A stretch of 64,000 nt of DNA from Gammaproteobacteria bacterium (GCA_016209015.1 JACQWY010000022.1:1-64000), one strand, 5' to 3'; positions 1-64,000 are shown, counted from the first letter of the stretch. The notes: generated by a model not told the origin, from the letters alone. A program made the numbers and translations.

Positions 1-1053
1 ACCGGCGTGCAGGTCATCCAGGAAGTTGCGAAGACGGCCGCGAGGCTCACGATCTTCCAGCGCACGCCGAACTGGTGCGCGCCGCTCAACAACAGCCGCA
101 TCGACGCCGAGACCCAGGCTCGCCTCAAGAAGGAGCTGCCGGACATCCTGCGCGGCTGCCTGGACAAGTACGCCGGCTTCATCCACGACGCGGATCGCCG
201 CAACACGTTCGACGTCTCGGACGAGGAGCGCGAGAAGTTCTACGAAGCGCTCTATGCCGGGCCGGGCTTCGGGATCTGGATGGCGAATTTCCGCGACACG
301 ATGATCGACGAACGCGCGAACGCGGAGCTCTCGCGTTTCATCGCGAAGAAGATCCGCGGCCGCGTGCAGGATCAGGCGCTGGCGGAGAAGCTCATTCCGA
401 AGGATCACGGTTTCGGCACGCGTCGCGTCCCGCTCGAGACGAATTACTACGAGGTCTACAACCAGGCGAACGTCGAGCTGGTCGACATCCGCGAGATGCC
501 GATCGAGTGCATCACGGCGAGCGGCGTGCGCGTCGGCGGCCGCGACTACGACTGTGACATACTGATTTACGCCACGGGCTTCGACGCCGTGACGGGCGCG
601 CTCGATCGCATCGACGTGCGCGGTGCGAACGGTCGCGTCCTGAAGCGCCAATGGGCCGACGGCCCGAAGACCTATCTCGGCATGACGGCCGAGGGTTTCC
701 CGAACTTCTTCGCGATCGGTGGCCCGCACAACGCCGCGAATTTCTGCAACATTCCGCGCTGCCTCGAAGTGAACGTCGACTGGATCACCGACCTGCTCGT
801 ACACATGCGCGCGCACGGCTACTCGAAGGCCTCACCCACCGCCGAGGCCGTCGACGAGTGGACGACGCACGTGCTCGAAGGCTCGAAGCGCATGCTGCTG
901 ACGAAAGTGCGCTCGTGGTTCATGGGCATGAACACGAACCTCGAAGGCAAGCAGCAGCCCAAGCTCGTGCTCTACGTGAACGGCCTGCCGACGTACCGCA
1001 AGAAACTCGCGGAGTGCGTCGCCGGAGGGTATGCGGGCTTCGTGCTCGAGTGA
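1..1053 (+). CDS. Flavin-containing (Baeyer-Villiger-type) monooxygenase, C-terminal part
   Basis: The 5' end lies outside the window; the frame is open from base 1 to the TGA at 1051-1053. The visible 351 residues match the C-terminal half of class B flavoprotein monooxygenases of the cyclohexanone/phenylacetone monooxygenase type. Visible are IFQRTPNW after the second Rossmann region, the YATGFD segment typical of the family, and the C-terminal LGMTAEGFPNFFAIGGPHN block. Such enzymes use FAD, NADPH and O2 to insert oxygen into ketones or to oxygenate soft nucleophiles. The N-terminal FAD site and the family fingerprint cannot be checked here, so the substrate is unknown. No co-transcribed partner is visible downstream. 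Confidence 0.85.
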   Translation, partial: TGVQVIQEVAKTAARLTIFQRTPNWCAPLNNSRIDAETQARLKKELPDILRGCLDKYAGFIHDADRRNTFDVSDEEREKFYEALYAGPGFGIWMANFRDTMIDERANAELSRFIAKKIRGRVQDQALAEKLIPKDHGFGTRRVPLETNYYEVYNQANVELVDIREMPIECITASGVRVGGRDYDCDILIYATGFDAVTGALDRIDVRGANGRVLKRQWADGPKTYLGMTAEGFPNFFAIGGPHNAANFCNIPRCLEVNVDWITDLLVHMRAHGYSKASPTAEAVDEWTTHVLEGSKRMLLTKVRSWFMGMNTNLEGKQQPKLVLYVNGLPTYRKKLAECVAGGYAGFVLE

Positions 1054-1107
1054 GGAGCGGATGGTCGGGAAGGACGTAGCGCCAGAAGTGCGGGATCACC
1101 GCTGAGC

Positions 1108-1254
1108 CGTCGTCCCGGCGGAGGCCGGGACCCGGTCATCTCGCCCGGCGGAACGTCGGGGTGTTGCGATGACGCGCTCCGCTCTGGAACTCACCGGGGT
1201 TCGCTGCTCGAGCCGAGGGTCGTGGACTGGGCCCCGGTCTGCGCCGGGACGACG
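1108..1254. repeat. Inverted dispersed repeat (CGTCGTCCCGGC...GCCGGGACGACG)
   Basis: The left arm, about 1108-1137, reads CGTCGTCCCGGCGGAGGCCG and onwards. It is matched in reverse complement, with a few mismatches, by about 1225-1254, which ends GCGCCGGGACGACG. Both arms are themselves hairpin-prone. Short repeats of this CCCGGC-GGCCGGGA type are common in intergenic DNA of high-GC Proteobacteria. The element fills most of the gap between the monooxygenase and the convergent metallopeptidase gene; nothing else is seen in 1054-1308. Confidence 0.55.
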
Positions 1255-1308
1255 CCGTGGCGCGCCCGCTTCGTCGGCAAATCCTGTAGCGCGATGGCGC
1301 CGCGCGCC

Positions 1309-2163
1309 TCACAACGCCGCCGCCTTGAACGTATTGCACTGCTTCATGTCACCGCTGTCGAGACCGCGCCGGAACCAGGTCACGCGCTGCTGCGAGCTGC
1401 CGTGCGTGAACGTGTCCGGGACGATGTAACCGCGCGCCTGCTTCTGCAGGCGGTCGTCGCCGATGGCGGTCGCGGCGGCGAGTGCTTCCTCGACGTCGCC
1501 GGCCTCCAGGATCTTCTTCGACTCGTTCGCCTGCGCGGCCCACACGCCGGCGAGGCAATCGGCCTGCAGTTCCATGCGCACGGACAGCGCATTCGACTTC
1601 GCCTCGTCACCGGCACGCTGGCGGGCCGCCATCACCTTGTCCGCGATGCCCATGAGATTCTGCACGTGGTGACCGACTTCGTGAGCGATGACGTAGGCCT
1701 GCGCGAAATCGCCCGGTGCGTGGAAGCGATCGCGGAGCTCCTGGTAGAACGCGAGATCGATGTAGACCTGACGATCGCGCGGACAGTAGAACGGTCCCAT
1801 CGCGGTCTGGCCCGTGCCGCACGCGGTCGCCGTCGCGCCCGTGAAGAGCACGAGGCGGGGATTCTCGTAGGTGCCGCCGCGCTGCTGGAACTGTGCTGCC
1901 CACACCGTTTCCGTCGAATGCAGCACCTTGCGCACGAAGCGCGAGGCTTCGTCGTCGACAGGCGCCGCGCGCTGCGCGGGCACGGGCTGGCCGCCCTGGA
2001 ACTGCGAGGCGATGCCGAGGAGCGTGCGTGGATCGATGCCGAGGAAATAACTCGCGATGAGGGCGACGGCGACCGTGCCGATCCCGATGCCGCCGCGAAT
2101 CGGCAGCCCCATGCCGCGGCGGTCCTCGACGTTGCTGCTCTCCTGTTCGTCGTCCAATCGCAT
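1309..2163 (-). CDS. Neutral zinc metallopeptidase, YpfJ family
   Basis: The product is about 284 residues and matches the YpfJ/putative zinc metallopeptidase family. A short charged N-terminus is followed by one membrane segment at roughly residues 25-45, a low-complexity linker, and a periplasmic catalytic domain. The zinc motif HEVGHH is at about 161-166, with further conserved blocks such as YIDLAFYQEL upstream. I chose the ATG at 2161-2163 (MRLDDEQESS) because a GAGGAG ribosome-binding site precedes it; the frame stays open further upstream only into repeat DNA. The physiological substrate of this family is not established. The gene is monocistronic and convergent with the monooxygenase. 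Confidence 0.85.
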   Translation of the reverse strand: MRLDDEQESSNVEDRRGMGLPIRGGIGIGTVAVALIASYFLGIDPRTLLGIASQFQGGQPVPAQRAAPVDDEASRFVRKVLHSTETVWAAQFQQRGGTYENPRLVLFTGATATACGTGQTAMGPFYCPRDRQVYIDLAFYQELRDRFHAPGDFAQAYVIAHEVGHHVQNLMGIADKVMAARQRAGDEAKSNALSVRMELQADCLAGVWAAQANESKKILEAGDVEEALAAATAIGDDRLQKQARGYIVPDTFTHGSSQQRVTWFRRGLDSGDMKQCNTFKAAAL

Positions 2164-2231
2164 CGTGTCGCTCCTCGCGGCTGCGGAGGTGATCATAGCG
2201 CTGCGGGCCGCGGCCGCGGCAGCTCCCGTTC

Positions 2232-2299
2232 GAATTGGGGTCAGGTTCAATTCATAATGGACTCTGACCCCAATTCAATCGGACTCTGACCCCAATTCA
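2232..2299. repeat. GGGGTCAGAG-type repeat cluster
   Basis: Two direct copies of ACTCTGACCCCAATTCA lie at 2261-2277 and 2283-2299. A partial inverted copy, GAATTGGGGTCAGG, lies at 2232-2245. Motifs of this type are widely scattered near IS200-like (REP-associated tyrosine) transposase genes in Proteobacteria; no transposase is present here. The cluster sits between two divergent genes and ends about 30 bases before the start codon of the isomerase gene. Confidence 0.6.
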
Positions 2300-2329
2300 T
2301 ATCGCCGGTTGTCCGGTCGAGGAGAGCCC

Positions 2330-2965
2330 ATGAACACACCGCGCCGCGGCCGCTGGTATTTCGACGTGATTTCGCCATACGCCTATCTCTATCTCAAACA
2401 GTTCGAGCGCCTCGACCCGAAGCTCGAGCTCGAGCTCGTGCCGGTGCTGTTCGCCGGCCTCCTGAAGCACTGGGGCAGCAAGGGCCCGGCGGAGTTGCCG
2501 ACGAAGCGCATTCACACCTACCAGCAGTGCGTCTTCCTGGCCTCGCGCCTCGACGTGCCGTTCCGCATGCCGGCGCGCCACCCCTTCGTGCCCCTGAAAG
2601 CGCTGCGGCTCCTCGCCGCGCTCGGTGCGCCGCGCGCGGCGGTCGAACGTGCATTCGATTTCGTGTGGGGCGAGGGCCGCGATCCCGAGCTCGAGTTCGA
2701 CGCGCTCGGTGCGGCGCTCGGCGTCGGGGATGCCGAGGATCTCGTTTCGCGGCCGGAGGTGAAGGCACGGCTCGCCGCGAACACCGAGCGCGCGATCGTC
2801 GACGGCGTGTTCGGCGTGCCGACGGTCGCGATCGATCACCGCATCTTCTGGGGCGTCGATACGATCGACTGGTTGAACACGTTCCTTTCCGATCCGCAGA
2901 TGTTCGAGCGTGAAGACATGCAGCGCGCGGCGCACGCGGAAGTCGGCGTCGTGCGCACAACTTGA
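2330..2965 (+). CDS. 2-hydroxychromene-2-carboxylate isomerase-like protein (DsbA-fold)
   Basis: The 211-residue protein begins MNTPRRGRWYFDVISPYAY. This is the thioredoxin-fold N-terminus of the 2-hydroxychromene-2-carboxylate isomerase / kappa-class GST group, in which a Ser (S15 here) replaces the CxxC active site and binds glutathione. The helical insert and the C-terminal GVPTVAIDHRIFWG block, with the cis-Pro loop, are present. Family members isomerise intermediates of naphthalene-type degradation, but many homologues have other, unknown glutathione-dependent roles. The start ATG at 2330 has GGAGAG just upstream. No aromatic-degradation cluster surrounds it, so the specific reaction is not supported. 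Confidence 0.8.
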   Translation: MNTPRRGRWYFDVISPYAYLYLKQFERLDPKLELELVPVLFAGLLKHWGSKGPAELPTKRIHTYQQCVFLASRLDVPFRMPARHPFVPLKALRLLAALGAPRAAVERAFDFVWGEGRDPELEFDALGAALGVGDAEDLVSRPEVKARLAANTERAIVDGVFGVPTVAIDHRIFWGVDTIDWLNTFLSDPQMFEREDMQRAAHAEVGVVRTT

Positions 2966-3045
2966 GACAGGGTTCTCCTGGTTGCCCGGCGCACTTGATG
3001 TAGCGCAACTCCGGCCGCCTCGCGCTTGCACGACAATGCCTCCGG

Positions 3046-3061
3046 CCTGGGCCGGCCCAGG
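3046..3061. repeat. 16-bp perfect palindrome between convergent genes
   Basis: CCTGGGCCGGCCCAGG is a perfect palindrome in the 137-bp gap between the convergent isomerase and dinB genes. It could form a cruciform or a bidirectional transcription barrier. There is no T-tract on either side, so it is not a standard intrinsic terminator. Confidence 0.35.
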
Positions 3062-3102
3062 TGTTCGATTGGCCAGGATGGCTGTCGACATCGAAGCCGG
3101 CT

Positions 3103-4167
3103 TCAGGCCCCGTCGAACAGCCCCGGTTGGGGCGAGCTTTCCGGATCCGCAAAATTTCCCAGGCCCACACCCGCGAGGCGATAGCGCGTGCGCGGCGGCA
3201 GATCGACGCGCTCGAGCAGCTTCTCCGCGAGGGCGACGAATTCCTCCTCTGCGACCGCCGGCTGCGGCGGCGTGACCGTCCGCGTGATGATCCTGAACTC
3301 CCGCGTCTTCAACTTCAGCACCACGCTGCGGCCTACACGTTCCGTCTTGCGCGAGGCGCGCCACGCTTTCGCGGCAAGCTCGCGGACGCTCGCCGCGAGC
3401 TCGGCGAGCAGCAGATCCGTCTCGAACGTCGTCTCTGCCGACACGGACTGCACCGGCCGATCGCTCACCACGGCATGGTCGTCGAGCCCGCGCGCGAGCT
3501 CGTACAGCCGCCCGCCGAAGCGCCCGAGCTGCGCTTCGAGCGCCTCGCGCGGAGGGGCCCGCAATTCACCGACCGTGCCGATGCCGAGCGCGGCGAGCCG
3601 TTCCTGCGTGGCCTTGCCCACACCCGGCAGGCGCGCCGCCGGCAGCGGCTCGAGGAACGCCATCACCTCGTGCGGCTGGATCACGAAGAGGCCATCGGGC
3701 TTGCGCCAGTCGGACGCGATTTTCGCCAGGAACTTGTTCGGCGCGACGCCGGCCGAGGCCGTGAGATCCGTCTCGGCGCGAATCGCCGCGCGGATCGCCT
3801 TCGCGACCTCGGTCGCGGTCGCGAGCCCGGGTTTGTTCGTCGTCACGTCGAGATAGGCTTCGTCGAGGGACAAGGGTTCGACGAGATCCGTATAGCGCAG
3901 GAAGATTTCGCGGATGGCGCGCGAGACGGCCCGGTAGCGCGGGAAATCCGGCGGCGTGAAGATCGCCTGCGGGCAGAGCCGCTCGGCGCGCACCGCGGGC
4001 ATCGCCGAACGCACGCCGTAACGCCGCGCCTCGTAGGAGGCCGCACAGACGACCGAGCGCGGCCCGCGCCAGGCGACGACGACGGGCTGACCGCGCAACT
4101 CGGGCCGGTCGCGCTGCTCGACGGAGGCGTAGAAGGCGTCCATGTCGATGTGGATGATCTTGCGCAT
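3103..4167 (-). CDS. dinB: DNA polymerase IV
   Basis: The 354-residue protein is a full-length Y-family translesion polymerase. It opens MRKIIHIDMDAFYASVE with catalytic D8, and the second metal site is SLDEAY (D102, E103), positions nearly identical to E. coli Pol IV. The helix-hairpin-helix region (LPGVGKAT) and the little-finger domain follow. The C-terminus ends QPGLFDGA, where QPGLF fits a beta-clamp binding motif. The start ATG is at 4165-4167. No LexA-type box was recognised upstream. The product is cytosolic and acts in error-prone bypass at stalled forks. Confidence 0.95.
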   Translation of the reverse strand: MRKIIHIDMDAFYASVEQRDRPELRGQPVVVAWRGPRSVVCAASYEARRYGVRSAMPAVRAERLCPQAIFTPPDFPRYRAVSRAIREIFLRYTDLVEPLSLDEAYLDVTTNKPGLATATEVAKAIRAAIRAETDLTASAGVAPNKFLAKIASDWRKPDGLFVIQPHEVMAFLEPLPAARLPGVGKATQERLAALGIGTVGELRAPPREALEAQLGRFGGRLYELARGLDDHAVVSDRPVQSVSAETTFETDLLLAELAASVRELAAKAWRASRKTERVGRSVVLKLKTREFRIITRTVTPPQPAVAEEEFVALAEKLLERVDLPPRTRYRLAGVGLGNFADPESSPQPGLFDGA

Positions 4168-4256
4168 CGCCGCGGCATTGTACGCGAGCGTCGGGACCGT
4201 TCCCGCCTCCGGCCGCGGCTGTTAGAGTGGCCCCACAGGGCATGCGGAGTGGCGCG

Positions 4257-4655
4257 ATGATCGGCGGAACGGGAAGGCTCGGCGCAGGGATGGCGCTGGT
4301 GGGGGCGATGACGCTCGCGGCGGCCCAACAACCCCCTGCTGCGCCCCAGCTCGATCAGGTACTGCAACTCGAGGAATGCCTGAACCGCGTCGACGCCACC
4401 GCGATGCAGGATCTCGAGGCGCGCAGCGAGCAGGCGCAGGAGGCAGTGCGTGCGCTCTGCGCGGCCGGAGATCGCGAAGGCGCGGAGAAGCGTGCCGCGG
4501 CCTTCGCGCGCGAGCTCGCCGCCTCACGCGAGATGCTGCTCGTGCGCGATTGCGGCGAGATGGCGCGTCAGATGTTCGCGGCACTGCCGCCGAACGCGCG
4601 GGCGACACAGGATCCGGCCTTCGAGACGGGACACGTCTGCGATTCCGAGGAGTGA
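4257..4655 (+). CDS. Small secreted protein of unknown function
   Basis: This is a hypothetical protein of about 132 residues. It starts MIGGTGRLGAGMALVGAMTL, a short positively charged then hydrophobic segment ending near AAAQQ, consistent with a signal peptide. The mature part is helical and charged, with three cysteines (in LEECLNR, RALCAAG, VRDCGEM) plus one near the end (HVCDSEE). I chose ATG 4257 because GGAG lies 8 bases upstream; ATG 4242 and GTG 4227 are in-frame alternatives. No family is recognised. It is divergent from dinB and is followed by the TPP-enzyme gene, which appears to have its own promoter. Confidence 0.6.
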   Translation: MIGGTGRLGAGMALVGAMTLAAAQQPPAAPQLDQVLQLEECLNRVDATAMQDLEARSEQAQEAVRALCAAGDREGAEKRAAAFARELAASREMLLVRDCGEMARQMFAALPPNARATQDPAFETGHVCDSEE

Positions 4656-4693
4656 GGCGCGACGCGCCGACGTGCTCCGCCCCGCGGCTTCTC

Positions 4694-4699
4694 TATAAT
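4694..4699 (+). promoter_or_regulatory. Consensus -10 hexamer TATAAT upstream of the TPP-enzyme gene
   Basis: A perfect TATAAT lies 29 bases before the ATG at 4728, in otherwise very GC-rich DNA. The implied start site is near 4706, giving a short leader that contains the AGGAGG ribosome-binding site at 4716-4721. No good -35 hexamer is seen at the 17-bp spacing. Confidence 0.5.
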
Positions 4700-4727
4700 T
4701 CCCGCTCCATTTCCCAGGAGGACCCCG

Positions 4728-6278
4728 ATGAACGGTGCCCAGGCCCTCTTCGAGACGCTCGTCGCTGCGGGCCTCGATACGTGCTTCGCGAATCCCGGAA
4801 CGTCCGAGATGCATCTCGTCACCGCGATCGGCCAGTCGGCGCGCATGCGGCCGATCCTGTGCCTGTTCGAGGGCGTGGCGAGCGGCGCGGCGGACGGTTA
4901 CGCGCGCATGCTCGATCGGCCCGCGCTCACGTTGACGCATCTCGGACCCGGCTTCGCGAACGCGATGGCGAACCTGCACAACGCGCGCAAGGCCCATGTG
5001 CCCATGGTCAACATCGTGGGCGACCACGCGCCGTATCACCTGCAGTACGACGCGCCGCTCACTTCCGACGTCGCGGGCCACGTGCGCCTGCATTCGGCCT
5101 GGCATCGCGCGGCGCGCTCCGCCCAGGATCTCTCACGCGCCGGCGCCGAAGCCGTGCAGGCCGCGACGACCGGCGCCGGCCGCATCGCGACGGTGATCGC
5201 GCCCGCGAATTTCGCCTGGGAGCCCGCGGACGGTGCGGCGCCGCCCCTGCCCGCGCCGGCGCAGGGCAGAACCTCCGACGCGACGATCGCCGCGCTCGCG
5301 ACACTGCTCGGTAACGGCAGGCGTACGGGGCTCGTGCTCGGCGGGCGTGCGCAGCGCGCGGAAGCGCTCGTGATGGCCGGCAGGATCGCGCAGGCCACCG
5401 GCGCGCGGCTCCTCGGCGAGACCTTCCCGCCGCGTCTCGCGCGCGGTGCGGGCCGCGTGAAGCTCGAGCGCATCCCGTATTTCGCGGAGCTCGCGATCGA
5501 GTTCCTGGAAGATCTCGACCAGGTCGTGCTCGTCGCCGTCAACGAGCCCGTCGCGTTCTTCGCCTATCCGAACGTGCCGAGCCGGCTGTTGCCGGAGCGT
5601 TGCGCGATCCACGAGCTCGTCGGCCTCGACGAGGACGTGCCGGATGCGCTCGCGCGCCTCGCGGCAGCGGTCGGCGCGACCACGGACGCGCCGCTGCAGA
5701 GGCACGAGCTGCCGCCGATCCCGGAGGGACCGCTCACGCCGGCCGCAATCGGCGCCTGCGTCGCGAAGCATCTGCCGGCGAATGCGATCGTCTGCGACGA
5801 GGCGATCACCTGCAGCCTCGATCTCTACCGCGCGACGGAAGGCGCGGCGCCTCACGACTTCCTCGCGATCACGGGCGGCTCAATCGGCATCGGCCTGCCG
5901 CTCGCGTTCGGTGCGGCGATCGCCTGCCCCGATCGCCAGGTCGTCGCCCTGCAGGCGGACGGCAGCGCGATGTACACCGTGCAGGCGCTGTGGAGCATGG
6001 CGCGCGAGCAGACCGACGTGACGGTCGTGCTGTTGAACAACGCGAGCTACGCGATCCTGAACGTCGAGCTCGCGCGGCTGCAGGCCGGTGCGCCGACGCC
6101 GAAGACGCTCACCATGCTCGATCTCGGCAATCCCGTGCCGGACTGGGTGAGTCTCGCGAAGGGCATGGGCGTGAGCGCGGACCGTGTCGAAGACACCGTG
6201 GGCCTCGAACGCGCGCTCGCGCAGGCGGCCGCGACGCGCGGGCCGAAGCTCATCGAAGTGATGGTCGCGCGTCGCTAG
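4728..6278 (+). CDS. Thiamine pyrophosphate-dependent enzyme, acetolactate synthase large subunit-like
   Basis: The 516-residue protein has the three-domain layout of the acetolactate synthase / benzoylformate decarboxylase family. The PYR domain carries the catalytic Glu (FEGVASG, E48). A central domain is followed by a PP domain with the TPP motif ADGS (about 410-413) running to LLNN (about 435-438). It is shorter than true IlvB (about 570) and no IlvN-like regulatory subunit lies beside it. It therefore more likely belongs to the catabolic branch that decarboxylates or condenses 2-oxo acids than to branched-chain amino acid synthesis. The start is well supported by AGGAGG 7 bases upstream. 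Substrate unknown. Confidence 0.85.
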   Translation: MNGAQALFETLVAAGLDTCFANPGTSEMHLVTAIGQSARMRPILCLFEGVASGAADGYARMLDRPALTLTHLGPGFANAMANLHNARKAHVPMVNIVGDHAPYHLQYDAPLTSDVAGHVRLHSAWHRAARSAQDLSRAGAEAVQAATTGAGRIATVIAPANFAWEPADGAAPPLPAPAQGRTSDATIAALATLLGNGRRTGLVLGGRAQRAEALVMAGRIAQATGARLLGETFPPRLARGAGRVKLERIPYFAELAIEFLEDLDQVVLVAVNEPVAFFAYPNVPSRLLPERCAIHELVGLDEDVPDALARLAAAVGATTDAPLQRHELPPIPEGPLTPAAIGACVAKHLPANAIVCDEAITCSLDLYRATEGAAPHDFLAITGGSIGIGLPLAFGAAIACPDRQVVALQADGSAMYTVQALWSMAREQTDVTVVLLNNASYAILNVELARLQAGAPTPKTLTMLDLGNPVPDWVSLAKGMGVSADRVEDTVGLERALAQAAATRGPKLIEVMVARR

Positions 6279-6366
6279 GCGTGCGCCTCAGTGCCGCGTG
6301 TCGGATTTCGTGACGAGATGAAGGCCGGGCGCGCGGATCACTCCATCGCACCCGATTTTGATGGCA

Positions 6367-6630
6367 TCATTTGCAGGGAACGACTTTGCGCAGGCTGTCC
6401 TTCGCCCACAGCGGCTGACCGTCGGGCGTCTTGCCGTCCTGGTGCCACTTCTCCGTGAGGTCCATGCAGAACGAGCCGGCGTTCTCGGTCGTCGGACCGG
6501 AATCCGCAGGCCGTTCACCGCCGACCTTCATGTTCGGGTTCGACGTGTTGTAAGTGGGGGCGATGGTGGTGCTCGCACAGCCGGCAAGCGTGGCGAGCAG
6601 GCAGCCGCCGAGTAGAGTGGTCAGGCGCAT
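6367..6630 (-). CDS. Small lipoprotein
   Basis: The product is 87 residues. MRLTTLLGGCLLATLAGC is a type II signal peptide with lipobox LAGC (Cys18), so the mature protein should be lipid-anchored. The mature part is short and polar with two more Cys (FCMDL and VVPCK), which may form a disulfide. The start ATG at 6628-6630 has CCGGAG upstream; the frame is open further upstream but without signal-peptide character. Function unknown. It is convergent with the TPP-enzyme gene and divergent from the DUF2058 gene. Confidence 0.7.
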   Translation of the reverse strand: MRLTTLLGGCLLATLAGCASTTIAPTYNTSNPNMKVGGERPADSGPTTENAGSFCMDLTEKWHQDGKTPDGQPLWAKDSLRKVVPCK

Positions 6631-6818
6631 TTCGACTCCGGGCGCATCTAGCGCGATGTGAACAGGCGAAGCGGGCGGCGCAACGACCGCCGGCCCGCGG
6701 GCCGGCAATTGTGCAAAGCAGCGTGGCGGGAGTCAATGCGCCGTGCTCGGATGAAGGGTTTGGATGAACGAAGGGGAGCCGGTCTCGAGGTCGGGGTCGC
6801 CGGCAGCAGGAGGTCAAC

Positions 6819-7349
6819 GTGCGTCATTCTCTGCAGGAGCAGCTCATCAAGGCAGGGCTCGTCGACGAGAAGAAGCTGAATCAGGCCCAGCACGGCAAGA
6901 AGAAGGAACAGCGCCAGGGCAAGACGAGCCAGGAGGAGCAGGATCGCCAGCGCGCCCAGAAAGCCGCGGCGGAGAAGGCGGCGCGCGACAAGCAGCTCAA
7001 TGCCGAGCGTGAGGCGCAGGCGGCGCAGAAAGCGCTGTACGCGGAGCTCAGGCAGATCATCGCGAACGGCCGGCACGTGAAGAACGACGGCGACGTCGTC
7101 TACAACTTCGTCGACGGCGGCAAGGTCAAGCGTCTCTACATGACCGAGTCGACGCGCCAGGAGCTCGTGCGCGGCACGCTCGCCATCGTGCGTCTGCGCA
7201 ATCACTACGACATCGTGAGCGTCGAGACCGCCGAGGCCGTCGCGGCGCGCCTGCCGCAGTCCGTCATCGTGTTGAACAAGGGCGATGAGCAGCCTGCCGC
7301 CGACGATCCTTACGCGGATCATCCGATTCCCGACGATTTGATGTGGTGA
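6819..7349 (+). CDS. DUF2058 family protein (YaiL-like)
   Basis: This 176-residue soluble protein matches DUF2058. It has a conserved N-terminus RHSLQEQLIKAGLVDEKK, a long highly charged Lys/Glu/Gln helix (about residues 25-75), and a C-terminal domain with YNFVDGGKVKRLY. It starts at a GTG (6819) with AGGAGG ideally spaced before it. The family is common in Gammaproteobacteria and has no settled function; the charged helix suggests nucleic-acid or ribosome association, but that is inference. Confidence 0.85.
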   Translation: MRHSLQEQLIKAGLVDEKKLNQAQHGKKKEQRQGKTSQEEQDRQRAQKAAAEKAARDKQLNAEREAQAAQKALYAELRQIIANGRHVKNDGDVVYNFVDGGKVKRLYMTESTRQELVRGTLAIVRLRNHYDIVSVETAEAVAARLPQSVIVLNKGDEQPAADDPYADHPIPDDLMW

Positions 7350-7467
7350 GGCTGCCCGTGGCGGCCGCGCTGCGCTAGAATCCGGAACGGCGGGTCTCGA
7401 TTGTCCCGCGCACGCTTTCCCAGTCCGCGCTGCGGCGCGATTCCACCTTTGCATCGGGAGACCGAAG

Positions 7468-8268
7468 ATGTCTGAAGCCCTTCCCGCCGGCAGCGCGCCC
7501 GAACTGCTGCAGAGTCAGGACGGTTACGTCGCGACGCTCACGCTCAATCGCCCGCAGGCCGGCAACGCGCTCTCGCACAACCTCGTCCACGAGCTCGATC
7601 GCGCCTTGACGGCGCTTGCCGAGGACGATGGCGTGCGGGTGATCGTGATCGCCGCGAGCGGCCGCTTGTTCTGCACGGGCCACGACCTGAAGGAATCGCT
7701 CGCCACGAAATCCGCCGAAGAGAAGCGCCAGTCGAATCTCCGCTGCAACGAGATGATGAAGCGCCTCGTCGATCTGCCGAAGCCCGTGATCGCGAAAGTG
7801 CAGGGCACGGCGACCGCGGCCGGTCTCGAGCTCGTCTCGAGTTGCGATCTCGCGATCGCGGCCGACCATGCGAAATTTGCAACGCCGGGTGTGAACATCG
7901 GGCTCTGGTGTCACGGCCCGCAGGTCGCGGTGAGCCGCGTCATCTCGCGCAAGCACGCCATGGAAATGCTGCTCACCGGCCAGCTCATGGATGCGGACAC
8001 GGCCGTGCGCTTCGGCCTCGTCAATCGCGCGGTGCCCGCGGAGCAGCTCGATGCCGCCGTGCAGGAGCTCGCGGATCTCATCGCCTCGAAATCGCCTTAC
8101 ACCGTCGCGCTCGGCAAGCGCGGTTTCAACCGCCAGCTCGCGATGACGCGCAGCGACGCCTACGATTTCGTCGCCGAGCAGATCTACCGGAACTTCCAGG
8201 CCGAGGACGCGCAGGAGGGCATCAGCGCCTTCGTCGAGAAGCGCAAGCCCGTCTGGAAGGGGCGCTGA
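7468..8268 (+). CDS. Enoyl-CoA hydratase/isomerase family protein
   Basis: The 266-residue protein is of standard crotonase length. LTLNRPQAGNALS near the N-terminus, the oxyanion-hole region SGRLFCTGHDLKE (about 66-77) and the second oxyanion segment (GTATAAGLEL) are all present. The GHDL variant with surrounding CTGHDLKE is typical of the ECHDC3-like subgroup rather than of beta-oxidation FadB. A -10-like TAGAAT sits about 90 bases upstream. RBS-like GGGAGA precedes ATG 7468. It lies 43 bp before the RibA paralogue and could be co-transcribed with it. Reaction on a specific acyl-CoA is not determinable. Confidence 0.85.
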   Translation: MSEALPAGSAPELLQSQDGYVATLTLNRPQAGNALSHNLVHELDRALTALAEDDGVRVIVIAASGRLFCTGHDLKESLATKSAEEKRQSNLRCNEMMKRLVDLPKPVIAKVQGTATAAGLELVSSCDLAIAADHAKFATPGVNIGLWCHGPQVAVSRVISRKHAMEMLLTGQLMDADTAVRFGLVNRAVPAEQLDAAVQELADLIASKSPYTVALGKRGFNRQLAMTRSDAYDFVAEQIYRNFQAEDAQEGISAFVEKRKPVWKGR

Positions 8269-8311
8269 GCGGCGTCAAACCGCGGTAATCCCGTGACGAG
8301 GTTGCGACGTA

Positions 8312-9199
8312 ATGCCCTTCGATCCCCTCGACGCAGCGCCGGCATCCGCGATCTCCGACGGCAGCAGGAATGAAAGCGTGTTCACTTATCTGAATCCCGA
8401 AATCCGCAAGCGGCTCGTCGCCGAGGGCAAGCTCGTGCGCATCGACCGCCTCGGCCGCCCGATATCCAGCGCAGACGGCCCGCCGGAAGGCGAGATCGCG
8501 ATCAACATCCTCGGACCGATCCCGCTGCCGGTCGAATTGCGCGGCGTCGCGACGACGGTGCAGTGGTATGCGACCGTGCGCAGCACCGAGCTCACGAAAG
8601 TCGAGGAGCTCGCGCGCGATCTCCGCGCCCGCGGCGGGCAGGAGCTCTTCTCGGCACTCGCGTCCAGCATGGCGGTCAACAGTTGCCTCGTCAGCGGCGA
8701 CGTGAGGCGCGCGGAGAACCCGCTCGTCCGCGTGCACTCGAGCTGTCTGACGGGCGATGTCTTCGGCTCGCAGCGCTGTGAATGCGGGCCGCAGCTCGCC
8801 GCCGCGCTCGCGCGCATCGACGCCGATCCGGCGGGCGGCATGGTGATCTACATGTCCGGCCACGAGGGCCGCGGCATCGGCCTGTGGGCGAAAGCCGCGA
8901 CTTATCTCCTGCAGGACGGCGGCGAGGACACCTACGAGGCGAACCGCTCGCTCGGCCTGCCCGACGATTCGCGCGATTTCTCCGATGCGGCGGCGCTGCT
9001 CCACTACTTCATGGGCGGGCGGCCGTTCCGCCTGCTCACGAACAACCCGAAGAAGATCGCGGACCTCGCCGCGTTCGGGCTGAAGAACGTCACGCCGGTC
9101 AAGCACGTCGCGGGCGTCTCGACCTGGAACCGCCGCTACCTCGCCGCGAAGCGCGACTGGGGTCATCGTCTGTCGGAGCAGGACTTCGACCAGAGCTGA
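8312..9199 (+). CDS. GTP cyclohydrolase II-like protein with N-terminal extension
   Basis: The 295-residue protein carries the RibA fold from about residue 100 on. Zinc cysteines are C145, C156 and C158 (SSCLTGD...CEC), the GTP-binding EGR is at 185-187, and D219 and R221 correspond to the catalytic Asp and Arg of E. coli RibA. LLTNNPKK is also present. It differs from canonical RibA (about 200 residues) in its roughly 95-residue N-terminal extension, in RVHSS instead of RVHSE, and in SGHEGR instead of the usual RQEGR. The key residues suggest an active GTP or purine-ring-opening hydrolase; whether it serves riboflavin synthesis or another pathway is open. No other rib gene is nearby. Confidence 0.75.
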   Translation: MPFDPLDAAPASAISDGSRNESVFTYLNPEIRKRLVAEGKLVRIDRLGRPISSADGPPEGEIAINILGPIPLPVELRGVATTVQWYATVRSTELTKVEELARDLRARGGQELFSALASSMAVNSCLVSGDVRRAENPLVRVHSSCLTGDVFGSQRCECGPQLAAALARIDADPAGGMVIYMSGHEGRGIGLWAKAATYLLQDGGEDTYEANRSLGLPDDSRDFSDAAALLHYFMGGRPFRLLTNNPKKIADLAAFGLKNVTPVKHVAGVSTWNRRYLAAKRDWGHRLSEQDFDQS

Positions 9200-9341
9200 G
9201 CGCGCCGTCACGCGCCCGCAGCATCCGCGCGACGCTCGAAATACCGCCCGGTAGCCGTGTATGCTCGGCGCTCCGCCGGGCGCCCATCGCACACTCGTGC
9301 AGCCGTCTCGGCATACCCATCAGCCGCAGGAGGTTTTCGTC

Positions 9342-10325
9342 ATGGCGCTCTCGAAGATCCAGACCACGACCGGCACCGCGCTGCCGGAGGAACTCGGCAA
9401 GACCCTCGTCCACGAACACCTGCTGGTCGGTTTCCCCGGCTGGGAGCTCGATGCCCGCGCGCCGAAGTTCAAGCGCGCCGAGGCGATGGCGCGCGCGAAG
9501 GATCAGTTGCAGGAACTGATCGGCCTCGGCGTCTCCACGTTCGTCGATCCCTGCCCGATGGACATGGGCCGCGACGTCGAATTCCTGGCCGAGGCCTCGC
9601 AGGCGAGCGGCATGCGCATCATCTGCACGACGGGTGCGTATTTCGAGGCACAGGGCAACACGATGACGTTCCGCCATCTGCCGCTCGAAGAGATCACCGA
9701 CATCTACATCCAGGAGGTCGAGGACGGCATCGGCGAGACCGGCATCAAGGCGGGCGCGATCAAGATTGCGACGGGCCTGCGTGTCGTGACCGATTACGAA
9801 CGCAAGCTCGTCACCGCGGCCGCACGCGCCGCGAAGGCGACGGGCGTGCCGATCATCTCGCACACCGAGGGCGCGACCTGCGGTCACGACCAGATCGACA
9901 TCGCCGCGGGCGAAGGACTGCCGATGGGCCAGCTCCTCGTCGGTCATTCCGACGGCACGACGGATCACTGGTATCAGCGCTCGCTCGTCGAACGCGGCGC
10001 GTTCATCGGCTTCGATCGCTTCGGCATCTCGCTGTTCCAGAGCGACGAGGTGCGCATCGCGAACATGATGAAGCTCATCGAGGCCGGCCACCTCGACAAG
10101 ATCCTCGTCTCGCACGATTCCATAAGCTGCTGGCTCGGCCGCCCGATGCCCTATGCGCCGACCTGGGACGCCCTGCAGGCCATGCTTCCGGACTGGCGTT
10201 CTTCGCACCTCCTGAAGAACATCGTGCCGAAGCTGCGCGAGCGCGGCCTGACCGAGCGCGACATCGACACGCTCCTCGTCGACAACCCGCGACGGTTGTT
10301 CTCGACGGGCCTGAACTGCTGCTAG
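9342..10325 (+). CDS. Phosphotriesterase family metal-dependent hydrolase
   Basis: The 327-residue TIM-barrel amidohydrolase belongs to the phosphotriesterase (PTE) group. Metal ligands are visible in order: HEH (H24, H26), a Lys in AIKIATG that is carboxylated in the family, SHTEG, GHSDG and a late Asp in SHDS. Members include lactonases and organophosphate hydrolases; the natural substrate here is unknown. ATG 9342 is preceded by CAGGAGG. An extended upstream frame back to 9261 lacks any such site. The gene ends inside the first unit of a repeat cluster. Confidence 0.85.
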   Translation: MALSKIQTTTGTALPEELGKTLVHEHLLVGFPGWELDARAPKFKRAEAMARAKDQLQELIGLGVSTFVDPCPMDMGRDVEFLAEASQASGMRIICTTGAYFEAQGNTMTFRHLPLEEITDIYIQEVEDGIGETGIKAGAIKIATGLRVVTDYERKLVTAAARAAKATGVPIISHTEGATCGHDQIDIAAGEGLPMGQLLVGHSDGTTDHWYQRSLVERGAFIGFDRFGISLFQSDEVRIANMMKLIEAGHLDKILVSHDSISCWLGRPMPYAPTWDALQAMLPDWRSSHLLKNIVPKLRERGLTERDIDTLLVDNPRRLFSTGLNCC

Positions 10326-10446
10326 TTATCCACCGGGGTCGGAGGGACTTTTGACTTATCCACCGGGGTCGGAGGGACTTTCGCGGCGCGTCGCAGCCGA
10401 ACTCGACGCGGCGTCGAAAAGTCCCTCCGACCCCTGTTGATAAGTC
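10324..10446. repeat. GTCCCTCCGACCCC repeat cluster (two direct, one inverted copy)
   Basis: Two tandem copies of a TTATCCACCGGGGTCGGAGG-type unit start near 10326 and 10356. One inverted copy, AAAAGTCCCTCCGACCCC followed by TGTTGATAAGTC, spans about 10417-10446. The cluster fills the whole gap between the phosphotriesterase stop (10325) and the mtgA ATG (10447). The copies can pair as a long hairpin. Confidence 0.75.
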
Positions 10447-11235
10447 ATGCGCATCGATCCGGATCCGGATGGGGAGCGGCGGCGGGCGATCCTCTCACGC
10501 CTGAACCAGCACGCGCCGTCGGCTGCGCGCGAGCGGCCGAAGGCGAAGCCGCGACGGCGGCGGCGCTGGCGGCGGTGGCTCGTACTGCCGAGCGTCGTCT
10601 TCCTCGCCTTGACCGTGGCGCCGGTCGCGCTCTTCACGACGGTGACTCCGCCGCTCACTGCGTTCATGGCGCGCGACTGGGTGATCGCACAGCGGGAGGG
10701 GCGCACCGACTATCGGCTCCGTCACGACTGGACGCCGCTGCGCGGCATTCCCGCTGAATTGCGCGCCGCGGTGATCGCCGCGGAAGATCAGAAGTTCCGC
10801 CGGCATCGCGGTTTCGATTTCGATTCCATCCGTTCGGCGATGGCGGACTACGAGGACGGCGAGCGCGTGCGCGGTGCGAGCACGATAACGCAGCAGGTCG
10901 CGAAGAATCTGTTTCTCTGGCCGGGCCAGAGCTGGATGCGCAAGGGCATCGAGGCCTGGTATACCGTGCTCATCGAGACGTTCTGGGGCAAGGCGCGCAT
11001 CCTCGAGGTCTATCTCAACGTCGCGCAATTCGGCGACGGCATCTACGGCGTCGGCGCGGCGTCCGAGGTGTTCTTCCATTGCCGGCCCGGCGCGCTCAAT
11101 GCGGAGCAGGCGGCGATGCTCGCGGCCGTGCTGCCGAATCCGATCCGCTTCCGCATCGACGCGCCTAGCGATTACGTGCGCGAGCGACAGCACTGGATCC
11201 TCGGGCAGATGCGGCACGTGGGGGAGGGGATGTGA
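10447..11235 (+). CDS. mtgA: Monofunctional biosynthetic peptidoglycan transglycosylase
   Basis: The 262-residue protein is of GT51 MtgA type. It has a basic cytoplasmic N-terminus (PRRRRRWRRW), one membrane anchor (about 44-66), then the glycosyltransferase domain with catalytic Glu in AAEDQKFRRHRGFD (E113). The second motif GASTITQQVAKNLFLW and the later EVYLNVAQFG are also present. There is no transpeptidase domain. It polymerises lipid II in the periplasm. The ATG directly abuts a repeat cluster, there is no recognisable ribosome-binding site, and an in-frame TAA sits two codons upstream, so the original leader seems to have been replaced. Confidence 0.92.
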   Translation: MRIDPDPDGERRRAILSRLNQHAPSAARERPKAKPRRRRRWRRWLVLPSVVFLALTVAPVALFTTVTPPLTAFMARDWVIAQREGRTDYRLRHDWTPLRGIPAELRAAVIAAEDQKFRRHRGFDFDSIRSAMADYEDGERVRGASTITQQVAKNLFLWPGQSWMRKGIEAWYTVLIETFWGKARILEVYLNVAQFGDGIYGVGAASEVFFHCRPGALNAEQAAMLAAVLPNPIRFRIDAPSDYVRERQHWILGQMRHVGEGM

Positions 11236-11252
11236 GAAGGCGCAGTTCGTGG

Positions 11253-11377
11253 ATCGGCTGACGCAGGAAGCCCGCTGTCGACGCTCGACCACGGGCAGTC
11301 AGCCGATTCTCTCTTTCATGAGACCTTCACGGATCGCCGCAGTTAAGCGGCGGAACGTCGGGCTTCCTGCGTCAGCC
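11253..11377. repeat. Long inverted repeat with alternative pairing downstream of mtgA
   Basis: GGCTGACGCAGGAAGCCCG at 11256-11274 is repeated perfectly in inverse at 11359-11377. The start of the left arm (ATCGGCTGAC, 11253-11262) also has an inverse copy at 11298-11307 (GTCAGCCGAT), so two mutually exclusive stems can form. It lies between convergent mtgA and the alpha/beta hydrolase gene. It could be a mobile palindromic element or a bidirectional terminator; there is no T-tract. Confidence 0.6.
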
Positions 11378-11455
11378 CGACCTGCGAGAGGCGAGCGAAA
11401 ATCGCCGGCGGTGTGACCCGCCGGCAGTATCGATAGCGTGTGACAAATGACGAGA

Positions 11456-12256
11456 TCAGGCGACCGCCGCGACGCGATCGCTCGCAACGAACTCCGTGAC
11501 GAGTGCGGCGAAGCGTTCCGGCTGCTCGAGCTCGGCGAGATGTCCGGCCCCCGCGAGGCGTGCGAGCTTCGCACCGGGGATCGCGCTCTGCCAGGCCGCA
11601 CCGTAGGCCGCGGCCGGCACGATCGCGTCGTGCTCGCTCGTCACGACGAGCGTCTGTGCCTTGATGCGCGGCAGGCGGCGCTTCACGCCCGTGTCCGGGA
11701 TCGGCCACAGGAATTTCGCACCCGCGCGGAGGTTCAGCAGCTCCTCGACGAGGGCGTCGAGCGGATTGCGGCCGTCGACGAGATACTTCTTGCGGCTCGC
11801 CTTGTCCGCGAACAGGACTTCGGACGGATTGCCCGGATGCTGCGCGAACGGATCCTCACCGGGCGCTTCCTCGAGCCAGAGCCCGAGCGGATTGACGAGC
11901 ACGAGCTTCTGCACGCGTTGCGGCGCGATCGCCGCCAGCTCCGCCGCCATCCAGCCGCCGATGCTGATGCCGGCAACGTGTGCGCTCGCGACGCCGAGCG
12001 CATCGAGCACGTCGCAGAAATGCAGCGTCAGATCGAGCGGGCCCGGATCCATTTTCTCGAGGTCGTCCTTCGCCGGACCCCAGCCCGGGGCATACGGCGC
12101 GATCACGTCGAAGTGCTCGGCGAGCTTCCCGAGCGCGGGCTCGAAACCGGCGATGCCGATCAGGTGATGGAGATAGAGCAAGGGCTCGCCGCGGCCGGCG
12201 CGATAGTAATGGACGTCGAGACCGGAGGACGCGAGCGTCAACTTCTGCAGGCTCAT
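11456..12256 (-). CDS. Alpha/beta hydrolase
   Basis: The 266-residue protein has the catalytic triad arrangement of the fold. The nucleophile elbow is GISIGG (S98), the acid is SEHD in the late strand, and the His is GAGHLAELEQPE. Similarity is to the meta-cleavage product hydrolase / haloalkane dehalogenase-like group, but the substrate is not identifiable. Its ATG at 12254-12256 overlaps the stop of the upstream LLM oxidoreductase gene (ATGA), so the two are translationally coupled. The pair is likely to act on one substrate, the flavoenzyme oxidising it and the hydrolase cleaving the product. Confidence 0.82.
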   Translation of the reverse strand: MSLQKLTLASSGLDVHYYRAGRGEPLLYLHHLIGIAGFEPALGKLAEHFDVIAPYAPGWGPAKDDLEKMDPGPLDLTLHFCDVLDALGVASAHVAGISIGGWMAAELAAIAPQRVQKLVLVNPLGLWLEEAPGEDPFAQHPGNPSEVLFADKASRKKYLVDGRNPLDALVEELLNLRAGAKFLWPIPDTGVKRRLPRIKAQTLVVTSEHDAIVPAAAYGAAWQSAIPGAKLARLAGAGHLAELEQPERFAALVTEFVASDRVAAVA

Positions 12257-13551
12257 GAGCGCACCTCCCGGGCTTCGGCGGCGACGGGATGCGTCGTCGC
12301 GGGTGCGCTGCCGCGCTTGTCCGTGACGGCGCGCGGGACGGCGCGATCGTCGCGCGGCATCGGCTTCGGCGACCAGTGATCCTCGTATTCGCTCCACAGC
12401 GGACGCAGCTTCGGCAGCACGCGCGTGGCGAGCATCTCCGTCGAGTAGCGGCAGAGCTCGTTCGGCATGTCGCCGAAGTGCAGCAGGCAGACGAGATGTC
12501 CGACCTTCAGGCTCGTCGCGACGCGCGTCATCTGTTCGAGGACGCTGTCCGGGCTGCCGGCGACGATGTAGCCCTTGTCGATCATCTCCTGCCAGGACAG
12601 CGAGGCCGCCTGGTTGAGCGCCGAGGACTGGCCCGCCATCTGCGTCGCGAGGCCCGCGCGCAAGGTCGCTTCCGTACGATAGCCGGGCGCATCCGCGAAG
12701 CCCGGATAGACGTGCAGGCAGCGTGAGAAGAAGTAACGCGCGTGCTTCTCATAGAGACGCTGCGCTTCCGCATCCGTCTCCGCGACGCAAATCTGCTGCG
12801 CGAACGCGGCCTGGTAGGGATTGAACTCGGCGCCGAGCTCTTCCATGCGCCGCCAGAAGCCTTCCATGAGCTGCGCGCCGCGGATGTAGCCGGTGAACGA
12901 GAGATAGCTGTAGTTGTACTGGTGCTTCGCGCAGAAATCCCAGGTCTCGACCGAGCCGCCGCCCGGCACCCAGATGGGCGGGGGATTCTGGATCGGCCGC
13001 GGCCAGAGATTCACGTAGCGCATCTTGTAGTGCTTGCCGTTCCAGGCGAAGACGTCGGGATCGGACCAGGCGCGACGGATGAGGTCATGCGCCTCGTGAT
13101 ACTTCTCGCGCAACGTCGCGGGATTCACGCCGCAGGCGTAGTTGTCGTCCATGGAGCTGCCGACCGGGAAGCCCGAGATGAGGCGGCCCCCGGAGATGCA
13201 GTCGATCATCGCCATCTCCTCGGCGACGCGCGTCGGCGGATCGTAGAGCGCGATGGACTGGCCGAGCAGCAGGATCGAGGCCTCGCGCGTGCGCCGCGCG
13301 AGCGTCGCGGCCATGAGCTGCGGCGAGGGCATCATGCCGTAGGCGTTTTGATGGTGCTCGTTGATGCCGAGCCCGTCGTAGCCCTGGTCTTCGGCGAACT
13401 CGAGCAGATCGAGATAATCGTTGTAGACGCGATTCGCCTTGCGCGCGTCGAACAGCCGCGAATCGACGTCGACCCACACGCTGCGATGCTTCTCCGTGAA
13501 GTCGTCGGGCAGATAGGGCCAGGGCATGAGATTGAACCAGTGGAACTTCAT
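12253..13551 (-). CDS. LLM class flavin-dependent oxidoreductase (luciferase-like)
   Basis: The 432-residue protein matches the bacterial luciferase-like monooxygenase fold. It has an N-terminal MKFHWFNLMPWPYLP, GLGINEHH, then the SGGRLISGFPVGS flavin/substrate region and VPGGGSVETW. The body is about 395 residues; the last 35 or so are polar and probably disordered. Members use FMNH2 or F420 with O2. It is translationally coupled to the alpha/beta hydrolase. A perfect FNR-type box lies about 85 bases upstream of the ATG, suggesting oxygen-responsive control. Confidence 0.85.
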   Translation of the reverse strand: MKFHWFNLMPWPYLPDDFTEKHRSVWVDVDSRLFDARKANRVYNDYLDLLEFAEDQGYDGLGINEHHQNAYGMMPSPQLMAATLARRTREASILLLGQSIALYDPPTRVAEEMAMIDCISGGRLISGFPVGSSMDDNYACGVNPATLREKYHEAHDLIRRAWSDPDVFAWNGKHYKMRYVNLWPRPIQNPPPIWVPGGGSVETWDFCAKHQYNYSYLSFTGYIRGAQLMEGFWRRMEELGAEFNPYQAAFAQQICVAETDAEAQRLYEKHARYFFSRCLHVYPGFADAPGYRTEATLRAGLATQMAGQSSALNQAASLSWQEMIDKGYIVAGSPDSVLEQMTRVATSLKVGHLVCLLHFGDMPNELCRYSTEMLATRVLPKLRPLWSEYEDHWSPKPMPRDDRAVPRAVTDKRGSAPATTHPVAAEAREVRS

Positions 13552-13634
13552 CGAGCGCTCCTTCGGTCGGGTGGGTGAGCAGGAATCATAGCGAACCGCG
13601 GATACGCGACATAGGCGCTCGTTGCCGCGCGCGT

Positions 13635-13648
13635 TTGATCGAAATCAA
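13635..13648. promoter_or_regulatory. FNR/Anr-type box TTGATCGAAATCAA
   Basis: This is an exact match to the FNR/Anr consensus TTGAT-N4-ATCAA. Its centre is about 90 bp upstream of the LLM oxidoreductase ATG (13551, minus strand). SelO ends on the other side at 13712 and also reads leftwards, so the LLM-hydrolase operon is the only plausible target. A plausible -10 (TATGTC on the minus strand, about 13603-13598) would put the site near -50. Confidence 0.55.
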
Positions 13649-13711
13649 CTGGGCGTATCCGAGGACGACGGAAGGGCGATGCTGCCGCGATGCAGCATCG
13701 GGCGGGCGCGA

Positions 13712-15313
13712 TCAGGAGCTGCAGGACAACATCGAGCAACCCGGTCGGTTGCGTGCCCAGTCCGGCCGCTTCTCCGCGTAGCGCTCCCGTCCCGGTTGTT
13801 CGCTGTAGGGGTGACGCAGCACGTCGAGCAGCTCGTGCACCGGCGCGTAATTGCCTTGTTCGGCGGCATCGATCGCGAGCTGGGCGAGATAATTGCGCAG
13901 CACGTAACGCGGATTGCTGTGCGCCATGCGCGCACGGCGCACCTGCATCGGCAGCGCATCTGCGGCGACGCGGGCCCGATAGCGCGCGAGCCAGGCCACG
14001 AGGCGCGCCGCGTGGTCCTCGCCGATCGTGGCAGGTGAGTAGAACGCGTCGTTGAAGAATCCGGCACCGACCGCCTCGTCCGTGATCGGCAGCGCGCCGA
14101 GCGTCCGGAAGAAAATCGTCATATCCGTCTCGTCGGCGCCGAGCAGCGCGAACAGATCGGCAACGAGCGCCTCGTCCCCGGCGCCATCGAGCGCCTGCAG
14201 GCCGAGCTTGCCGGCCATCATGTCGCGCCAGGACGCCGTGTAGCGTTCGGCGAACGTCTCGAGCGCAGCGTTCAGCGGTTCCGCGCTGCCGATCAAGGGA
14301 TGGAGCGCGTTGCCGAGCTGCGCGAGATTCCAGTGCGCGATGCGCGGCTGATTGCCGAAGCAGTAGCGTCGCCCGTCCGCGTCGGTCGTGTTCGGTGTCC
14401 ACCCGGGATCGAAAGCCTCGAGCCAGCCGTAGGGGCCGTAATCGATCGTCTCGCCGAGCACCGACATATTGTCCGTGTTCATCACGCCGTGCACGAAGCC
14501 GACGCGCATCCAGCCGACGACGAGATCCGCCGTGCGACGGCAGACCTCCGCGAACCAGCGCAGGTAAGTCTCCTCGTCCGGCGCGCGGAGCTCGGGGAAG
14601 TCCGTGCGCAGCGTGTAGTCGAGCAGCCGGCGCAGCAGCTCGACGTCGTTGCGTGCGGCGAGGAGCTGGAAATGACCGAAGCGCGTGAACGAGCGCGACA
14701 CCCGGCAGACGATCGCGCCCGGCTCGCGTTTCGGATTCCCGTCGTAGAACATGTCGCGCACGACCTGCTCGCCGGTCGCGACGAGCGAGAGCGCGCGCGT
14801 CGTCGGAATGCCGAGATGGAACATCGCCTCGCTGCACAGGAATTCGCGCACCGAGGAGCGCAGCACCGCGAGGCCGTCGGCAGTGCGCGAGAACGGCGTC
14901 GGTCCCGCGCCTTTCAACTGCAGCGTGTAGCGCTCGCCGCGCTTGTTGACCACCTCGCCGAGGTTGATCGCGCGCCCGTCGCCGAGCTGACCGGCCCAGT
15001 GGCCGAACTGGTGACCGCCGTAGCACGTGGCGTAGGGATCCATGCCCGGCAGCAGCCGGTTGCCCGCGAAGATCTGCACGAAGGCCTCGCTCAGGCAGTC
15101 CGCGGCGGAAAGATCGAGCAGGGACGCCGCTTCGGGCGAGAACGCGACGAGACGCGGCGCCGCGACCGGTGTCGGTGCGACGCGCGCATAACAAGCGCCC
15201 TGCACCTGGCGGCGATAGTTCGCCCGCTCCGGATCACCGGGCAGCTCCGCGGTGAAGCGATTGTCGAAATGCAGTCGCTCGAGCATCGGCGGTGGTCGGG
15301 TGGCATCCAGCAT
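13712..15313 (-). CDS. selO: Protein adenylyltransferase SelO (YdiU/UPF0061)
   Basis: The 533-residue protein matches SelO pseudokinases, which transfer AMP from ATP to Ser/Thr/Tyr of target proteins during redox stress. Visible features are GGHQFGHWAGQLGDGRA, the LQLKGAGPTPFSR glycine-rich/Lys segment, and a C-terminus ending CSMLSCSS. That terminal CxS is the position held by selenocysteine in animal SelO. The start could be ATG 15313 or ATG 15286 (MLERLHFDNRF); neither has a clear ribosome-binding site, and the second fits the family N-terminus as well. No partner gene adjoins. Confidence 0.92.
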   Translation of the reverse strand: MLDATRPPPMLERLHFDNRFTAELPGDPERANYRRQVQGACYARVAPTPVAAPRLVAFSPEAASLLDLSAADCLSEAFVQIFAGNRLLPGMDPYATCYGGHQFGHWAGQLGDGRAINLGEVVNKRGERYTLQLKGAGPTPFSRTADGLAVLRSSVREFLCSEAMFHLGIPTTRALSLVATGEQVVRDMFYDGNPKREPGAIVCRVSRSFTRFGHFQLLAARNDVELLRRLLDYTLRTDFPELRAPDEETYLRWFAEVCRRTADLVVGWMRVGFVHGVMNTDNMSVLGETIDYGPYGWLEAFDPGWTPNTTDADGRRYCFGNQPRIAHWNLAQLGNALHPLIGSAEPLNAALETFAERYTASWRDMMAGKLGLQALDGAGDEALVADLFALLGADETDMTIFFRTLGALPITDEAVGAGFFNDAFYSPATIGEDHAARLVAWLARYRARVAADALPMQVRRARMAHSNPRYVLRNYLAQLAIDAAEQGNYAPVHELLDVLRHPYSEQPGRERYAEKRPDWARNRPGCSMLSCSS

Positions 15314-15478
15314 GTCGAATAAGTTGCCGGATCCGGCGGCCGGAGGGAAGTCCCAATTGAGCGCTGCCCAACCTCAAAATTGCTGCGGTTTTCTCCTCTC
15401 GGGTGAGCCGCGCGACAGTGAGCGGTGCAGGCGCGCGCGCCGCCGGGGACGCACGCGCCGCACTCCGCGGAACAGCGG

Positions 15479-16168
15479 TCAGGCGCTGGTCTGCCGGCGC
15501 CGCCAGCCGAGCGTCGCCAGCCCGCTCAGCAGCAGGGGTAGTGCAGCGGGCACCGGAACCGCGGCCGGCCCGAAAGCGGCGAACTGTGCGGAAATCGGGT
15601 TCTGACCGATGTTCGCGAGATCGTAGACGGCGGTCAGTCCGTAGTTCAGCGCGTCGGTGTCCATGAACATGAAGTTCGACTCCGAGCCCGGTGCGAGCCC
15701 GTTCGAAAAGACGAAGTTGTAGAACGACGCAACCGCGCCCGGCGTGGCATTCGTGAAGCGATGCACCGCGTCGGGGCCGAGCGTGCCGAGACCGTCGACG
15801 CGGTAGTTCACGTTGTAGTCCGCCGTCGGCGCGCCGAAGTCGCCGATCCGGAAGCTGCCGATCGCCTCACTGGACGTCGCGTCGACGATCACGCGCCAGT
15901 AGAAATCGTAGGTGCCGTCGACGGATTTCACGACGCGATTCTGCACCGTACCGGTGATGTCGACAGCACCGCCGGTATTCGAGTTGATGCCGTTGATCGA
16001 GAACGGGGTCAGCACGTCCGCCACGATGAGACCGGCGAGATTGCCCTCGGCGGCCGCGGTCGTGCCGGGCAGTGCCGCGGTCGTGCCGGGCGCGACGCTC
16101 ACGGCGTGTGCGAAGGGTGCGGCGAGGAGAGTGGCTGCGAACGTCAGACGGGTAATCGAGCGCTTCAT
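15479..16168 (-). CDS. PEP-CTERM-type sorted extracellular protein
   Basis: The 229-residue secreted protein begins with signal peptide MKRSITRLTFAATLLAAPF...AHA. The beta-rich, Gly/Asn/Thr-rich body follows. The C-terminus is a tripartite anchor: VPVPAALPLLLSGLA, a hydrophobic helix, then WRRRQ. This is the PEP-CTERM variant processed by exosortase for export to the surface or exopolysaccharide matrix. Upstream of the ATG, GGAGGA gives a good ribosome-binding site. No exosortase or EPS genes are in the window. Function of the body unknown; a second such gene is at 41338-41973. Confidence 0.82.
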   Translation of the reverse strand: MKRSITRLTFAATLLAAPFAHAVSVAPGTTAALPGTTAAAEGNLAGLIVADVLTPFSINGINSNTGGAVDITGTVQNRVVKSVDGTYDFYWRVIVDATSSEAIGSFRIGDFGAPTADYNVNYRVDGLGTLGPDAVHRFTNATPGAVASFYNFVFSNGLAPGSESNFMFMDTDALNYGLTAVYDLANIGQNPISAQFAAFGPAAVPVPAALPLLLSGLATLGWRRRQTSA

Positions 16169-16465
16169 GTTGCATTCCTCCATTGAATTCAAAAAATGAT
16201 CGCGGTGCGCGTGTTCGCTCCGTCGCCCGGCGCGGTCTTCCGATGACCTCATGCGCCGGGCGGCTCGTGCGGAACGCCGCGCGAGTGGCGAGCGGGAGCC
16301 TACACCCGTGATGAAGCGTCAAAACGCGTAATGCTTGGCGCCGACGTCGGCGCCGCACGGGTTTTCCCGGTAGTATTACCGCGCGCACGGATTTTCAGTC
16401 CCGCGCGCGCAGCCGTCACAGCGCACGACCGAACCGTTCGAAACGCGATCCCCGAAAGGAATCTC

Positions 16466-17581
16466 ATGACGCCCCGCACCGCTTTCTTCCACGACGAACG
16501 TTGTCTCTGGCACAGCACGCCCGGTCTCTTCTCGCTGATCCTGCCGGTACGCGGCTGGGTGCAGCCGCCGGCCGGCGCGGGACTCGCCGAATCGCCGGAA
16601 TCGAAACGCCGCGCGGTCTCGCTGCTGCAGGTCTCGGGCCTCATGGACGAGCTGCATCTGCGCTCCGCGCCGATGGCGAGCGAAGAGGATCTGCGGCGCG
16701 TGCATCCGGGGGCTTATCTCGAGAAGTTCAAGGCGCTCTCCGACGCCGACGGCGGCGAGCTCGGTCCGTTCGCGCCGTTCGGACCGGGCAGCTACGAGAG
16801 CGCGAAAGTCTCGGCCGGGCTCGCGATCGCCGCGGTCGATACGGTGCTGCGCCGCGACTATCGCAACGCCTACGCGATGTCGCGTCCGCCCGGGCATCAC
16901 TGCCTGCCCGATCAGCCGATGGGTTTCTGCCTGATGGCGAACATTCCGATCGCGATCGAAACGGCGCGCGCGCGCCATGGCGTCTCGCGGGTCGCAGTGC
17001 TCGACTGGGACGTCCACCACGGCAACGGTACGCAAGCCGTTTTCTACGAGCGCGCCGACGTGCTGACGATCTCGCTGCATCAGGAAGGCTGTTTCCCGCC
17101 CGGCTACAGCGGCGCGGAGGAACGCGGCGCGGGCGCCGGTCTCGGTTGCAACATCAACGTGCCGCTGCTGCCGGGCGGCGGCGACGACGCCTACCGCTTC
17201 GCGATGGATCGCATCGTGCTGCCGGCGCTCGCGCGCTACGCGCCCGAGCTCGTCATCGTCGCCTCGGGCTACGACGCGAGCAGCGTCGATCCCCTCGCGC
17301 GCATGCTGCTGCACAGCGAGTCCTACCGCGCGATGACGCGCGACGTGATGGCGCTCGCCGATCACTACTGCGACGGGCGCGTCGTCGTCGTGCACGAAGG
17401 CGGCTATGCGGAATCGTACGTGCCGTTCTGCGTCCACGCCGTCGTCGAGACGCTCGCCGGGAAGCGCACGGAAGTGACGGATCCCGCGCTCGAGCTCTTC
17501 GAGGCCTGGCAGCCGAATCCGCGCGTGCGCGCGCTGCAACGGCAGATGATCGAGGAGATGGCGGCGCTGCACGGGCTCTGA
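16466..17581 (+). CDS. Histone deacetylase family (class II-like) metal-dependent hydrolase
   Basis: The 371-residue arginase/deacetylase-fold protein has SRPPGHH (H144, H145), zinc ligands in LDWDVHHGNGT (D182, H184) and the third ligand in SGYDAS (D270). Bacterial members remove acetyl groups from polyamines, acetoin-pathway proteins or other small amides. ATG 16466 was chosen because GAAAGGA precedes it; the open frame upstream (to 16331) lacks coding character. It is followed after 28 bp by the DUF4124 pseudogene. In a genome region that also holds a sirtuin and a Pat-like acetyltransferase, protein or polyamine deacetylation are both possible. Confidence 0.87.
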   Translation: MTPRTAFFHDERCLWHSTPGLFSLILPVRGWVQPPAGAGLAESPESKRRAVSLLQVSGLMDELHLRSAPMASEEDLRRVHPGAYLEKFKALSDADGGELGPFAPFGPGSYESAKVSAGLAIAAVDTVLRRDYRNAYAMSRPPGHHCLPDQPMGFCLMANIPIAIETARARHGVSRVAVLDWDVHHGNGTQAVFYERADVLTISLHQEGCFPPGYSGAEERGAGAGLGCNINVPLLPGGGDDAYRFAMDRIVLPALARYAPELVIVASGYDASSVDPLARMLLHSESYRAMTRDVMALADHYCDGRVVVVHEGGYAESYVPFCVHAVVETLAGKRTEVTDPALELFEAWQPNPRVRALQRQMIEEMAALHGL

Positions 17582-17609
17582 GGCGCGGCCGGCACAGGGA
17601 GGAGCAAGC

Positions 17610-18105
17610 ATGAAGACTTCGGCCGTGGCCGCGCTTCTGATCGCGGCATCGGCCGCAGCCGCCGCCGAGGGCGTCTACAGGTCCGTCGGGCCCGACGGCA
17701 GGACTGTCTGCAGCGACCAGCCGCCCGCCGGCACGAAGCCCGCCACGACGGCGAAGGCCGATCCGAAAGCGCTGGAGAAGGCCGTCATCGGCGTGCTGGG
17801 TCTCGACGACCTCGTGCGCCAGACCGGGCGCCGCTGTCTCGAGGCGAAACCCGAATCCGCCGCACGCTACGGCGGCGCCGCCTCGGGCGGGCGCTGCGCG
17901 CGTTGAACGACGAGTTCGGCGCGGCGGAGCGCGCGCTCATCACGCTGGGGCTCGCGGGTCGCGACGCGCAGGTGCTCGGCCCGTCGCACAGGCGGCGGTC
18001 GCGCGCCGCGTGCAGTGGGGCGAGGCGTCCGTCACCGAAACCGGCAGCCGGCGCCTGGACGTCACGGGCAGGGCCGCGCTGAGCGGACCGCTCGCGAAGG
18101 AGTGA
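17610..18105 (+). pseudogene. DUF4124-like secreted protein gene with two frameshifts
   Basis: The first frame (17610-17906) encodes MKTSAVAALLIAASAAAAA, a signal peptide, then GVYRSVGPDGRTVCSDQPP, typical of DUF4124, and ends abruptly at a TGA. Coding character continues in a second frame (about 17885-17980; ALNDEFGAAERALITLGLAG) and then in a third (about 17983-18105; VAQAAVARRVQWGEASVTE), which ends at a natural-looking TGA. The gene therefore needs two frame changes near 17880 and 17980. Either it is decaying or the assembly has two indels here. Function unknown; envelope location expected. Confidence 0.65.
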
Positions 18106-18178
18106 GGCGCGAGCTCCATGCGATGTCCCGGCGCAGGCGGCGCAGCGATCGCGTCTTCATCGTCATCGAGCCTGAGGC

Positions 18179-18200
18179 AGCTCTGAACTCGTTCAGAGCT
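18179..18200. repeat. AGCTCTGAAC hairpin (GGAAGCTCTGAA family)
   Basis: AGCTCTGAAC and GTTCAGAGCT form a perfect 10-bp stem with a 2-nt loop, just before the stop of the convergent membrane-protein gene. Related copies are at 27913-27940 and 51199-51233, with a half copy near 26929 and a diverged one at 41293. It is placed like a terminator but has no T-tract. Confidence 0.6.
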
Positions 18201-18203
18201 TCC

Positions 18204-18614
18204 CTAACCCGTCCCGCCCCGCCGCGATTGCGCGACGAGCTGCCCCGCGCCGCCGCCGATCGCCGCGATGACGGTCGCCCCGAGCGCGGCGCCCGCCGCC
18301 GAGCTCGATAAGAGCGACGGCCCGTCGCCGAGCGTCGCGTTGATCGCCGAGAATGCGATCGAGGCGATGAAGCCCACGGCCGCCCCGTAGGCGAGACCGA
18401 GACGGCGGATGAGATAACCCGCGACGAAGCCCGGCCCGACGACGGTGATCAGGCCGAAGAACTCGCTGAACACCACGGGCCAGATGCTCTGCATGTGGCC
18501 GCCGCGCGGCGGCTGCACCCAGGGCACGAGCACGAAGAAGCCGAGATTGAGCGCGACACCGATCGCCACGCCGATCAGGATCGCGACGGGCGGTCGGGAG
18601 AAAACGGATTGCAC
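18204..18614 (-). CDS. Small integral membrane protein of unknown function
   Basis: The 136-residue protein starts at a GTG (18612-18614) because a perfect AGGAGG lies 7 bases upstream; the longer open frame upstream reads as non-coding. It has about four hydrophobic helices: one near residues 8-28, a second and third around 45-90, and a Gly/Ala-rich one before the basic end SRRGGTG. The first loop contains PWVQPPRGGHMQS. Glycine-rich helices (GAALGATVIAAIGGGAG) suggest tight packing. No family recognised. Confidence 0.6.
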   Translation of the reverse strand: MQSVFSRPPVAILIGVAIGVALNLGFFVLVPWVQPPRGGHMQSIWPVVFSEFFGLITVVGPGFVAGYLIRRLGLAYGAAVGFIASIAFSAINATLGDGPSLLSSSAAGAALGATVIAAIGGGAGQLVAQSRRGGTG

Positions 18615-19050
18615 TGGAGAACCTCCTGAAGGAATCGGGCGCAGGGCACCGGCCGGTGTCGGCCGCGAGGATCCGGAACGTGCCCCGGGGCGGCAGCGCG
18701 ATCCTAGCAGGTCCGGGCGCGCGTATCCCGCGCAGGGCCGTCGGCGTAACCGGACCCTCCGCTCGCGATGCTGTCGCGACGTCGCCGCAGGCATGCATGC
18801 GTGCGAGGCCGTGCGTGATGATCGTCCGATCGCGACTCGGCGATCGGAACGTCCGACTGCGCCTGCGGCGTGCGGACCCGCGAAGACCGCATGCTCATGG
18901 CCAGGCGCGGAACGACCGACAGTCGCGGATTTCCAGGCGATCTCGCGGCGCAATCCATGCTGCGATGCCGAATCGAATGCGCGGCACACGGGCGTCGAGT
19001 GCGTGCTGGATTTGCACCATAATCGGGAACCCCATCGCGAGGAGCCCATC
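18615..19050. other. 436-bp intergenic region, no gene supported
   Basis: The region separates the divergent small membrane-protein gene and the nitronate monooxygenase gene. Open frames run through it on both strands, but they are rich in Arg, Ala and Pro and lack ribosome-binding sites, as expected from GC-rich non-coding DNA. I see no tRNA, repeat or clear promoter, apart from the GAGGAG ribosome-binding site at about 19039-19044 for the downstream gene. Confidence 0.5.
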
Positions 19051-20049
19051 ATGCTGAAGACCCGTCTGTGTCACGAGCTCGGTATCGATCATCCCATCTT
19101 CTCTGCCGGCATGGGTGTCGGCATGTCCGGCGCAGCGCTCACCGCCGCGGTATCGAACGCGGGCGCGTTCGGCGTGCTCGGTGCGGGCGGTCTGCCCGCC
19201 GAAGTCACGCGCGATCTCGTCCGCGAGACACGCCGGCTCACGGCGAAGCCTTTCGGCGTGAACATCCTCCTGCCGCTGCTGCACGAGGGCCAGATCGAAG
19301 CGTGCCTCGCCGAGAAGGTCGCGGCGATCGTCCTGTTCTGGGGTGACCCGACGCCGTATGTCGGCCCGGTGCATCGCGCGGGCATCAAACTCTACATCCA
19401 GGTCGGATCCATCGACGAAGCGGAAGCCGCCGCGGCCGCGGGTGTCGACGGCCTCATCGTGCAAGGCAACGAAGCCGGCGGTCACGTGAAGAGCACGACG
19501 GCGCTGTCCTCGATCGTGCCCGCCGTGCTCGAGCGCGTGACGGTGCCGATCATCGCCTCGGGCGGCATCGCGACGGGCCGCGGCATCGTGGCCGCGCTCA
19601 GCCTCGGCGCGCAGGCCGTTTCGATCGGCACGCGCTTCGTCGCGAGCACGGAATGCGAAGTGGAAGAGGAGTACAAGCGCCGCATCGTCGCCGCGCGCGC
19701 CGAGGACACGGTGTACACGACAATCTTCGACGTCGGCTGGCCGGATGCGCCGCATCGCGTGCTGAAGAACGAGGCCTTCGCGGAATGGAGCGCCGCCGGC
19801 GCACCGCGCACGGGCGAGCGCCCCGGTGAAGGTGTGGAAATCGGCGCCCTGCCGCTCGCGGGACAGCACGTGCCCGTCGTGAACTACTCCGCGTTCCCAC
19901 CCGTCGTCGGCTTCAAGGGCGATTACGAACGCGCGGCGCTCTATTGCGGCGAGTCCTGCAATCTCGTGCACGACATCAAGCCCGCGGCGGAGATCGTGCG
20001 TGATCTCGTGGCCGAGGCGGAGCGGGGGCTGAAGGCGCTGGCGGCGTAG
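19051..20049 (+). CDS. Nitronate monooxygenase (2-nitropropane dioxygenase-like)
   Basis: The 332-residue FMN TIM-barrel protein has IFSAGMGVGMSGAALTAAVS near the N-terminus. Catalytic His is in GNEAGGH (H145), followed by IIASGGIATGRG and the FMN-phosphate site LGAQAVSIGTRF. Class I NMOs oxidise propionate 3-nitronate and related nitroalkanes; many paralogues act on other compounds. ATG 19051 has GAGGAG upstream. Its TAG stop (20047-20049) is supplied by the first bases of a palindromic repeat. Confidence 0.87.
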   Translation: MLKTRLCHELGIDHPIFSAGMGVGMSGAALTAAVSNAGAFGVLGAGGLPAEVTRDLVRETRRLTAKPFGVNILLPLLHEGQIEACLAEKVAAIVLFWGDPTPYVGPVHRAGIKLYIQVGSIDEAEAAAAAGVDGLIVQGNEAGGHVKSTTALSSIVPAVLERVTVPIIASGGIATGRGIVAALSLGAQAVSIGTRFVASTECEVEEEYKRRIVAARAEDTVYTTIFDVGWPDAPHRVLKNEAFAEWSAAGAPRTGERPGEGVEIGALPLAGQHVPVVNYSAFPPVVGFKGDYERAALYCGESCNLVHDIKPAAEIVRDLVAEAERGLKALAA

Positions 20050-20140
20050 GTCCGATTAGCGCCAGCGTAATCGGACGTTCGCTCACGCCAGGAGCGAGGG
20101 ACACGAACGTCCGATTTCGGCTGCGCTAATCGGACCTACG
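20045..20140. repeat. GTCCGATTA double-hairpin element, copy 1 (96 bp)
   Basis: The element starts CGTAGGTCCGATTAGC and ends with the reverse complement GCTAATCGGACCTACG. Each arm is itself a hairpin (GTCCGATTA...TAATCGGAC, with one base changed in the right arm), and the arms face each other across GGACGTTC...GAACGT. Convergent genes flank it. The TAG at 20047-20049 ends the nitronate monooxygenase, and the complementary TAG at 20138-20136 ends the MFS gene, so both stops lie inside the element. Confidence 0.85.
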
Positions 20141-21386
20141 GCGCTTCCTCGCCATTCCGCCGCGGCTGCGGAAACGCGTCCATCGTTCTCAATTCCGGAA
20201 ACAAGCGCAGGTAGAGCGCGACGACGAGCAACGTCGCCGCGCCGCCGAACAGCACCGCGGGCACGAGACCGAAGAGCCGCGCGGTCGCGCCCGATTCGAA
20301 TTCGCCGAGCTCGTTCGAGGCGCCGATGAAGATCGCGTTGACGGCGCTGACGCGCCCGCGGATGCCGTCCGGGGTCTCGAGCTGCACGAGCAGATGCCGG
20401 ATGAAGACACTCACCATGTCGCCGGCACCGAGGCAGGCGAGCGCGACGAGCGAGAGCCAGAACGAGGTCGAGGCACCGAACACGAGCGTCGCGATCCCGA
20501 ACACGGCGACGCCGCCGAACATCGCCCGGCCGACATGGCGGCCGATCGGATGCCAGGCGAGCCAGGCGGCGGTGAGTGCGGCGCCGATGCCGGGCGCGGT
20601 GCGCAGTGCGCCGAGACCCGCGGGACCGACGGCGAGCACGTCGGCGGCATAGATCGGCAGCAACGCCGTCGCGCCGCCGAACAGCACCGCGAACAGATCG
20701 AGCGAGATCGCGCCGAGCACGACGCGCTGGCGGAACACGAACTTCAGTCCCTCCAGCACGTCGCTCAACACGAAGCTCTGCCCGTCGCGCAGCGCACGTG
20801 ACGGTGCGAGGCTCACGATCAGGCACAAGGCGATCGCGAGCAGCGTGAGCGCGGTCGCGTACACGACCACGGGGCCGGCGAGATAGAGCAGGCCGCCGAT
20901 CGCCGGGCCGCCGATGACGGCGATCTGGAAGAGCGTCGAATTGAACGCGACCGCCGCGGGAAAGATCTCCGGGGGCACGAGGTTCGGCGTCATCGCCTGG
21001 CCCGTCGGCATCCAGAACGCGCGGCCCGCGCCGAACAGCGCGAGCGCCGCGTAGATCACCCACACCGCCTCGCCGTCGCGCAGCGTGAACGCGAGCAGGA
21101 TGCCGGCGCACAGCGCCTCGCAGCCGTAGGCCGCGACGAGCACGAGCCGGCGATCCGCGAGATCCGCGATCTGGCCCGCGGGCAGGACGAGCGCGAAGAA
21201 CGGCAGGAACTGCGCGAGGCCGACGAGACCGAGCGCGAGCGCGTCGTGCGTGAGCGCGTAGACCTGCCAGCCGACCGCGACGCTCATCATCTGCCAGGTC
21301 GCCGTCGTGAGGAAACGGGCGATCGCGAAGCGCAGGAACTGCGGATGGGCGAGCACCGGATGGGCGAGCCGGCGATAACCGTTCAT
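20136..21386 (-). CDS. MFS transporter, EntS-like
   Basis: The 416-residue protein shows about 12 hydrophobic segments and the MFS_3/EntS layout. The loop 2-3 signature is GQIADLADRRLVL and a central cytoplasmic loop (SRALRDGQSF) separates the two halves. Relatives export enterobactin, macrolides or other small molecules, but no siderophore genes are nearby. The start at ATG 21386 lies 19 bp after the stop of the CinA-family gene, so VOC-CinA-MFS probably form one transcript. Its stop codon lies in the palindromic repeat at 20045-20140. Confidence 0.85.
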   Translation of the reverse strand: MNGYRRLAHPVLAHPQFLRFAIARFLTTATWQMMSVAVGWQVYALTHDALALGLVGLAQFLPFFALVLPAGQIADLADRRLVLVAAYGCEALCAGILLAFTLRDGEAVWVIYAALALFGAGRAFWMPTGQAMTPNLVPPEIFPAAVAFNSTLFQIAVIGGPAIGGLLYLAGPVVVYATALTLLAIALCLIVSLAPSRALRDGQSFVLSDVLEGLKFVFRQRVVLGAISLDLFAVLFGGATALLPIYAADVLAVGPAGLGALRTAPGIGAALTAAWLAWHPIGRHVGRAMFGGVAVFGIATLVFGASTSFWLSLVALACLGAGDMVSVFIRHLLVQLETPDGIRGRVSAVNAIFIGASNELGEFESGATARLFGLVPAVLFGGAATLLVVALYLRLFPELRTMDAFPQPRRNGEEAP

Positions 21387-21405
21387 GTGTGCCGGCCGAC
21401 GATCC

Positions 21406-21897
21406 TCAGCGTGATGCCGCGAGTGCCTCGCCGAGGAGCGCGAGCGCCGCGTTCGTGAACGCATGCATGTTCGCGACGCGATCGCCGTGTCCCGTCTCGA
21501 GCCGCACCGTGCGCGAGACGGGGCCGTCGATCGCGAGTACGCAGATGCCGGGCGGATGGCCGTAGGGCGTCGCGGCGGGCCCGGTCGCGCCGAGCTCGGC
21601 GATGCCCCACGTCGCCTTCATGCGTTCGCGGATCGTCTTCGCACAGAGCAGCACGTAGTCCTCGGTGAGCGGCGTCTGACGCTTCAGCAGATCCGACGGC
21701 ACGCCCAGCAGATCGCGGCGCGCGGGAATGGTGTAAATCACCGTGCCGCCGAGGTAGTAGGCCGAGGCGCCCGGCACGGCGAGCAGCGCCGCGGAGAGCA
21801 GACCGCCGGTCGAGGATTCCGCGACGGCGATCGTGTGCTTGCGCGCTTTCAATTCGGCCGCGGGCTCCGCCGCGGCCGTGGCGAGGTCGAACGCCAT
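21406..21897 (-). CDS. CinA family protein (nicotinamide-nucleotide amidase domain)
   Basis: The 163-residue protein is the stand-alone CinA C-terminal domain (PncC type). TIAVAESSTGGLLSAALL carries the catalytic Ser/Thr region, and GATGPA and the TGHGDR block follow. The enzyme deamidates nicotinamide mononucleotide to nicotinate mononucleotide in NAD salvage. Length matches single-domain PncC. Its ATG overlaps the stop of the VOC gene (TGATG), so it is translationally coupled. The closeness to typical PncC is moderate; YYLGGTVIYTIPAR is a variant of the usual GGxVxYxNxxK segment. Confidence 0.82.
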   Translation of the reverse strand: MAFDLATAAAEPAAELKARKHTIAVAESSTGGLLSAALLAVPGASAYYLGGTVIYTIPARRDLLGVPSDLLKRQTPLTEDYVLLCAKTIRERMKATWGIAELGATGPAATPYGHPPGICVLAIDGPVSRTVRLETGHGDRVANMHAFTNAALALLGEALAASR

Positions 21898-22292
21898 CAG
21901 GCGCGCTGCACGAACTCGACGACGTTGCCGTCGGGATCGCGCACCATTGCGATCGTGACGCCCGGCATGAGCTCCTGCTTCGGGATCTCGACCGGCGCGC
22001 CGGCCTTCTCGCAGGCCGCGAACACTTCGTCGATGTTCTTGACCTGGAACGTGAGGTAACGGAAACCGAGCTCCTTCGCGAGGCCGACGGTCCCGGCCGG
22101 CGGGACGGTCTTCGGATCGACGAGCTTCACGAAGCTGTCGCCGAAACCGAGACGGTGCATCGTGCCGAACGGCAGCGGCAGCTCGCCGATCTTGTTCAGA
22201 CCGAGCACGCCGACGTAGAAGGCGAGGCTCGCCTCGATGTCCTTGACCACGATACCGATGTCGATGGCGTTCTTGCCCGCTTGCATGCCCAT
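21897..22292 (-). CDS. VOC (glyoxalase/bleomycin resistance) family protein
   Basis: The 131-residue protein is one vicinal-oxygen-chelate module: two beta-alpha-beta-beta-beta units with IDIGIVVKDIEASLAFYVGVLG at the start and MVRDPDGNVVEFVQ at the end. The terminal Glu and an early position are usual metal ligands. It could be a lyase, dioxygenase or resistance protein; nothing fixes the substrate. ATG 22292 is preceded by GGGAGGA. It is the first gene of the VOC-CinA-MFS run and is divergent from the HAD hydrolase. Confidence 0.82.
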   Translation of the reverse strand: MGMQAGKNAIDIGIVVKDIEASLAFYVGVLGLNKIGELPLPFGTMHRLGFGDSFVKLVDPKTVPPAGTVGLAKELGFRYLTFQVKNIDEVFAACEKAGAPVEIPKQELMPGVTIAMVRDPDGNVVEFVQRA

Positions 22293-22449
22293 GTCGTCCT
22301 CCCGGAGAGTCGTTCGAAGATGTGTCCGGCGAAGTGCCGGGAGCGCTACTTGTAGCAGATACCGCCGGCACGCGATAGCCGCGAGCGTCCGCCTCGCCGC
22401 ATCGGGTATAGTGCGCGCTTTCCTCGCACGACCAAGAGAGCCGGACGAC

Positions 22450-23091
22450 ATGAGCATACGGGCCGTTCTATGGGATTTCGGCGGCGTCTTCACGACTTCG
22501 CCCTTCGAGGCGTTCAATCGTTACGAAGCCGAGCGCGGGCTGCCGCGCGATTTCATCCGCGGCGTGAACGCGCGCACTCCGCTCACGAACGCCTGGGCAC
22601 GTTTCGAGTCGAGCCAGAGCACGGTGGAGGAATTCGATCGCGAGTTCGCCGCGGAATCGCGCGCGCTCGGTCACGAGGTCGCGGGCCGCGAAATCCTGCC
22701 GCTCGTCGCCGGCGCGGTGCGGCCGCGCATGGTCGAGGTGCTGAAGCGCTGCAAGGCGCGCTATCGCTGTGCGTGCATCACGAACAACATGAAGGCCGGC
22801 GAAGGACCGACGATGGCGACCTCGCATGAGCGGGCGAGCGAAGTCCTCGAAGTCATGGCGCTCTTCGACTTCGTGATCGAATCGAGCAAGCACGGCATCC
22901 GCAAGCCGAATCCCCGCATCTACGAAATCGCCTGCGAGCGCCTGGAGATGCCGCCGACCGAGATCGTCTTCCTCGACGACCTCGGCATCAATCTGAAGCC
23001 CGCGAAGGAGATGGGCATGACGACCATCAAAGTCGTCTCCGAGGCGCAGGCGATCGCCGATCTCGGCCGCGTGCTCGGGATCGCGTTCTAG
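22450..23091 (+). CDS. HAD-IA family hydrolase
   Basis: The 213-residue protein opens MSIRAVLWDFGGVF with nucleophile D9. It has a helical cap, motif II/III region (ITNNMK, then KHGIRKPNPRIYE with the motif III Lys) and motif IV FLDDLGIN. It resembles the ACAD10/soluble epoxide hydrolase N-terminal phosphatase group, where Gly replaces the usual second Asp of DxD. A -10-like TATAGT lies at 22407-22412. Its stop overlaps the 3' end of the convergent sensor kinase by 4 bases. Substrate unknown. Confidence 0.82.
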   Translation: MSIRAVLWDFGGVFTTSPFEAFNRYEAERGLPRDFIRGVNARTPLTNAWARFESSQSTVEEFDREFAAESRALGHEVAGREILPLVAGAVRPRMVEVLKRCKARYRCACITNNMKAGEGPTMATSHERASEVLEVMALFDFVIESSKHGIRKPNPRIYEIACERLEMPPTEIVFLDDLGINLKPAKEMGMTTIKVVSEAQAIADLGRVLGIAF

Positions 23092-26000
23092 CCGCGCCCG
23101 GGTTCGCCCGGGCCGAGTACTTCCCGGAGCTTCGCCGCGAGCGTGTGAACGGCGAAGGGTTTGTTCACGAACGCGGCGTCGAGGTCGACGAGGCCGTGCT
23201 TGACCATCGCTGCATCCGTGTAGCCGCTCATGAAGACGGCCTGGAGCTTCGGGTAGCGCAGCCTGAGCTGCTCGGCGAGCTCGCGTCCGCTCATCTCCGG
23301 CATCACGACGTCCGTCAGCAGGACGTCCGGCGTGCACCGCGGATCCGCGGCGAGCGCGAGCGCCTGCGCGCCGGTCGCGGCCTCGACGACGCGATAGCCC
23401 GCCTGTTCGAGCATGAGGCGGGTGATCTGCCTGACGTCCTCTTCGTCTTCCACGAGCAGCACCGTCTCGCCGCCACGCGCGGACGGCGCCGCGCCGGCGC
23501 CGTCCGCGGCCGGAGCTCCGCTCCGATCGAGCGCAGGCAGGTAGATCGTGAAGCACGTGCCGGCACCGGGTGCGGTCGCCACTTCGATGCGCCCCTCGCT
23601 CTGGCGCACGATGCCGAACACCGTGGCGAGTCCGAGGCCCGTGCCTTTGCCGGACTCCTTCGTCGTGAAGAACGGCTCGAAGATGTGGGCCTGCACGTCG
23701 GGCGGCATGCCGCAGCCGGTGTCGGCGATCACGATGACGGTGTGGCGGCCGGGTTTGAGCTCGGGACAGCGGCGGCAGGCTTCGGCGTCGAGCACGACGT
23801 CGCGCGTCGCAATCGTGAGGCGTCCGCCCTCGGGCATCGCGTCGCGCGCGTTCACGGCGAGATTCATCACGACCTGCTCGAACTGCACGGGGTCGACGCG
23901 AACGCGGCTCAGCTCGGGCGCGAGGGCGAGCGAGAGCGTGATGTTCTCGCCGATCAGGCGGTGCAGCATGCGTTCGATGTTCGTGAGCGCTTCGTTGAGG
24001 TCGACGATCCGCGGTTCGAGGATCTGCTTGCGGCTGAACGCGAGCAACTGGCGGGTGAGGGCCGCGGCGCGCTCGCCGGCACCGCGGATCTCGACGAGTT
24101 GCTGGCGCCGCGGATCGTGCGGATCGGCGGCGGCGATCAGGAGTCCGCTGTAGCCGAGGATCACGGTCAGCAGATTGTTGAAGTCGTGCGCGACGCCGGC
24201 CGCGAGCTGACCGATCGCCTCCATCTTCTGCGCCTGACGGAGCTGGTCCTCGAGGCGCACGCGCTCGGAGACGTCGGACAGCGCGCCGATGAGCTCGCCG
24301 CCGTGCGGGCGCTTCTCGTCGCGCACCCAGCGGTATTCGCCGTCGGCGCGCCGCAGCCGGTATTCGAGCGTCTGCGCCCCGGCGGTGTAAGGCCAGGGAT
24401 GCGCGGCACGTACGGCCGGCAGGTCCGCCGGGTGCACGCGCCGCGCCCACCAGTCCGGCGCGAGCGCGTCCTCGCGGCTGTCGCCGGTGAGCGCGAGCAC
24501 GTTGTCGCTGATCCAGGTCGTGCGCAGCTCGCCGGCTTCGACGCGCAGGGCGTAGATCACGGCCGGGCTCGAGGACAGGAAGCGCTCCGCGGCATCCTGC
24601 GCGCGGCGGCGCGCGATGAACTGGCCGAGCTGGTCGCCGAGTGTCGCGAACAGCGCGCGCAGCGGTGCGTCGGGCGCGGTGATGCCCCGGCCGAGCGCGT
24701 CGATCACGCCCTCGAGCCGTCCATCGACGATGACGGGGATCCCGAGCGCGCTGTCGAGACCCGCGGCGGTCGCGAGCTCCGCGCGCAGGCAGCCGCTCGC
24801 GGCGCAGACGGGCGCGACGTGCACGAGCTTCTGCGTGGCCCACACGCGGCCCGGCAGGCCGACGCCCGTCGCGAACGTGACGGCGCGCGTGTAGCCGGCG
24901 AGCGCCTCGATCGCGCCTTCGCCGCGATGCCACGTGCCGCGGCAGCGGAGCACGCGGCTGCGTTCGTCGATGACCCACACCGCCGCGAGATCCCAGCCGA
25001 GCGCGCCGCAGAGCGCGGCGAGCAGGCGCGGCGTCGCCTCGTGCAGCGACTGCGCTTCGGCGAGCACGCGGTTGACCTCGGAATGCAGACGCTCGCGCCG
25101 CTGCGTGCGGCGCCGCTGCGTGATGTCCTGCACGAAGCTCAGCGTCTGCCCGTCGCGCATGCGTACGGCGCGGAGCTGGATGTCGATCAGGCGGCCGTCC
25201 GCGCGCCGCATCTGCTCGTCGAACTCGACGCGGCACACCGCGCTCGCGGCAGCGAGCGAGGCGCTCACCGTCGCGGGCAGGGGCTCGGGATGCAGCGTCG
25301 CGAGCGACATGCCGGTGAGCGCGGCGGCGGGATAGCCGAGCAGCTCGACTGCGGCGGCGTTGCAATCGACGATGCGCCCGTCGTCACCGCTCACGAACAG
25401 TGCGAACGGCGCATCCTCGACGTAGGAGCGGAACTTCGCCGCGCTCGCGGCGAGCGCGAGCTCGGCGGCCTTGCGGCGTTCGACGTCATGCAGCGCGCCG
25501 TACCAGACGAGCACACCCTCCGCGCCGGGTACGGGGACGGCGCGACCTTCGACGCAGCGTTCGCCGAGCTGCGGCAGGCGCACGCGAAATTCCGCGTGCC
25601 ATTCCCGTTCCTCTCGGCCGGCGCGACCGATGCTCGCGAGCACGCCGTCGAGATCGTCGGGATGGACGAACGAGAGCGCCGCATCGCCCTGGAAGCTCAC
25701 GCCCCCGGGCAGCGTCTCGCGCAGGAACTGACCGCTCATGTAGGGAAACTCGAACGTGCCGTCGGCGCGGCAGCGGAACGAGAACAGCAATCCCGGGACC
25801 ACGGCGGCGAGGCGGGTGAGCGCCGCGCCGTCGGACGGTTCCGCCGCAGGCGCGGCGCGGAACCGCAGTACGTGACCGCCTTCGGGCAGGGCGCGCAGAC
25901 GCACGCGCAACGCGCCGGCCCGCGCGTCGTCGACCGTGACTTCGTCACTGCGTGTGGGTGAAACGCCGGGCATGATCCGGCCGAGGTCGCCCAGATCGAG

Positions 26001-26156
26001 CGCGTCGAGCGGGGTGCCGAGCACGTCCGTCGCGGCGCGGCGCGTCAAGGTCTCCGCCGCCCGATTCCAGGCCACGATGCAGCCGTTGCCGTCGACGAGG
26101 GCGAGCGCCTCGTCGTCCAGGGCATCGAGCAGGGTCGAGAGCGCGGCAATGCTCAT
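23088..26156 (-). CDS. Hybrid sensor histidine kinase with PAS, GAF and receiver domains
   Basis: The 1022-residue protein is cytosolic (no membrane segments). Domains in order are a short PAS at the N-terminus, PAS-type domains up to about 350 (including AKFRSYVEDAPFALFVSGDDG), a GAF domain about 355-520, another PAS about 530-640, then HisKA with phospho-acceptor H657 (GVAHDFNNL). The HATPase follows (NLAVNARD, DTGCGMPP, GTGLGLATVFG), and a C-terminal receiver with D949 (LLTDVVMPEMSG) and a conserved Lys (NKPF). The several PAS/GAF domains suggest sensing of redox, light or small ligands, but no haem or flavin motif is diagnostic. No separate response regulator adjoins, so output must be elsewhere. 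Confidence 0.92.
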   Translation of the reverse strand: MSIAALSTLLDALDDEALALVDGNGCIVAWNRAAETLTRRAATDVLGTPLDALDLGDLGRIMPGVSPTRSDEVTVDDARAGALRVRLRALPEGGHVLRFRAAPAAEPSDGAALTRLAAVVPGLLFSFRCRADGTFEFPYMSGQFLRETLPGGVSFQGDAALSFVHPDDLDGVLASIGRAGREEREWHAEFRVRLPQLGERCVEGRAVPVPGAEGVLVWYGALHDVERRKAAELALAASAAKFRSYVEDAPFALFVSGDDGRIVDCNAAAVELLGYPAAALTGMSLATLHPEPLPATVSASLAAASAVCRVEFDEQMRRADGRLIDIQLRAVRMRDGQTLSFVQDITQRRRTQRRERLHSEVNRVLAEAQSLHEATPRLLAALCGALGWDLAAVWVIDERSRVLRCRGTWHRGEGAIEALAGYTRAVTFATGVGLPGRVWATQKLVHVAPVCAASGCLRAELATAAGLDSALGIPVIVDGRLEGVIDALGRGITAPDAPLRALFATLGDQLGQFIARRRAQDAAERFLSSSPAVIYALRVEAGELRTTWISDNVLALTGDSREDALAPDWWARRVHPADLPAVRAAHPWPYTAGAQTLEYRLRRADGEYRWVRDEKRPHGGELIGALSDVSERVRLEDQLRQAQKMEAIGQLAAGVAHDFNNLLTVILGYSGLLIAAADPHDPRRQQLVEIRGAGERAAALTRQLLAFSRKQILEPRIVDLNEALTNIERMLHRLIGENITLSLALAPELSRVRVDPVQFEQVVMNLAVNARDAMPEGGRLTIATRDVVLDAEACRRCPELKPGRHTVIVIADTGCGMPPDVQAHIFEPFFTTKESGKGTGLGLATVFGIVRQSEGRIEVATAPGAGTCFTIYLPALDRSGAPAADGAGAAPSARGGETVLLVEDEEDVRQITRLMLEQAGYRVVEAATGAQALALAADPRCTPDVLLTDVVMPEMSGRELAEQLRLRYPKLQAVFMSGYTDAAMVKHGLVDLDAAFVNKPFAVHTLAAKLREVLGPGEPGRG

Positions 26157-26344
26157 CGCAGGGTCGGTCCCGTCGTGTGCCGAGACCAGTGTCGGCGCGC
26201 CTGAGTATGTCGGATACTCCAGCCGTCGGCGCGGTCCGAAGTCGGCTTTTGGGGATCACGCGCCCCGTGCCCGGGCCGCATCGCAGGCACGGCATGCCGG
26301 CGTTCGGGAGGGGTCGGATATCGCCACCCGCCGCGGCGACGTCT

Positions 26345-26358
26345 TTGACATCGATCAA
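26345..26358 (+). promoter_or_regulatory. FNR/Anr-like box TTGACATCGATCAA
   Basis: This matches TTGAT-N4-ATCAA with one change (C for T). If the site is centred at -41.5, transcription would begin near 26393 with GTTAAT (26381-26386) as the -10, giving a 31-nt leader before the hemerythrin ATG. An additional 9-bp inverted repeat (ACATCGATC...GATCGATGT) overlaps the box. The arrangement fits class II activation by FNR/Anr of an oxygen-binding protein. Confidence 0.6.
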
Positions 26359-26423
26359 CACACGATCGATGTGGCCGTCGGTTAATGTGTGGCTCAAGAA
26401 AGAACGCAGACAGGATGGATGAC

Positions 26424-26888
26424 ATGCCGGTTCTCGAATGGTCGGATACGCTCGTCATAGACAACGGAGTGATGGATGGCGTCCATCACGCGTTCCTCGA
26501 CGTCCTGAACAGAATGGCCGAAGCGCAGGGTGACGATCTCATCCCGGCGATCGACGCTTTCATCGCGCACACGGAAGACCACTTCGCGCAGGAGGAGCGC
26601 TGGATGGAGGCGACCGGCTTCCCGCCCATGCACTGCCACTACAACCAGCACCAGGGCGTGCTCGAAGTCGCGCGCGACGTGCGCAAGCTCGCGAAGGACG
26701 ATCCCCGCTACGGCCGCCTGCTCGCGGAAGCCGTCGCGCAGTGGTTCGCGGATCACGTCGCGACGCAGGACACCTGGCTCGCGCAGTTCATGGTGCAGGA
26801 AGGCTACGACCCGAAGCTCCTCGACGATCCGAAAGCCGTGCCCGCGAAGAAGGCGGACTGCGAACCGGCGGCCTGCGGGAGCTGCTGA
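26424..26888 (+). CDS. Bacteriohemerythrin with cysteine-rich tail
   Basis: The 154-residue single-domain hemerythrin starts MPVLEWSD, the usual opening. The di-iron ligand set is complete: H21 or H22, H49/H53, E57 (HFAQEE), H72 and H76 (HYNQH), H111 and D116 (HVATQD). It binds O2 reversibly and may deliver or sense oxygen. I prefer ATG 26424 because AGGA lies 8 bases upstream; ATG 26415 is possible. Unusually, the last nine residues are CEPAACGSC, three cysteines added after the fold. A candidate FNR/Anr promoter precedes it. Confidence 0.88.
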   Translation: MPVLEWSDTLVIDNGVMDGVHHAFLDVLNRMAEAQGDDLIPAIDAFIAHTEDHFAQEERWMEATGFPPMHCHYNQHQGVLEVARDVRKLAKDDPRYGRLLAEAVAQWFADHVATQDTWLAQFMVQEGYDPKLLDDPKAVPAKKADCEPAACGSC

Positions 26889-27007
26889 TCGCCGGGGGAC
26901 GAGTGGCGGGGACCCATTACCCGAGGCAGCTCTGAACGAGTCCCTCCTGGACGTTTCGGAGTACGCGCGAAGCGTCCGTGCCGGTACGGGGCGGATCGGC
27001 CGAGGTA

Positions 27008-27047
27008 AGTAACGTGTCCCCGGGTCAACACGAAGTAAAGTGTCCCC
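27008..27047. repeat. AGTAAAGTGTCCCC repeats abutting a start codon
   Basis: AGTAACGTGTCCCC (27008-27021) and AGTAAAGTGTCCCC (27034-27047) are two direct copies separated by 12 bases. Motifs of this kind are scattered in proteobacterial genomes near REP-type transposases. The second copy ends exactly at the ATG of the TSUP gene. The rest of 26889-27007 holds a half copy of the AGCTCTGAAC family (about 26929-26939) and nothing else recognisable. Confidence 0.6.
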
Positions 27048-27830
27048 ATGGCTTTCACCATGGCGTTCATACCCCTCGCTCTGCTCGCCTTCCTGGCCGG
27101 CTTCGTCGATGCCGTGGCGGGCGGCGGAGGTCTGATCCAACTGCCGGCACTGTTCGCGGTGCTGCCCGGTGCGCCGCCCGCGACGCTGTTCGGCACGAAC
27201 AAGCTCGCGTCGATCTGGGGCACGCTCGCTGCGTCGACACAATACGTGCGCCGCGTGGTTTTGCCGTGGCGGGTCTTGCGGCCGGCCCTCGTCGCGGCGC
27301 TCGTCGGTGCCTTCGCCGGCGCACGTGTCGTGAGTCTGCTGCCGCAGTCGCTCGTACGCTACGGTGTGCTCGTGCTGCTCGCGCTCGTCGCCGTTTACAC
27401 GTTCCGCCGTCACGAACTCGGGACCGCGCACGCACCCCGGCTCGCCCCGCACGCGGAAGTTCCCGCCGCGGTCGCGACCGGCGCGGTGCTCGGCTTCTAC
27501 GACGGCGTGTTCGGACCGGGCACCGGCGCGTTCCTCGTCTTCGTGTTCGTACGCGTGTTCGGTTACGACTTCCTGCACGCGTCCGCGGCCTCGAAGCTCG
27601 TGAACCTCGCGACGAACTTCGCAGCGCTCGCCTGGTTCCTGCCGACCGGTCACGTCGTGTGGTCGTATGCGGCGCTGATGGCGGCGTGCAATATCGCGGG
27701 TGCCCTCGCCGGCAGCGGCCTGGCGATCCGTCACGGCAGCGCATTCGTCCGCAAGTTCTTCCTCGTCGTTGTCGTGGTGCTGATCGTGAAGCTCGCGTGG
27801 GATGCGGTGCGGGCGGGCGCCGTGCCATAG
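27048..27830 (+). CDS. TSUP (TauE/SafE) family membrane transporter
   Basis: The 260-residue protein has seven to eight hydrophobic segments and the family motif GFVDAVAGGGGLI in the first half. The mirrored GFYDGVFGPGTGAFL opens the second half, followed by ASKLVNLATNFAAL. The TSUP family exports sulfite, sulfoacetate or related C1/C2 sulfur compounds; the substrate here is unknown. The ATG directly follows a repeat, with no ribosome-binding site; ATG 27060 in frame is no better. It is convergent with the polysaccharide deacetylase across an intergenic region made entirely of hairpins. Confidence 0.85.
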   Translation: MAFTMAFIPLALLAFLAGFVDAVAGGGGLIQLPALFAVLPGAPPATLFGTNKLASIWGTLAASTQYVRRVVLPWRVLRPALVAALVGAFAGARVVSLLPQSLVRYGVLVLLALVAVYTFRRHELGTAHAPRLAPHAEVPAAVATGAVLGFYDGVFGPGTGAFLVFVFVRVFGYDFLHASAASKLVNLATNFAALAWFLPTGHVVWSYAALMAACNIAGALAGSGLAIRHGSAFVRKFFLVVVVVLIVKLAWDAVRAGAVP

Positions 27831-27833
27831 CAC

Positions 27834-27912
27834 CGTAGGTCCGATTAGCCGCAGGCGTAATCGGACGTTCGTCATCGCGATCGGATCGAGCGTCCCATTA
27901 CGCTGGCTCTAA
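27834..27912. repeat. GTCCGATTA double-hairpin element, copy 2 (right arm degenerate)
   Basis: The left hairpin (CCGTAGGTCCGATTAGCC...TAATCGGACG) is intact. The right arm reads GAGCGTCCCATTACGCTGGC and has lost the terminal ATCGGACCTACG. The element begins 4 bases after the TSUP stop codon. Loss of the outer arm distinguishes this copy from copies 1, 4 and 5. Confidence 0.75.
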
Positions 27913-27990
27913 GGAAGCTCTGAATTAGTTCAGAGCTTCCTGCGGCACAGGGATGTGCCGCCGTGAACAGTGGCGTAAGCCATTGTTCAC
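27913..27990. repeat. Three tandem perfect or near-perfect hairpins
   Basis: Immediately after the GTCCGATTA element come three stems. GGAAGCTCTGAA/TTCAGAGCTTCC (27913-27940) is a perfect 12-bp stem with loop TTAG. GCGGCACA/TGTGCCGC (27942-27961) has loop GGGA. GTGAACAGTGGC/GCCATTGTTCAC (27963-27990) is a 12-bp stem with one mismatch and loop GTAA. They separate the convergent TSUP and deacetylase genes. Confidence 0.75.
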
Positions 27991-28007
27991 GAATCACGGT
28001 CGAGGCC

Positions 28008-28898
28008 TCACGGCTCGATGGCGTGCACGCCCGTCAGATCCTCGTTCGCCGCCATCCATGCCGCGCGTGGATGCGCGGCTTTCCAGCGCGTGAAGAAATC
28101 GCCCATCGGCTCGAACACCACACCGTCGTGAGCGGCGAAATGATCGAGCAGACGCTCGAGCAGGAGCAGGCGGTTGCCGCGGCCTGTCGTCTGCGGGTGC
28201 AGCGTGAGGATGTAGGCGCCGCCGGGGCAGTGGCGATACGCGTAGTCGAAATCCCCGCGCCAGTTCTCCTCGATCGCCGAGGGCGCCATGAGGCCCGTGT
28301 TCATGCCGAGCACGAATTCGCTCGGCGGGAAATCGTCGAGGCTCCACGCCACCGGCAGCTCGACGAGCTCGGTCGTCGTGCCGAAGTGATACGCCGTGTC
28401 GACGGACCAGCGATCGCCGCTGCGGAGATAGTAGGGCAGGAAGTCGTGGCCCATGCAGCTCGAGTCGTATTCGAAGCCGTATTCGAGCAGGAGATCCACC
28501 GTGCGCTCGCTCAAATCCCAGGCCGGTGAGCGATAGCCGCGCGGCCGCACGCCTGCGACGCGCTCGAGCGCCGTGAGCCCTTCCTCCAGCACGCGCCGTT
28601 CGCCCGCTTCGTCGAAGGCCGCGGGATTCTCGTGCACCCAGCCGTGATGGACGAGCTCGTGACCGCGCGCGGCGAGATCGGCGACGAGGCGCGGATAGGC
28701 GTAAGCCGTGTGTCCCGGCACGGCGAAGCTCGTGCGGATCGAATAGCGATCGAGCAGCGCGAGAATGCGCGGCAATGCGACCGCGCCGAACTGACCGCGC
28801 GAAATCATGCTCGGATTGCGTGATTTCAGTGATCCGATCCAGGACGACATCGCGTCGAAATCGAAGGTGATGCAGCAGCTCAGTCTCGGCTCGGCCAT
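28008..28898 (-). CDS. Polysaccharide deacetylase family protein
   Basis: The 296-residue NodB-homology (CE4) protein has motif 1 TFDFDA (D13 base, D15 metal), FAVPGHTAYAYP, motif 2 HELVHHGWVHE with the metal histidines, and GYRSPAWD as motif 3. There is no signal peptide. It resembles the cytosolic HpPgdA/PuuE-like branch, whose members act on peptidoglycan fragments, allantoin or small amides rather than on surface polysaccharide. It is a single gene 31 bp downstream of nothing obvious; the aminotransferase upstream on the same strand ends at 28930 and may be co-transcribed. Substrate not determinable. Confidence 0.82.
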   Translation of the reverse strand: MAEPRLSCCITFDFDAMSSWIGSLKSRNPSMISRGQFGAVALPRILALLDRYSIRTSFAVPGHTAYAYPRLVADLAARGHELVHHGWVHENPAAFDEAGERRVLEEGLTALERVAGVRPRGYRSPAWDLSERTVDLLLEYGFEYDSSCMGHDFLPYYLRSGDRWSVDTAYHFGTTTELVELPVAWSLDDFPPSEFVLGMNTGLMAPSAIEENWRGDFDYAYRHCPGGAYILTLHPQTTGRGNRLLLLERLLDHFAAHDGVVFEPMGDFFTRWKAAHPRAAWMAANEDLTGVHAIEP

Positions 28899-28929
28899 GG
28901 GACACCTCGGTCGTGTGGGGGAGCGGCCA

Positions 28930-30072
28930 TTATAGGCGGGCGACGGCGTCCCTCACGATTTCCGCGAGGATCCCGAGCCCGCGCCCGGCGTCGTCCGGCG
29001 CGGCATGGCTGAAATTGAGCCGGATCGCGCCGCGCGGCTGCTCGACGGCATGGAACGGCTCACCCGGCATGAACGCCACGCCGCGCTCGAGCGCGGGCGC
29101 GAGCAGCGTGCGCGTATCGAGCGCGGCGCCGGCCGCGAGCTCGAGCCAGAAGAAGAGCCCCCCCGGGGGCAGCTCCCAGCGGGCGAGCCCCGCGAAGTGG
29201 CGGGCGAGATGCTGCGCGAACGTGTCGCGGCGTTCGCGATACCAGCCCGCGAACTCGCGCAGGCGGGCGCCGCGCCGCGGATCGCCGAACGCCTGCAGGA
29301 CGAGCCATTGACTGACGCGGTTGCTGTGCAGATCCGCCGCCTGTTTCAGGCGGGTGAGCGGCGTGACGAATTCCGGCGCGCAGGCGAGATAGCCGAGGCG
29401 CAACCCCGGCGCGAACGTCTTCGAGAACGAGCCCTGATAGATCCACGGCGCCGCGCGCAGATCCGCGCACACCGGCCGGTGCGCGCCGCCGGTGTAGTCG
29501 AGATCGCGATAGGGATCGTCCTCGAACAGCGTCACGCCCTCCGCGTCGCAGGCCGCGGCGAGCGCGCGGCGCGCCGCGTCGTCGAGACAGCGGCCCGTCG
29601 GATTCTGGAACGTCGGCACGACATAGGCGAAAGCCGCGCCCGCGATCGCCGCGGGCGTCGCCGGTTCGAATTCCGCGAAATCCGCCCCGAAGAAGCGGAA
29701 CGCCTGCAACGCGGCGAGATAGGTCGGCGATTCGACCGCGACCCGCGTGCCGGCATCGACGAAGAGCTTCGCGACGAGATCGATGCCCTGCTGCGAGCCC
29801 GAGAGCACGAGCACCTGGTCCGCGGTGCAGTCGAGTCCGCGATCGCGGAGCTGCGCGGCGATCGCCTGCCGCAGCGCGGGCTCACCTTCGCTCGGCCCGT
29901 ACTGCAGACACTCCGGCGGAACCGCGGAGAGATCGAGCTTTGGGAACGTCTCCGGTGCCGGCAGACCGCCGGCGAAGGAGATCATGCCGGGACGATCGAT
30001 GACCGCGAGGATTTCGCGGATGGGCGAGGGCACGAGGTCGGGGATGCGCCGCGAGAGGCGGGGAGTCGTCAT
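28930..30072 (-). CDS. PLP-dependent class I/II aminotransferase (2-aminoadipate type)
   Basis: The 380-residue fold-type I aminotransferase has ISFAGGLPAPETFP at the N-terminus, QNPTGR, EDDPY and the PLP lysine in GSFSKTFAPGLRLGY (K218). This pattern is that of the LysN/2-aminoadipate and MocR-like aminotransferases, without the GntR DNA-binding domain. The MarR regulator is divergent, 63 bp away, and probably controls it. The minus-strand neighbour polysaccharide deacetylase follows after 31 bp. Amino donor and acceptor unknown. Confidence 0.85.
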   Translation of the reverse strand: MTTPRLSRRIPDLVPSPIREILAVIDRPGMISFAGGLPAPETFPKLDLSAVPPECLQYGPSEGEPALRQAIAAQLRDRGLDCTADQVLVLSGSQQGIDLVAKLFVDAGTRVAVESPTYLAALQAFRFFGADFAEFEPATPAAIAGAAFAYVVPTFQNPTGRCLDDAARRALAAACDAEGVTLFEDDPYRDLDYTGGAHRPVCADLRAAPWIYQGSFSKTFAPGLRLGYLACAPEFVTPLTRLKQAADLHSNRVSQWLVLQAFGDPRRGARLREFAGWYRERRDTFAQHLARHFAGLARWELPPGGLFFWLELAAGAALDTRTLLAPALERGVAFMPGEPFHAVEQPRGAIRLNFSHAAPDDAGRGLGILAEIVRDAVARL

Positions 30073-30129
30073 GGGAATACCGTCAAGAAGGTTGACCTGT
30101 CGACAGCCTAAGCGGCGCGTGCTTATTAT

Positions 30130-30144
30130 GTCAATATGATTGAC
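30130..30144. promoter_or_regulatory. Perfect palindrome GTCAATATGATTGAC over the marR start codon
   Basis: GTCAAT and ATTGAC flank the central ATG, which is the start codon of the MarR-type gene (30136-30138). A TATTAT -10-like hexamer ends at 30129, six bases before the ATG, so a leaderless transcript is possible. The site is of the size and symmetry expected for a MarR-dimer operator and would block both the regulator and the divergent aminotransferase promoter. Confidence 0.5.
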
Positions 30145-30579
30145 TCAATAGACGCGCGGCGCGAAGCCGCATTGCGCAGCGCCATCGAGCGCTTCTATTT
30201 CGCCTACCGCGCGTTCACGGCGGGGCCCGATCGCATACTCGAACAGCGCGGTCTGGGCCGCGTGCATCACCGGATCCTGTATTTCATCGGGCGGCAGCCG
30301 GGGGCGCCGGTGAGCGCGCTGATCGCTACGCTCGGGATCACGAAGCAGGCGCTGAATGCGCCGCTGCGTCAGCTCGTCGAGATGAAGCTCGTCGCGGGCG
30401 AGACGCCGGAGCACGACCGGCGCGTGAAGCATCTGTCGCTGACCGCGGCCGGTGCGAAGCTCGAGGCGCGCCTGACCGGCACGCAGATGAAGCTGTTGGA
30501 CGCGGTGTTCGGTGCGGAGGGTGCCGGGGCGGAAGACGCCTGGCATCGGATCATGCTGGCGATACCTGAACGGGCCTGA
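30136..30579 (+). CDS. MarR family transcriptional regulator
   Basis: The 147-residue winged-helix protein has an N-terminal dimerisation helix and the recognition region VSALIATLGITKQALNAPLRQLVE. The wing is HDRRVKHLSLTAAG. Divergence from the aminotransferase and a palindrome over its own start codon suggest local autoregulation. There is no ribosome-binding site before ATG 30136. Ligand unknown. Confidence 0.85.
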   Translation: MIDSIDARREAALRSAIERFYFAYRAFTAGPDRILEQRGLGRVHHRILYFIGRQPGAPVSALIATLGITKQALNAPLRQLVEMKLVAGETPEHDRRVKHLSLTAAGAKLEARLTGTQMKLLDAVFGAEGAGAEDAWHRIMLAIPERA

Positions 30580-30583
30580 CGGC

Positions 30584-31939
30584 TCACACGACCCCGTAGG
30601 CGAGCATCGCCTCGGCGACTTTGACGAAGCCTGCGAGATTCGCGCCGCGCACGTAGTCGACGGGGCCTTCCTTGCCCGCGCCGTACTCGACGCAGCGCGC
30701 GTGGATGCCGTGCATGATGCCGACGAGCAGCTCCTGCAGCTCCTCGCCGGACCACGACAGGTGCGCGCTGTTCTGGCTCATCTCGAGACCTGAGACGGCG
30801 ACGCCACCCGCGTTCGCGGCCTTGCCCGGCCCGAACAGCACGCCACCCGCGCGGAACGCGGCGACGGCCTCGGGCGCACAGGGCATGTTCGCGCCTTCGG
30901 CGACAGCCAGGCAGCCGTTCGCAGCGAGGCGCGCGGCATCCCCGGCGCCGAGCTCGTTCTGCGTCGCGCAGGGGAACGCGAGCTCGCAGGGCACATCCCA
31001 GGCGCGCCGTCCGGCGGCGTAGACCACGCCGGAGAACTGTGCCGCGCATTCCGCGATGCGCCCGCGCCGTTCGTTCTTCAGCATCTTGATCCAGGCGAGC
31101 TGTTCGGGCGTGATGCCTGCGGGCACGTGGATGAAGCCGTCCGAGTCCGACATCGTCACGACTCTCGCCCCGAGCTGGATGAGCTTCTCCACGCAGTACT
31201 GCGCGACATTGCCCGCGCCCGAGACGGCACACGTGCGGCCTGCGAGCTCGCGGCCGTGGTGGGCGAGCATGTGCTGCATGAAGAACACGCAGCCGTAGCC
31301 GGTCGCCTCGGCGCGGATGCGGCTGCCGCCGTATTCGAGGCCTTTGCCGGTGAGCACTCCGGTGTGGCGGCGCGTGATGCGCTTCCATTGTCCGAACATG
31401 AAACCGATCTCGCGCTCGCCCACGCCGATGTCGCCGGCGGGTACGTCGGTGTCCTCGCCGATGTGCGGGTAGAGCTCCGTCATGAACGCCTGGCAGAAGC
31501 GCATGACCTCGCGCTCGCTGCGGCCGTGAGGATCGAAATCCGCGCCGCCCTTGCCGCCGCCCATGGGCAGGCCGGTGAGGCTGTTCTTCAGCGTCTGCTC
31601 GAAGGCGAGGAACTTGAGCACGGATTCGTTCACGTTGCGGTGGAAGCGGATGCCGCCCTTGTAAGGGCCGATCGCGTTGTTCATCTGCACCCGCCAGCCG
31701 CGGTTCACGCGCACCCGGCCCGTGTCGTCCTCCCAGCAGACGCGGAAGGACACGATGCGATCGGGCTCCGCGAGCCGGCGCATGATCTCGTATTCGCGAT
31801 ACTTCGGCTCCGTCGCGACGAGCTCGTGGATCGGTTTCGCGGCTTCGTGCACGGCCTGCAGGAATTCGGGCTGGCCCGGATTGCGGGCGGCGATCTCCAT
31901 CAGGAATTCTTCGAGCGTGAACGAGGCGATGACGGGCAA
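30584..31939 (-). CDS. gdhA: NADP-type glutamate dehydrogenase
   Basis: The protein is about 451 residues. FLQAVHEAAKP, RVQMNNAIGPYKGGIRFH (substrate-binding Lys), LPMGGGKGGADFD with the catalytic Lys, the Rossmann VSGAGNVAQYC, and the long C-terminal tail ending AYGVV match the hexameric GdhA of enterics (447 residues). It makes glutamate from 2-oxoglutarate and ammonia. I propose TTG 31939 as the start because CCGGAG lies 7 bases upstream; ATG 31969 upstream and ATG 31900 downstream are alternatives. It is convergent with marR, with a 4-bp gap. Confidence 0.92.
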   Translation of the reverse strand: MPVIASFTLEEFLMEIAARNPGQPEFLQAVHEAAKPIHELVATEPKYREYEIMRRLAEPDRIVSFRVCWEDDTGRVRVNRGWRVQMNNAIGPYKGGIRFHRNVNESVLKFLAFEQTLKNSLTGLPMGGGKGGADFDPHGRSEREVMRFCQAFMTELYPHIGEDTDVPAGDIGVGEREIGFMFGQWKRITRRHTGVLTGKGLEYGGSRIRAEATGYGCVFFMQHMLAHHGRELAGRTCAVSGAGNVAQYCVEKLIQLGARVVTMSDSDGFIHVPAGITPEQLAWIKMLKNERRGRIAECAAQFSGVVYAAGRRAWDVPCELAFPCATQNELGAGDAARLAANGCLAVAEGANMPCAPEAVAAFRAGGVLFGPGKAANAGGVAVSGLEMSQNSAHLSWSGEELQELLVGIMHGIHARCVEYGAGKEGPVDYVRGANLAGFVKVAEAMLAYGVV

Positions 31940-32066
31940 GGCAGGTCTCCGGTGGCGCGGCTCGTGCATTGTCGTGCGCCCCGTCGCCGCGCGCAAACGC
32001 CTGCCTTGCCGGCCCCGGGCTCGGGTGGCCTAATGCCGCGAATCGACGCGGACGAGGATACCGGAC

Positions 32067-33041
32067 ATGCATGCGGGCGTTCGTCAGAGCTACTCCTTCC
32101 TGAAGATCCTCACGGGCCCGGATCTCGCGAATCGCAGGCTGCCGGTCGTCGCGGCGACGGCGGCCAACGACGGCCCCGTGGTCTGGCTCACGGCGTGCAG
32201 CCACGGCGACGAGGTCGGTGGCATCGCGGTCATCCACGACGTGCTCAGACGCCTGCAGAGGAGCCTGCTGCGCGGCGCCGTGCACGCCTTCCCGCTCATG
32301 AATCCGATCGGCTTCGAATCGGGCACGCGCAACATCACGATCAGCCGCGAGGACCTCAATCGATCGTTTCCCGGCAACCCCCAGGGCTCGCTCGGCGAGC
32401 GCATCGCGCAGCTCATCTTCAGCCGCATCCACGAGACGCGGCCGAGCCTCGTGCTCGATCTGCACAACGACTGGATCCGTTCCATTCCCTACACGCTGCT
32501 CGATCCGCCGCCCGCGGAGACGAGTGCGGCGGTCTATGCGGCGACGCGGACGTTCGCGCGCGAAGCGGGCCTGTGCGTCATCGCCGAGACCGAGGCCGTG
32601 CCGACGGCGCTGTCGTACAACGCCCTCCGCGCCGGCATTCCGGCGCTCACGCTCGAGCTCGGCGAGCCGCGCGTGGTGAACGAGGCGCACGTCGGCTCGG
32701 GCGTCGAGGCGATCTGGAATCTCTTCGCGCAACTCGGCATGGTCGCGCCCCGCGAGCCGCCGTTCCGCTATCCGCTGCCCGCGAAGTTCGGCGACGGCGC
32801 GATCCTCGAATACGTCGATCGCCCCCACGGCTCGCGGAGCGGCATCATCCGCTTCCTCGTCGAGCCCGGCACGGAGATCAGAGCGGGCCAGCCGTTCGCG
32901 AGGATCGTGAACGCGTTCGGCAAGCACCAGGAGACGGTGAAGGCGGCGCACGACGGGCTCGTGCTCGGGCATTCGGATTCGGCGGCGGTGTTCCCGGGCA
33001 TGCCGATCATGGCGTTCGGGGTGAGAGGGGAGGGGGCGTAG
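32067..33041 (+). CDS. Succinylglutamate desuccinylase/aspartoacylase family zinc hydrolase (M14-like)
   Basis: The 324-residue protein has the zinc site SHGDEVGG (H46, E49) and the third ligand in LDLHND (about H133). The C-terminal half contains the small beta-domain with ILEYVDRPHG. Family members deacylate N-succinylglutamate, N-acetylaspartate or similar amides. No arginine-succinyltransferase genes are present, so AstE itself is unlikely. The start at 32067 is weakly supported by a GGA-containing leader. Its stop TAG (33039-33041) is supplied by the palindromic repeat. Confidence 0.8.
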   Translation: MHAGVRQSYSFLKILTGPDLANRRLPVVAATAANDGPVVWLTACSHGDEVGGIAVIHDVLRRLQRSLLRGAVHAFPLMNPIGFESGTRNITISREDLNRSFPGNPQGSLGERIAQLIFSRIHETRPSLVLDLHNDWIRSIPYTLLDPPPAETSAAVYAATRTFAREAGLCVIAETEAVPTALSYNALRAGIPALTLELGEPRVVNEAHVGSGVEAIWNLFAQLGMVAPREPPFRYPLPAKFGDGAILEYVDRPHGSRSGIIRFLVEPGTEIRAGQPFARIVNAFGKHQETVKAAHDGLVLGHSDSAAVFPGMPIMAFGVRGEGA

Positions 33042-33131
33042 GTCCGTATATTGATTAGCGCCAGCGTAATCGGACGTTCAAGGCGCGGATGGAACGTCCG
33101 ATTACGCCTGCGGCTAACCAACGGACCTGCG
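33037..33131. repeat. GTCCGATTA double-hairpin element, copy 3
   Basis: The copy begins CGTAGGTCCG, has a 5-base insertion (TATTG) before ATTAGCGCCAGCGTAATCGG, and ends CTAACCAACGGACCTGCG, so both outer stems are slightly damaged. The TAG at 33039-33041 is the stop of the preceding zinc hydrolase. It separates convergent genes. Confidence 0.8.
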
Positions 33132-33148
33132 AAGCGGCGACACGTGAA

Positions 33149-34315
33149 TCAGCCCCTCAAAAAATCCTGCGCGAGCTGCACCCAGTACGCGGCACCGTAG
33201 GGAATGCTCTCGTCGTTGAAGTCGTAGTGCGGATTGTGGAGCAGACAACCGTCGTCGCCGCCGCCGTTGCCGATCCAGGCGTAGCAGCCGCGCTGTTCCT
33301 GCAGCATGTAGCCGAAGTCTTCCGAGCCCATGCTCGGCGGCAGCGCCCGGTGCACGGCCCGTGCCCCGAACACGCGCTCCGCGACACCCGCCGCGAAATC
33401 CGTCTCCGCGACGCTGTTCACCGTCGCCGGGAAGCGCGGATCGTAACGCCACTCGAACGTGCAGTCGTAGCCCTTGCAGATCGCCTCGCCGAGGGCGTGC
33501 ATCCGTTTCGCGACGAGCGCGTGGACCTTCGGATCGAACGTCCGCACCGTGCCGCGGAGCACGACTTCCTCGGGGATCACGGCCCAGGCGTGGCCGGCGT
33601 GGATCTGCGTGACGGTGAGCACGGCGGATTCGAGCGGATCGACGTTGCGCGAGACGATGCTCTGCCAGGCCTGCACGAGCTGCGTCGCGACGACGATGGG
33701 ATCGATCGCGAGATGGGGCTGCGCGGCGTGACCACCGCGGCCGCGCACGGTCGCCTCGAAGATGTCCATCGCCGCCATCATCGGACCGCTGCGCACCGCG
33801 AGCTCGCCGACCGGCAGCCAAGGCCAGTTGTGCAGACCGAATACGGCGTCGACGGGGAAGCGCGTGAACAGGCCGTCGTCCATCATCGCGCGCGCGCCGG
33901 CCTCGCCTTCCTCGGCGGGCTGGAAGATGAAGTGGATCGTGCCGTCGAAGTCGCGCGTGCGGGCGAGGTGCTCCGCGGCCGCGAGCAGCATCACGGTATG
34001 ACCGTCGTGACCGCAGGCGTGCATGCGGCCCGGCGTCTGCGAGCGATGACCGAAGTCGTTGAGCTCCTCGAGCGGCAGCGCGTCCATGTCCGCGCGCAGG
34101 CCGACGCGTCGCGATCCCCTGCCCGTCGCGAGCGTGCCGACGACGCCGGTCCTGCCGAGGCCGCGCACGGTGGCGATGCCGAGCTCTTCGAGCTTCTCCG
34201 CGACGAACGCCGCGGTGCGCACCTCCTGATAGGCGAGCTCGGGATGGGCATGCAGATCGCGCCGCCAGGCGCGATGCACGTCGAGTCGGCTGCGGATGGC
34301 GTCGATGAGGCTCAT
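33149..34315 (-). CDS. M20 family amidohydrolase (hippurate hydrolase/aminoacylase-like)
   Basis: The 388-residue dimetal enzyme has LRADMDALP, then MHACGHDGHT (C101, H103 and the following Asp), and FQPAEEGEAGA with the general-base Glu pair. The dimerisation lid follows (GRGGHAAQPH), and the last ligand His is in SEDFGYM...LHNP. It hydrolyses N-acyl amino acids or aromatic amides in the cytosol. ATG 34315 is preceded by GGAGCGCC (weak). Nothing downstream is on the same strand. Confidence 0.87.
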   Translation of the reverse strand: MSLIDAIRSRLDVHRAWRRDLHAHPELAYQEVRTAAFVAEKLEELGIATVRGLGRTGVVGTLATGRGSRRVGLRADMDALPLEELNDFGHRSQTPGRMHACGHDGHTVMLLAAAEHLARTRDFDGTIHFIFQPAEEGEAGARAMMDDGLFTRFPVDAVFGLHNWPWLPVGELAVRSGPMMAAMDIFEATVRGRGGHAAQPHLAIDPIVVATQLVQAWQSIVSRNVDPLESAVLTVTQIHAGHAWAVIPEEVVLRGTVRTFDPKVHALVAKRMHALGEAICKGYDCTFEWRYDPRFPATVNSVAETDFAAGVAERVFGARAVHRALPPSMGSEDFGYMLQEQRGCYAWIGNGGGDDGCLLHNPHYDFNDESIPYGAAYWVQLAQDFLRG

Positions 34316-34403
34316 GGGGCGCTCCGGGCTGCGTGTCGGCCGAGCATAACAAACCGTGTGCGGCGAGGCACGGCGGGCAGCGCCGGCAGGCGCTTCGTAG
34401 CTT

Positions 34404-34491
34404 CGTAGGTCCGATTAGCCGCAGGCGTAATCGGACGTTCATGGGCTTCGACCCCGAACGTCCGATTACGCTATCGCTAATCGGACCTACG
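34404..34491. repeat. GTCCGATTA double-hairpin element, copy 4
   Basis: An intact copy, CGTAGGTCCGATTAGCC to CTAATCGGACCTACG, in the 336-bp gap 34316-34651 between the divergent M20 and speA genes. Beyond the element the gap holds a possible -10 (TATGCT, 34604-34609) for speA and nothing else recognisable. This is the only copy lying between divergent genes with no adjoining stop codon. Confidence 0.85.
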
Positions 34492-34651
34492 AATCACCGC
34501 GGGCACCGGCACCGCAGTCAGCGCCACGTCCGGCGCGGCGGGCCGCTCCAGGACGAGGCTCGCGCCCGGGAAGCCGCGCACATCCTGCGCGTGTGGCGTT
34601 TGTTATGCTGGCGCGCATCCGGAAGCACGACCGGGAGCGGAGGAGCGATCA

Positions 34652-36595
34652 TTGACGGGCAGCACTGAAACGAAGGCCGCCGCGCGGCCCTGGCGCGTGG
34701 CCGATGCCGCGGCGCTCTATCACCTCGACGCCTGGGGCGCGGGTTATTTCGACGTCAATGCGCGCGGCCACGTCGTCGTGCGGCCCGACCAGCGCGCGGA
34801 CCGGGAAATCGATCTGCTGGAAGTCGTGGACGGACTCAAGGCCCGCGATTTCGCGGCACCCGTCGTCATCCGTTTCTCCGACATCATCGCGCACCGCCTG
34901 AAGCAGCTCCACGACGCCTTCGACCGTGCGATCGCCGAGCACGACTACGGCAATCGCTACGTCGCGGCTTTTCCGATCAAGGTCAACCAGCAGCGGCTCG
35001 TCGTCGATGCCGTCTGGCACGGCGGGTCGGATTTCGGCTTCGGCCTCGAGGTCGGCTCGAAGCCCGAGCTGCTCGTCGCGCTCGCGACGATGGAAGGCGC
35101 CGGCACGCGGCCCATCGTCTGCAACGGCTTCAAGGATGCGAGCTACATCGAGATGGTGATCCTCGCCGCGAAGCTCGGCCGGCTGATCATCCCCGTCATC
35201 GAGAACTACGCCGAGCTCGGGCTCATCCTGAAGTACGCGGAGAAATACGGCGTACGGCCGCACATCGGCGTGCGCGTGAAGCTCGGCACCGAGGGCGTCG
35301 GACACTGGGGCGGCTCGTCGGGCCAGAAGTCGAAGTTCGGGCTGTTCGTGAGCGAGATCCTCGAGGTCGTGCGCGAGTTGCGCGAGCGCGGCATGCTCGA
35401 TTGCCTGAAGCTCGTGCACTGCCACGCCGGCTCGCAGCTCGCCGACATCCGCCGCGTGAAGGACGTCGTCAACGAGCTCGCGCAGGTCTACGGCGAGCTC
35501 AAGGCGCTGGGCGCCGGGCTCGAGTATCTCAATATCGGCGGCGGTCTCGGCGTCGACTACGACGGCAGCGGCCTCGTCTCGGGGTCCTCGATGAACTACA
35601 CGCTCGCCGAATACGCCCGCGACGTCGTCTATCGCGTCGCGAGCGTGTGCAATGCGCGCGGCATTCCGCATCCGGTCATCATCAGCGAATCGGGGCGGGC
35701 GATCGCCGCGCATCACAGCGTGCTCGTCTTCAATGCGCTCGGCAGCTCGCGCATCGATCGCGGCACGAACGTCGACCTCCTCGCCGGACGCGACGAGGCG
35801 GGTCTGCCGCAGCCCGTGCGCGACCTCGCCGAGACGCTGCGCGAGCTCGGCGGCGGCCGCTACACGGAATCCTGGCACGACGCGCAGCAGGCGCGCGAGC
35901 AGGCGCTGCAGCTCTTCAATCTCGGCTACCTCGATCTCGAGAGCCGCGGCCTCGCCGAGAAGCTCTACTGGGCGATCGGCGCGCGCATCCGCGATCTCTG
36001 CGGCGGCATGGATCTGCTGCCGGAGGATCTCGCGGGCGTGGAGGCCATGCTCTCCGACATCTACTTCTGCAATCTCTCGGTGTTCCAGTCGCTGCCGGAT
36101 TCCTGGGCGATCGGCCAGCTCTTCCCCGTCATGCCCGTACATCGGCTCGACGAGCCGCCGACGCGTCAGGCCGTGATTGCGGATCTGACCTGCGATTCGG
36201 ACGGCAAGATCGATCGTTTCGTCGCGAACCGGGTCGTCGCGCCGACGCTGCCGTTGCACGAGCTCGTGGCCGGCCAGGAGTACTACCTCGCGGCCTTCCT
36301 CGTCGGCGCCTACCAGGAGACGCTCGGCGATCTGCACAATCTCTTCGGCGACACGCACGTGGTGCACGTGCGCTGGTCGGAGAAGGGCGGTTGGTGGCTC
36401 GAGGAGGCGCTGAAGGGCGACACGGCGCAGTCCGTGCTCGGCTACATGCAGTACGACGCGGACGACGTCTACCCGCGTTTCGCCCGCGACTGCGAGCGCG
36501 CGGTGAGCGACGGCCGGCTCACGGTCGCCGAGAGTCAGCAGTTGAAGCGCTACTACGAGGCGGAGCTGAACGGGTATACGTACTTCGAGACGTAG
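34652..36595 (+). CDS. speA: Biosynthetic arginine decarboxylase
   Basis: The 647-residue fold-type III PLP enzyme has the PLP lysine in AAFPIKVNQQ (K110). The active-site blocks GSKPELL, VKLGTEG and HCHAGSQ are present, and the family helical insert about 395-450 and the C-terminal lobe with LFPVMPVHRLDEPPT follow. It makes agmatine, the first step to putrescine. The length agrees with E. coli SpeA (658). The start is TTG 34652, with GGAGGAG 7-10 bases upstream; the first ATG comes far too late. Its TAG stop (36593-36595) lies in the adjoining palindromic repeat. No speB is visible. Confidence 0.94.
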   Translation: MTGSTETKAAARPWRVADAAALYHLDAWGAGYFDVNARGHVVVRPDQRADREIDLLEVVDGLKARDFAAPVVIRFSDIIAHRLKQLHDAFDRAIAEHDYGNRYVAAFPIKVNQQRLVVDAVWHGGSDFGFGLEVGSKPELLVALATMEGAGTRPIVCNGFKDASYIEMVILAAKLGRLIIPVIENYAELGLILKYAEKYGVRPHIGVRVKLGTEGVGHWGGSSGQKSKFGLFVSEILEVVRELRERGMLDCLKLVHCHAGSQLADIRRVKDVVNELAQVYGELKALGAGLEYLNIGGGLGVDYDGSGLVSGSSMNYTLAEYARDVVYRVASVCNARGIPHPVIISESGRAIAAHHSVLVFNALGSSRIDRGTNVDLLAGRDEAGLPQPVRDLAETLRELGGGRYTESWHDAQQAREQALQLFNLGYLDLESRGLAEKLYWAIGARIRDLCGGMDLLPEDLAGVEAMLSDIYFCNLSVFQSLPDSWAIGQLFPVMPVHRLDEPPTRQAVIADLTCDSDGKIDRFVANRVVAPTLPLHELVAGQEYYLAAFLVGAYQETLGDLHNLFGDTHVVHVRWSEKGGWWLEEALKGDTAQSVLGYMQYDADDVYPRFARDCERAVSDGRLTVAESQQLKRYYEAELNGYTYFET

Positions 36596-36680
36596 GTCCG
36601 ATTAGCGCCAGCGTAATCGGACGCTCGATCGGCAGGCAGAGACGAACGTCCGATTACGCCTGCGGCTAATCGGACCTACG
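36591..36680. repeat. GTCCGATTA double-hairpin element, copy 5
   Basis: An intact copy with both outer arms, CGTAGGTCCGATTAGCG to CTAATCGGACCTACG. It supplies the speA stop codon (TAG at 36593-36595) and separates speA from the convergent anti-sigma gene of the bufferin locus. Confidence 0.85.
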
Positions 36681-36718
36681 AGCTCGATCGACATGCCTCT
36701 CTTGGCGGTGCGGCCCGA

Positions 36719-36955
36719 TCACTCCTCGCGCTGCTGCTCCCGGAGCGCCTTCACGATGCGCTCGACGTGCGCCTCGGCCAAGGCAGGCGGCCGCTTGCGG
36801 CCGAACGCGCCGAGCAGCGTGCGGAACTGGCGCATGAAGCGCCGGCAGTGCGAGCACAGCATGAGATGCAGGCGGAACATCGCCCGCTCGCGGCGGCCGA
36901 GATCGCGCTCGACGTAGGCGCTCGCCCGTTCCGGGATGTCCTTGCACCTCAGCAT
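36719..36955 (-). CDS. Zinc-finger anti-sigma factor (ZAS type)
   Basis: The 78-residue soluble protein carries HxxxCxxC (H30, C34, C37: LHLMLCSHC) of the zinc-associated anti-sigma domain, with a further Cys (C4) that could be a fourth ligand. There is no membrane segment, unlike most anti-ECF factors. Its ATG overlaps the sigma gene stop (ATGCTGA, 7 bases), so both are made in step. It should hold the sigma factor inactive until metal or thiol stress disturbs the zinc site. It belongs to the bufferin locus. Confidence 0.8.
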   Translation of the reverse strand: MLRCKDIPERASAYVERDLGRRERAMFRLHLMLCSHCRRFMRQFRTLLGAFGRKRPPALAEAHVERIVKALREQQREE

Positions 36956-37587
36956 TCGCCCGTGTCCTCATAGTGATCCACCATCTCCATGAGCCGCATG
37001 CGCGCCCGGTGCAGCATCACGCGCACGTTCGGCAGCGACAATGCGAGCGTGCTCGCGATCGCTTCCTGTTCGAGCCCTTCCATGTCGCGCATCGTGAGGA
37101 CGAGGCGCTGCGCCTCGGGCAGCCGGCCGAGATGCCGGTCGACGCAGTCCCACAAGGCCTCGGCCTGCAGCAGCGCGTCCGGCGTCTGCTCGTGCCACTG
37201 CGCGGGCGGCTCGCGCCAGTGACCGTCCGGCAGGAAGCGGCCGTCGAACGGCGGCGCGCGGCCCGTGTCTTCGTCCCGACCCGCGCGGTGCGCGCGCAGG
37301 CGGTTGCGTGCCTTGTTCACGGTGATGCTGATGAGCCAGGTCTTGACGCTCGAGCGGCCCTCGAACGTCGCGATCGCGCCGACGGCGGAGATCCACGCGT
37401 CCTGCACCGCGTCCTCGCAGTCCGCCTCGCCGACGATCGCGCGGGCGACGCTCAGCATCGCCGGCCCGTAACGGCGCACCGCCTCGCGATACGCCGTCGC
37501 CGAGCCGCTGCGCAGCGCCGACAGCAATGCGGAGTCCTCCGGCGGCACGAAAAGCGTCGTGCCGGCTGGCGTCGGATCGCCCGTCAT
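36949..37587 (-). CDS. ECF sigma factor
   Basis: The 212-residue protein has region 2 (YGPAMLSVARAIVGEADCEDAVQD) and the -10 recognition part AISTFEGRSS-like (AIATFEGRSSVKTWL). A linker with an acidic/Pro-rich stretch separates it from region 4 (LPEAQRLVLTMRDMEGL, then NVRVMLHRARMRL). It is cotranscribed with the anti-sigma gene and divergent from doxX-bufA-bufB-bufC, which is the arrangement expected if it drives that operon. ATG 37587 has only a weak GAAAG upstream, consistent with low basal synthesis. Confidence 0.88.
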   Translation of the reverse strand: MTGDPTPAGTTLFVPPEDSALLSALRSGSATAYREAVRRYGPAMLSVARAIVGEADCEDAVQDAWISAVGAIATFEGRSSVKTWLISITVNKARNRLRAHRAGRDEDTGRAPPFDGRFLPDGHWREPPAQWHEQTPDALLQAEALWDCVDRHLGRLPEAQRLVLTMRDMEGLEQEAIASTLALSLPNVRVMLHRARMRLMEMVDHYEDTGEC

Positions 37588-37610
37588 GTTCGTTCTTTCG
37601 ACCCCCGGTT

Positions 37611-37638
37611 GTAAGAAAGGCGCGCGAGCCGTGTCCAA
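37611..37638 (+). promoter_or_regulatory. Candidate ECF-type promoter of the bufferin operon
   Basis: TGTAAGA (about 37610-37616) and GTCCAA (37633-37638) are separated by 16 bases in the 93-bp gap between the divergent sigma gene and doxX. The layout resembles ECF promoters, and the transcript would start about 36 bases before the doxX ATG. This is a pattern-based inference; no second copy is available in the window to test it. Confidence 0.3.
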
Positions 37639-37680
37639 TGCGCGAACACCATGATAGCGGGAATCCGCGGAAGGACAGCC

Positions 37681-38148
37681 ATGCAGCACCTGATTCATCG
37701 CCTCGCGGCCGCACGCCGCGTCATCGTGCGTTACGAGTGGCTCGGCCCGCTCGCCGTGCGCCTCGCGTTCGGATACTTCTGGGCCGAGACCGGCTACGCG
37801 AAGCTCATGAATCTCGACGGCTTCACGGAGCGCTTCGTCGGCTGGGGCATCCCCTGGCCGGCTTTCAGCGCCGCGGTCTCGGCGTGGACCGAGCTCGTCG
37901 GCGGCGTCGCGATCATGCTCGGACTGGCCACGCGCCTCGTCGCGCTGCCCCTGGCCTTCAACATGGTCGTCGCGATCGCGCTCGTCGTGGGCAAGAACGT
38001 GCATGGCCTCGACGAGCTCGTCGAGCTCGACGAGTTCGTCTACATCCTCCTCTTCTTCTGGCTGTTCACGGCCGGCCCGGGGCGCGCGAGCCTCGACGCC
38101 TGGCTCTGGCCGCGCCTCGCCGGGAATGCAATGCGGGGTGGACTGTAA
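37681..38148 (+). CDS. DoxX family membrane protein of the bufferin operon
   Basis: The 155-residue protein has four predicted transmembrane helices and the DoxX motif FGYFWAETGYAKLMNLDGF. It is the first gene of the operon in front of bufA, whereas in the Caulobacter gig/buf operon the DoxX gene is last (BufD/GigD). Its role there is unclear; a redox partner or membrane quinone-linked function is proposed for the family. ATG 37681 has GGAAGGA upstream. The ATG at 37651 upstream is less likely. Confidence 0.85.
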   Translation: MQHLIHRLAAARRVIVRYEWLGPLAVRLAFGYFWAETGYAKLMNLDGFTERFVGWGIPWPAFSAAVSAWTELVGGVAIMLGLATRLVALPLAFNMVVAIALVVGKNVHGLDELVELDEFVYILLFFWLFTAGPGRASLDAWLWPRLAGNAMRGGL

Positions 38149-38220
38149 TAAACGCGAGCGGCGGGTGTCGAATGCCGACCGTTCGCGGTTCGAGGCGCCG
38201 GCCCGGCCGTCGCGCTTTCC

Positions 38221-38243
38221 GGCCCCGGAATCGTTCCGGGGCC
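38221..38243 (+). other. Perfect hairpin upstream of bufA (GGCCCCGGAA...TTCCGGGGCC)
   Basis: A 10-bp perfect stem with loop TCG, 33 bases before the bufA ATG and 18 bases before its TAAGGAG. No T-tract follows (ATTCAAGC), so it is not a standard terminator. It more likely forms a 5' RNA clamp that stabilises a processed bufA transcript. Confidence 0.7.
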
Positions 38244-38275
38244 ATTCAAGCAAGCAAACGTAAGGAGTGAAGACA

Positions 38276-38530
38276 ATGAAGATGAAATCCGCTCGAGCGC
38301 TCGTGTTCGCCACCGCCGCCGCGGCGTTCTTCGGCAGCGGGCTCGCTCAGGCCGCGGACGCCGGCGGCACCGAGGCGAAGATCCATTGCGGCGGCGTGAA
38401 CGCGTGCAAGGGCCAGGGCGCCTGCAAGACCGCGAGCAATGCCTGCAAGGGTCAGAACGCGTGCAAGGGCCAGGGCTTCATGGAAACGACGAAGGCCGAC
38501 TGCGACGCGAAGGGCGGCAAGGCGATGTGA
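38276..38530 (+). CDS. bufA2: Bufferin precursor, BufA2 type (ribosomally made metallophore)
   Basis: The 84-residue precursor has a signal peptide ([20 protein letters not shown], cleavage after AQA, about residue 26) and a small mature part with six cysteines (38, 44, 50, 57, 63, 76). They lie in the repeating pattern [20 protein letters not shown] and so on. This spacing is that of BufA2 bufferins, in which an MNIO enzyme converts cysteines to thiooxazole-type groups that bind copper. No leader cleavage domain other than the signal peptide is seen. TAAGGAG is 8 bases before ATG 38276. Bracketed by two hairpins. Confidence 0.88.
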
Positions 38531-38536
38531 TCGGCA

Positions 38537-38572
38537 GGCAGCGCGGGAGGTCCTCCGGTCTCCCGCGCTGCC
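38537..38572 (+). other. Perfect hairpin between bufA and bufB (GGCAGCGCGGGAG...CTCCCGCGCTGCC)
   Basis: A 13-bp perfect stem with a 10-nt loop starts 7 bases after the bufA stop and ends 14 bases before the bufB ATG. It lacks a T-tract and lies close to the bufB ribosome-binding site (AAGGA). It can act as an attenuator or 3' stabiliser, raising precursor over enzyme. Confidence 0.75.
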
Positions 38573-38586
38573 GTCGCGAAGGAATC

Positions 38587-39429
38587 ATGAGCATGAAGAA
38601 CCCGCAATGCGCCGGATTCGGTCTCGGGCTCCGGCCGCCGCACTACGAGGCGCTGCTCGACGGACCGGTGTCCGTCGACTGGCTCGAGATCATCACCGAG
38701 AACTATCTCGTCGCCGGCGGCCGCCCGCTGCATTCGCTCGATCGCATCCGCGAGCGCTATCCGCTCGTCATGCACGGCGTGTCGCTGTCGATCGGCGGCA
38801 CCGATCCGCTCGACTTCGATTATCTGCGGCGCGTGAAAGCGCTCGCCGCGCGTGTCGGGCCCGGGTGGATATCCGATCACCTGTGCTGGACGGGCGTCGA
38901 CGGCGTGAACCTCCACGATCTGATGCCTCTGCCGTACACCGAGGAGGCCTTGCAGCACGTCGTCGCGAGAATCGCGCAAGTGCAGGATTTCCTCGGGCGG
39001 CAGATCCTGATCGAGAATCCCTCGAGCTATGTCGCGTATGCCGAATCGACGCTGAGCGAGCGCGATTTCATCGTCGCGATGGCGGAGGAGGCGGACTGCG
39101 GGATCCTGCTCGACGTGAACAACGTCTATGTCAGCGCGCACAATCACGGCTTCGATCCGCGGCGCTATCTCGACGCGCTGCCGGCGGCGCGCATCCGCCA
39201 GATCCACCTCGCGGGCCACAGCGTGCAGGGCGCGCTGCTCGTCGACACCCACGACGCGCCGGTGTGCGAAGGCGTCTGGTCGCTCTATGCGCAAGCCGTC
39301 GCGCGCTTCGGTGCGGTGCCGGCGATGATCGAGCGCGACGACGACATCCCGCCGCTCGAGACCCTGCTCGCGGAGCTCGACCGCGCGCGGCGCGTCGTCG
39401 CGGACCTCACGCTGGACATCGCGGTATGA
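38587..39429 (+). CDS. bufB: Bufferin-modifying MNIO (DUF692) iron oxidase
   Basis: The 280-residue TIM-barrel protein matches DUF692 multinuclear non-haem iron oxidases. Likely ligands are H63 (MHGVSLS), H98 (SDHLCW), E143 (IENPSSY), D176 ([10 protein letters not shown]), H185/H187, H207/H211 (QIHLAGH), and E249 (IERDDD). It oxidises precursor cysteines using Fe and O2. ATG 38587 has AAGGA upstream; the ATG 6 bases later is possible. Its stop overlaps the bufC start (ATGA). Confidence 0.93.
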
Positions 39430-40199
39430 GCCTCGCGGAGCTGCAGCGCCGTTTCGCCGCCCGGGTCCGCGACCCCTCGCGCAGCGAGGCGGAGTTCGCG
39501 CTCGGCACGTCTGCGGCCCCGGCCGCCGAGCGCGTCGGGATCTATGTCCATGCCTATCGCGCCCGCGCCGTCGAGGCGCTCGCCACGGACTTTCCGACGC
39601 TGCAGTCCTGGCTCGGCGGTGAGCGCTTCACCGCACTCGTGGACGACTATCTCCACGCCCATCCCTCGCACAGTTTCACGTTGCGGGATCTCGGCGCCGC
39701 CCTGCCCGCGTTCCTGCGCGGCCGGGGCCGGCGTACCGCGGATCGTCTCGCCCACGAGCTCGCGGCGTTCGAATGGGCGCTGTGTCACGCGTTCGACGCG
39801 CCGGACGTGACGCCGCTCGAGGCTGTCGCGCTCGCGGCGATCGCGCCCGAGGACTGGCCGGACCTGCACTTCACGCTGCAGCCCGCGCTGCGGCGGCTCA
39901 CGCTCACGACGAATGCCGTGGCGATCTGGCAGGCGCGGGCGTCGGGCGAAGCGCTGCCCGCGGCGCGGCACGTGCGTGCCGGGCAGGCGTGGGTCGTCTG
40001 GCGACAGGATCTGCGCCCGATGTATCGCGCGCTCGATGCGATCGAGATCGCGGCGCTCGATACGGTGTGCGAGGGCGCGTCGTTCGGCGGGATGTGCAGT
40101 GCGCTCGCGGCGCGGCTTCCGGACGAGGCGGTGCCGCTGCGCGCCGCGGAATACCTGCAGCGCTGGGTCGCCGGCGGGCTCGTCGTCGCCGCCGGGTGA
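39426..40199 (+). CDS. bufC: Bufferin maturation partner BufC (DUF2063)
   Basis: The 257-residue protein has the DUF2063 N-terminal domain ([12 protein letters not shown], then [15 protein letters not shown], and ALxAFLRG-like), followed by a helical C-terminal domain with WRQD and ALAARLPDE. It binds the MNIO partner and presents the precursor. Overlap of ATG with the bufB TGA indicates coupled synthesis of the heterodimer. Convergent with pirin, with a 13-bp gap and no hairpin. Confidence 0.88.
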
Positions 40200-40212
40200 A
40201 CGGCGCCTGCCG

Positions 40213-41073
40213 TCAGCGCTCGTCCGGCAGCGGAATGAACTCCGGATCCCCCGGCACGCCCGGAAAGCCGCCTTCGCGCCAGCGCCGCTTCGCCGCGTCG
40301 ATGCGATGCGAGTCGCTCGCGACGAAGTTCCACCAGAGGCGCCGCGTGCCGATCGGCTCACCGCCGAGCAGCAGCAGCACGGCGGGCTCGAGCGCATCGA
40401 GATAGAGCGTGTGCCCGGGCTCGAAGACCGCGAGCGTCTGCGGCGGGATCTCCGTCCCCGCGCTCGCGACGCGCCCCGAGACGACGTAAGCGGCCCGTTC
40501 GGGATATTCGGGCCCGAGCTCGAAACGCATCTGCCGCGCGAGTTTCAGCACCGCGCAGCAGAGCGGCGAGTGCACCGGTGTCGGCGCCTCGCGATCGAAG
40601 CCGCGGCCGGCGAGCAGGCGCAGATCGATGCCGGGCGCGATCACGCGCGGCAGCTCGCGCTCCTCGAGATGATGGAACGAAGGCGCGACGTCCTCCGCAC
40701 CGTCGGGCAGGGCGACCCAGATCTGGAGACCATGCACGCGATGTCCCGCCGCGCGCAGCGCGTCGGGGCTGCGTTCGGAGTGCACGATCCCGGATCCCGC
40801 CGTCATCCAGTTCACCGCGCCGGGATCGATCTGTTGCGCGTGGCCGAGACTGTCGCGGTGCATGAACGCACCTTCGAAAAGATACGTGAGCGTCGAGAGG
40901 CCGATGTGGGGATGCGGCCGCACGTCGATGCCGCGGCCGGGCGGGAACGTGTCCGGGCCGACGTGATCGAGGAACGCGAACGGGCCGACCATGGCGCGTT
41001 CGGGGGCGGGCAGCACGCGTTTGACGACGATCTCGCCGAGCGATTGCGACTTCGGACGCAGCACTGTGAGCAT
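40213..41073 (-). CDS. Pirin family protein
   Basis: The 286-residue bicupin protein has the Pirin N-terminal metal cluster RPHPHIGLSTLTYLFEG and the later MTAGSGIVHSE with ligand residues His and Glu. Pirins are iron proteins, some with quercetinase activity, some acting as redox cofactors of transcription. ATG 41073 was chosen over an upstream start since MLTVLRPK begins the conserved domain; GGGAGG is present 8-10 bases upstream. Convergent with bufC and not obviously part of the bufferin system, although both involve iron/oxygen chemistry. Confidence 0.88.
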   Translation of the reverse strand: MLTVLRPKSQSLGEIVVKRVLPAPERAMVGPFAFLDHVGPDTFPPGRGIDVRPHPHIGLSTLTYLFEGAFMHRDSLGHAQQIDPGAVNWMTAGSGIVHSERSPDALRAAGHRVHGLQIWVALPDGAEDVAPSFHHLEERELPRVIAPGIDLRLLAGRGFDREAPTPVHSPLCCAVLKLARQMRFELGPEYPERAAYVVSGRVASAGTEIPPQTLAVFEPGHTLYLDALEPAVLLLLGGEPIGTRRLWWNFVASDSHRIDAAKRRWREGGFPGVPGDPEFIPLPDER

Positions 41074-41292
41074 GGGGCACCTCCCAGGGATCGGTCGTGT
41101 CATTGGACACCAGAGACCGGGAGCGTGCCAGGGTGGGGGCGGGTGTCCGGCGCCCGGCGCGGCGGGGATGATCCGGGAGCGCGCGGGCGGCGTATGACTG
41201 ACGGATGACCGGATCTGCGCGAACCTACCGGCGTATTCCCTCCCCGGCGGCCGTGACGCGGCGCCGGCTCCGGCGCCCGTTTCGATGACTTC

Positions 41293-41320
41293 GGAAGCGC
41301 CGAACCCGTTCAGCGCTTCC
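41293..41320. repeat. Diverged GGAAGC hairpin
   Basis: GGAAGCGC (41293-41300) and GCGCTTCC (41313-41320) form a stem around CGAACCCGTTCA. It resembles the GGAAGCTCTGAA family with a changed stem. It lies in the gap 41074-41337, otherwise without recognisable features, just after the stop of the PEP-CTERM gene. Confidence 0.45.
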
Positions 41321-41337
41321 CGGTGGCGACCCGCCGC

Positions 41338-41973
41338 TCAGCCGCGACGGCGCAGGCGGCCCAGACCGGCGAGCGCCGGCGCGAACAGCCACAGGGCTGC
41401 AGGCAGCGGCACGGTCGTGCCCTCACTGAACCACAGATCGAACGGCGCGTTGACGCCCGTGAACACCGCGCCGTGGAAGAACGCGGTGCCGTTCACGTAG
41501 GCATCGTTGTTGAAACCCGTGCCGAAGAATCCGAGATCCGATTCCAGCGTCGACGGGGCGGCACGGAACGGCTCGAGGACGTAGATTTGGCCGGGGGTCA
41601 GCGCGATCGGCGAGGAGAACGAGAAGTGCACGAGCTCCGTCGGCTGGTTGATCGGGTTGAAGACTTGATCGGCGAAGAACACGGTCTCGCTCGTGCCGAG
41701 GATCGAACCGTTGATCGCGCCGTTCCGGACGCGGACCGCGATGTAGTCTCCATCGCCGAAGCCGGGGTTCTGGTCGTTGACCTGGAACTCGGCGAAATCG
41801 ATCGCGTCGAGCGTCGGCACGAAGCTCTGGCCGAACACGCCGCTGTTCAGCGTGATGCCGCCCGAGATCGAGCCTGTGTTCTCCTGGTCGACGGCGGCGT
41901 GGACCACCGACGTGGCGAAGGCGAGTCCGAGCGCGACCGACAGGGCGCGCAGGAGCGGGTTCGAAGTGGCCAT
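41338..41973 (-). CDS. PEP-CTERM-type sorted extracellular protein
   Basis: The 211-residue secreted protein has a signal peptide ending SVVHA (about residue 26), a beta-sandwich-like body (VYLEPF, DGDYIAVRV), and the C-terminal anchor VPLPAALWLFAPALAGLG followed by RLRRRG. The anchor fits the PEP-CTERM pattern for exosortase. It resembles the gene at 15479-16168 in architecture but not in body sequence. ATG 41973 has GGAGGGAT upstream. Function of the body is unknown. Confidence 0.82.
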   Translation of the reverse strand: MATSNPLLRALSVALGLAFATSVVHAAVDQENTGSISGGITLNSGVFGQSFVPTLDAIDFAEFQVNDQNPGFGDGDYIAVRVRNGAINGSILGTSETVFFADQVFNPINQPTELVHFSFSSPIALTPGQIYVLEPFRAAPSTLESDLGFFGTGFNNDAYVNGTAFFHGAVFTGVNAPFDLWFSEGTTVPLPAALWLFAPALAGLGRLRRRG

Positions 41974-42217
41974 GCTGATCCCTCCATGCCTTGTGAAAGT
42001 GCGACCGCGCACCGAACGCGGCGAATGACCGGACGTTACCCCTGTGCGCCAGTCCGGCCCAGCGGCAAGAGTGGTCGTTTTTCTCATTACGGACATCCTG
42101 CTGCGGCTGATCCGCGGGACGCGGCCCGGCGTATCCCCCGTGGGTCCCCGGGCCGCTGCGCCGTCGGCGCGGCCTCCACCATCCTGCGCCGCCGGCCCGG
42201 CCGGTTCGGGGCCCGCC

Positions 42218-42997
42218 TCAGGCGTTGCGGACCATGAGTCCGCCGTCGACCGGCAGGTGCGTCCCGGTGATGAACGAAGAAGCCGGCAGACAGAAATTCA
42301 GGGTCGCGTGCGCGACTTCCTCCGGGTCGCCGTAGCGCTTCAGGGCGGTGCGGCGGCGTGCGAATTCCTTCTTCGCCTCGTCCGGGATCTCGGCCGTCAT
42401 GCCGGTCAGGATCGGGCCGGGGCAGATGCAGTTGACCGTGATGCCGCGCGATGCGAGCTCGACGGCGAGCGAGCGCGTGAGGCCGATGACGCCGGTCTTC
42501 GACGCCGTGTAGGCGCTCATGCCCTTCGTCGCGCCGAGGCCCTCGGTGGAGGCGATGTTCACGATCCGGCCGCCGCCCGCTTTCGTCAGATGCGGCAGCG
42601 CCGCACGCACGAGCTGCACCTGCGCCGTCAGCAGTACGGCGACGGTGCGCTCCCAACGTGCGTCGAAGTCCTCGTGTTCGAGCGGCGTCTCGAGCGCGAT
42701 GCCGGCGTTGTTGACGAGGATGTCGAGGCCGCCGAAGGCGGCGACGACCTCGGCGACGACGTGCTTGCGCTCGGAGGCATGCGCGACGTCGAGGCGCCAG
42801 CCGCGCGCGCTGCCGCCGGCGTTCGTGATCTCGTCGACGACGGCCTGCACCTTCGCCGGATCGAGATCCGTCACCGCGACGTGCGCGCCCTCATCGGCGA
42901 AGAGATGCGCGGTCGCGCGGCCCATCCCGCTCGCCGCGCCCGTGACGAGCGCGACTTTGCCTCTGATGCTGCGATCGAGTCTGCTCAAGCGGGGCAT
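42218..42997 (-). CDS. SDR family oxidoreductase
   Basis: The 259-residue classical SDR has the cofactor motif TGAASGMG, NNAG, catalytic Ser in NIASTEG, and YTASK (Tyr/Lys). The C-terminal CPGPILTGM and PVDGG end the fold. An Asp after the second strand (VTDLDP) indicates NAD(H) preference. Possible substrates are hydroxyacyl-CoAs, steroids or sugars. The upstream 259 bp contain repeat elements. No co-transcribed partner. Confidence 0.87.
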   Translation of the reverse strand: MPRLSRLDRSIRGKVALVTGAASGMGRATAHLFADEGAHVAVTDLDPAKVQAVVDEITNAGGSARGWRLDVAHASERKHVVAEVVAAFGGLDILVNNAGIALETPLEHEDFDARWERTVAVLLTAQVQLVRAALPHLTKAGGGRIVNIASTEGLGATKGMSAYTASKTGVIGLTRSLAVELASRGITVNCICPGPILTGMTAEIPDEAKKEFARRRTALKRYGDPEEVAHATLNFCLPASSFITGTHLPVDGGLMVRNA

Positions 42998-43034
42998 GTG
43001 GTGATCCTCGTTTCAAGGGGTGATTTTCGGGACG

Positions 43035-43232
43035 CGATCGATGCGCCTCCTGCGTCGGCACATCTATGAATGACCGTAGGTCCGTATTGATTAGCGCCAG
43101 CGTAATCGGACGTTCGTCTGCGCGTGCGAATTGAGCGTCCGATTACGCCTGCGGCTAATCGGACCGACGCAATCGATCGCAACGATCGTCGGCGCCGGAC
43201 AGCCGCTCGATCGATGCGCCTCCTGCGTCGGC
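43035..43232. repeat. 25-bp direct repeat bracketing palindromic element 6
   Basis: CGATCGATGCGCCTCCTGCG followed by TCGGC occurs at 43035-43059 and again, base for base, at 43208-43232. The two copies flank the GTCCGATTA element at 43075-43169, at distances of 15 and 38 bases. This may reflect a short duplication around the insertion. Confidence 0.65.
43075..43169. repeat. GTCCGATTA double-hairpin element, copy 6
   Basis: A copy with a 4-base insertion (TATT) early in the left arm (CGTAGGTCCGTATTGATTAGC) and an altered right end (ATCGGACCGACGC). It lies between the SDR start codon and the sirtuin stop. The insertion is at the same place as in copy 3, suggesting a shared subtype. Confidence 0.8.
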
Positions 43233-43256
43233 CGATCCTATCAGGAGTTTCGCAAT

Positions 43257-44003
43257 TCACTCCACGCCGACGGCCGCGCCGAGCGTCTCGCCTATCGACT
43301 CGTGCACGACGAGGTCCGCGACGCCGTCCTGCTCCGTCGGATCGCGATTGACGATCGCGAGCGCGGCGCCCGCTTTCTTCGCCACGAGCGGGAAGCCCGC
43401 CGCGGGATAGACGACGAGCGAGGAGCCGAGCACGAGGAACAGATCGCACTCGCGCGCGGCACGCTCGGCGCGGCGCATCGCCTCGACGGGCATGGACTGG
43501 CCGAAGGACACGGTCGCCGTCTTCACGATGCCGCCGCAGCCGCGGCAGACCGGCAGCGTGCCGTCCGCTTCGAAGGTTGCCATGATGGGCGCGAGCTCGT
43601 GGCGGAGCCTGCAGTCGAGACACGCCGCGTAAGTACCGTTGCCGTGCAGCTCGACGATGTGCTCCTCGGCGATGCCGGAACGCTGGTGCAGGCCGTCGAT
43701 GTTCTGCGTCACGACGCGGGAGCACTGCCCGCGGCGCACGAGCTCGGCGACCGCGCGATGGCCGCGATTCGGTTCGGCCGCGATCATGTCGGCGTCGATG
43801 AGCTTCTTGCGCCGCCAGGCCTCGCGCCGCATGTCCTCCGAGGCGACGAAGTCCTGGAACAGGATCGGGCTCATCTTCGACCAGATGCCCTGCGGGCTGC
43901 GGAAATCCGGAATGCCGGATTCCGTGCTGATGCCGGCGCCGGTGAAGACGACGATGCGTGCGCTGCCCGCGATCAGCGCCGCGAGCCGCCCGGCACCGCT
44001 CAC
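43257..44003 (-). CDS. Sir2 family NAD-dependent deacylase
   Basis: The 248-residue sirtuin has the NAD motif TGAGIS...SGIPDFRSP, TQNIDGLHQ, the catalytic HGNG (H120), and a zinc-ribbon C128/C131/C153/C156. It belongs to the class U/II-type prokaryotic branch. The start GTG at 44001-44003 overlaps the amidase TGA (GTGA), so it is translationally coupled. It removes acyl groups from lysines and might reverse a Pat-type acetyltransferase such as that at 61000-63666. Confidence 0.9.
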   Translation of the reverse strand: MSGAGRLAALIAGSARIVVFTGAGISTESGIPDFRSPQGIWSKMSPILFQDFVASEDMRREAWRRKKLIDADMIAAEPNRGHRAVAELVRRGQCSRVVTQNIDGLHQRSGIAEEHIVELHGNGTYAACLDCRLRHELAPIMATFEADGTLPVCRGCGGIVKTATVSFGQSMPVEAMRRAERAARECDLFLVLGSSLVVYPAAGFPLVAKKAGAALAIVNRDPTEQDGVADLVVHESIGETLGAAVGVE

Positions 44004-45466
44004 GGGGCGGCCCGCAGCGCCGCGCGCAGGGGCGACGGCCGGCGGTGTTGCCAGGGCCGGGCGCGTTCGAGCTCGGCGGCGAGCGCTAAGAGCGAGAGCT
44101 CCTCGCCATAGGGGGCGACGAGCTGCACCCCGATCGGCAGATCGCCTGCCGTCCAGTGCAGCGGCAGGGACGCCGCCGGCTGGCCCGTGACGTTGAACGG
44201 CGAGGTGTAGCCGATGTAGGGCACAGTGGCGCGCAGCGGCTTCAGCGGATCCTCGGACGTCGCGAGCGAGGTGCCGAGCACCTGCGCGGGTCGTGAAGCC
44301 GTCGGCGTGAGCAGGAAATCGAAACCTTCTTCCGTCCACCACGCGGCAACGCGCCTGGCCCAGCGCTGCAGATGGACCTGCGCGGCGAGATAGTCCGCGG
44401 CGCCGAGCTTCAGCCCCATCGCATAGACGACGTCCGTCGCGGGCTCGAGCTCGCCCGGCGCGGGCGGGCGGCCGATGCGCGCCGCGAGCTCGCGGACGTC
44501 GTGGACGACCCAGGACGCGACGATGCGCATGAAGTGGTGTTCCTCGTCGAGCTCCTCGAGCGCTTTCGGATGCGCGATCTCGACGTGGTGGCCGAGGTCC
44601 TCGAGCAGCGTCGCCGCACTGCCGACGGCCGCCCGGCAGTCGGGATGGAGCTCCTGTCCGGGCAGCGCGACGTTCATGAGCCCGATGCGATAGCGCGGCG
44701 GATCCGACTGCAGCGCCTCGGCGAACGGACGCGGCGGCGGCGGTGCGAGGTAAGGGTCACCCGGCGCGGGCACGGCCGTCGCATCGAGGATCGCCGCGGA
44801 ATCGCGCACGGAATGCGTGAGCGCATGATCGCAGGCGGCGCCGAGCCAGGTCTCACCGCGATCCGGCGCGTGCGAAACGCGGCCCCGGCTCGGCTTCAAT
44901 CCGAACAGGCCGCAATGCCCGGCCGGCACGCGGATCGAGCCGCCGCCGTCGTTGCCGTGCGCCGCGGCCGCCATGCCGCTCGCGATGGCCGCGGCGCTGC
45001 CGCCGCTCGAGCCGCCGGGTGAGCGCGCGAGATCCCAGGGGTTGCGCGTCGCGCCGTACGACAGCGGCTCGGTCGTCGTCACGATGCCGAACTCGGGTGT
45101 GTTCGTGCGCCCGAGGATGACGAAGCCCGCGGCCCGATAACGCGCGGCGAGCCAGGAATCCTGCGCCGCGGTGAGCGCGGCGTCGCGCAGATAACGGCTG
45201 CCGCAGTAGTAAGGTTCGCCGGCCATCGCGCAGCCGAGGTCCTTCACGAGAAACGGCACGCCGCGGAACGGACCCGCCGGCAGCCTGCCTTCGCACTCGG
45301 CGCGCGCGGCGGCGAGGCGCGGATGGATGATCGCATTGAGCGTCGGGTTCAGCGTGTCGATGGCGATGCCTGCCGCGGCGAGCAGCTCGCGCGGATGCAC
45401 GGCGCGGTGACGCACGAGCTCGGCCTGCGCGGTCGCATCCAGTCCGCGGAATTCTTCGGGAGTCAT
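44000..45466 (-). CDS. Amidase (amidase signature family)
   Basis: The 488-residue protein has the amidase-signature catalytic triad Lys-cisSer-Ser: K75 in LVKDLGC, S153 in SPGGSSGGS, and S177 in GGGSIR. It hydrolyses aliphatic or aryl amides, but the specific substrate is unknown. ATG 45466 is preceded by GAGGAG-like bases (rc of CGGGAGTC, weak); an upstream ATG 45481 exists. It is followed by the overlapping sirtuin gene. This pairing may be coincidental. Confidence 0.87.
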
Positions 45467-45579
45467 GGCCGCATCATACACGCCGCGCGCGATGCGGCGC
45501 AGGGCGGCATCGGGTAGACTCGGACCTGCGATGGCCGAGCTGTCGCAGCCTGACGAACACCCCGGATCAGCACGTCATC

Positions 45580-46641
45580 ATGAGTCAATACTGGAGCGAA
45601 ATCGTCCGCGAGCTCACGCCCTACGTGCCGGGCGAACAGCCCCGGCTCGCGAACCTCGTGAAGCTCAACACGAACGAAAACCCCTATCCGCCGTCGCCGC
45701 GCGTGATCGCGGCGATCCGCGCCGAGGCCGATGCGCGCCTGCGCCTCTATCCCGATCCGAATGCCGATGCCCTGAAGCAGGCGATCGCGACGCGCTGCGG
45801 CCTCACGCCGCGCGAGGTGTTCGTCGGCAACGGGTCGGACGAAGTGCTCGCGCATGCGTTCATGGCACTGCTCAAGCACGAGCAGCCGCTGCTCTTCCCG
45901 GACATCACCTACAGCTTCTATCCGGTGTACTGCGGGCTCTACGGCATCGATTACCTGACCGTGCCGCTCGCCGCGGACTTCACGCTGCAGATCGACGACT
46001 ACGATCTGCCGAACGGCGGCATCATCCTGCCGAATCCGAACGCGCCGACGGGTGCGGCGGTTCCGGCCGCGGAAATCGCCCGGCTCGCCGCGAAGCACCG
46101 CGATTCCGTCGTCGTGATCGACGAGGCCTACGTCGATTTCGGCGCCGAGAGCGCCGTGCCGCTGGTGTCCCGCTATCCGAACCTGCTCGTCGTGCACACG
46201 CTGTCCAAATCGCGGTCGCTCGCGGGGCTGCGCGTCGGTTACGCAGTCGGGCAGGCGGATCTGATCGAGGCGCTAGAGCGCGTGAAGAACAGCTTCAACT
46301 CCTATCCGCTCGACCGGCTCGCGCAGGCCGGTGCGATCGCCGCGCTCGAGGACGAAGCGCACTTCGACGCGACGCGCGAGCGCATCGTCGACAGCCGCGA
46401 GCGGCTCGTCGCGGGTCTGCGTGCGCTCGGCTTCGAGGTCGTGCCCTCGCTCGCGAATTTCGTGTTCGCGCGCCACCCCGGCCGCGACGCCGCGGAGCTC
46501 GCCGCGGCGCTCCGCGCGAAATCGATCATCGTGCGGCACTTCAAGCTGCCGCGCATCGACCAGCACCTGCGCATCACCGTCGGCGCGGAAGAGGAATGCC
46601 GCGCGCTGCTCGGTGCCCTAGCCGCCATACTCCACGCCTGA
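45580..46641 (+). CDS. hisC: Histidinol-phosphate aminotransferase
   Basis: The 353-residue fold-type I PLP protein has [31 protein letters not shown] and the PLP Lys in [16 protein letters not shown] (K210). It matches HisC rather than aspartate or aromatic aminotransferases. It converts imidazole-acetol phosphate and glutamate to histidinol phosphate. No other his genes flank it, so it may be an orphan copy. It is 13 bp upstream of the aldo/keto reductase gene. Confidence 0.9.
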
Positions 46642-46654
46642 AGGAGGTCTGCCC

Positions 46655-47640
<986 letters not shown>

Positions 47641-47647
47641 ACCGCGT

Positions 47648-48055
47648 TCAGGCGGCGTGCGCGAGGCCCCAGATCCAGTAGAGCGCGATCAGGAGCTGCG
47701 CGCTGAACAACGTCGCGCGCACCAGGACTGCGAGCTGGTTCGTCGAGACGATGTGGACGGCGGACTGGAGCACGCGCGCACCGAGTGCTGTCATGGCGAG
47801 CGGATCGGTGACGGCGGCGTGGCCGGTCGCGAGCGCGACGAGCAGTGGCCCGACGTTGAGGGCGAGATTCTCGAGCGCGTTGCCGTGGGCGCGCGTGACG
47901 CGGTAGCCGGACGGCGAGACGTCGCGCCCCGTGGGATCGAACGAGTTCAGCGGCTTGCCGCCGGCGATGGCGGCGAGCCGCACGCCGACCAGCACGAAGC
48001 TCAGGACGATGGCCCAGGCGACGAAGCCCAGGACCGCAGTGGCGCTTGCGGACAT
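47648..48055 (-). CDS. MAPEG family membrane protein
   Basis: The 135-residue protein has four hydrophobic helices and a MAPEG-like RVTRAHGNALENLAL segment, which is the family signature for glutathione binding. Members are trimeric membrane-bound glutathione transferases. ATG 48055 is preceded by GGGGGAGAAAT (good RBS). Convergent with the aldo/keto reductase by 7 bp. Substrate not determinable. Confidence 0.82.
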   Translation of the reverse strand: MSASATAVLGFVAWAIVLSFVLVGVRLAAIAGGKPLNSFDPTGRDVSPSGYRVTRAHGNALENLALNVGPLLVALATGHAAVTDPLAMTALGARVLQSAVHIVSTNQLAVLVRATLFSAQLLIALYWIWGLAHAA

Positions 48056-48218
48056 GATTTCTCCCCCCTTCGAATTTTCGGTGTGTGCGTGCGGATGACT
48101 CCGTGCACCGAGCTTAGCAGGAGCGGCCCTGCCGCGGGGATTCGTGATCACCGGGAAGGCGCGATCCCTGCGCCGGCGGCGCAGGCGCCCCGTGAAAATA
48201 GCGGGAGTCCGGTGCGGT

Positions 48219-48938
48219 CTAGCGGCTGTCCGCGCAGAGGTAGGCCGCGATCCATTGCGCCACGACGTCGGCGTCGACGGTCTGCTCGTAACCCGGCAGC
48301 GCGGCTTCGAGCACGGCGGCCGGCAATTGCACGACTTTCGCGAGCAACAGCTCGCGCGCGAAATCCGCCGTGAATTCCGGATGGCCCTGGATGCCGAGCG
48401 CGCGGCCGCCGACTTCGATCATCGCATGGGAGCAATGCCCGTTGCGCGCGATGAGACGACCCTCGGGCGGCAGTGCGGTCACCTGGTCCTGATGGCTGAA
48501 ATAGAGCGTGAACGTCGCGGGCGCGGGCTGCATCCAGTCGGGCGCATCGAGTATGGCGTTGTGATAACGGCCGACGCCCCAGCCCTGCTGCGCACGCTCC
48601 GTGCGTCCGCCGAGCGCGTGGGCGAGCATCTGGTGTCCGAAGCAGACGCCGACGATCGGGCAGCCCGCGGCGTAGAGCTCGCCAACGTAGGCGGCGAGTT
48701 TCACGATCCAGGGCTCGGACTCGTAGACGCTGCTGCGCGAGCCCGAGATGATGTAGGCATCGCAGGCCGTGACCGCCCCCGGATATTCGTCCTCGTGGAC
48801 GCGATACGTCACGAAGTGCGCGGCGGGCAACTGCGGCGCGAGCAGGCGCTCGAACATGTCGGGATAATCGCCGTGGCGGCCGAGGAGCGGCTCGCGGACG
48901 GCGTCACAGGCAAGGATACCGATACGCACCATGGTCAT
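48219..48938 (-). CDS. Class I glutamine amidotransferase-like protein
   Basis: The 239-residue protein matches the type 1 GATase domain: nucleophile GVCFGHQ (C99) and the His-Glu in GIQGHPEF. It is of stand-alone GuaA-like type, without a synthase domain, so the NH3 acceptor is unknown. The start could be ATG 48938 or ATG 48932; neither has a ribosome-binding site. A TATCGT (minus strand, 48950-48945) would place transcription start at the ATG, so leaderless expression is possible. Divergent from the B3/4 gene, with start codons 2 bp apart. Confidence 0.85.
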   Translation of the reverse strand: MTMVRIGILACDAVREPLLGRHGDYPDMFERLLAPQLPAAHFVTYRVHEDEYPGAVTACDAYIISGSRSSVYESEPWIVKLAAYVGELYAAGCPIVGVCFGHQMLAHALGGRTERAQQGWGVGRYHNAILDAPDWMQPAPATFTLYFSHQDQVTALPPEGRLIARNGHCSHAMIEVGGRALGIQGHPEFTADFARELLLAKVVQLPAAVLEAALPGYEQTVDADVVAQWIAAYLCADSR

Positions 48939-48940
48939 TC

Positions 48941-49642
48941 ATGAACGATAGGGGAGCCGCGCCCGGTTTCGAGTTCGCCAGGGACGAGGCGCTCGCCGAC
49001 ATTCCGGTGGGCTTCCTCGTGCTCCGAGGCTTCGACGGCACGGCTTTCGACCCGCAGTTTAACGAAGTCCGCACGGCCTACCTAGCGGAGCTGCTCGCGA
49101 CGACGACGCTCGAGGACGTACTGGCCGATTCGCGCCTCGCGGGTTACCAGGCGCTGCATGCGGCGATCGGCCGTACCGGCCGGCAGTTCACACCCTCGCC
49201 GGAGAGCCTCTTCCGCGTGCTGTTCAAACGCGGGGCGCCGCTGCCGTCGATCCTGCCGCTCGTCGATCTCTACAACCACTGTGCGCTCGGGCGGCGCATC
49301 TCGATCGGCGCCCACGACCTCGCGACGCTCACGCCGCCCGTCCGGCTCGCGCGCTTCGCCGCACCGGCGCGTTTCCTGCCGATGGGCGAGACGAAGGAGA
49401 TCACGGTCGGCGCGGGCGAGTACGGCTATGTCGACGGGGCCGGCCGCGTGCTGTGCCGGCTCGAGTGCCGGCAGGCCGAGCACAGCAAGCTCACTGCCGC
49501 GACGCGCGAGCCGCTGCTCGTGATCCAGGGCCATGCGGCGCTCGGCATCGAGGAAATCGCGGCGGCCGCGGCCGAGCTCGAGGCGCTCGTCGCGCGTTGG
49601 TGCGGCGGCGGTGTGCGGGCCGAGCTCACGCTGCTGGCCTAG
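48941..49642 (+). CDS. B3/4 domain-containing protein
   Basis: The 233-residue protein matches the B3/4 tRNA-editing domain of phenylalanyl-tRNA synthetase beta chains (COG3382). Features include DLYNHCALGRRISIGAHDL and the late TREPLLVIQGH. It is a stand-alone version; those may deacylate misacylated tRNA or act on D-amino acids. No ribosome-binding site precedes ATG 48941. The alternatives would be much shorter. Confidence 0.8.
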   Translation: MNDRGAAPGFEFARDEALADIPVGFLVLRGFDGTAFDPQFNEVRTAYLAELLATTTLEDVLADSRLAGYQALHAAIGRTGRQFTPSPESLFRVLFKRGAPLPSILPLVDLYNHCALGRRISIGAHDLATLTPPVRLARFAAPARFLPMGETKEITVGAGEYGYVDGAGRVLCRLECRQAEHSKLTAATREPLLVIQGHAALGIEEIAAAAAELEALVARWCGGGVRAELTLLA

Positions 49643-49790
49643 CTCGTCCGTGGCGCCGATCGAGGTCTTCCAGACCTGGGATCGGGCGGGTGACAGAACA
49701 TCGCTGTCGGCAGATCTCCACCGGCGCGTCGCATGAGGCGCGGGACCGCCGTGGGCACTACAATGCCGGCACAGGTAACGGGAACGGCCG

Positions 49791-51200
49791 ATGAGCGAGG
49801 CACACGACAAATCACAGGTGGCATTGAGCTCTGTCGTCGCGAGCGGCGGCATGGCGCTCGCGAAATTCGCGGTCGGCCTGCTCACGGGCAGTATCGGTAT
49901 CCTCTCGGAGGCGGCGCACTCGCTGCTCGATCTCGGCGCAGCCCTGCTGACGTATTTCGCCGTGCGCGTCGGCGATCTGCCGGCGGACGAGGACCATCCC
50001 TACGGCCACGCGAAGGTCGAGAGCGTTTCGGCGCTGATCGAGACCGGGCTCCTGTTCGTGACGAGCGCCTGGATCGTCTACGAAGCGATCGTCCGCCTGC
50101 GGAGCGACGTATCCCACGTCGAGACGACCTGGTACGCGGTCGCGGTGATCGCCGGCTCGATCGTCATCGACTTCTTCCGCGCCCGGGCGCTCAGCCGCGT
50201 CGCGAAGGCAACGGGTTCGCAGGCGCTCGAGGCGGATGCGCTGCACTTCAGCTCCGACATCCTGAGCTCGTCCGTCGTGCTGCTCGGTCTCGGCGGGGTC
50301 TGGCTCGGCTATCCGAAGGCGGACGCCGTGGCCGCGCTCGCGGTCGCGATCTTCGTCTGCCGCGCGGGCTACGCCCTCGGCAAGCGCACGATCGACATCC
50401 TCATCGATACCGCGCCCGAAGGCGCGGTGGAACGCATCGCCGAGCTCACCCTGCAGGTGCAGGGCGTGGCGAAGGTCGACCGCGTGCGCGTGCGTCCGGC
50501 CGGCAAGACGGTCTTCGTCGAGGTCCAGGCGCGCGTCGGACGCACGTTGTCCATGGAACGCGTGCGCGAGATCTCGAGCGCCATCACGGCGCGCATCCGT
50601 CGCGAGCTGCCCGATGCCGACGTCGTCGTGCAGACGCAGCCGCTCGCGCTCGACAGCGAGACGATCGCCGATCAGGTCCGCCTCATCGCCGCGAACCGCG
50701 GGCTGTCCGTGCACCGCATCGCGGTCCAGCGCGTCGAGGCCCGCATCTACGTGAGCTTCGATCTCGAGGTCGCCGCCGATCTCTCCATCAAGCAGGCGCA
50801 CGACATCGCCTCGGATCTCGAAGCCGCGATCGAGGGCGAGCTCGGCCAGGAGCTCGTGGTGGAGAGCCGGATCGATCCGCAGCAGCCGGAGATCGTCGAG
50901 GAGGCGACGGCGCTGACCGTAAGCCCGCACGTCCGGACCGTGATCGCCGAGGAGCAGCAGCACGTCGCGGGGCTCGTCGACGTCCACAATCTCAATGTCC
51001 GGCGCGTGCCGGGCGGGCTGCACGTGAGCTTCCACTGCCGCTTCGAGGACCGCACTGCGCTCGGTGCCGTTGACGCCGCGGTGCGCCGTCTCGAACACCG
51101 GCTCTACGAGCGCCTGCCCGCGGCGAGCCGCATCGTCATCCACGCCGAGCCGATCTGGCACCTCGATCGCGACGACGGACGCTACGCCGCCGCCGATTGA
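49791..51200 (+). CDS. Cation diffusion facilitator transporter with extended C-terminus
   Basis: The 469-residue protein begins with the six-helix CDF core (about residues 10-205): SEAAHSLLD in helix 2, HPYGHAKVE, and HFSSDI in helix 5. Metal-site residues of TM2/TM5 are His/Asp, as in Zn/Fe transporters. The C-terminal half is about twice the usual length, with what appear to be repeated ZT-dimer-like modules: one near 210-290, a second near 295-370 and a third near 380-455. A TACAAT -10 lies at 49759-49764. It exports Zn, Fe or Co/Ni. Confidence 0.85.
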   Translation: MSEAHDKSQVALSSVVASGGMALAKFAVGLLTGSIGILSEAAHSLLDLGAALLTYFAVRVGDLPADEDHPYGHAKVESVSALIETGLLFVTSAWIVYEAIVRLRSDVSHVETTWYAVAVIAGSIVIDFFRARALSRVAKATGSQALEADALHFSSDILSSSVVLLGLGGVWLGYPKADAVAALAVAIFVCRAGYALGKRTIDILIDTAPEGAVERIAELTLQVQGVAKVDRVRVRPAGKTVFVEVQARVGRTLSMERVREISSAITARIRRELPDADVVVQTQPLALDSETIADQVRLIAANRGLSVHRIAVQRVEARIYVSFDLEVAADLSIKQAHDIASDLEAAIEGELGQELVVESRIDPQQPEIVEEATALTVSPHVRTVIAEEQQHVAGLVDVHNLNVRRVPGGLHVSFHCRFEDRTALGAVDAAVRRLEHRLYERLPAASRIVIHAEPIWHLDRDDGRYAAAD

Positions 51201-51233
51201 GGAAGCTCGGAACATGACGTTCAGAGCTTCCTC
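51199..51233. repeat. GGAAGCTC hairpin between convergent genes
   Basis: GAGGAAGCTC-G-GAAC and GTTC-A-GAGCTTCCTC form a stem with one mismatch and loop ATGAC, in the 41-bp gap. It overlaps the stop TGA of the CDF gene (51198-51200). It belongs to the same family as copies at 18179 and 27913. Confidence 0.65.
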
Positions 51234-51241
51234 GGGCTCCT

Positions 51242-51913
51242 TCAGACCAGCAGCCACACCACGGTCGCGACGATCCAGCTCGCCTCGTTCGCGACTTCGC
51301 TGAGCGCCGATCCCAAACGATTGCGATCGAAGCCCGCCTCGCGAATGGCGAGGCCGAGCTGGCCCAGGCGCGTGCAGATCGTCACGTGGCCGGCGACGAC
51401 GCCGAGCGGCGAGAGCCCGCCGCCGCCGACGCGCGCGATGTTCCAGGCGAGCGTGAGCTGCGGTACGGCCTTGAAGAAGACCGCGAGCCAGCCCCGCACG
51501 ATCGGATCGGCGATCGTCATGCGGCGGGCGCGGGCGAGCGCGATCGTGACCGCGACACCGGCGCCGGCGACGAGCGTGGTCAGGGTGTCGATGTCCGTCC
51601 AGCGCGCCTGACCGCGCACCAGCATCACCGCGAGATCGAGCCCGATGATTGCGGTCCACAGCGCGTAGACGGCGACGGTCTGCGTTGTGACCCGGCTCGG
51701 CCAGGCGCGGTGCGCGCGCAGCGCGAGCCGGAAATTGATCAGCAGGAACGCTTCCCAGAATCCGAACCAGGAGAGACTCACGCCTTCGGTCGTGTGCAGC
51801 ATGTGCAGCGCCTGGCTGCCGCCGAAGAGCAGGGCGCAGCCGAGCTGCACCGCGAAGAGCGCGTCGGCGACGAGTCGATCGCGCGGCAGCGGCCGCGCCG
51901 GGGCTTCGCTCAT
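51242..51913 (-). CDS. Membrane protein of unknown function
   Basis: The 223-residue protein has about six predicted hydrophobic segments (for example VADALFAVQLGCALLF, and VTIALARARRM near the middle). There is a QALHMLHTTEGVSLS motif in the first loop. The gene is on the opposite strand to the CDF transporter and shares a 41-bp hairpin-bearing gap with it. ATG 51913 is a weak start with no clear RBS. No family recognised. Confidence 0.65.
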   Translation of the reverse strand: MSEAPARPLPRDRLVADALFAVQLGCALLFGGSQALHMLHTTEGVSLSWFGFWEAFLLINFRLALRAHRAWPSRVTTQTVAVYALWTAIIGLDLAVMLVRGQARWTDIDTLTTLVAGAGVAVTIALARARRMTIADPIVRGWLAVFFKAVPQLTLAWNIARVGGGGLSPLGVVAGHVTICTRLGQLGLAIREAGFDRNRLGSALSEVANEASWIVATVVWLLV

Positions 51914-51970
51914 GTGGGGATCCCGCGGCGGAGGAGTGCCGGGACGGCGGCGCCGTCCCGGCGGCAGGGC

Positions 51971-53050
51971 TCAGAGCAGGGGCACGACCTTCTTCATGAA
52001 CTCGCGTGCGACGTCGCGCAGGTGCACGAGCGGCGGCAGCAGGCTGACTTCCTTCAGACCCGCGCGACCGGCCGCGCGGATCTGCTCGGCGACCTCCGCG
52101 GGACCGCCGACGATGCACGTGCCCTGGATCATCTCGGGCGTGAGCAGCGGGCGCTCGACCGCGGGGTAGTAGCTGCAGTGACCCTCGTGGAGCAACTGGT
52201 GCGCTTTCTCCGCCGGCAGCGGGATGTGCTTCACGCGCTCGAGATACTGGTCCCAGATGTTGCGCATGAACGGCGGGATGACGTTGTCGTCCTTCGTGTA
52301 GCGCCAGATCTCGTAGACGAAATGCAGCGCCGTGACGACCCACGAGCCCGCGACCTCGACCACGCGCTCGTCCGTGAGCTTCTCGCCGGGACGCAGTACG
52401 ACGGCATGGCAGAGCGAGACGGTGTGGAAGCTGTCGTCGACGGTGCGTCCGACTTTCTCCGCGCCGGCGCGGATGAGCTCGAGATTCGCCTTCATGATTT
52501 CGGGCTGCTCGTTGAAGATCGATACGAGACCGTCGCCGTAAGCCCCTGCGGCGCGCAGTGCGAGCGGACCGTTCGCCGCGACGTAGATCGGGATCTCGTC
52601 GAAGGTGTTGCGGAAGCCGCCGCCGTGATTCTGCCACTTGATGGCGGTCGTCCTGTCGCGGTAGGAGTAATCGACTTCGTGGCCCTTCAGCATCGCGCGC
52701 ACGACGCGCAGGTATTCGCGGAATTCCTTCACCGGCATCGGGTCCTGGCCCATCACGCGCATCGCGGTGTGGCCCGTGCCGATGCCGAGGAACGTACGGC
52801 CGGGGGCGAGCACGTTGATGGAGGAGATCGACGCGGCGGTCGTCGGCGCGATGCGGGTGCCGGTGATCGCGACGCCCGTGCCGATGTGGATCTTCGACGT
52901 GGCCTGGGCGGCGAGCGCCATCGTGGCGTAGCAGTCGGACCACATCATCTGGGTATCCGGGAACCAGACGGCGTCGTAGCCCCAGTCCTCGAGATCTTTT
53001 GCAATCCGATAATCGGAAATGCGCGTTTGCACGTGACAGCTGAACTTCAT
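51971..53050 (-). CDS. LLM class flavin-dependent oxidoreductase
   Basis: The 359-residue luciferase-fold protein has MKFSCHVQTRISDY, WFPDTQMMWSDCY, and APGRTFLGIGTGHT. It includes conserved YVAANGPLALRAAG. It resembles F420- or FMN-dependent LLM enzymes of the tetrahydromethanopterin reductase-like branch. ATG 53050 has GGGAAGT upstream. It is unlike the LLM at 12253 (no shared C-terminal tail), and is divergent from PhaZ. Confidence 0.85.
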   Translation of the reverse strand: MKFSCHVQTRISDYRIAKDLEDWGYDAVWFPDTQMMWSDCYATMALAAQATSKIHIGTGVAITGTRIAPTTAASISSINVLAPGRTFLGIGTGHTAMRVMGQDPMPVKEFREYLRVVRAMLKGHEVDYSYRDRTTAIKWQNHGGGFRNTFDEIPIYVAANGPLALRAAGAYGDGLVSIFNEQPEIMKANLELIRAGAEKVGRTVDDSFHTVSLCHAVVLRPGEKLTDERVVEVAGSWVVTALHFVYEIWRYTKDDNVIPPFMRNIWDQYLERVKHIPLPAEKAHQLLHEGHCSYYPAVERPLLTPEMIQGTCIVGGPAEVAEQIRAAGRAGLKEVSLLPPLVHLRDVAREFMKKVVPLL

Positions 53051-53359
53051 GTGACTTCCCTCGATTGCTCGTGATGCCGACGCGGCGGGCGCGGCGGCGG
53101 TCGATGTGTGAGGAGCGGGCGTGGCCGCGCTCCGCGATGCGCTGCTCTGACGGCGGCGTCACCGCGCGCCCCGCACGCGGACGGGGCGCATCCCTGCCCC
53201 GCAGTCGCGCAATGCCATGGCGTGGGGCGGACGCAGTCGATTCTACCGGGCCGCCTCGATTCCGCCACAAGATTTGACCGCGACGGCGCGGGGCGGGGAT
53301 GCTGCGCGCGCACATCACTCGTCTATACTGGCCGGGTTCTCAGACACGCGAGGGTCGCC
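53051..53359. other. Divergent intergenic region LLM/phaZ, with a -10-like TATACT
   Basis: A 309-bp, very GC-rich gap. TATACT at 53324-53329 would give a 24-nt leader for phaZ; GAGGG is the ribosome-binding site before the GTG start at 53360. No -35 hexamer is convincing. A frame open from 53108 runs into phaZ without a stop, but its residues are typical of non-coding GC-rich DNA. Otherwise nothing recognised. Confidence 0.45.
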
Positions 53360-54601
<1,242 letters not shown>

Positions 54602-54672
54602 ACCGCCGTGCCGCGTGCTGCGCACGCCGGGCGGATTCGCATAGACTCACGCCTCCACTGGGGGCGAAGACG

Positions 54673-55551
54673 ATGAACGCGGTGCGCTGGCTGCTGACGA
54701 TGGGGCTCATCCTGCTCGGGACGATCGCTCAGGCGGCCGAACCCTGCGACGGTTTTCGGATCGGACGCTACGCCGCGCCGGCGCGCGCCGGCTCCGCGAA
54801 CAGCTGGTGGATCGACGGACCGTCGGGCGTCGTGCTCGTCGACACCCAGCTCCTGCCGTCGGTGACGCGCGAGCTCGTCGAAGTCGCGGAATCCTACACG
54901 GGCAAGAAGGTCGTGCTCGCGTTCGTGCTGCAGCCGACGCCCGAACGCTACAACGGCACGGCCTGGCTCACCGAGCACGGCGTGCGCGTCGTGAGCTCGG
55001 AGCAGGTCGTCAATGCCATCCCGGCGGTCGATCGCCGCACGCGCGAGAATCTCGGGTCACGCTTCCGTCCGGACTATCCTGAAACGCTGGTGCTGCCGCG
55101 GGTATTCGGCGCCGAATCACTGACGGTCGCCGGAGCGGGTCTCGACTTCAAGGTGCACGTCCTCGGCGCCGCCGCCGCGAAAGCGCACATCGCCGTGCAA
55201 CTCGGTTCCCATCTCTTCGTCGGCGACCTGCTCGCGAACCGTCATCATGCGCGGCTCGAGGCCGGCGCGCTCGACGAATGGCTCGCGCGCCTCGACGAGC
55301 TCAGGCGGCTCGGCGCGCAATACCTCTATCCGGGCCGCGGTTACGCCGCCGGTCCCGCGCTCGTCGACAAGCAGGCCGAATATCTCAAAGTCGTGCGCAA
55401 CGAAATCGCGGCCCGGCATCCGCGTGGTCCGATGCCGGCGAATGTCGAGGTGGACATTCTGTCGGGCATCGAGCAGCGCTATCCGGATTACGACAACGCG
55501 GATTTCCTCGCGCCCGGCGTCGAGGCGCTCTGGCGCAAGTACGCCAAGTAG
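54673..55551 (+). CDS. Secreted MBL-fold-like protein with degenerate metal motif
   Basis: The 292-residue protein has a signal peptide ending IAQAAE (about residue 22). It aligns in layout with metallo-beta-lactamase-fold proteins: SANSWWIDGPSGVVLVDTQL, then VLQPTPERYNG where HxHxDH would normally be, and HLFVGDLLANRHH and a late Asp/His. The canonical metal His cluster is replaced (Q-P-T-P), so catalysis may be lost or altered. It is 71 bp after phaZ on the same strand and may be cotranscribed. Confidence 0.6.
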   Translation: MNAVRWLLTMGLILLGTIAQAAEPCDGFRIGRYAAPARAGSANSWWIDGPSGVVLVDTQLLPSVTRELVEVAESYTGKKVVLAFVLQPTPERYNGTAWLTEHGVRVVSSEQVVNAIPAVDRRTRENLGSRFRPDYPETLVLPRVFGAESLTVAGAGLDFKVHVLGAAAAKAHIAVQLGSHLFVGDLLANRHHARLEAGALDEWLARLDELRRLGAQYLYPGRGYAAGPALVDKQAEYLKVVRNEIAARHPRGPMPANVEVDILSGIEQRYPDYDNADFLAPGVEALWRKYAK

Positions 55552-55595
55552 CAGTGAGCGCCCGTTCCCCTCTTTGATTGGCTGGGAATCTTCCG

Positions 55596-55623
55596 TAAAG
55601 CCCGTCGCATCCCATGCCGATAT
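55596..55623 (+). promoter_or_regulatory. Sigma-28 (FliA) promoter, TAAA-N16-GCCGATAT
   Basis: TAAA at 55596-55599 and GCCGATAT at 55616-55623, with a 16-base spacer, agree with the flagellar class 3 consensus TAAA-N15-GCCGATAA. Start would be near 55630, about 55 nt before the chemoreceptor ATG. It places that gene in the motility regulon. Confidence 0.75.
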
Positions 55624-55633
55624 GGGGGTTGGC

Positions 55634-55653
55634 CCCTCGTTCTAGGACGAGGG
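55634..55653 (+). other. Hairpin in the chemoreceptor leader
   Basis: CCCTCGT and ACGAGGG form a 7-bp perfect stem with loop TCTAGG, about 30 bases before the ATG, within the predicted 5' leader. It could modulate translation. It does not match a known riboswitch consensus that I can recall. Confidence 0.45.
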
Positions 55654-55683
55654 CGGCAGGGGACCGAGTCTGGAACGATTTCA

Positions 55684-57309
55684 ATGAAGCTCTTCAAATT
55701 CCTATCCGACCTGCCCGTGGGCATGCGTCTCATGGGCGGGATCTGGGTGATACTCGTGGTGGTCTGGACGTCCATGGTGCTGTGGACGGTGGAAGGTCAG
55801 CGCGACATTTCCACGCGACAGGCCGAGCAGTTCGCCGGCAGCGTGCACGAAATGACGCTCGCGGGACTCACGAGCATGATGATCACCGGCACGGTCGCGC
55901 AACGGCCGCAGTTTCTCGATCAAATCAGGGAGCTGAACAAGATACGGGATCTCCGCGTGCTGCGTGGCGAGCCGGTTCGGACGCAGTTCGGTCCGGGGGA
56001 TCCCGCCGAAAGTGCGAAGGACGATATCGAGCGCAAGGTGCTCGCGACGGGCGAGGTCTACAAGCACGTCGACAAGGACGGCGAGATGCTCCGCGTCGTG
56101 ATGCCGGCCCGCAATCGCACGAACTACCTCGGCAAGAACTGCACGATGTGCCACACCGCGGCGCCCGAGAACGCGGTGCTCGGCGCGGTCAGCATGAACA
56201 TCGATCTCAAGGAAGTGAACGCCGAGGCGAATGCCTTCGGTGAACGTGTCTACCTCTTCGCGGTCCTCGTGAGCCTGCCGACCCTGGCATTCCTGTACTT
56301 CTTCATCACCCGCTTCGTGACCGGCCCGCTCAAGCGGATGACCGGCGGCCTGCAGGACATCGCGGGCGGCGAGGGGGATCTCGCGCATCGTCTGCCGGTG
56401 GTCGGCCACGACGAGATCGGCCAGGCCTCGCTCGCGTTCAACTCCATGATGGAAAACCTCAGCGGGCTCATCCGCCGCGTCCGCGATTCGACGGCCTCGC
56501 TCGCGCGCCATGCCGACGAGCTCTTCGTCGTCACGGACCAGACGAATCAGGGCGTCTCGCGCCAGCGTTCCGAGATCAGTGAATTCGCCGGTGCCATGAA
56601 CCAGATGGCGGGTGCCGTGCAGGACGTCGCCGGCAACGCCCAGCGCGCGGCCCAGGCCGCGCACACGGCCTACGATTCGCTGTCGGCCGGCAAGCAGGTC
56701 GTGATCCGCACCGTGGACGGCATCCAGACCCTCGCCTCCGAGGTCGAGCAGGCCGCGGAAGTCATACGCCGGCTCGAGAAGGACAGCGAGAGCATCAGCA
56801 CCGTGCTGAACGTCATACGCGGCATCGCCGAGCAGACGAACCTGCTCGCGCTGAACGCCGCGATCGAAGCGGCCCGCGCGGGCGACAGCGGTCGCGGATT
56901 CGCGGTCGTGGCCGACGAGGTCCGGTTGCTCGCGACGCGCACGCAGGAATCGACCGAAGAAATCCGCAGCAAGATCGAAGAGCTCCAGAAGGCGACGCGC
57001 GAAGCGGTCGCGGTGATGGACCGCGGTCGTGAACGCGCCCGCGGCGAAGCGGAGCAGGCGGCCGAGGCGAATACCGCGCTCGAGGCGATCAATGCCTCCG
57101 TCACGACCATCAACGAGGTCAATACGCAGATTGCCGCTGCCGCCGAGACGCAGAGTACGGTCGCCCGCGAGATCAGCCGCAACGTCGCGAACATCAGCGA
57201 CGCCGCGGAGCAGAATGCCGAAGCGGCGCGGCGCACGACGGGTGCCGGCGAGGAGCTCGCGCGACTCGCGAAGGAGCTCGACGGCATGGTCCGCCGCTTC
57301 AAGGTTTGA
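55684..57309 (+). CDS. Methyl-accepting chemotaxis protein with periplasmic CxxCH haem motif
   Basis: The 541-residue receptor has TM1 (about 18-36), a periplasmic domain about 37-187 with CTMCH (C153, C156, H157), TM2 about 188-208, HAMP about 208-262, and a cytoplasmic domain with the tip region [20 protein letters not shown]. The CxxCH signature in the sensor predicts covalently bound c-type haem, making it a redox, O2 or NO sensor. The leader has a sigma-28 promoter. No CheR/CheB pentapeptide tail. Monocistronic. Confidence 0.92.
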
Positions 57310-57326
57310 TCGACCTCCACCTCTTG

Positions 57327-57356
57327 GGCCGCGGCGCTCCGGTACCGCGGCCTTTT
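57327..57356 (+). terminator. Rho-independent terminator after the chemoreceptor gene
   Basis: GGCCGCGG (57327-57334) and CCGCGGCC (57345-57352) form a perfect 8-bp stem with a 10-nt loop and are followed by TTTT. It lies 17 bases after the stop codon, in the sense orientation. Confidence 0.75.
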
Positions 57357-57444
57357 CGTGTCCGCCTCCGACGCGCGGCCCGCTTGGGGCGCGCAGCGCG
57401 CTGTGCTTGAATACGCCCGGCTTTCAGTTCAGGAGTAGGCAAGC

Positions 57445-58434
57445 ATGCTGACGAAGCGCAAGCTCGGCCGGCTCGGCCCCGAGGTGTCCAGTCTCGGTCT
57501 CGGCTGCATGGGGATGTCGGAGTTCTACGGCGAGGCCGAGGAGGCCGAATCGGTCAAGGTCGTCCACGAGGCGCTCGCACTCGGGATGAACTTCCTCGAC
57601 ACCTCGGACATGTATGGCCCGTGCACGAACGAGCTCCTGCTCGGCAAGGCGCTCACGGGGCGCCGCGAGCAGGTGGTGCTCGCCACGAAATTCGGCATCG
57701 TGCGCACGCCGGACGGCGGTTTCGGGGGGGTGAACGGACGGCCGGAGTACGTGAAGGCCTGCTGTGATGCGAGCCTGAAGCGTCTGAAGACCGATTACAT
57801 CGATCTCTACTACCAGCACCGGGTCGACCCGAACGTGCCGATCGAAGAGACGGTGGGCACGATGGGCGATCTCGTGCAGGCGGGGAAGGTGCGCTTCATC
57901 GGGTTGTCGGAAGCGGCCGCGCCGACGCTACGCCGTGCCTGCCGCGAGCACCCGGTCACGGCGCTGCAGACGGAGTACTCGCTGTGGTCGCGCGATCCCG
58001 AGGACGGTCTGCTCGCGACCTGTGTCGACCTCGGCATCGCGTTCGTCGCCTACAGCCCGCTCGGTCGCGGCTTTCTGTCCGGACAGATCCGCAGCCCGGA
58101 CGACCTCGAGGAAGGGGATTTCAGGCTGCTCACGCCCCGCTTCCAGGGCGAGAACTTCCAGCGCAATCTCGACGTCGTCGACGAGATCCGCGAGCTCGCC
58201 GCGCAGCGCGGCTGCACGGCGGCGCAACTCGCGCTCGCCTGGGTGCTGTCACGCGGTGAGCACATCGTGCCGATTCCGGGGACGACGAAGGTGGCGCGGC
58301 TGCACGAGAACGCGGCGGCCGACCGTCTCCGGCTGACGGTGCAGGAGCTCGAAGCGATCGAGGCGGTGGCGCCGCGCGGCTTCAGCGCCGGCGAGCGCTA
58401 CGACGCCGGACGCATGAAGATGATGAACCTCTAA
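57445..58434 (+). CDS. Aldo/keto reductase
   Basis: The 329-residue protein has the complete AKR set: D and Y in DTSDMYG, K in LATKFG, H in YYQHRVD, and NADPH-binding [14 protein letters not shown]. Similar to the YakC/AKR13-like group. It is intact, unlike the frameshifted homologue at 46655, and can serve as its template for alignment. A ribosome-binding site (AGGAG) precedes ATG 57445. Terminates convergent with the hydantoinase remnant, whose end overlaps it by a few bases. Confidence 0.88.
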
Positions 58435-59671
58435 ATAGCGCGCCGCAGCGCGCTCGGCGCGCCTGCTCGCCGTCGCCGCCTGGTCGACGGCGAGCGTACG
58501 GCCCTCGCCGCGGAACACCACGCCGTAGACGGCTTCGGCCTGTGCGCGGCTCACCCGGTTCTCGGCGACGTCGTGACGCACGCGCTCGACGTCGCGCTCG
58601 AGCGGATCGCCGTAGCCGCCGCCGCAAACGCGTCCGCGCACGAACTCGCCGACCGCGACCTCGAGATTCACGAAGCCTTCGACTTTCGTCTCGCGCCCTG
58701 CCGCATCGATCAGGTGATCCTCCGAACGAGTGCCGTCGCGGCCGCCGCGCACGCCCCGCGGCGGCGTGCGCCAGCCGTCGGGGGCGGCGACGACGCGCAG
58801 CGGATGATTGCGCGGTCCGTAGACGACCTCGGTACCCGGGGCGCCGCGGAAGCGTCCCGCGCCGCCCGAATCCGGCAGCAGGCGCAGACTCTTCACGAGC
58901 AGCGGATATTTCTGCTCGTCGAGCTCGACGCTGTCGCGGTACAGCAGGCCCGCGCCGACCGGGATGAGGAGATTGATCCAGCCGTCCGCGCGCGGCGATG
59001 CGGGACCGCCTCCGCCCATCAGGAACATCTGGTTGATGAAATCGCGATCCTCTTTGCGCGCATCCCGTCCGGAGACGACCGCGCAGCCGACGGTCAGTGC
59101 GGTATTGCCCTCGGCGAGGCCCCAGCCGTCGCCGATGCCGGCGAATGCCGATTGCGTGGCGTTCACGAGCCGATCGCCGACGTTCGTCGCGTCACCGAAC
59201 AACGGTGCGGGAAGCGCGGAATGCCGACGACGCAGTTCTCGCGCAAGCGAACGCGGATGCGCCGGAACGTGCCGGCATTGTGCGGAATGTCGTAGTCGAG
59301 GCAGTTGAAGACGCCGGTCATTGCATTGTTGATCGCGCAGGCCATGGTCTCGTTGAGCCCGCACGGCACGCAGTCGATGTTCTCGCGCAGATCGATGTCG
59401 ATGGCGGCCGCGTCCGGATCGATGTCGAGGATGACCTTCAGCGGTATGCCATCGGGGATGACGCCGGGAATCGGATCGTGCTGCGTGGTATTGACGAGAC
59501 GGCCCTTGGGCAGCCGTTCGATCGCCTGCACTCTGCGCCGCTCCGAATAGTCGAACCAGGCAGCGACGAATATGCGCAGCGTCGCCGCACCGTATTGCTC
59601 GACGAGCGTCTGCAGGCGCCGTTCCCCGATGCGCGCCGCAGCGATCGCCGCGAGGTAATCGCGGGCCCGGA
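58431..59671 (-). pseudogene. Hydantoinase B/oxoprolinase remnant (5'-truncated, frameshifted)
   Basis: Coding character of the hydantoinase B family runs from RDYLAAIAAARIGERRLQTL (about 59670) through GVIPDGIPLKVILDID and DIPHNAGTFRRIRV. It then shifts frame near 59190-59215 into ATNVGDRLVNATQSAFAGIG and continues to VCGGGYGDPLERD and a probable end at a TAG (58431-58433) after another 1-nt shift. The N-terminal third of HyuB is missing. Part of a decayed operon with the HyuA remnant. Confidence 0.8.
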
Positions 59672-60480
59672 TTTCACGAGGTAGATCGGGCGCTCGATCA
59701 TGTCCTCGACGTGCATCACGCCGCCGATGGAGGCGCTGACGAGCAGGTCGCCGGTGTAGCCCGAGGCCGCGAGGTTCTGCTCGAGGAGCCGAAGCTGCTC
59801 CTGCATGAGCGGTTTCAATGATGCGTCGATGGCGGTCGCCGAGGCGCGCGGATATTCGCGGATGATCGGATTCAGCTCGTGCGAGAGCGTGTACGGCACA
59901 CCGGGAAACTGCTCCGCGATGAGCTCGCCGACGCGCTTCTCATGCACGGGGTTCGCGATCGACCACAGCAGGCACACGGCAATCGCCTCGATGTCGTCCG
60001 CCGCGAGATCGCCGAGGATCCTGCGGACCTCATCCTCGTCGAGCACCCGCACCACGCCGCCCTCGGCGTCGATGCGCTCCGGTACCTCGAACGTGAGGCG
60101 TCGCGGCACGTAGGGCTCGGGATATTAGACGTCGAGCTGATGCGGATTGAGCTTGCCGCCCTGGCGGTAGACGAGGATGTCCGGAAAGCCCGCCGTGAGC
60201 AGCATTGCCGTGCGCGCGGTGCACTGGGTGACGATGGCGTTCGTCGAGCGCGTCGTGCCGTAAATGAAGAGGTCCGTCTCCCCGAGCAGCGTTTCGGCGG
60301 ACTTGCCGAGCCGCGATGCGGCGTCGCCGATCGCGGCGGCGACTCCGAGGAAGTTCTGCCCGGGATCCATCAGCGCCTTGCCGATCGCGACGATGCCCGT
60401 GCGGTCGGCAATCACCGCGTCGGTGAACGTGCCGCCCGTGTCGATGGAGATGCGATAGCCGATGCGAACCTCGCTGGCGA
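59672..60480 (-). pseudogene. Hydantoinase A remnant (start lost, in-frame stop, 3' deleted)
   Basis: From about 60470 the frame encodes RIGYRISIDTGGTFTDAVI, the HyuA N-terminus, with no usable start codon. It then runs through TTRSTNAIVTQ to NPHQLDV, where an in-frame TAA (60127-60125) interrupts before YPEPYVPRRLTFEVPERI, which continues in the same frame. Coding ends near 59672 at YLVKSGPA and switches directly to HyuB sequence. The remaining roughly 450 residues of HyuA and the start of HyuB are absent, indicating an internal deletion. Confidence 0.82.
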
Positions 60481-60500
60481 CTGCGGACCGGAGGTGACCG

Positions 60501-60890
60501 TCAGATCCGCGCGGCGACGAGCTCCACTTCGATGAGCCACTCGGGCTTCACCAGCGCGGAAACGAAGACCGCGGTTGCCGCCGGCCGGCAGGCGCCGAGA
60601 TGGCGGCTGCGCGCGGCCGCGTAGGCGGGGAAATTCTCCGCACCGACGACGTAGGCGTTGAGGCGCACGATATCTTCGACACCCATGCCGGCGCCGGCAA
60701 GGATCGCGAGGAGGTTCTGCCAGACCTGCTCGGCCTGTTCCTCGGCGCTCGCGGGCGTCGTGCCGTCGGGACGCACGCCGACCTGACCGGCCGTCATGAG
60801 GATGCGCGCATCCGGCGGAATGACGACGCCGTGGCTGTAGACGTTGTTGAACGGCGGCATGATGCCGCTCGGATTGACCGGTTCCAGCAT
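60501..60890 (-). CDS. RidA family protein
   Basis: The 129-residue protein has the RidA/YjgF fold: MLEPVNPSGIMPPFNNVYSH opening, GQVGVRPDG, QVWQNLLAILAGAG and LVKPEWLIEVELVA at the end. An Arg usual in the active site is replaced here by Lys/Pro in LVKPEW, so imine deaminase activity is uncertain. ATG 60890 has GGGGGAATCC upstream (weak). It lies directly before the HyuA remnant and may have been in that operon. Confidence 0.85.
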   Translation of the reverse strand: MLEPVNPSGIMPPFNNVYSHGVVIPPDARILMTAGQVGVRPDGTTPASAEEQAEQVWQNLLAILAGAGMGVEDIVRLNAYVVGAENFPAYAAARSRHLGACRPAATAVFVSALVKPEWLIEVELVAARI

Positions 60891-60999
60891 GGATTCCCCC
60901 TTCGAGTTGGATCGCACCAGAGACAGCCGCCGCGCGTGGCGGCGGCCTCTCCATCATGCCAGCCGGCGCGGGGAGCGGAAACCCGCGCCGCTGGTCGGC

Positions 61000-63666
61000 T
61001 CAGGGATTGAGCTTCAGGACCACCTCGACGACCTCCGCGTGACGGCCTTCGGCGACGAAGCCGAGCGAGCGGCAGAGATCGAGCATCGGCCTGTTCTGTG
61101 CGAGCACCTGGCCGGTGAGCTCCTTCGTGCCGCGGGCGCGCTGATAGTCGATCAGCTTCGAGAGCAGGATGCGGCCGAGACCGCGCTGCTTCATGTCGCT
61201 GCGGATGAGGACCGCGAACTCCGCCTTCTCGTTGTTGGCATCGGCAATCGCCCGCGCCACGCCCAGCGTCGCGCGTGCCTCACGCTCGTCCGGAATGCAG
61301 GCGATGAACGCCATTTCGCGGTCGTAATCGATCTGCGTAAACACCGCGAGCGCGTCGTGCGTGAACTTGTTCGTCGCGCGGAAGAAGCGCATCCGCAGGT
61401 CTTCTGGCGTGCAGCGTTCGACGAAGCGGCGGTGCGCCGGCTCGTCTTCCGGACGGATCGGCCGGAGCAGGACATGCTCGCCGTCCGCGAGATCGACGAA
61501 CTGCTCGAGGCCGTTCGGATAGGGCTTGATGGCGAGCCGCCGCGGCACGGCCGGGCCGAGCCGCACACGCGCGTCGAGCGCGAGCACGCCCTCGGCATCC
61601 GCGAGCAGCGGATTGATGTCGAGCTCGAGGATCTCGGCGTGGTCGACCACGAGCTGCGAGAGTTGGATGAGGCTTTGCGTGAGGGCCGGGAAGTCGATCG
61701 GCGCACGCCCGCGATAGCCTTGCAGGAGATGCGAGACACGCGTGCGGTGGACGAGGTCGTCGACGAGCACGGTGTTGAGCGGCGGCAGTGCGACGGCGGT
61801 GTCGTGCAGCACTTCGACGGCCGTGCCGCCCTGACCGAAGACGATGGCAGGCCCGAAGATCGGATCCGTCATCACCCCGAGCAGCAGCTCGTAGGCGTGC
61901 GGACGGCGCGCCATCTTCTGCACGGTGTAGCCCTCGGTGCGTGCATCCGGCCGGTAGGTCTGGATGTTCTTGTCGATGCGCCGGAGCGCGATCATGAGCT
62001 CCTGTTCGTCGTGAATGTCGAGCGCGACGCCGCCTAGATCCGACTTGTGGCTGATCTCCTCGGACAACACCTTCACCGCGACCGGGTAGCCCATCTCCTG
62101 TGCTTCGCTGACCGCTTCGGCGTGGTCGTGCGCGATGCGCGTCGGGACGACCGGGATGCCGTAGGCGTCGAGCAGCGCCTTCGCCTCGGGCTCGGTGAGC
62201 GTCGTGCGGCCGGCGACGAGCGCGGTTTCGATGATGATGCGCGCGCGTTCGACGTCGGTCGTGATGTCGGTCGGCAGCTCGTCCGGCGTCTGCATCAGCG
62301 CCCGCTGATTGCGGTCGTAGGCGACGAGCTGCATGAAGGCGCGGATGGCCGAGGTCGGCGTCTCGAAGTCGGGAATCTTCGCGCCGGCCAGGATGCGCCG
62401 ACCCGCCGCCACCGCGTCGGCGCCCATCCAGACCGCGAACATCGGCTTGCCGAGCGACTGCGCCGCCTGGGCGACGGCGCGCGCGACGGCCACGTTGTCG
62501 ACCGTCGCTGTCGGGACGAGCATGGCGAGGATCGCGTCGTATTCCGAGCCGCGCGAGAGGACTTCGATTGTCTTCGCGTAACGCTCCGCATCGGCGTCGC
62601 CGATGATGTCGACCGGATTCGCGCGCGACCAATTGGCCGGCAGGAAGCGGTCCAACTCGTCGCGGATCTCGGGCGCGAGCGGCGCGAGCTTGCCGCCACC
62701 GGCGATCAATGCGTCGGCCGCGAGTACGCCGATGCCGCCGCCGTTCGTGAGGATCATGAGTCGCGGGCCGGCGACGCGGCGTTTCGTGTACGCCAGCGTT
62801 TCCACGGCCTCGAACAATTCGTCGATGGAATCCACGCGCAGCAGGCCCGCGCGGCGGATCGCGGCGTCGAAGACCGCGTCCGAACCGGTGATGGCGCCGG
62901 TGTGCGACGCGGCGGCTTTCGCACCTTCCGCGTTGCGGCCGGCCTTGATCAGGATGACCGGCTTGTGCCGCGCCACGGCACGCGCAGCCGAAATGAATTT
63001 GCGCGGGTTCATCACGGATTCCATGTACAGCAGGAGCGCACGGGTATTCGGCAGGTTGCCGAGATAGTCGATGAGGTCGCCGAAATCGACGTCCAGCGCA
63101 TCGCCCATCGACACGAAATGCGAGAAGCCGATGCCGCGCGATTTCGCCCAGTCGAGGATTGAGGTGCAGAGCGCGCCGGACTGGGAGACGAAGGCGAGCT
63201 GGCCGGGAATCGCGGCCGTGTGGGCGAAGCTCGCGTTCAGCGCAATGCCCGGCACCAGGAGCCCTAGACAGTTCGGACCGAGGATGCGCAGGCCGTAACG
63301 GCGTGCCTCCCGCAGCATGTCCTCGGCATACGTGCTCTTGTCCTCCGCATCATGGCTCGTGGCGGTCAGGACGATGCAGGCGCGGGTCCCGCGTTCGCCG
63401 AGATCGATCATGCAGGCGGCGAGCGTCGAGGGAGGAGTGCAGACGACCGCGAGGTCCGGGGCGTCGGGCAGGGCGGCGACGGACGGCCAGCACGGCAATC
63501 CGTCCACTTCGGTGTACTTCGGGTTCACGGGATAAATCGGACCCTGGAACTGCGCGGTCTTCAGGTTGCGGACCAGGATCTGGCCGAGGGCGTTCTTGCG
63601 ATCGGTCGCGCCGATGACGGCGACGGAACGGGGCGCGAACAGTTTTTCTAGATTCACTACGCTCAA
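61000..63666 (-). CDS. Pat-like acyl-CoA ligase (NDP-forming)/GNAT acetyltransferase
   Basis: The 888-residue protein has a CoA-binding Rossmann domain (APRSVAVIGATDR), a succinyl-CoA ligase-like domain with the phospho-His region AASHTGAITGSD (H255), an ATP-grasp domain (about 480-700), and a C-terminal GNAT domain (about 725-888; RGLGRILLSKLID). This matches YfiQ/PatZ (E. coli, 886) in length and order. It acetylates Lys of metabolic enzymes such as Acs. The presence of H255 suggests possible ligase activity. ATG 63666 has GGAGG upstream. Confidence 0.9.
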   Translation of the reverse strand: MSVVNLEKLFAPRSVAVIGATDRKNALGQILVRNLKTAQFQGPIYPVNPKYTEVDGLPCWPSVAALPDAPDLAVVCTPPSTLAACMIDLGERGTRACIVLTATSHDAEDKSTYAEDMLREARRYGLRILGPNCLGLLVPGIALNASFAHTAAIPGQLAFVSQSGALCTSILDWAKSRGIGFSHFVSMGDALDVDFGDLIDYLGNLPNTRALLLYMESVMNPRKFISAARAVARHKPVILIKAGRNAEGAKAAASHTGAITGSDAVFDAAIRRAGLLRVDSIDELFEAVETLAYTKRRVAGPRLMILTNGGGIGVLAADALIAGGGKLAPLAPEIRDELDRFLPANWSRANPVDIIGDADAERYAKTIEVLSRGSEYDAILAMLVPTATVDNVAVARAVAQAAQSLGKPMFAVWMGADAVAAGRRILAGAKIPDFETPTSAIRAFMQLVAYDRNQRALMQTPDELPTDITTDVERARIIIETALVAGRTTLTEPEAKALLDAYGIPVVPTRIAHDHAEAVSEAQEMGYPVAVKVLSEEISHKSDLGGVALDIHDEQELMIALRRIDKNIQTYRPDARTEGYTVQKMARRPHAYELLLGVMTDPIFGPAIVFGQGGTAVEVLHDTAVALPPLNTVLVDDLVHRTRVSHLLQGYRGRAPIDFPALTQSLIQLSQLVVDHAEILELDINPLLADAEGVLALDARVRLGPAVPRRLAIKPYPNGLEQFVDLADGEHVLLRPIRPEDEPAHRRFVERCTPEDLRMRFFRATNKFTHDALAVFTQIDYDREMAFIACIPDEREARATLGVARAIADANNEKAEFAVLIRSDMKQRGLGRILLSKLIDYQRARGTKELTGQVLAQNRPMLDLCRSLGFVAEGRHAEVVEVVLKLNP

Positions 63667-63978
63667 CGGAGGTCTCCTTGTTGCTGGCGTCTGCTGCGCT
63701 TAGCGGCCGTGACAGCAGTATATTGCGCGCTGCAGTAGAGAAGGAGAATTCCGCGCCGGCGCGGCCGGGCCAGCGGATTTGTGCACTCCGTCAGAATAAT
63801 CGACTTGATCTGAAACGAATCGGCTAGTAAAGTTTGCTGCGTTGCACAACAGTGGATTCCTGGTAACGCCGGGTGCGTGGCCGAGGAAACCGCCGTCTGC
63901 GGCCGGCGGCCTGGAAATCGGGCCGACCTTTTTCACCCAGTGACTGAAACGACGTCACGAACAATTATGGAGAGCACA
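63667..63978. other. 312-bp intergenic region with a possible sigma-70 promoter
   Basis: Between the divergent Pat-like gene and the gene that starts at the right edge. TTGATC (63805-63810) and TAAAGT (63828-63833), with a 17-base spacer, would fit a sigma-70 promoter for the rightward gene. The region is relatively AT-rich (AATAATC, GAAACGAAT) compared with its surroundings. No coding or RNA gene recognised. Confidence 0.4.
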
Positions 63979-64000
63979 ATGACTTCGTCCGTTCCCGAGA
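63979..64000 (+). CDS. Start of a gene running off the window (7 codons)
   Basis: ATG at 63979 is preceded by GGAGAG 5 to 10 bases upstream and opens MTSSVPE before the window ends. Nothing can be said about the product. An upstream in-frame ATG at 63967 is possible but less well placed. Confidence 0.4.

Follow-up and report, generated by a model that had tools for sequence, protein, structure and literature searches.

Predicted control of a Buf2 bufferin operon by an adjoining ECF sigma factor and soluble ZAS anti-sigma factor in a gammaproteobacterial genome

The DNA analyzed (hereafter the window) is a stretch of 64,000 nt from Gammaproteobacteria bacterium (GCA_016209015.1, JACQWY010000022.1:1-64000), whose genome comprises 5.7 Mb. 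Six genes, all with intact frames, occupy positions 36719–40199. On the minus strand are a gene for a ZAS anti-sigma factor (36719–36955, 78 amino acids) and one for an ECF sigma factor (36949–37587, 212 amino acids), the end of the latter overlapping the start of the former by 7 nt. On the plus strand are doxX, encoding a DoxX-family membrane protein (37681–38148, 155 amino acids), bufA2, encoding a bufferin precursor (38276–38530, 84 amino acids), bufB, encoding an MNIO maturase (38587–39429, 280 amino acids), and bufC, encoding a DUF2063 partner protein of PME type 1 (39426–40199, 257 amino acids), with the bufB and bufC frames overlapping by 4 nt. Gene calls and profiles agree with a preliminary description of this DNA, which had placed the same six genes at these positions, sigma and anti-sigma factor reading leftward and DoxX, precursor, MNIO and DUF2063 protein rightward. 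The right-hand neighbor is a pirin gene (40213–41103) convergent with bufC; the left-hand neighbor, from reading the sequence, is what we take to be an arginine-decarboxylase-like gene. REP-like inverted pairs of GTCCGATTACGC were observed at 36611–36659, 33064–33107, 34425–34471, 43100–43148 and also 27855–27903; perfect pairs number 15 genome-wide, one of them lying just downstream of the ZAS gene.

The profile searches that the preliminary description had proposed (DUF692/MNIO, DUF2063, DoxX and ZAS) were run, and Pfam and NCBIfam models matched all of these, the Pfam matches at the locus being DoxX, DUF2063, MbnB_TglH_ChrH, Sigma70_r2/r4_2 and zf-HC2. BufA2 was matched by NCBIfam NF050166 (88.2 bits, cut-off 60, E-value 3e-25) and BufB by NF050167 (392.8 bits, cut-off 310, E-value 7e-118); since both exceed curated cut-offs, the match of the locus lies far beyond chance. 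BufB also aligns along its length with the solved MNIO structure 3BWW. BufC scored 81 bits with PF09836 (cut-off 27) and 53 bits with NCBIfam HvfC, under the cut-off of 142, and DoxX is near HvfX at 69.8 bits, under the cut-off of 80. The BufB-type MNIO gene is directly 3′ of the precursor gene, and the DUF2063 partner gene directly 3′ of that. As read from its sequence, BufA2 consists of a Sec-type signal peptide followed by six Cys residues; the CKGQ repeats said to characterize it are present, with the spacing CKGQ-xx-CK and not CKGQ-x-CK as had been given. A perfect hairpin in the doxX/bufA2 gap (GGCCCCGGAA-TCG-TTCCGGGGCC, 38221–38243, plus strand) is without a T-run and is a possible processing or attenuation element, and the search of the locus region for a terminator found none. 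A tRNA-Arg predicted by ARAGORN at 39136–39226 (minus strand) lies on the opposite strand inside bufB and was taken as a false positive. Judged by sequence, the locus is a genuine, intact Buf2 bufferin (captophorin) operon, as the preliminary description held, with ordinary enzymes and an ordinary precursor. What is unusual is the combination of an ECF-ZAS pair with a Buf2 precursor: regulation differs, and no new system is involved.

The sigma factor was matched by the sigma70-ECF model TIGR02937 (78.7 bits, cut-off 42.9), and the anti-sigma factor by NCBIfam NF052368 (59.1 bits, cut-off 50) and Pfam zf-HC2. The latter protein carries the zinc ligands C4, H30, C34 and C37 (an N-terminal Cys plus H-x3-C-x2-C), which are invariant among 16 homologs, and contains no other Cys and no membrane segment; ligands, absence of a membrane segment and adjacency to an ECF gene are the sequence features of a soluble ZAS of the RsrA/MseR type, bearing out the original assignment. 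The window sigma factor is without the region-4 Cys, Asn/Lys and Ser residues conserved in its relatives, and may drive additional genes via variant sites. Loss of these residues would also fit a decayed or inactive locus, but this is very improbable, as none of the six frames is broken, BufA2 and BufB are well over cut-off, the zinc ligands are kept and the predicted promoter described below is intact.

That promoter, which the preliminary description did not include, is sigma-E-like and is predicted to serve doxX-bufA2-bufB-bufC (37611–37645, plus strand). It consists of a -35 element GTAAGAAAG (37611–37619), a 12-nt spacer, a -10 element TGTCCAAT (37632–37639) and a start A at 37645, 36 nt 5′ of the doxX start. 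The neisserial sigma-E consensus is GTMAGBWTT, 12-13 nt, CGTCTAAH and an A six bases further (PMC2893595). The window sequence agrees with it in the core GTAAG and GTCYAA, in spacing and in the +1 A, and differs at several flanking positions and at a single base of the -10 element (GTCCAAT versus GTCTAA). The pattern GTAAS-N16-18-RTCYAAT has two matches in the 5.7-Mb genome, one being that of the window, a count that is no blind test because the degenerate letters were partly loosened from the window and from locus L070, introduced below. The other match (contig C65, 953–980) was rejected, being antisense and between a tRNA and the 23S rRNA; no further plausible site of the pattern was found in the genome. 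The window's sigma gene showed no autoregulatory promoter of its own.

The distribution of the ECF-ZAS pair was examined in relatives. The taxonomic order of the window comprises 36 genomes in one family, and BufA2 is rare across it. Among 24 family members searched, no close relative of the window's sigma factor was found, and outside the family the best matches are 38-39% identical. The same pair occurs in one of the 80 nearest BufB loci from named genomes, L070, from a groundwater gammaproteobacterium, where it is convergent with bufA2BC. A class-wide ZAS search of 369 genomes gave 63 ECF-ZAS loci, 20 of them near captophorin genes or doxX. BufA2 is the neighbor in three (the window, L070 and L179), BufA1 in L173, L174, L268, L289 and L276, an EGKCG precursor in L128, L167, L257, L267, L279, L284, L294 and L295, and doxX alone, in some cases several kb off, in L263, L273, L288 and L292. 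The custom BufA2 profile also caught BufA1 in L173 and L174, which were reassigned by their EKCYG motif. In L184 (EGKCG), ZAS is present and an ECF gene was not detected by the profile used. At the Buf2 locus L179 the module is divergent; its anti-sigma factor is longer, with an apparent membrane anchor, which leaves the window and L070 as the only loci pairing a short soluble ZAS with Buf2. Both L070 and L179 carry the strict promoter motif 5′ of bufA2.

Several loci have other arrangements. The window's own genome (G000) contains four further MNIO genes on contigs C65, C28 and C36 (L123–L126), and one of these loci, L124, forms a second set of bufA2-bufB-bufC that lacks doxX, a linked sigma gene and a strict-pattern match. 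The Buf2 loci L106 (4932–6686) and L130 (4723–6477) encode a natural BufB-BufC fusion in a 585-amino-acid frame (MNIO plus DUF2063-like), with a different ECF sigma gene directly 3′. Steroidobacter-type Buf2 loci L076 (5914–7300) and L083 (5890–7120) are without a detectable DUF2063 gene, and their Buf2 genes converge on another ECF gene accompanied by a gene for a membrane-anchored zinc-finger-like anti-sigma factor.

A linked sigma gene is missing from most Buf2 loci, 43 of the 63 ECF-ZAS homologs have neither a captophorin gene nor doxX inside the fetched flanks, and the L124 set has neither a linked sigma gene nor a strict-pattern match. These observations would be expected if the ECF-ZAS pair were a chance neighbor, with another regulator driving doxX-bufA2BC and the sigma factor serving other genes. 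This reading is nevertheless improbable, given a divergent predicted promoter of the right type between ECF-ZAS and doxX, the lack of any other plausible site across the genome, and linkage that is repeated in separate loci.

Upstream regions (250 bp) of 81 bufA2 genes were searched for the motif. In sense orientation it was found in strict form in 3 loci and in strict or medium form in 5, and neither the antisense motif nor the reversed pattern was found in any. Over whole loci (80 loci), the strict motif showed no excess (5 matches versus 6 for the reversed-pattern control); enrichment is confined to the position 5′ of bufA2. Four of the five motif-bearing loci have no sigma gene inside the fetched flanks. 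A ZAS is encoded elsewhere in all four genomes with such an unlinked motif, versus 4 of 21 motif-less controls (Fisher p ∼0.006, calculated by hand); of the four ZAS matches, two are weak (E ∼1e-10). These results support, without proving, that the motif upstream of bufA2 belongs to the sigma family of the module. Buf2 is not invariably part of the regulon, since the unlinked bufA2 genes L187–L191 have no motif, or a loose form only, despite ZAS in their genomes.

The same promoter motif is spelled within homologous ECF genes by the region-4 codons for C-[NK]-x-L-x-x-S-x-S-N. This intragenic element, GTAA-N18-NTCYAA, occurs in L128, L167–L180, L183, L185, L070 and L209–L244, ∼70 nt 5′ of the ZAS start; the window's sigma gene has lost it (GCGAGC...CCGAAC). 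TGT encodes the region-4 Cys in 44 of 45 cases, against 21 of 93 elsewhere within the same genes, and TCT or TCC encodes the Ser in 39 of 42, against 182 of 658 elsewhere. Other codon columns are likewise conserved, partly through relatedness, so the test to trust is that with one gene per family, in which the broad motif was found in 13 of 14 genes versus 0.5 expected under synonymous codon redraw (0 of 20,000 draws as high). Retained against synonymous drift, the element is a candidate autoregulatory promoter that would serve the anti-sigma gene. There is precedent for this idea, as an intragenic sigma-dependent promoter of the anti-sigma gene has been demonstrated experimentally for Corynebacterium sigH-rshA (PMC3489674); no literature report of one was found for the present ECF-ZAS group.

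In a tree of the 63 ECF sequences, the linkage types form no clean clades. One clade of 27 sequences (support 100/100) unites the three BufA2-linked sigma factors, that of the window included, with others linked to EGKCG or BufA1 precursors; the regulator is thus retained as precursor type changes. A joint reading, to which we give even weight for and against, is that ECF-ZAS acts as a general switch for RiPPs that buffer copper, irrespective of precursor, serving Buf1, Buf2 and EGKCG in turn. In most lineages of the module the region-4 codons, ∼70 nt 5′ of the anti-sigma gene, would hold a promoter that the sigma factor itself recognizes. Once active, the sigma factor would in this way drive synthesis of its inhibitor and, in certain genomes, expression of the peptide operon further downstream; the window would be a derived case, its internal site lost and a separate divergent promoter present.

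For the window itself, the Buf2 operon is probably under the control of the local ECF sigma factor and cytoplasmic ZAS. The curated-family matches, the doxX promoter, recurrence in L070 and L179, the regulon test, the ECF tree and precedent in Neisseria and Haemophilus all favor this. In an unstressed cell, zinc-bound ZAS would hold the sigma factor; on thiol-reactive stress (from excess copper or some other soft metal, or from oxidants, for example HOCl) it would let go, and the freed sigma factor would transcribe doxX-bufA2-bufB-bufC. BufC would present the precursor to BufB, which would oxidize the BufA2 cysteines, to 5-thiooxazoles by analogy. Sec would export the peptide, periplasmic copper binding would follow, and DoxX would assist from the membrane. 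It is possible, if rather unlikely, that the product handles a target other than copper, such as chromium, cadmium or gold, metals reported in connection with related operons, or oxidants like HOCl, with cysteine heterocycles as sacrificial thiols: chromium and cadmium elicit a response from the sigma-F bufferin operons of Caulobacter (PMC3511200) and Haemophilus RpoE2 responds to HOCl (PMC7907618). However, characterized bufferins/captophorins bind copper and protect against it (PMC12452194, PMC12668002), and the window locus has no feature specifying another metal.

The literature consulted contains no description of what activates Buf2 bufferins, which form one of the two bufferin families. 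The window and its relatives offer a candidate switch, consisting of a sigma factor, its anti-sigma factor and a promoter with predicted start site. From the motif, membership of unlinked bufferin genes in such regulons can be predicted, and a first small test agreed. The window and its relatives also connect the rpoE-type regulons of Neisseria and Haemophilus, by way of a single kind of regulator, with peptides that buffer copper.

Bufferins/captophorins are secreted, copper-binding peptides whose cysteines are oxidized by an MNIO and a DUF2063 partner (PMC12452194, PMC12668002); the modification chemistry of Buf2 has been characterized preliminarily. The window shares with described Buf2 bufferins (same references) the six-Cys secreted precursor, BufB-type MNIO, DUF2063 partner, bufA-bufB-bufC order and presence of doxX, and differs in its adjoining ECF sigma and ZAS genes and in having doxX first. 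Caulobacter sigma-F and the membrane protein NrsF control two bufferin operons with precursors annotated DUF2282 (PMC3511200). That sigF-nrsF/gig system resembles the window in having a bufferin operon beside an ECF sigma gene that controls it (at the window, by prediction), and differs in its membrane NrsF, DUF2282 (Buf1) precursor, last-placed doxX and promoter GTAACC-N16-CGAA; at the window locus there is no DUF2282 match, and the anti-sigma factor is zf-HC2, not NrsF. A doxX-first order and a tiny soluble ZAS, put forward in the preliminary description as departures, are indeed absent from the Caulobacter operon, but are not new, since Neisseria (PMC2893595) and Haemophilus (PMC7907618) have both, with EGKCG-type precursors. 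In Neisseria NMB2140-2145, doxX is followed by three genes, now recognizable as those for precursor, MNIO and partner, and then by rpoE and the gene for the soluble ZAS MseR, for which peroxide, diamide and singlet oxygen are not signals (PMC2893595). This operon shares with the window the doxX-first order and the ECF and soluble ZAS (Cys4, H-x3-C-x2-C), and the predicted promoter of the window resembles its promoter in core and spacing; its precursor is of EGKCG type, and its sigma and ZAS genes come last in one operon whereas those of the window are divergent. In Haemophilus influenzae, RpoE2/HrsE, with a 67-amino-acid anti-sigma factor, controls a doxX-first operon (hvf; PMC7907618), so that a small soluble anti-sigma factor and a doxX-precursor-MNIO-DUF2063 operon, sigma-dependent there and predicted to be so at the window, are again shared; there the sigma gene does not adjoin the target operon, and the precursor is an oxazolin (EGKCG). 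The 2025 survey of MNIO clusters reported sigma/anti-sigma genes in Buf1 clusters and not in Buf2 (PMC12452194), and it is against this survey that the departure overlooked in the preliminary description stands out, namely an ECF-ZAS pair with a Buf2 precursor.
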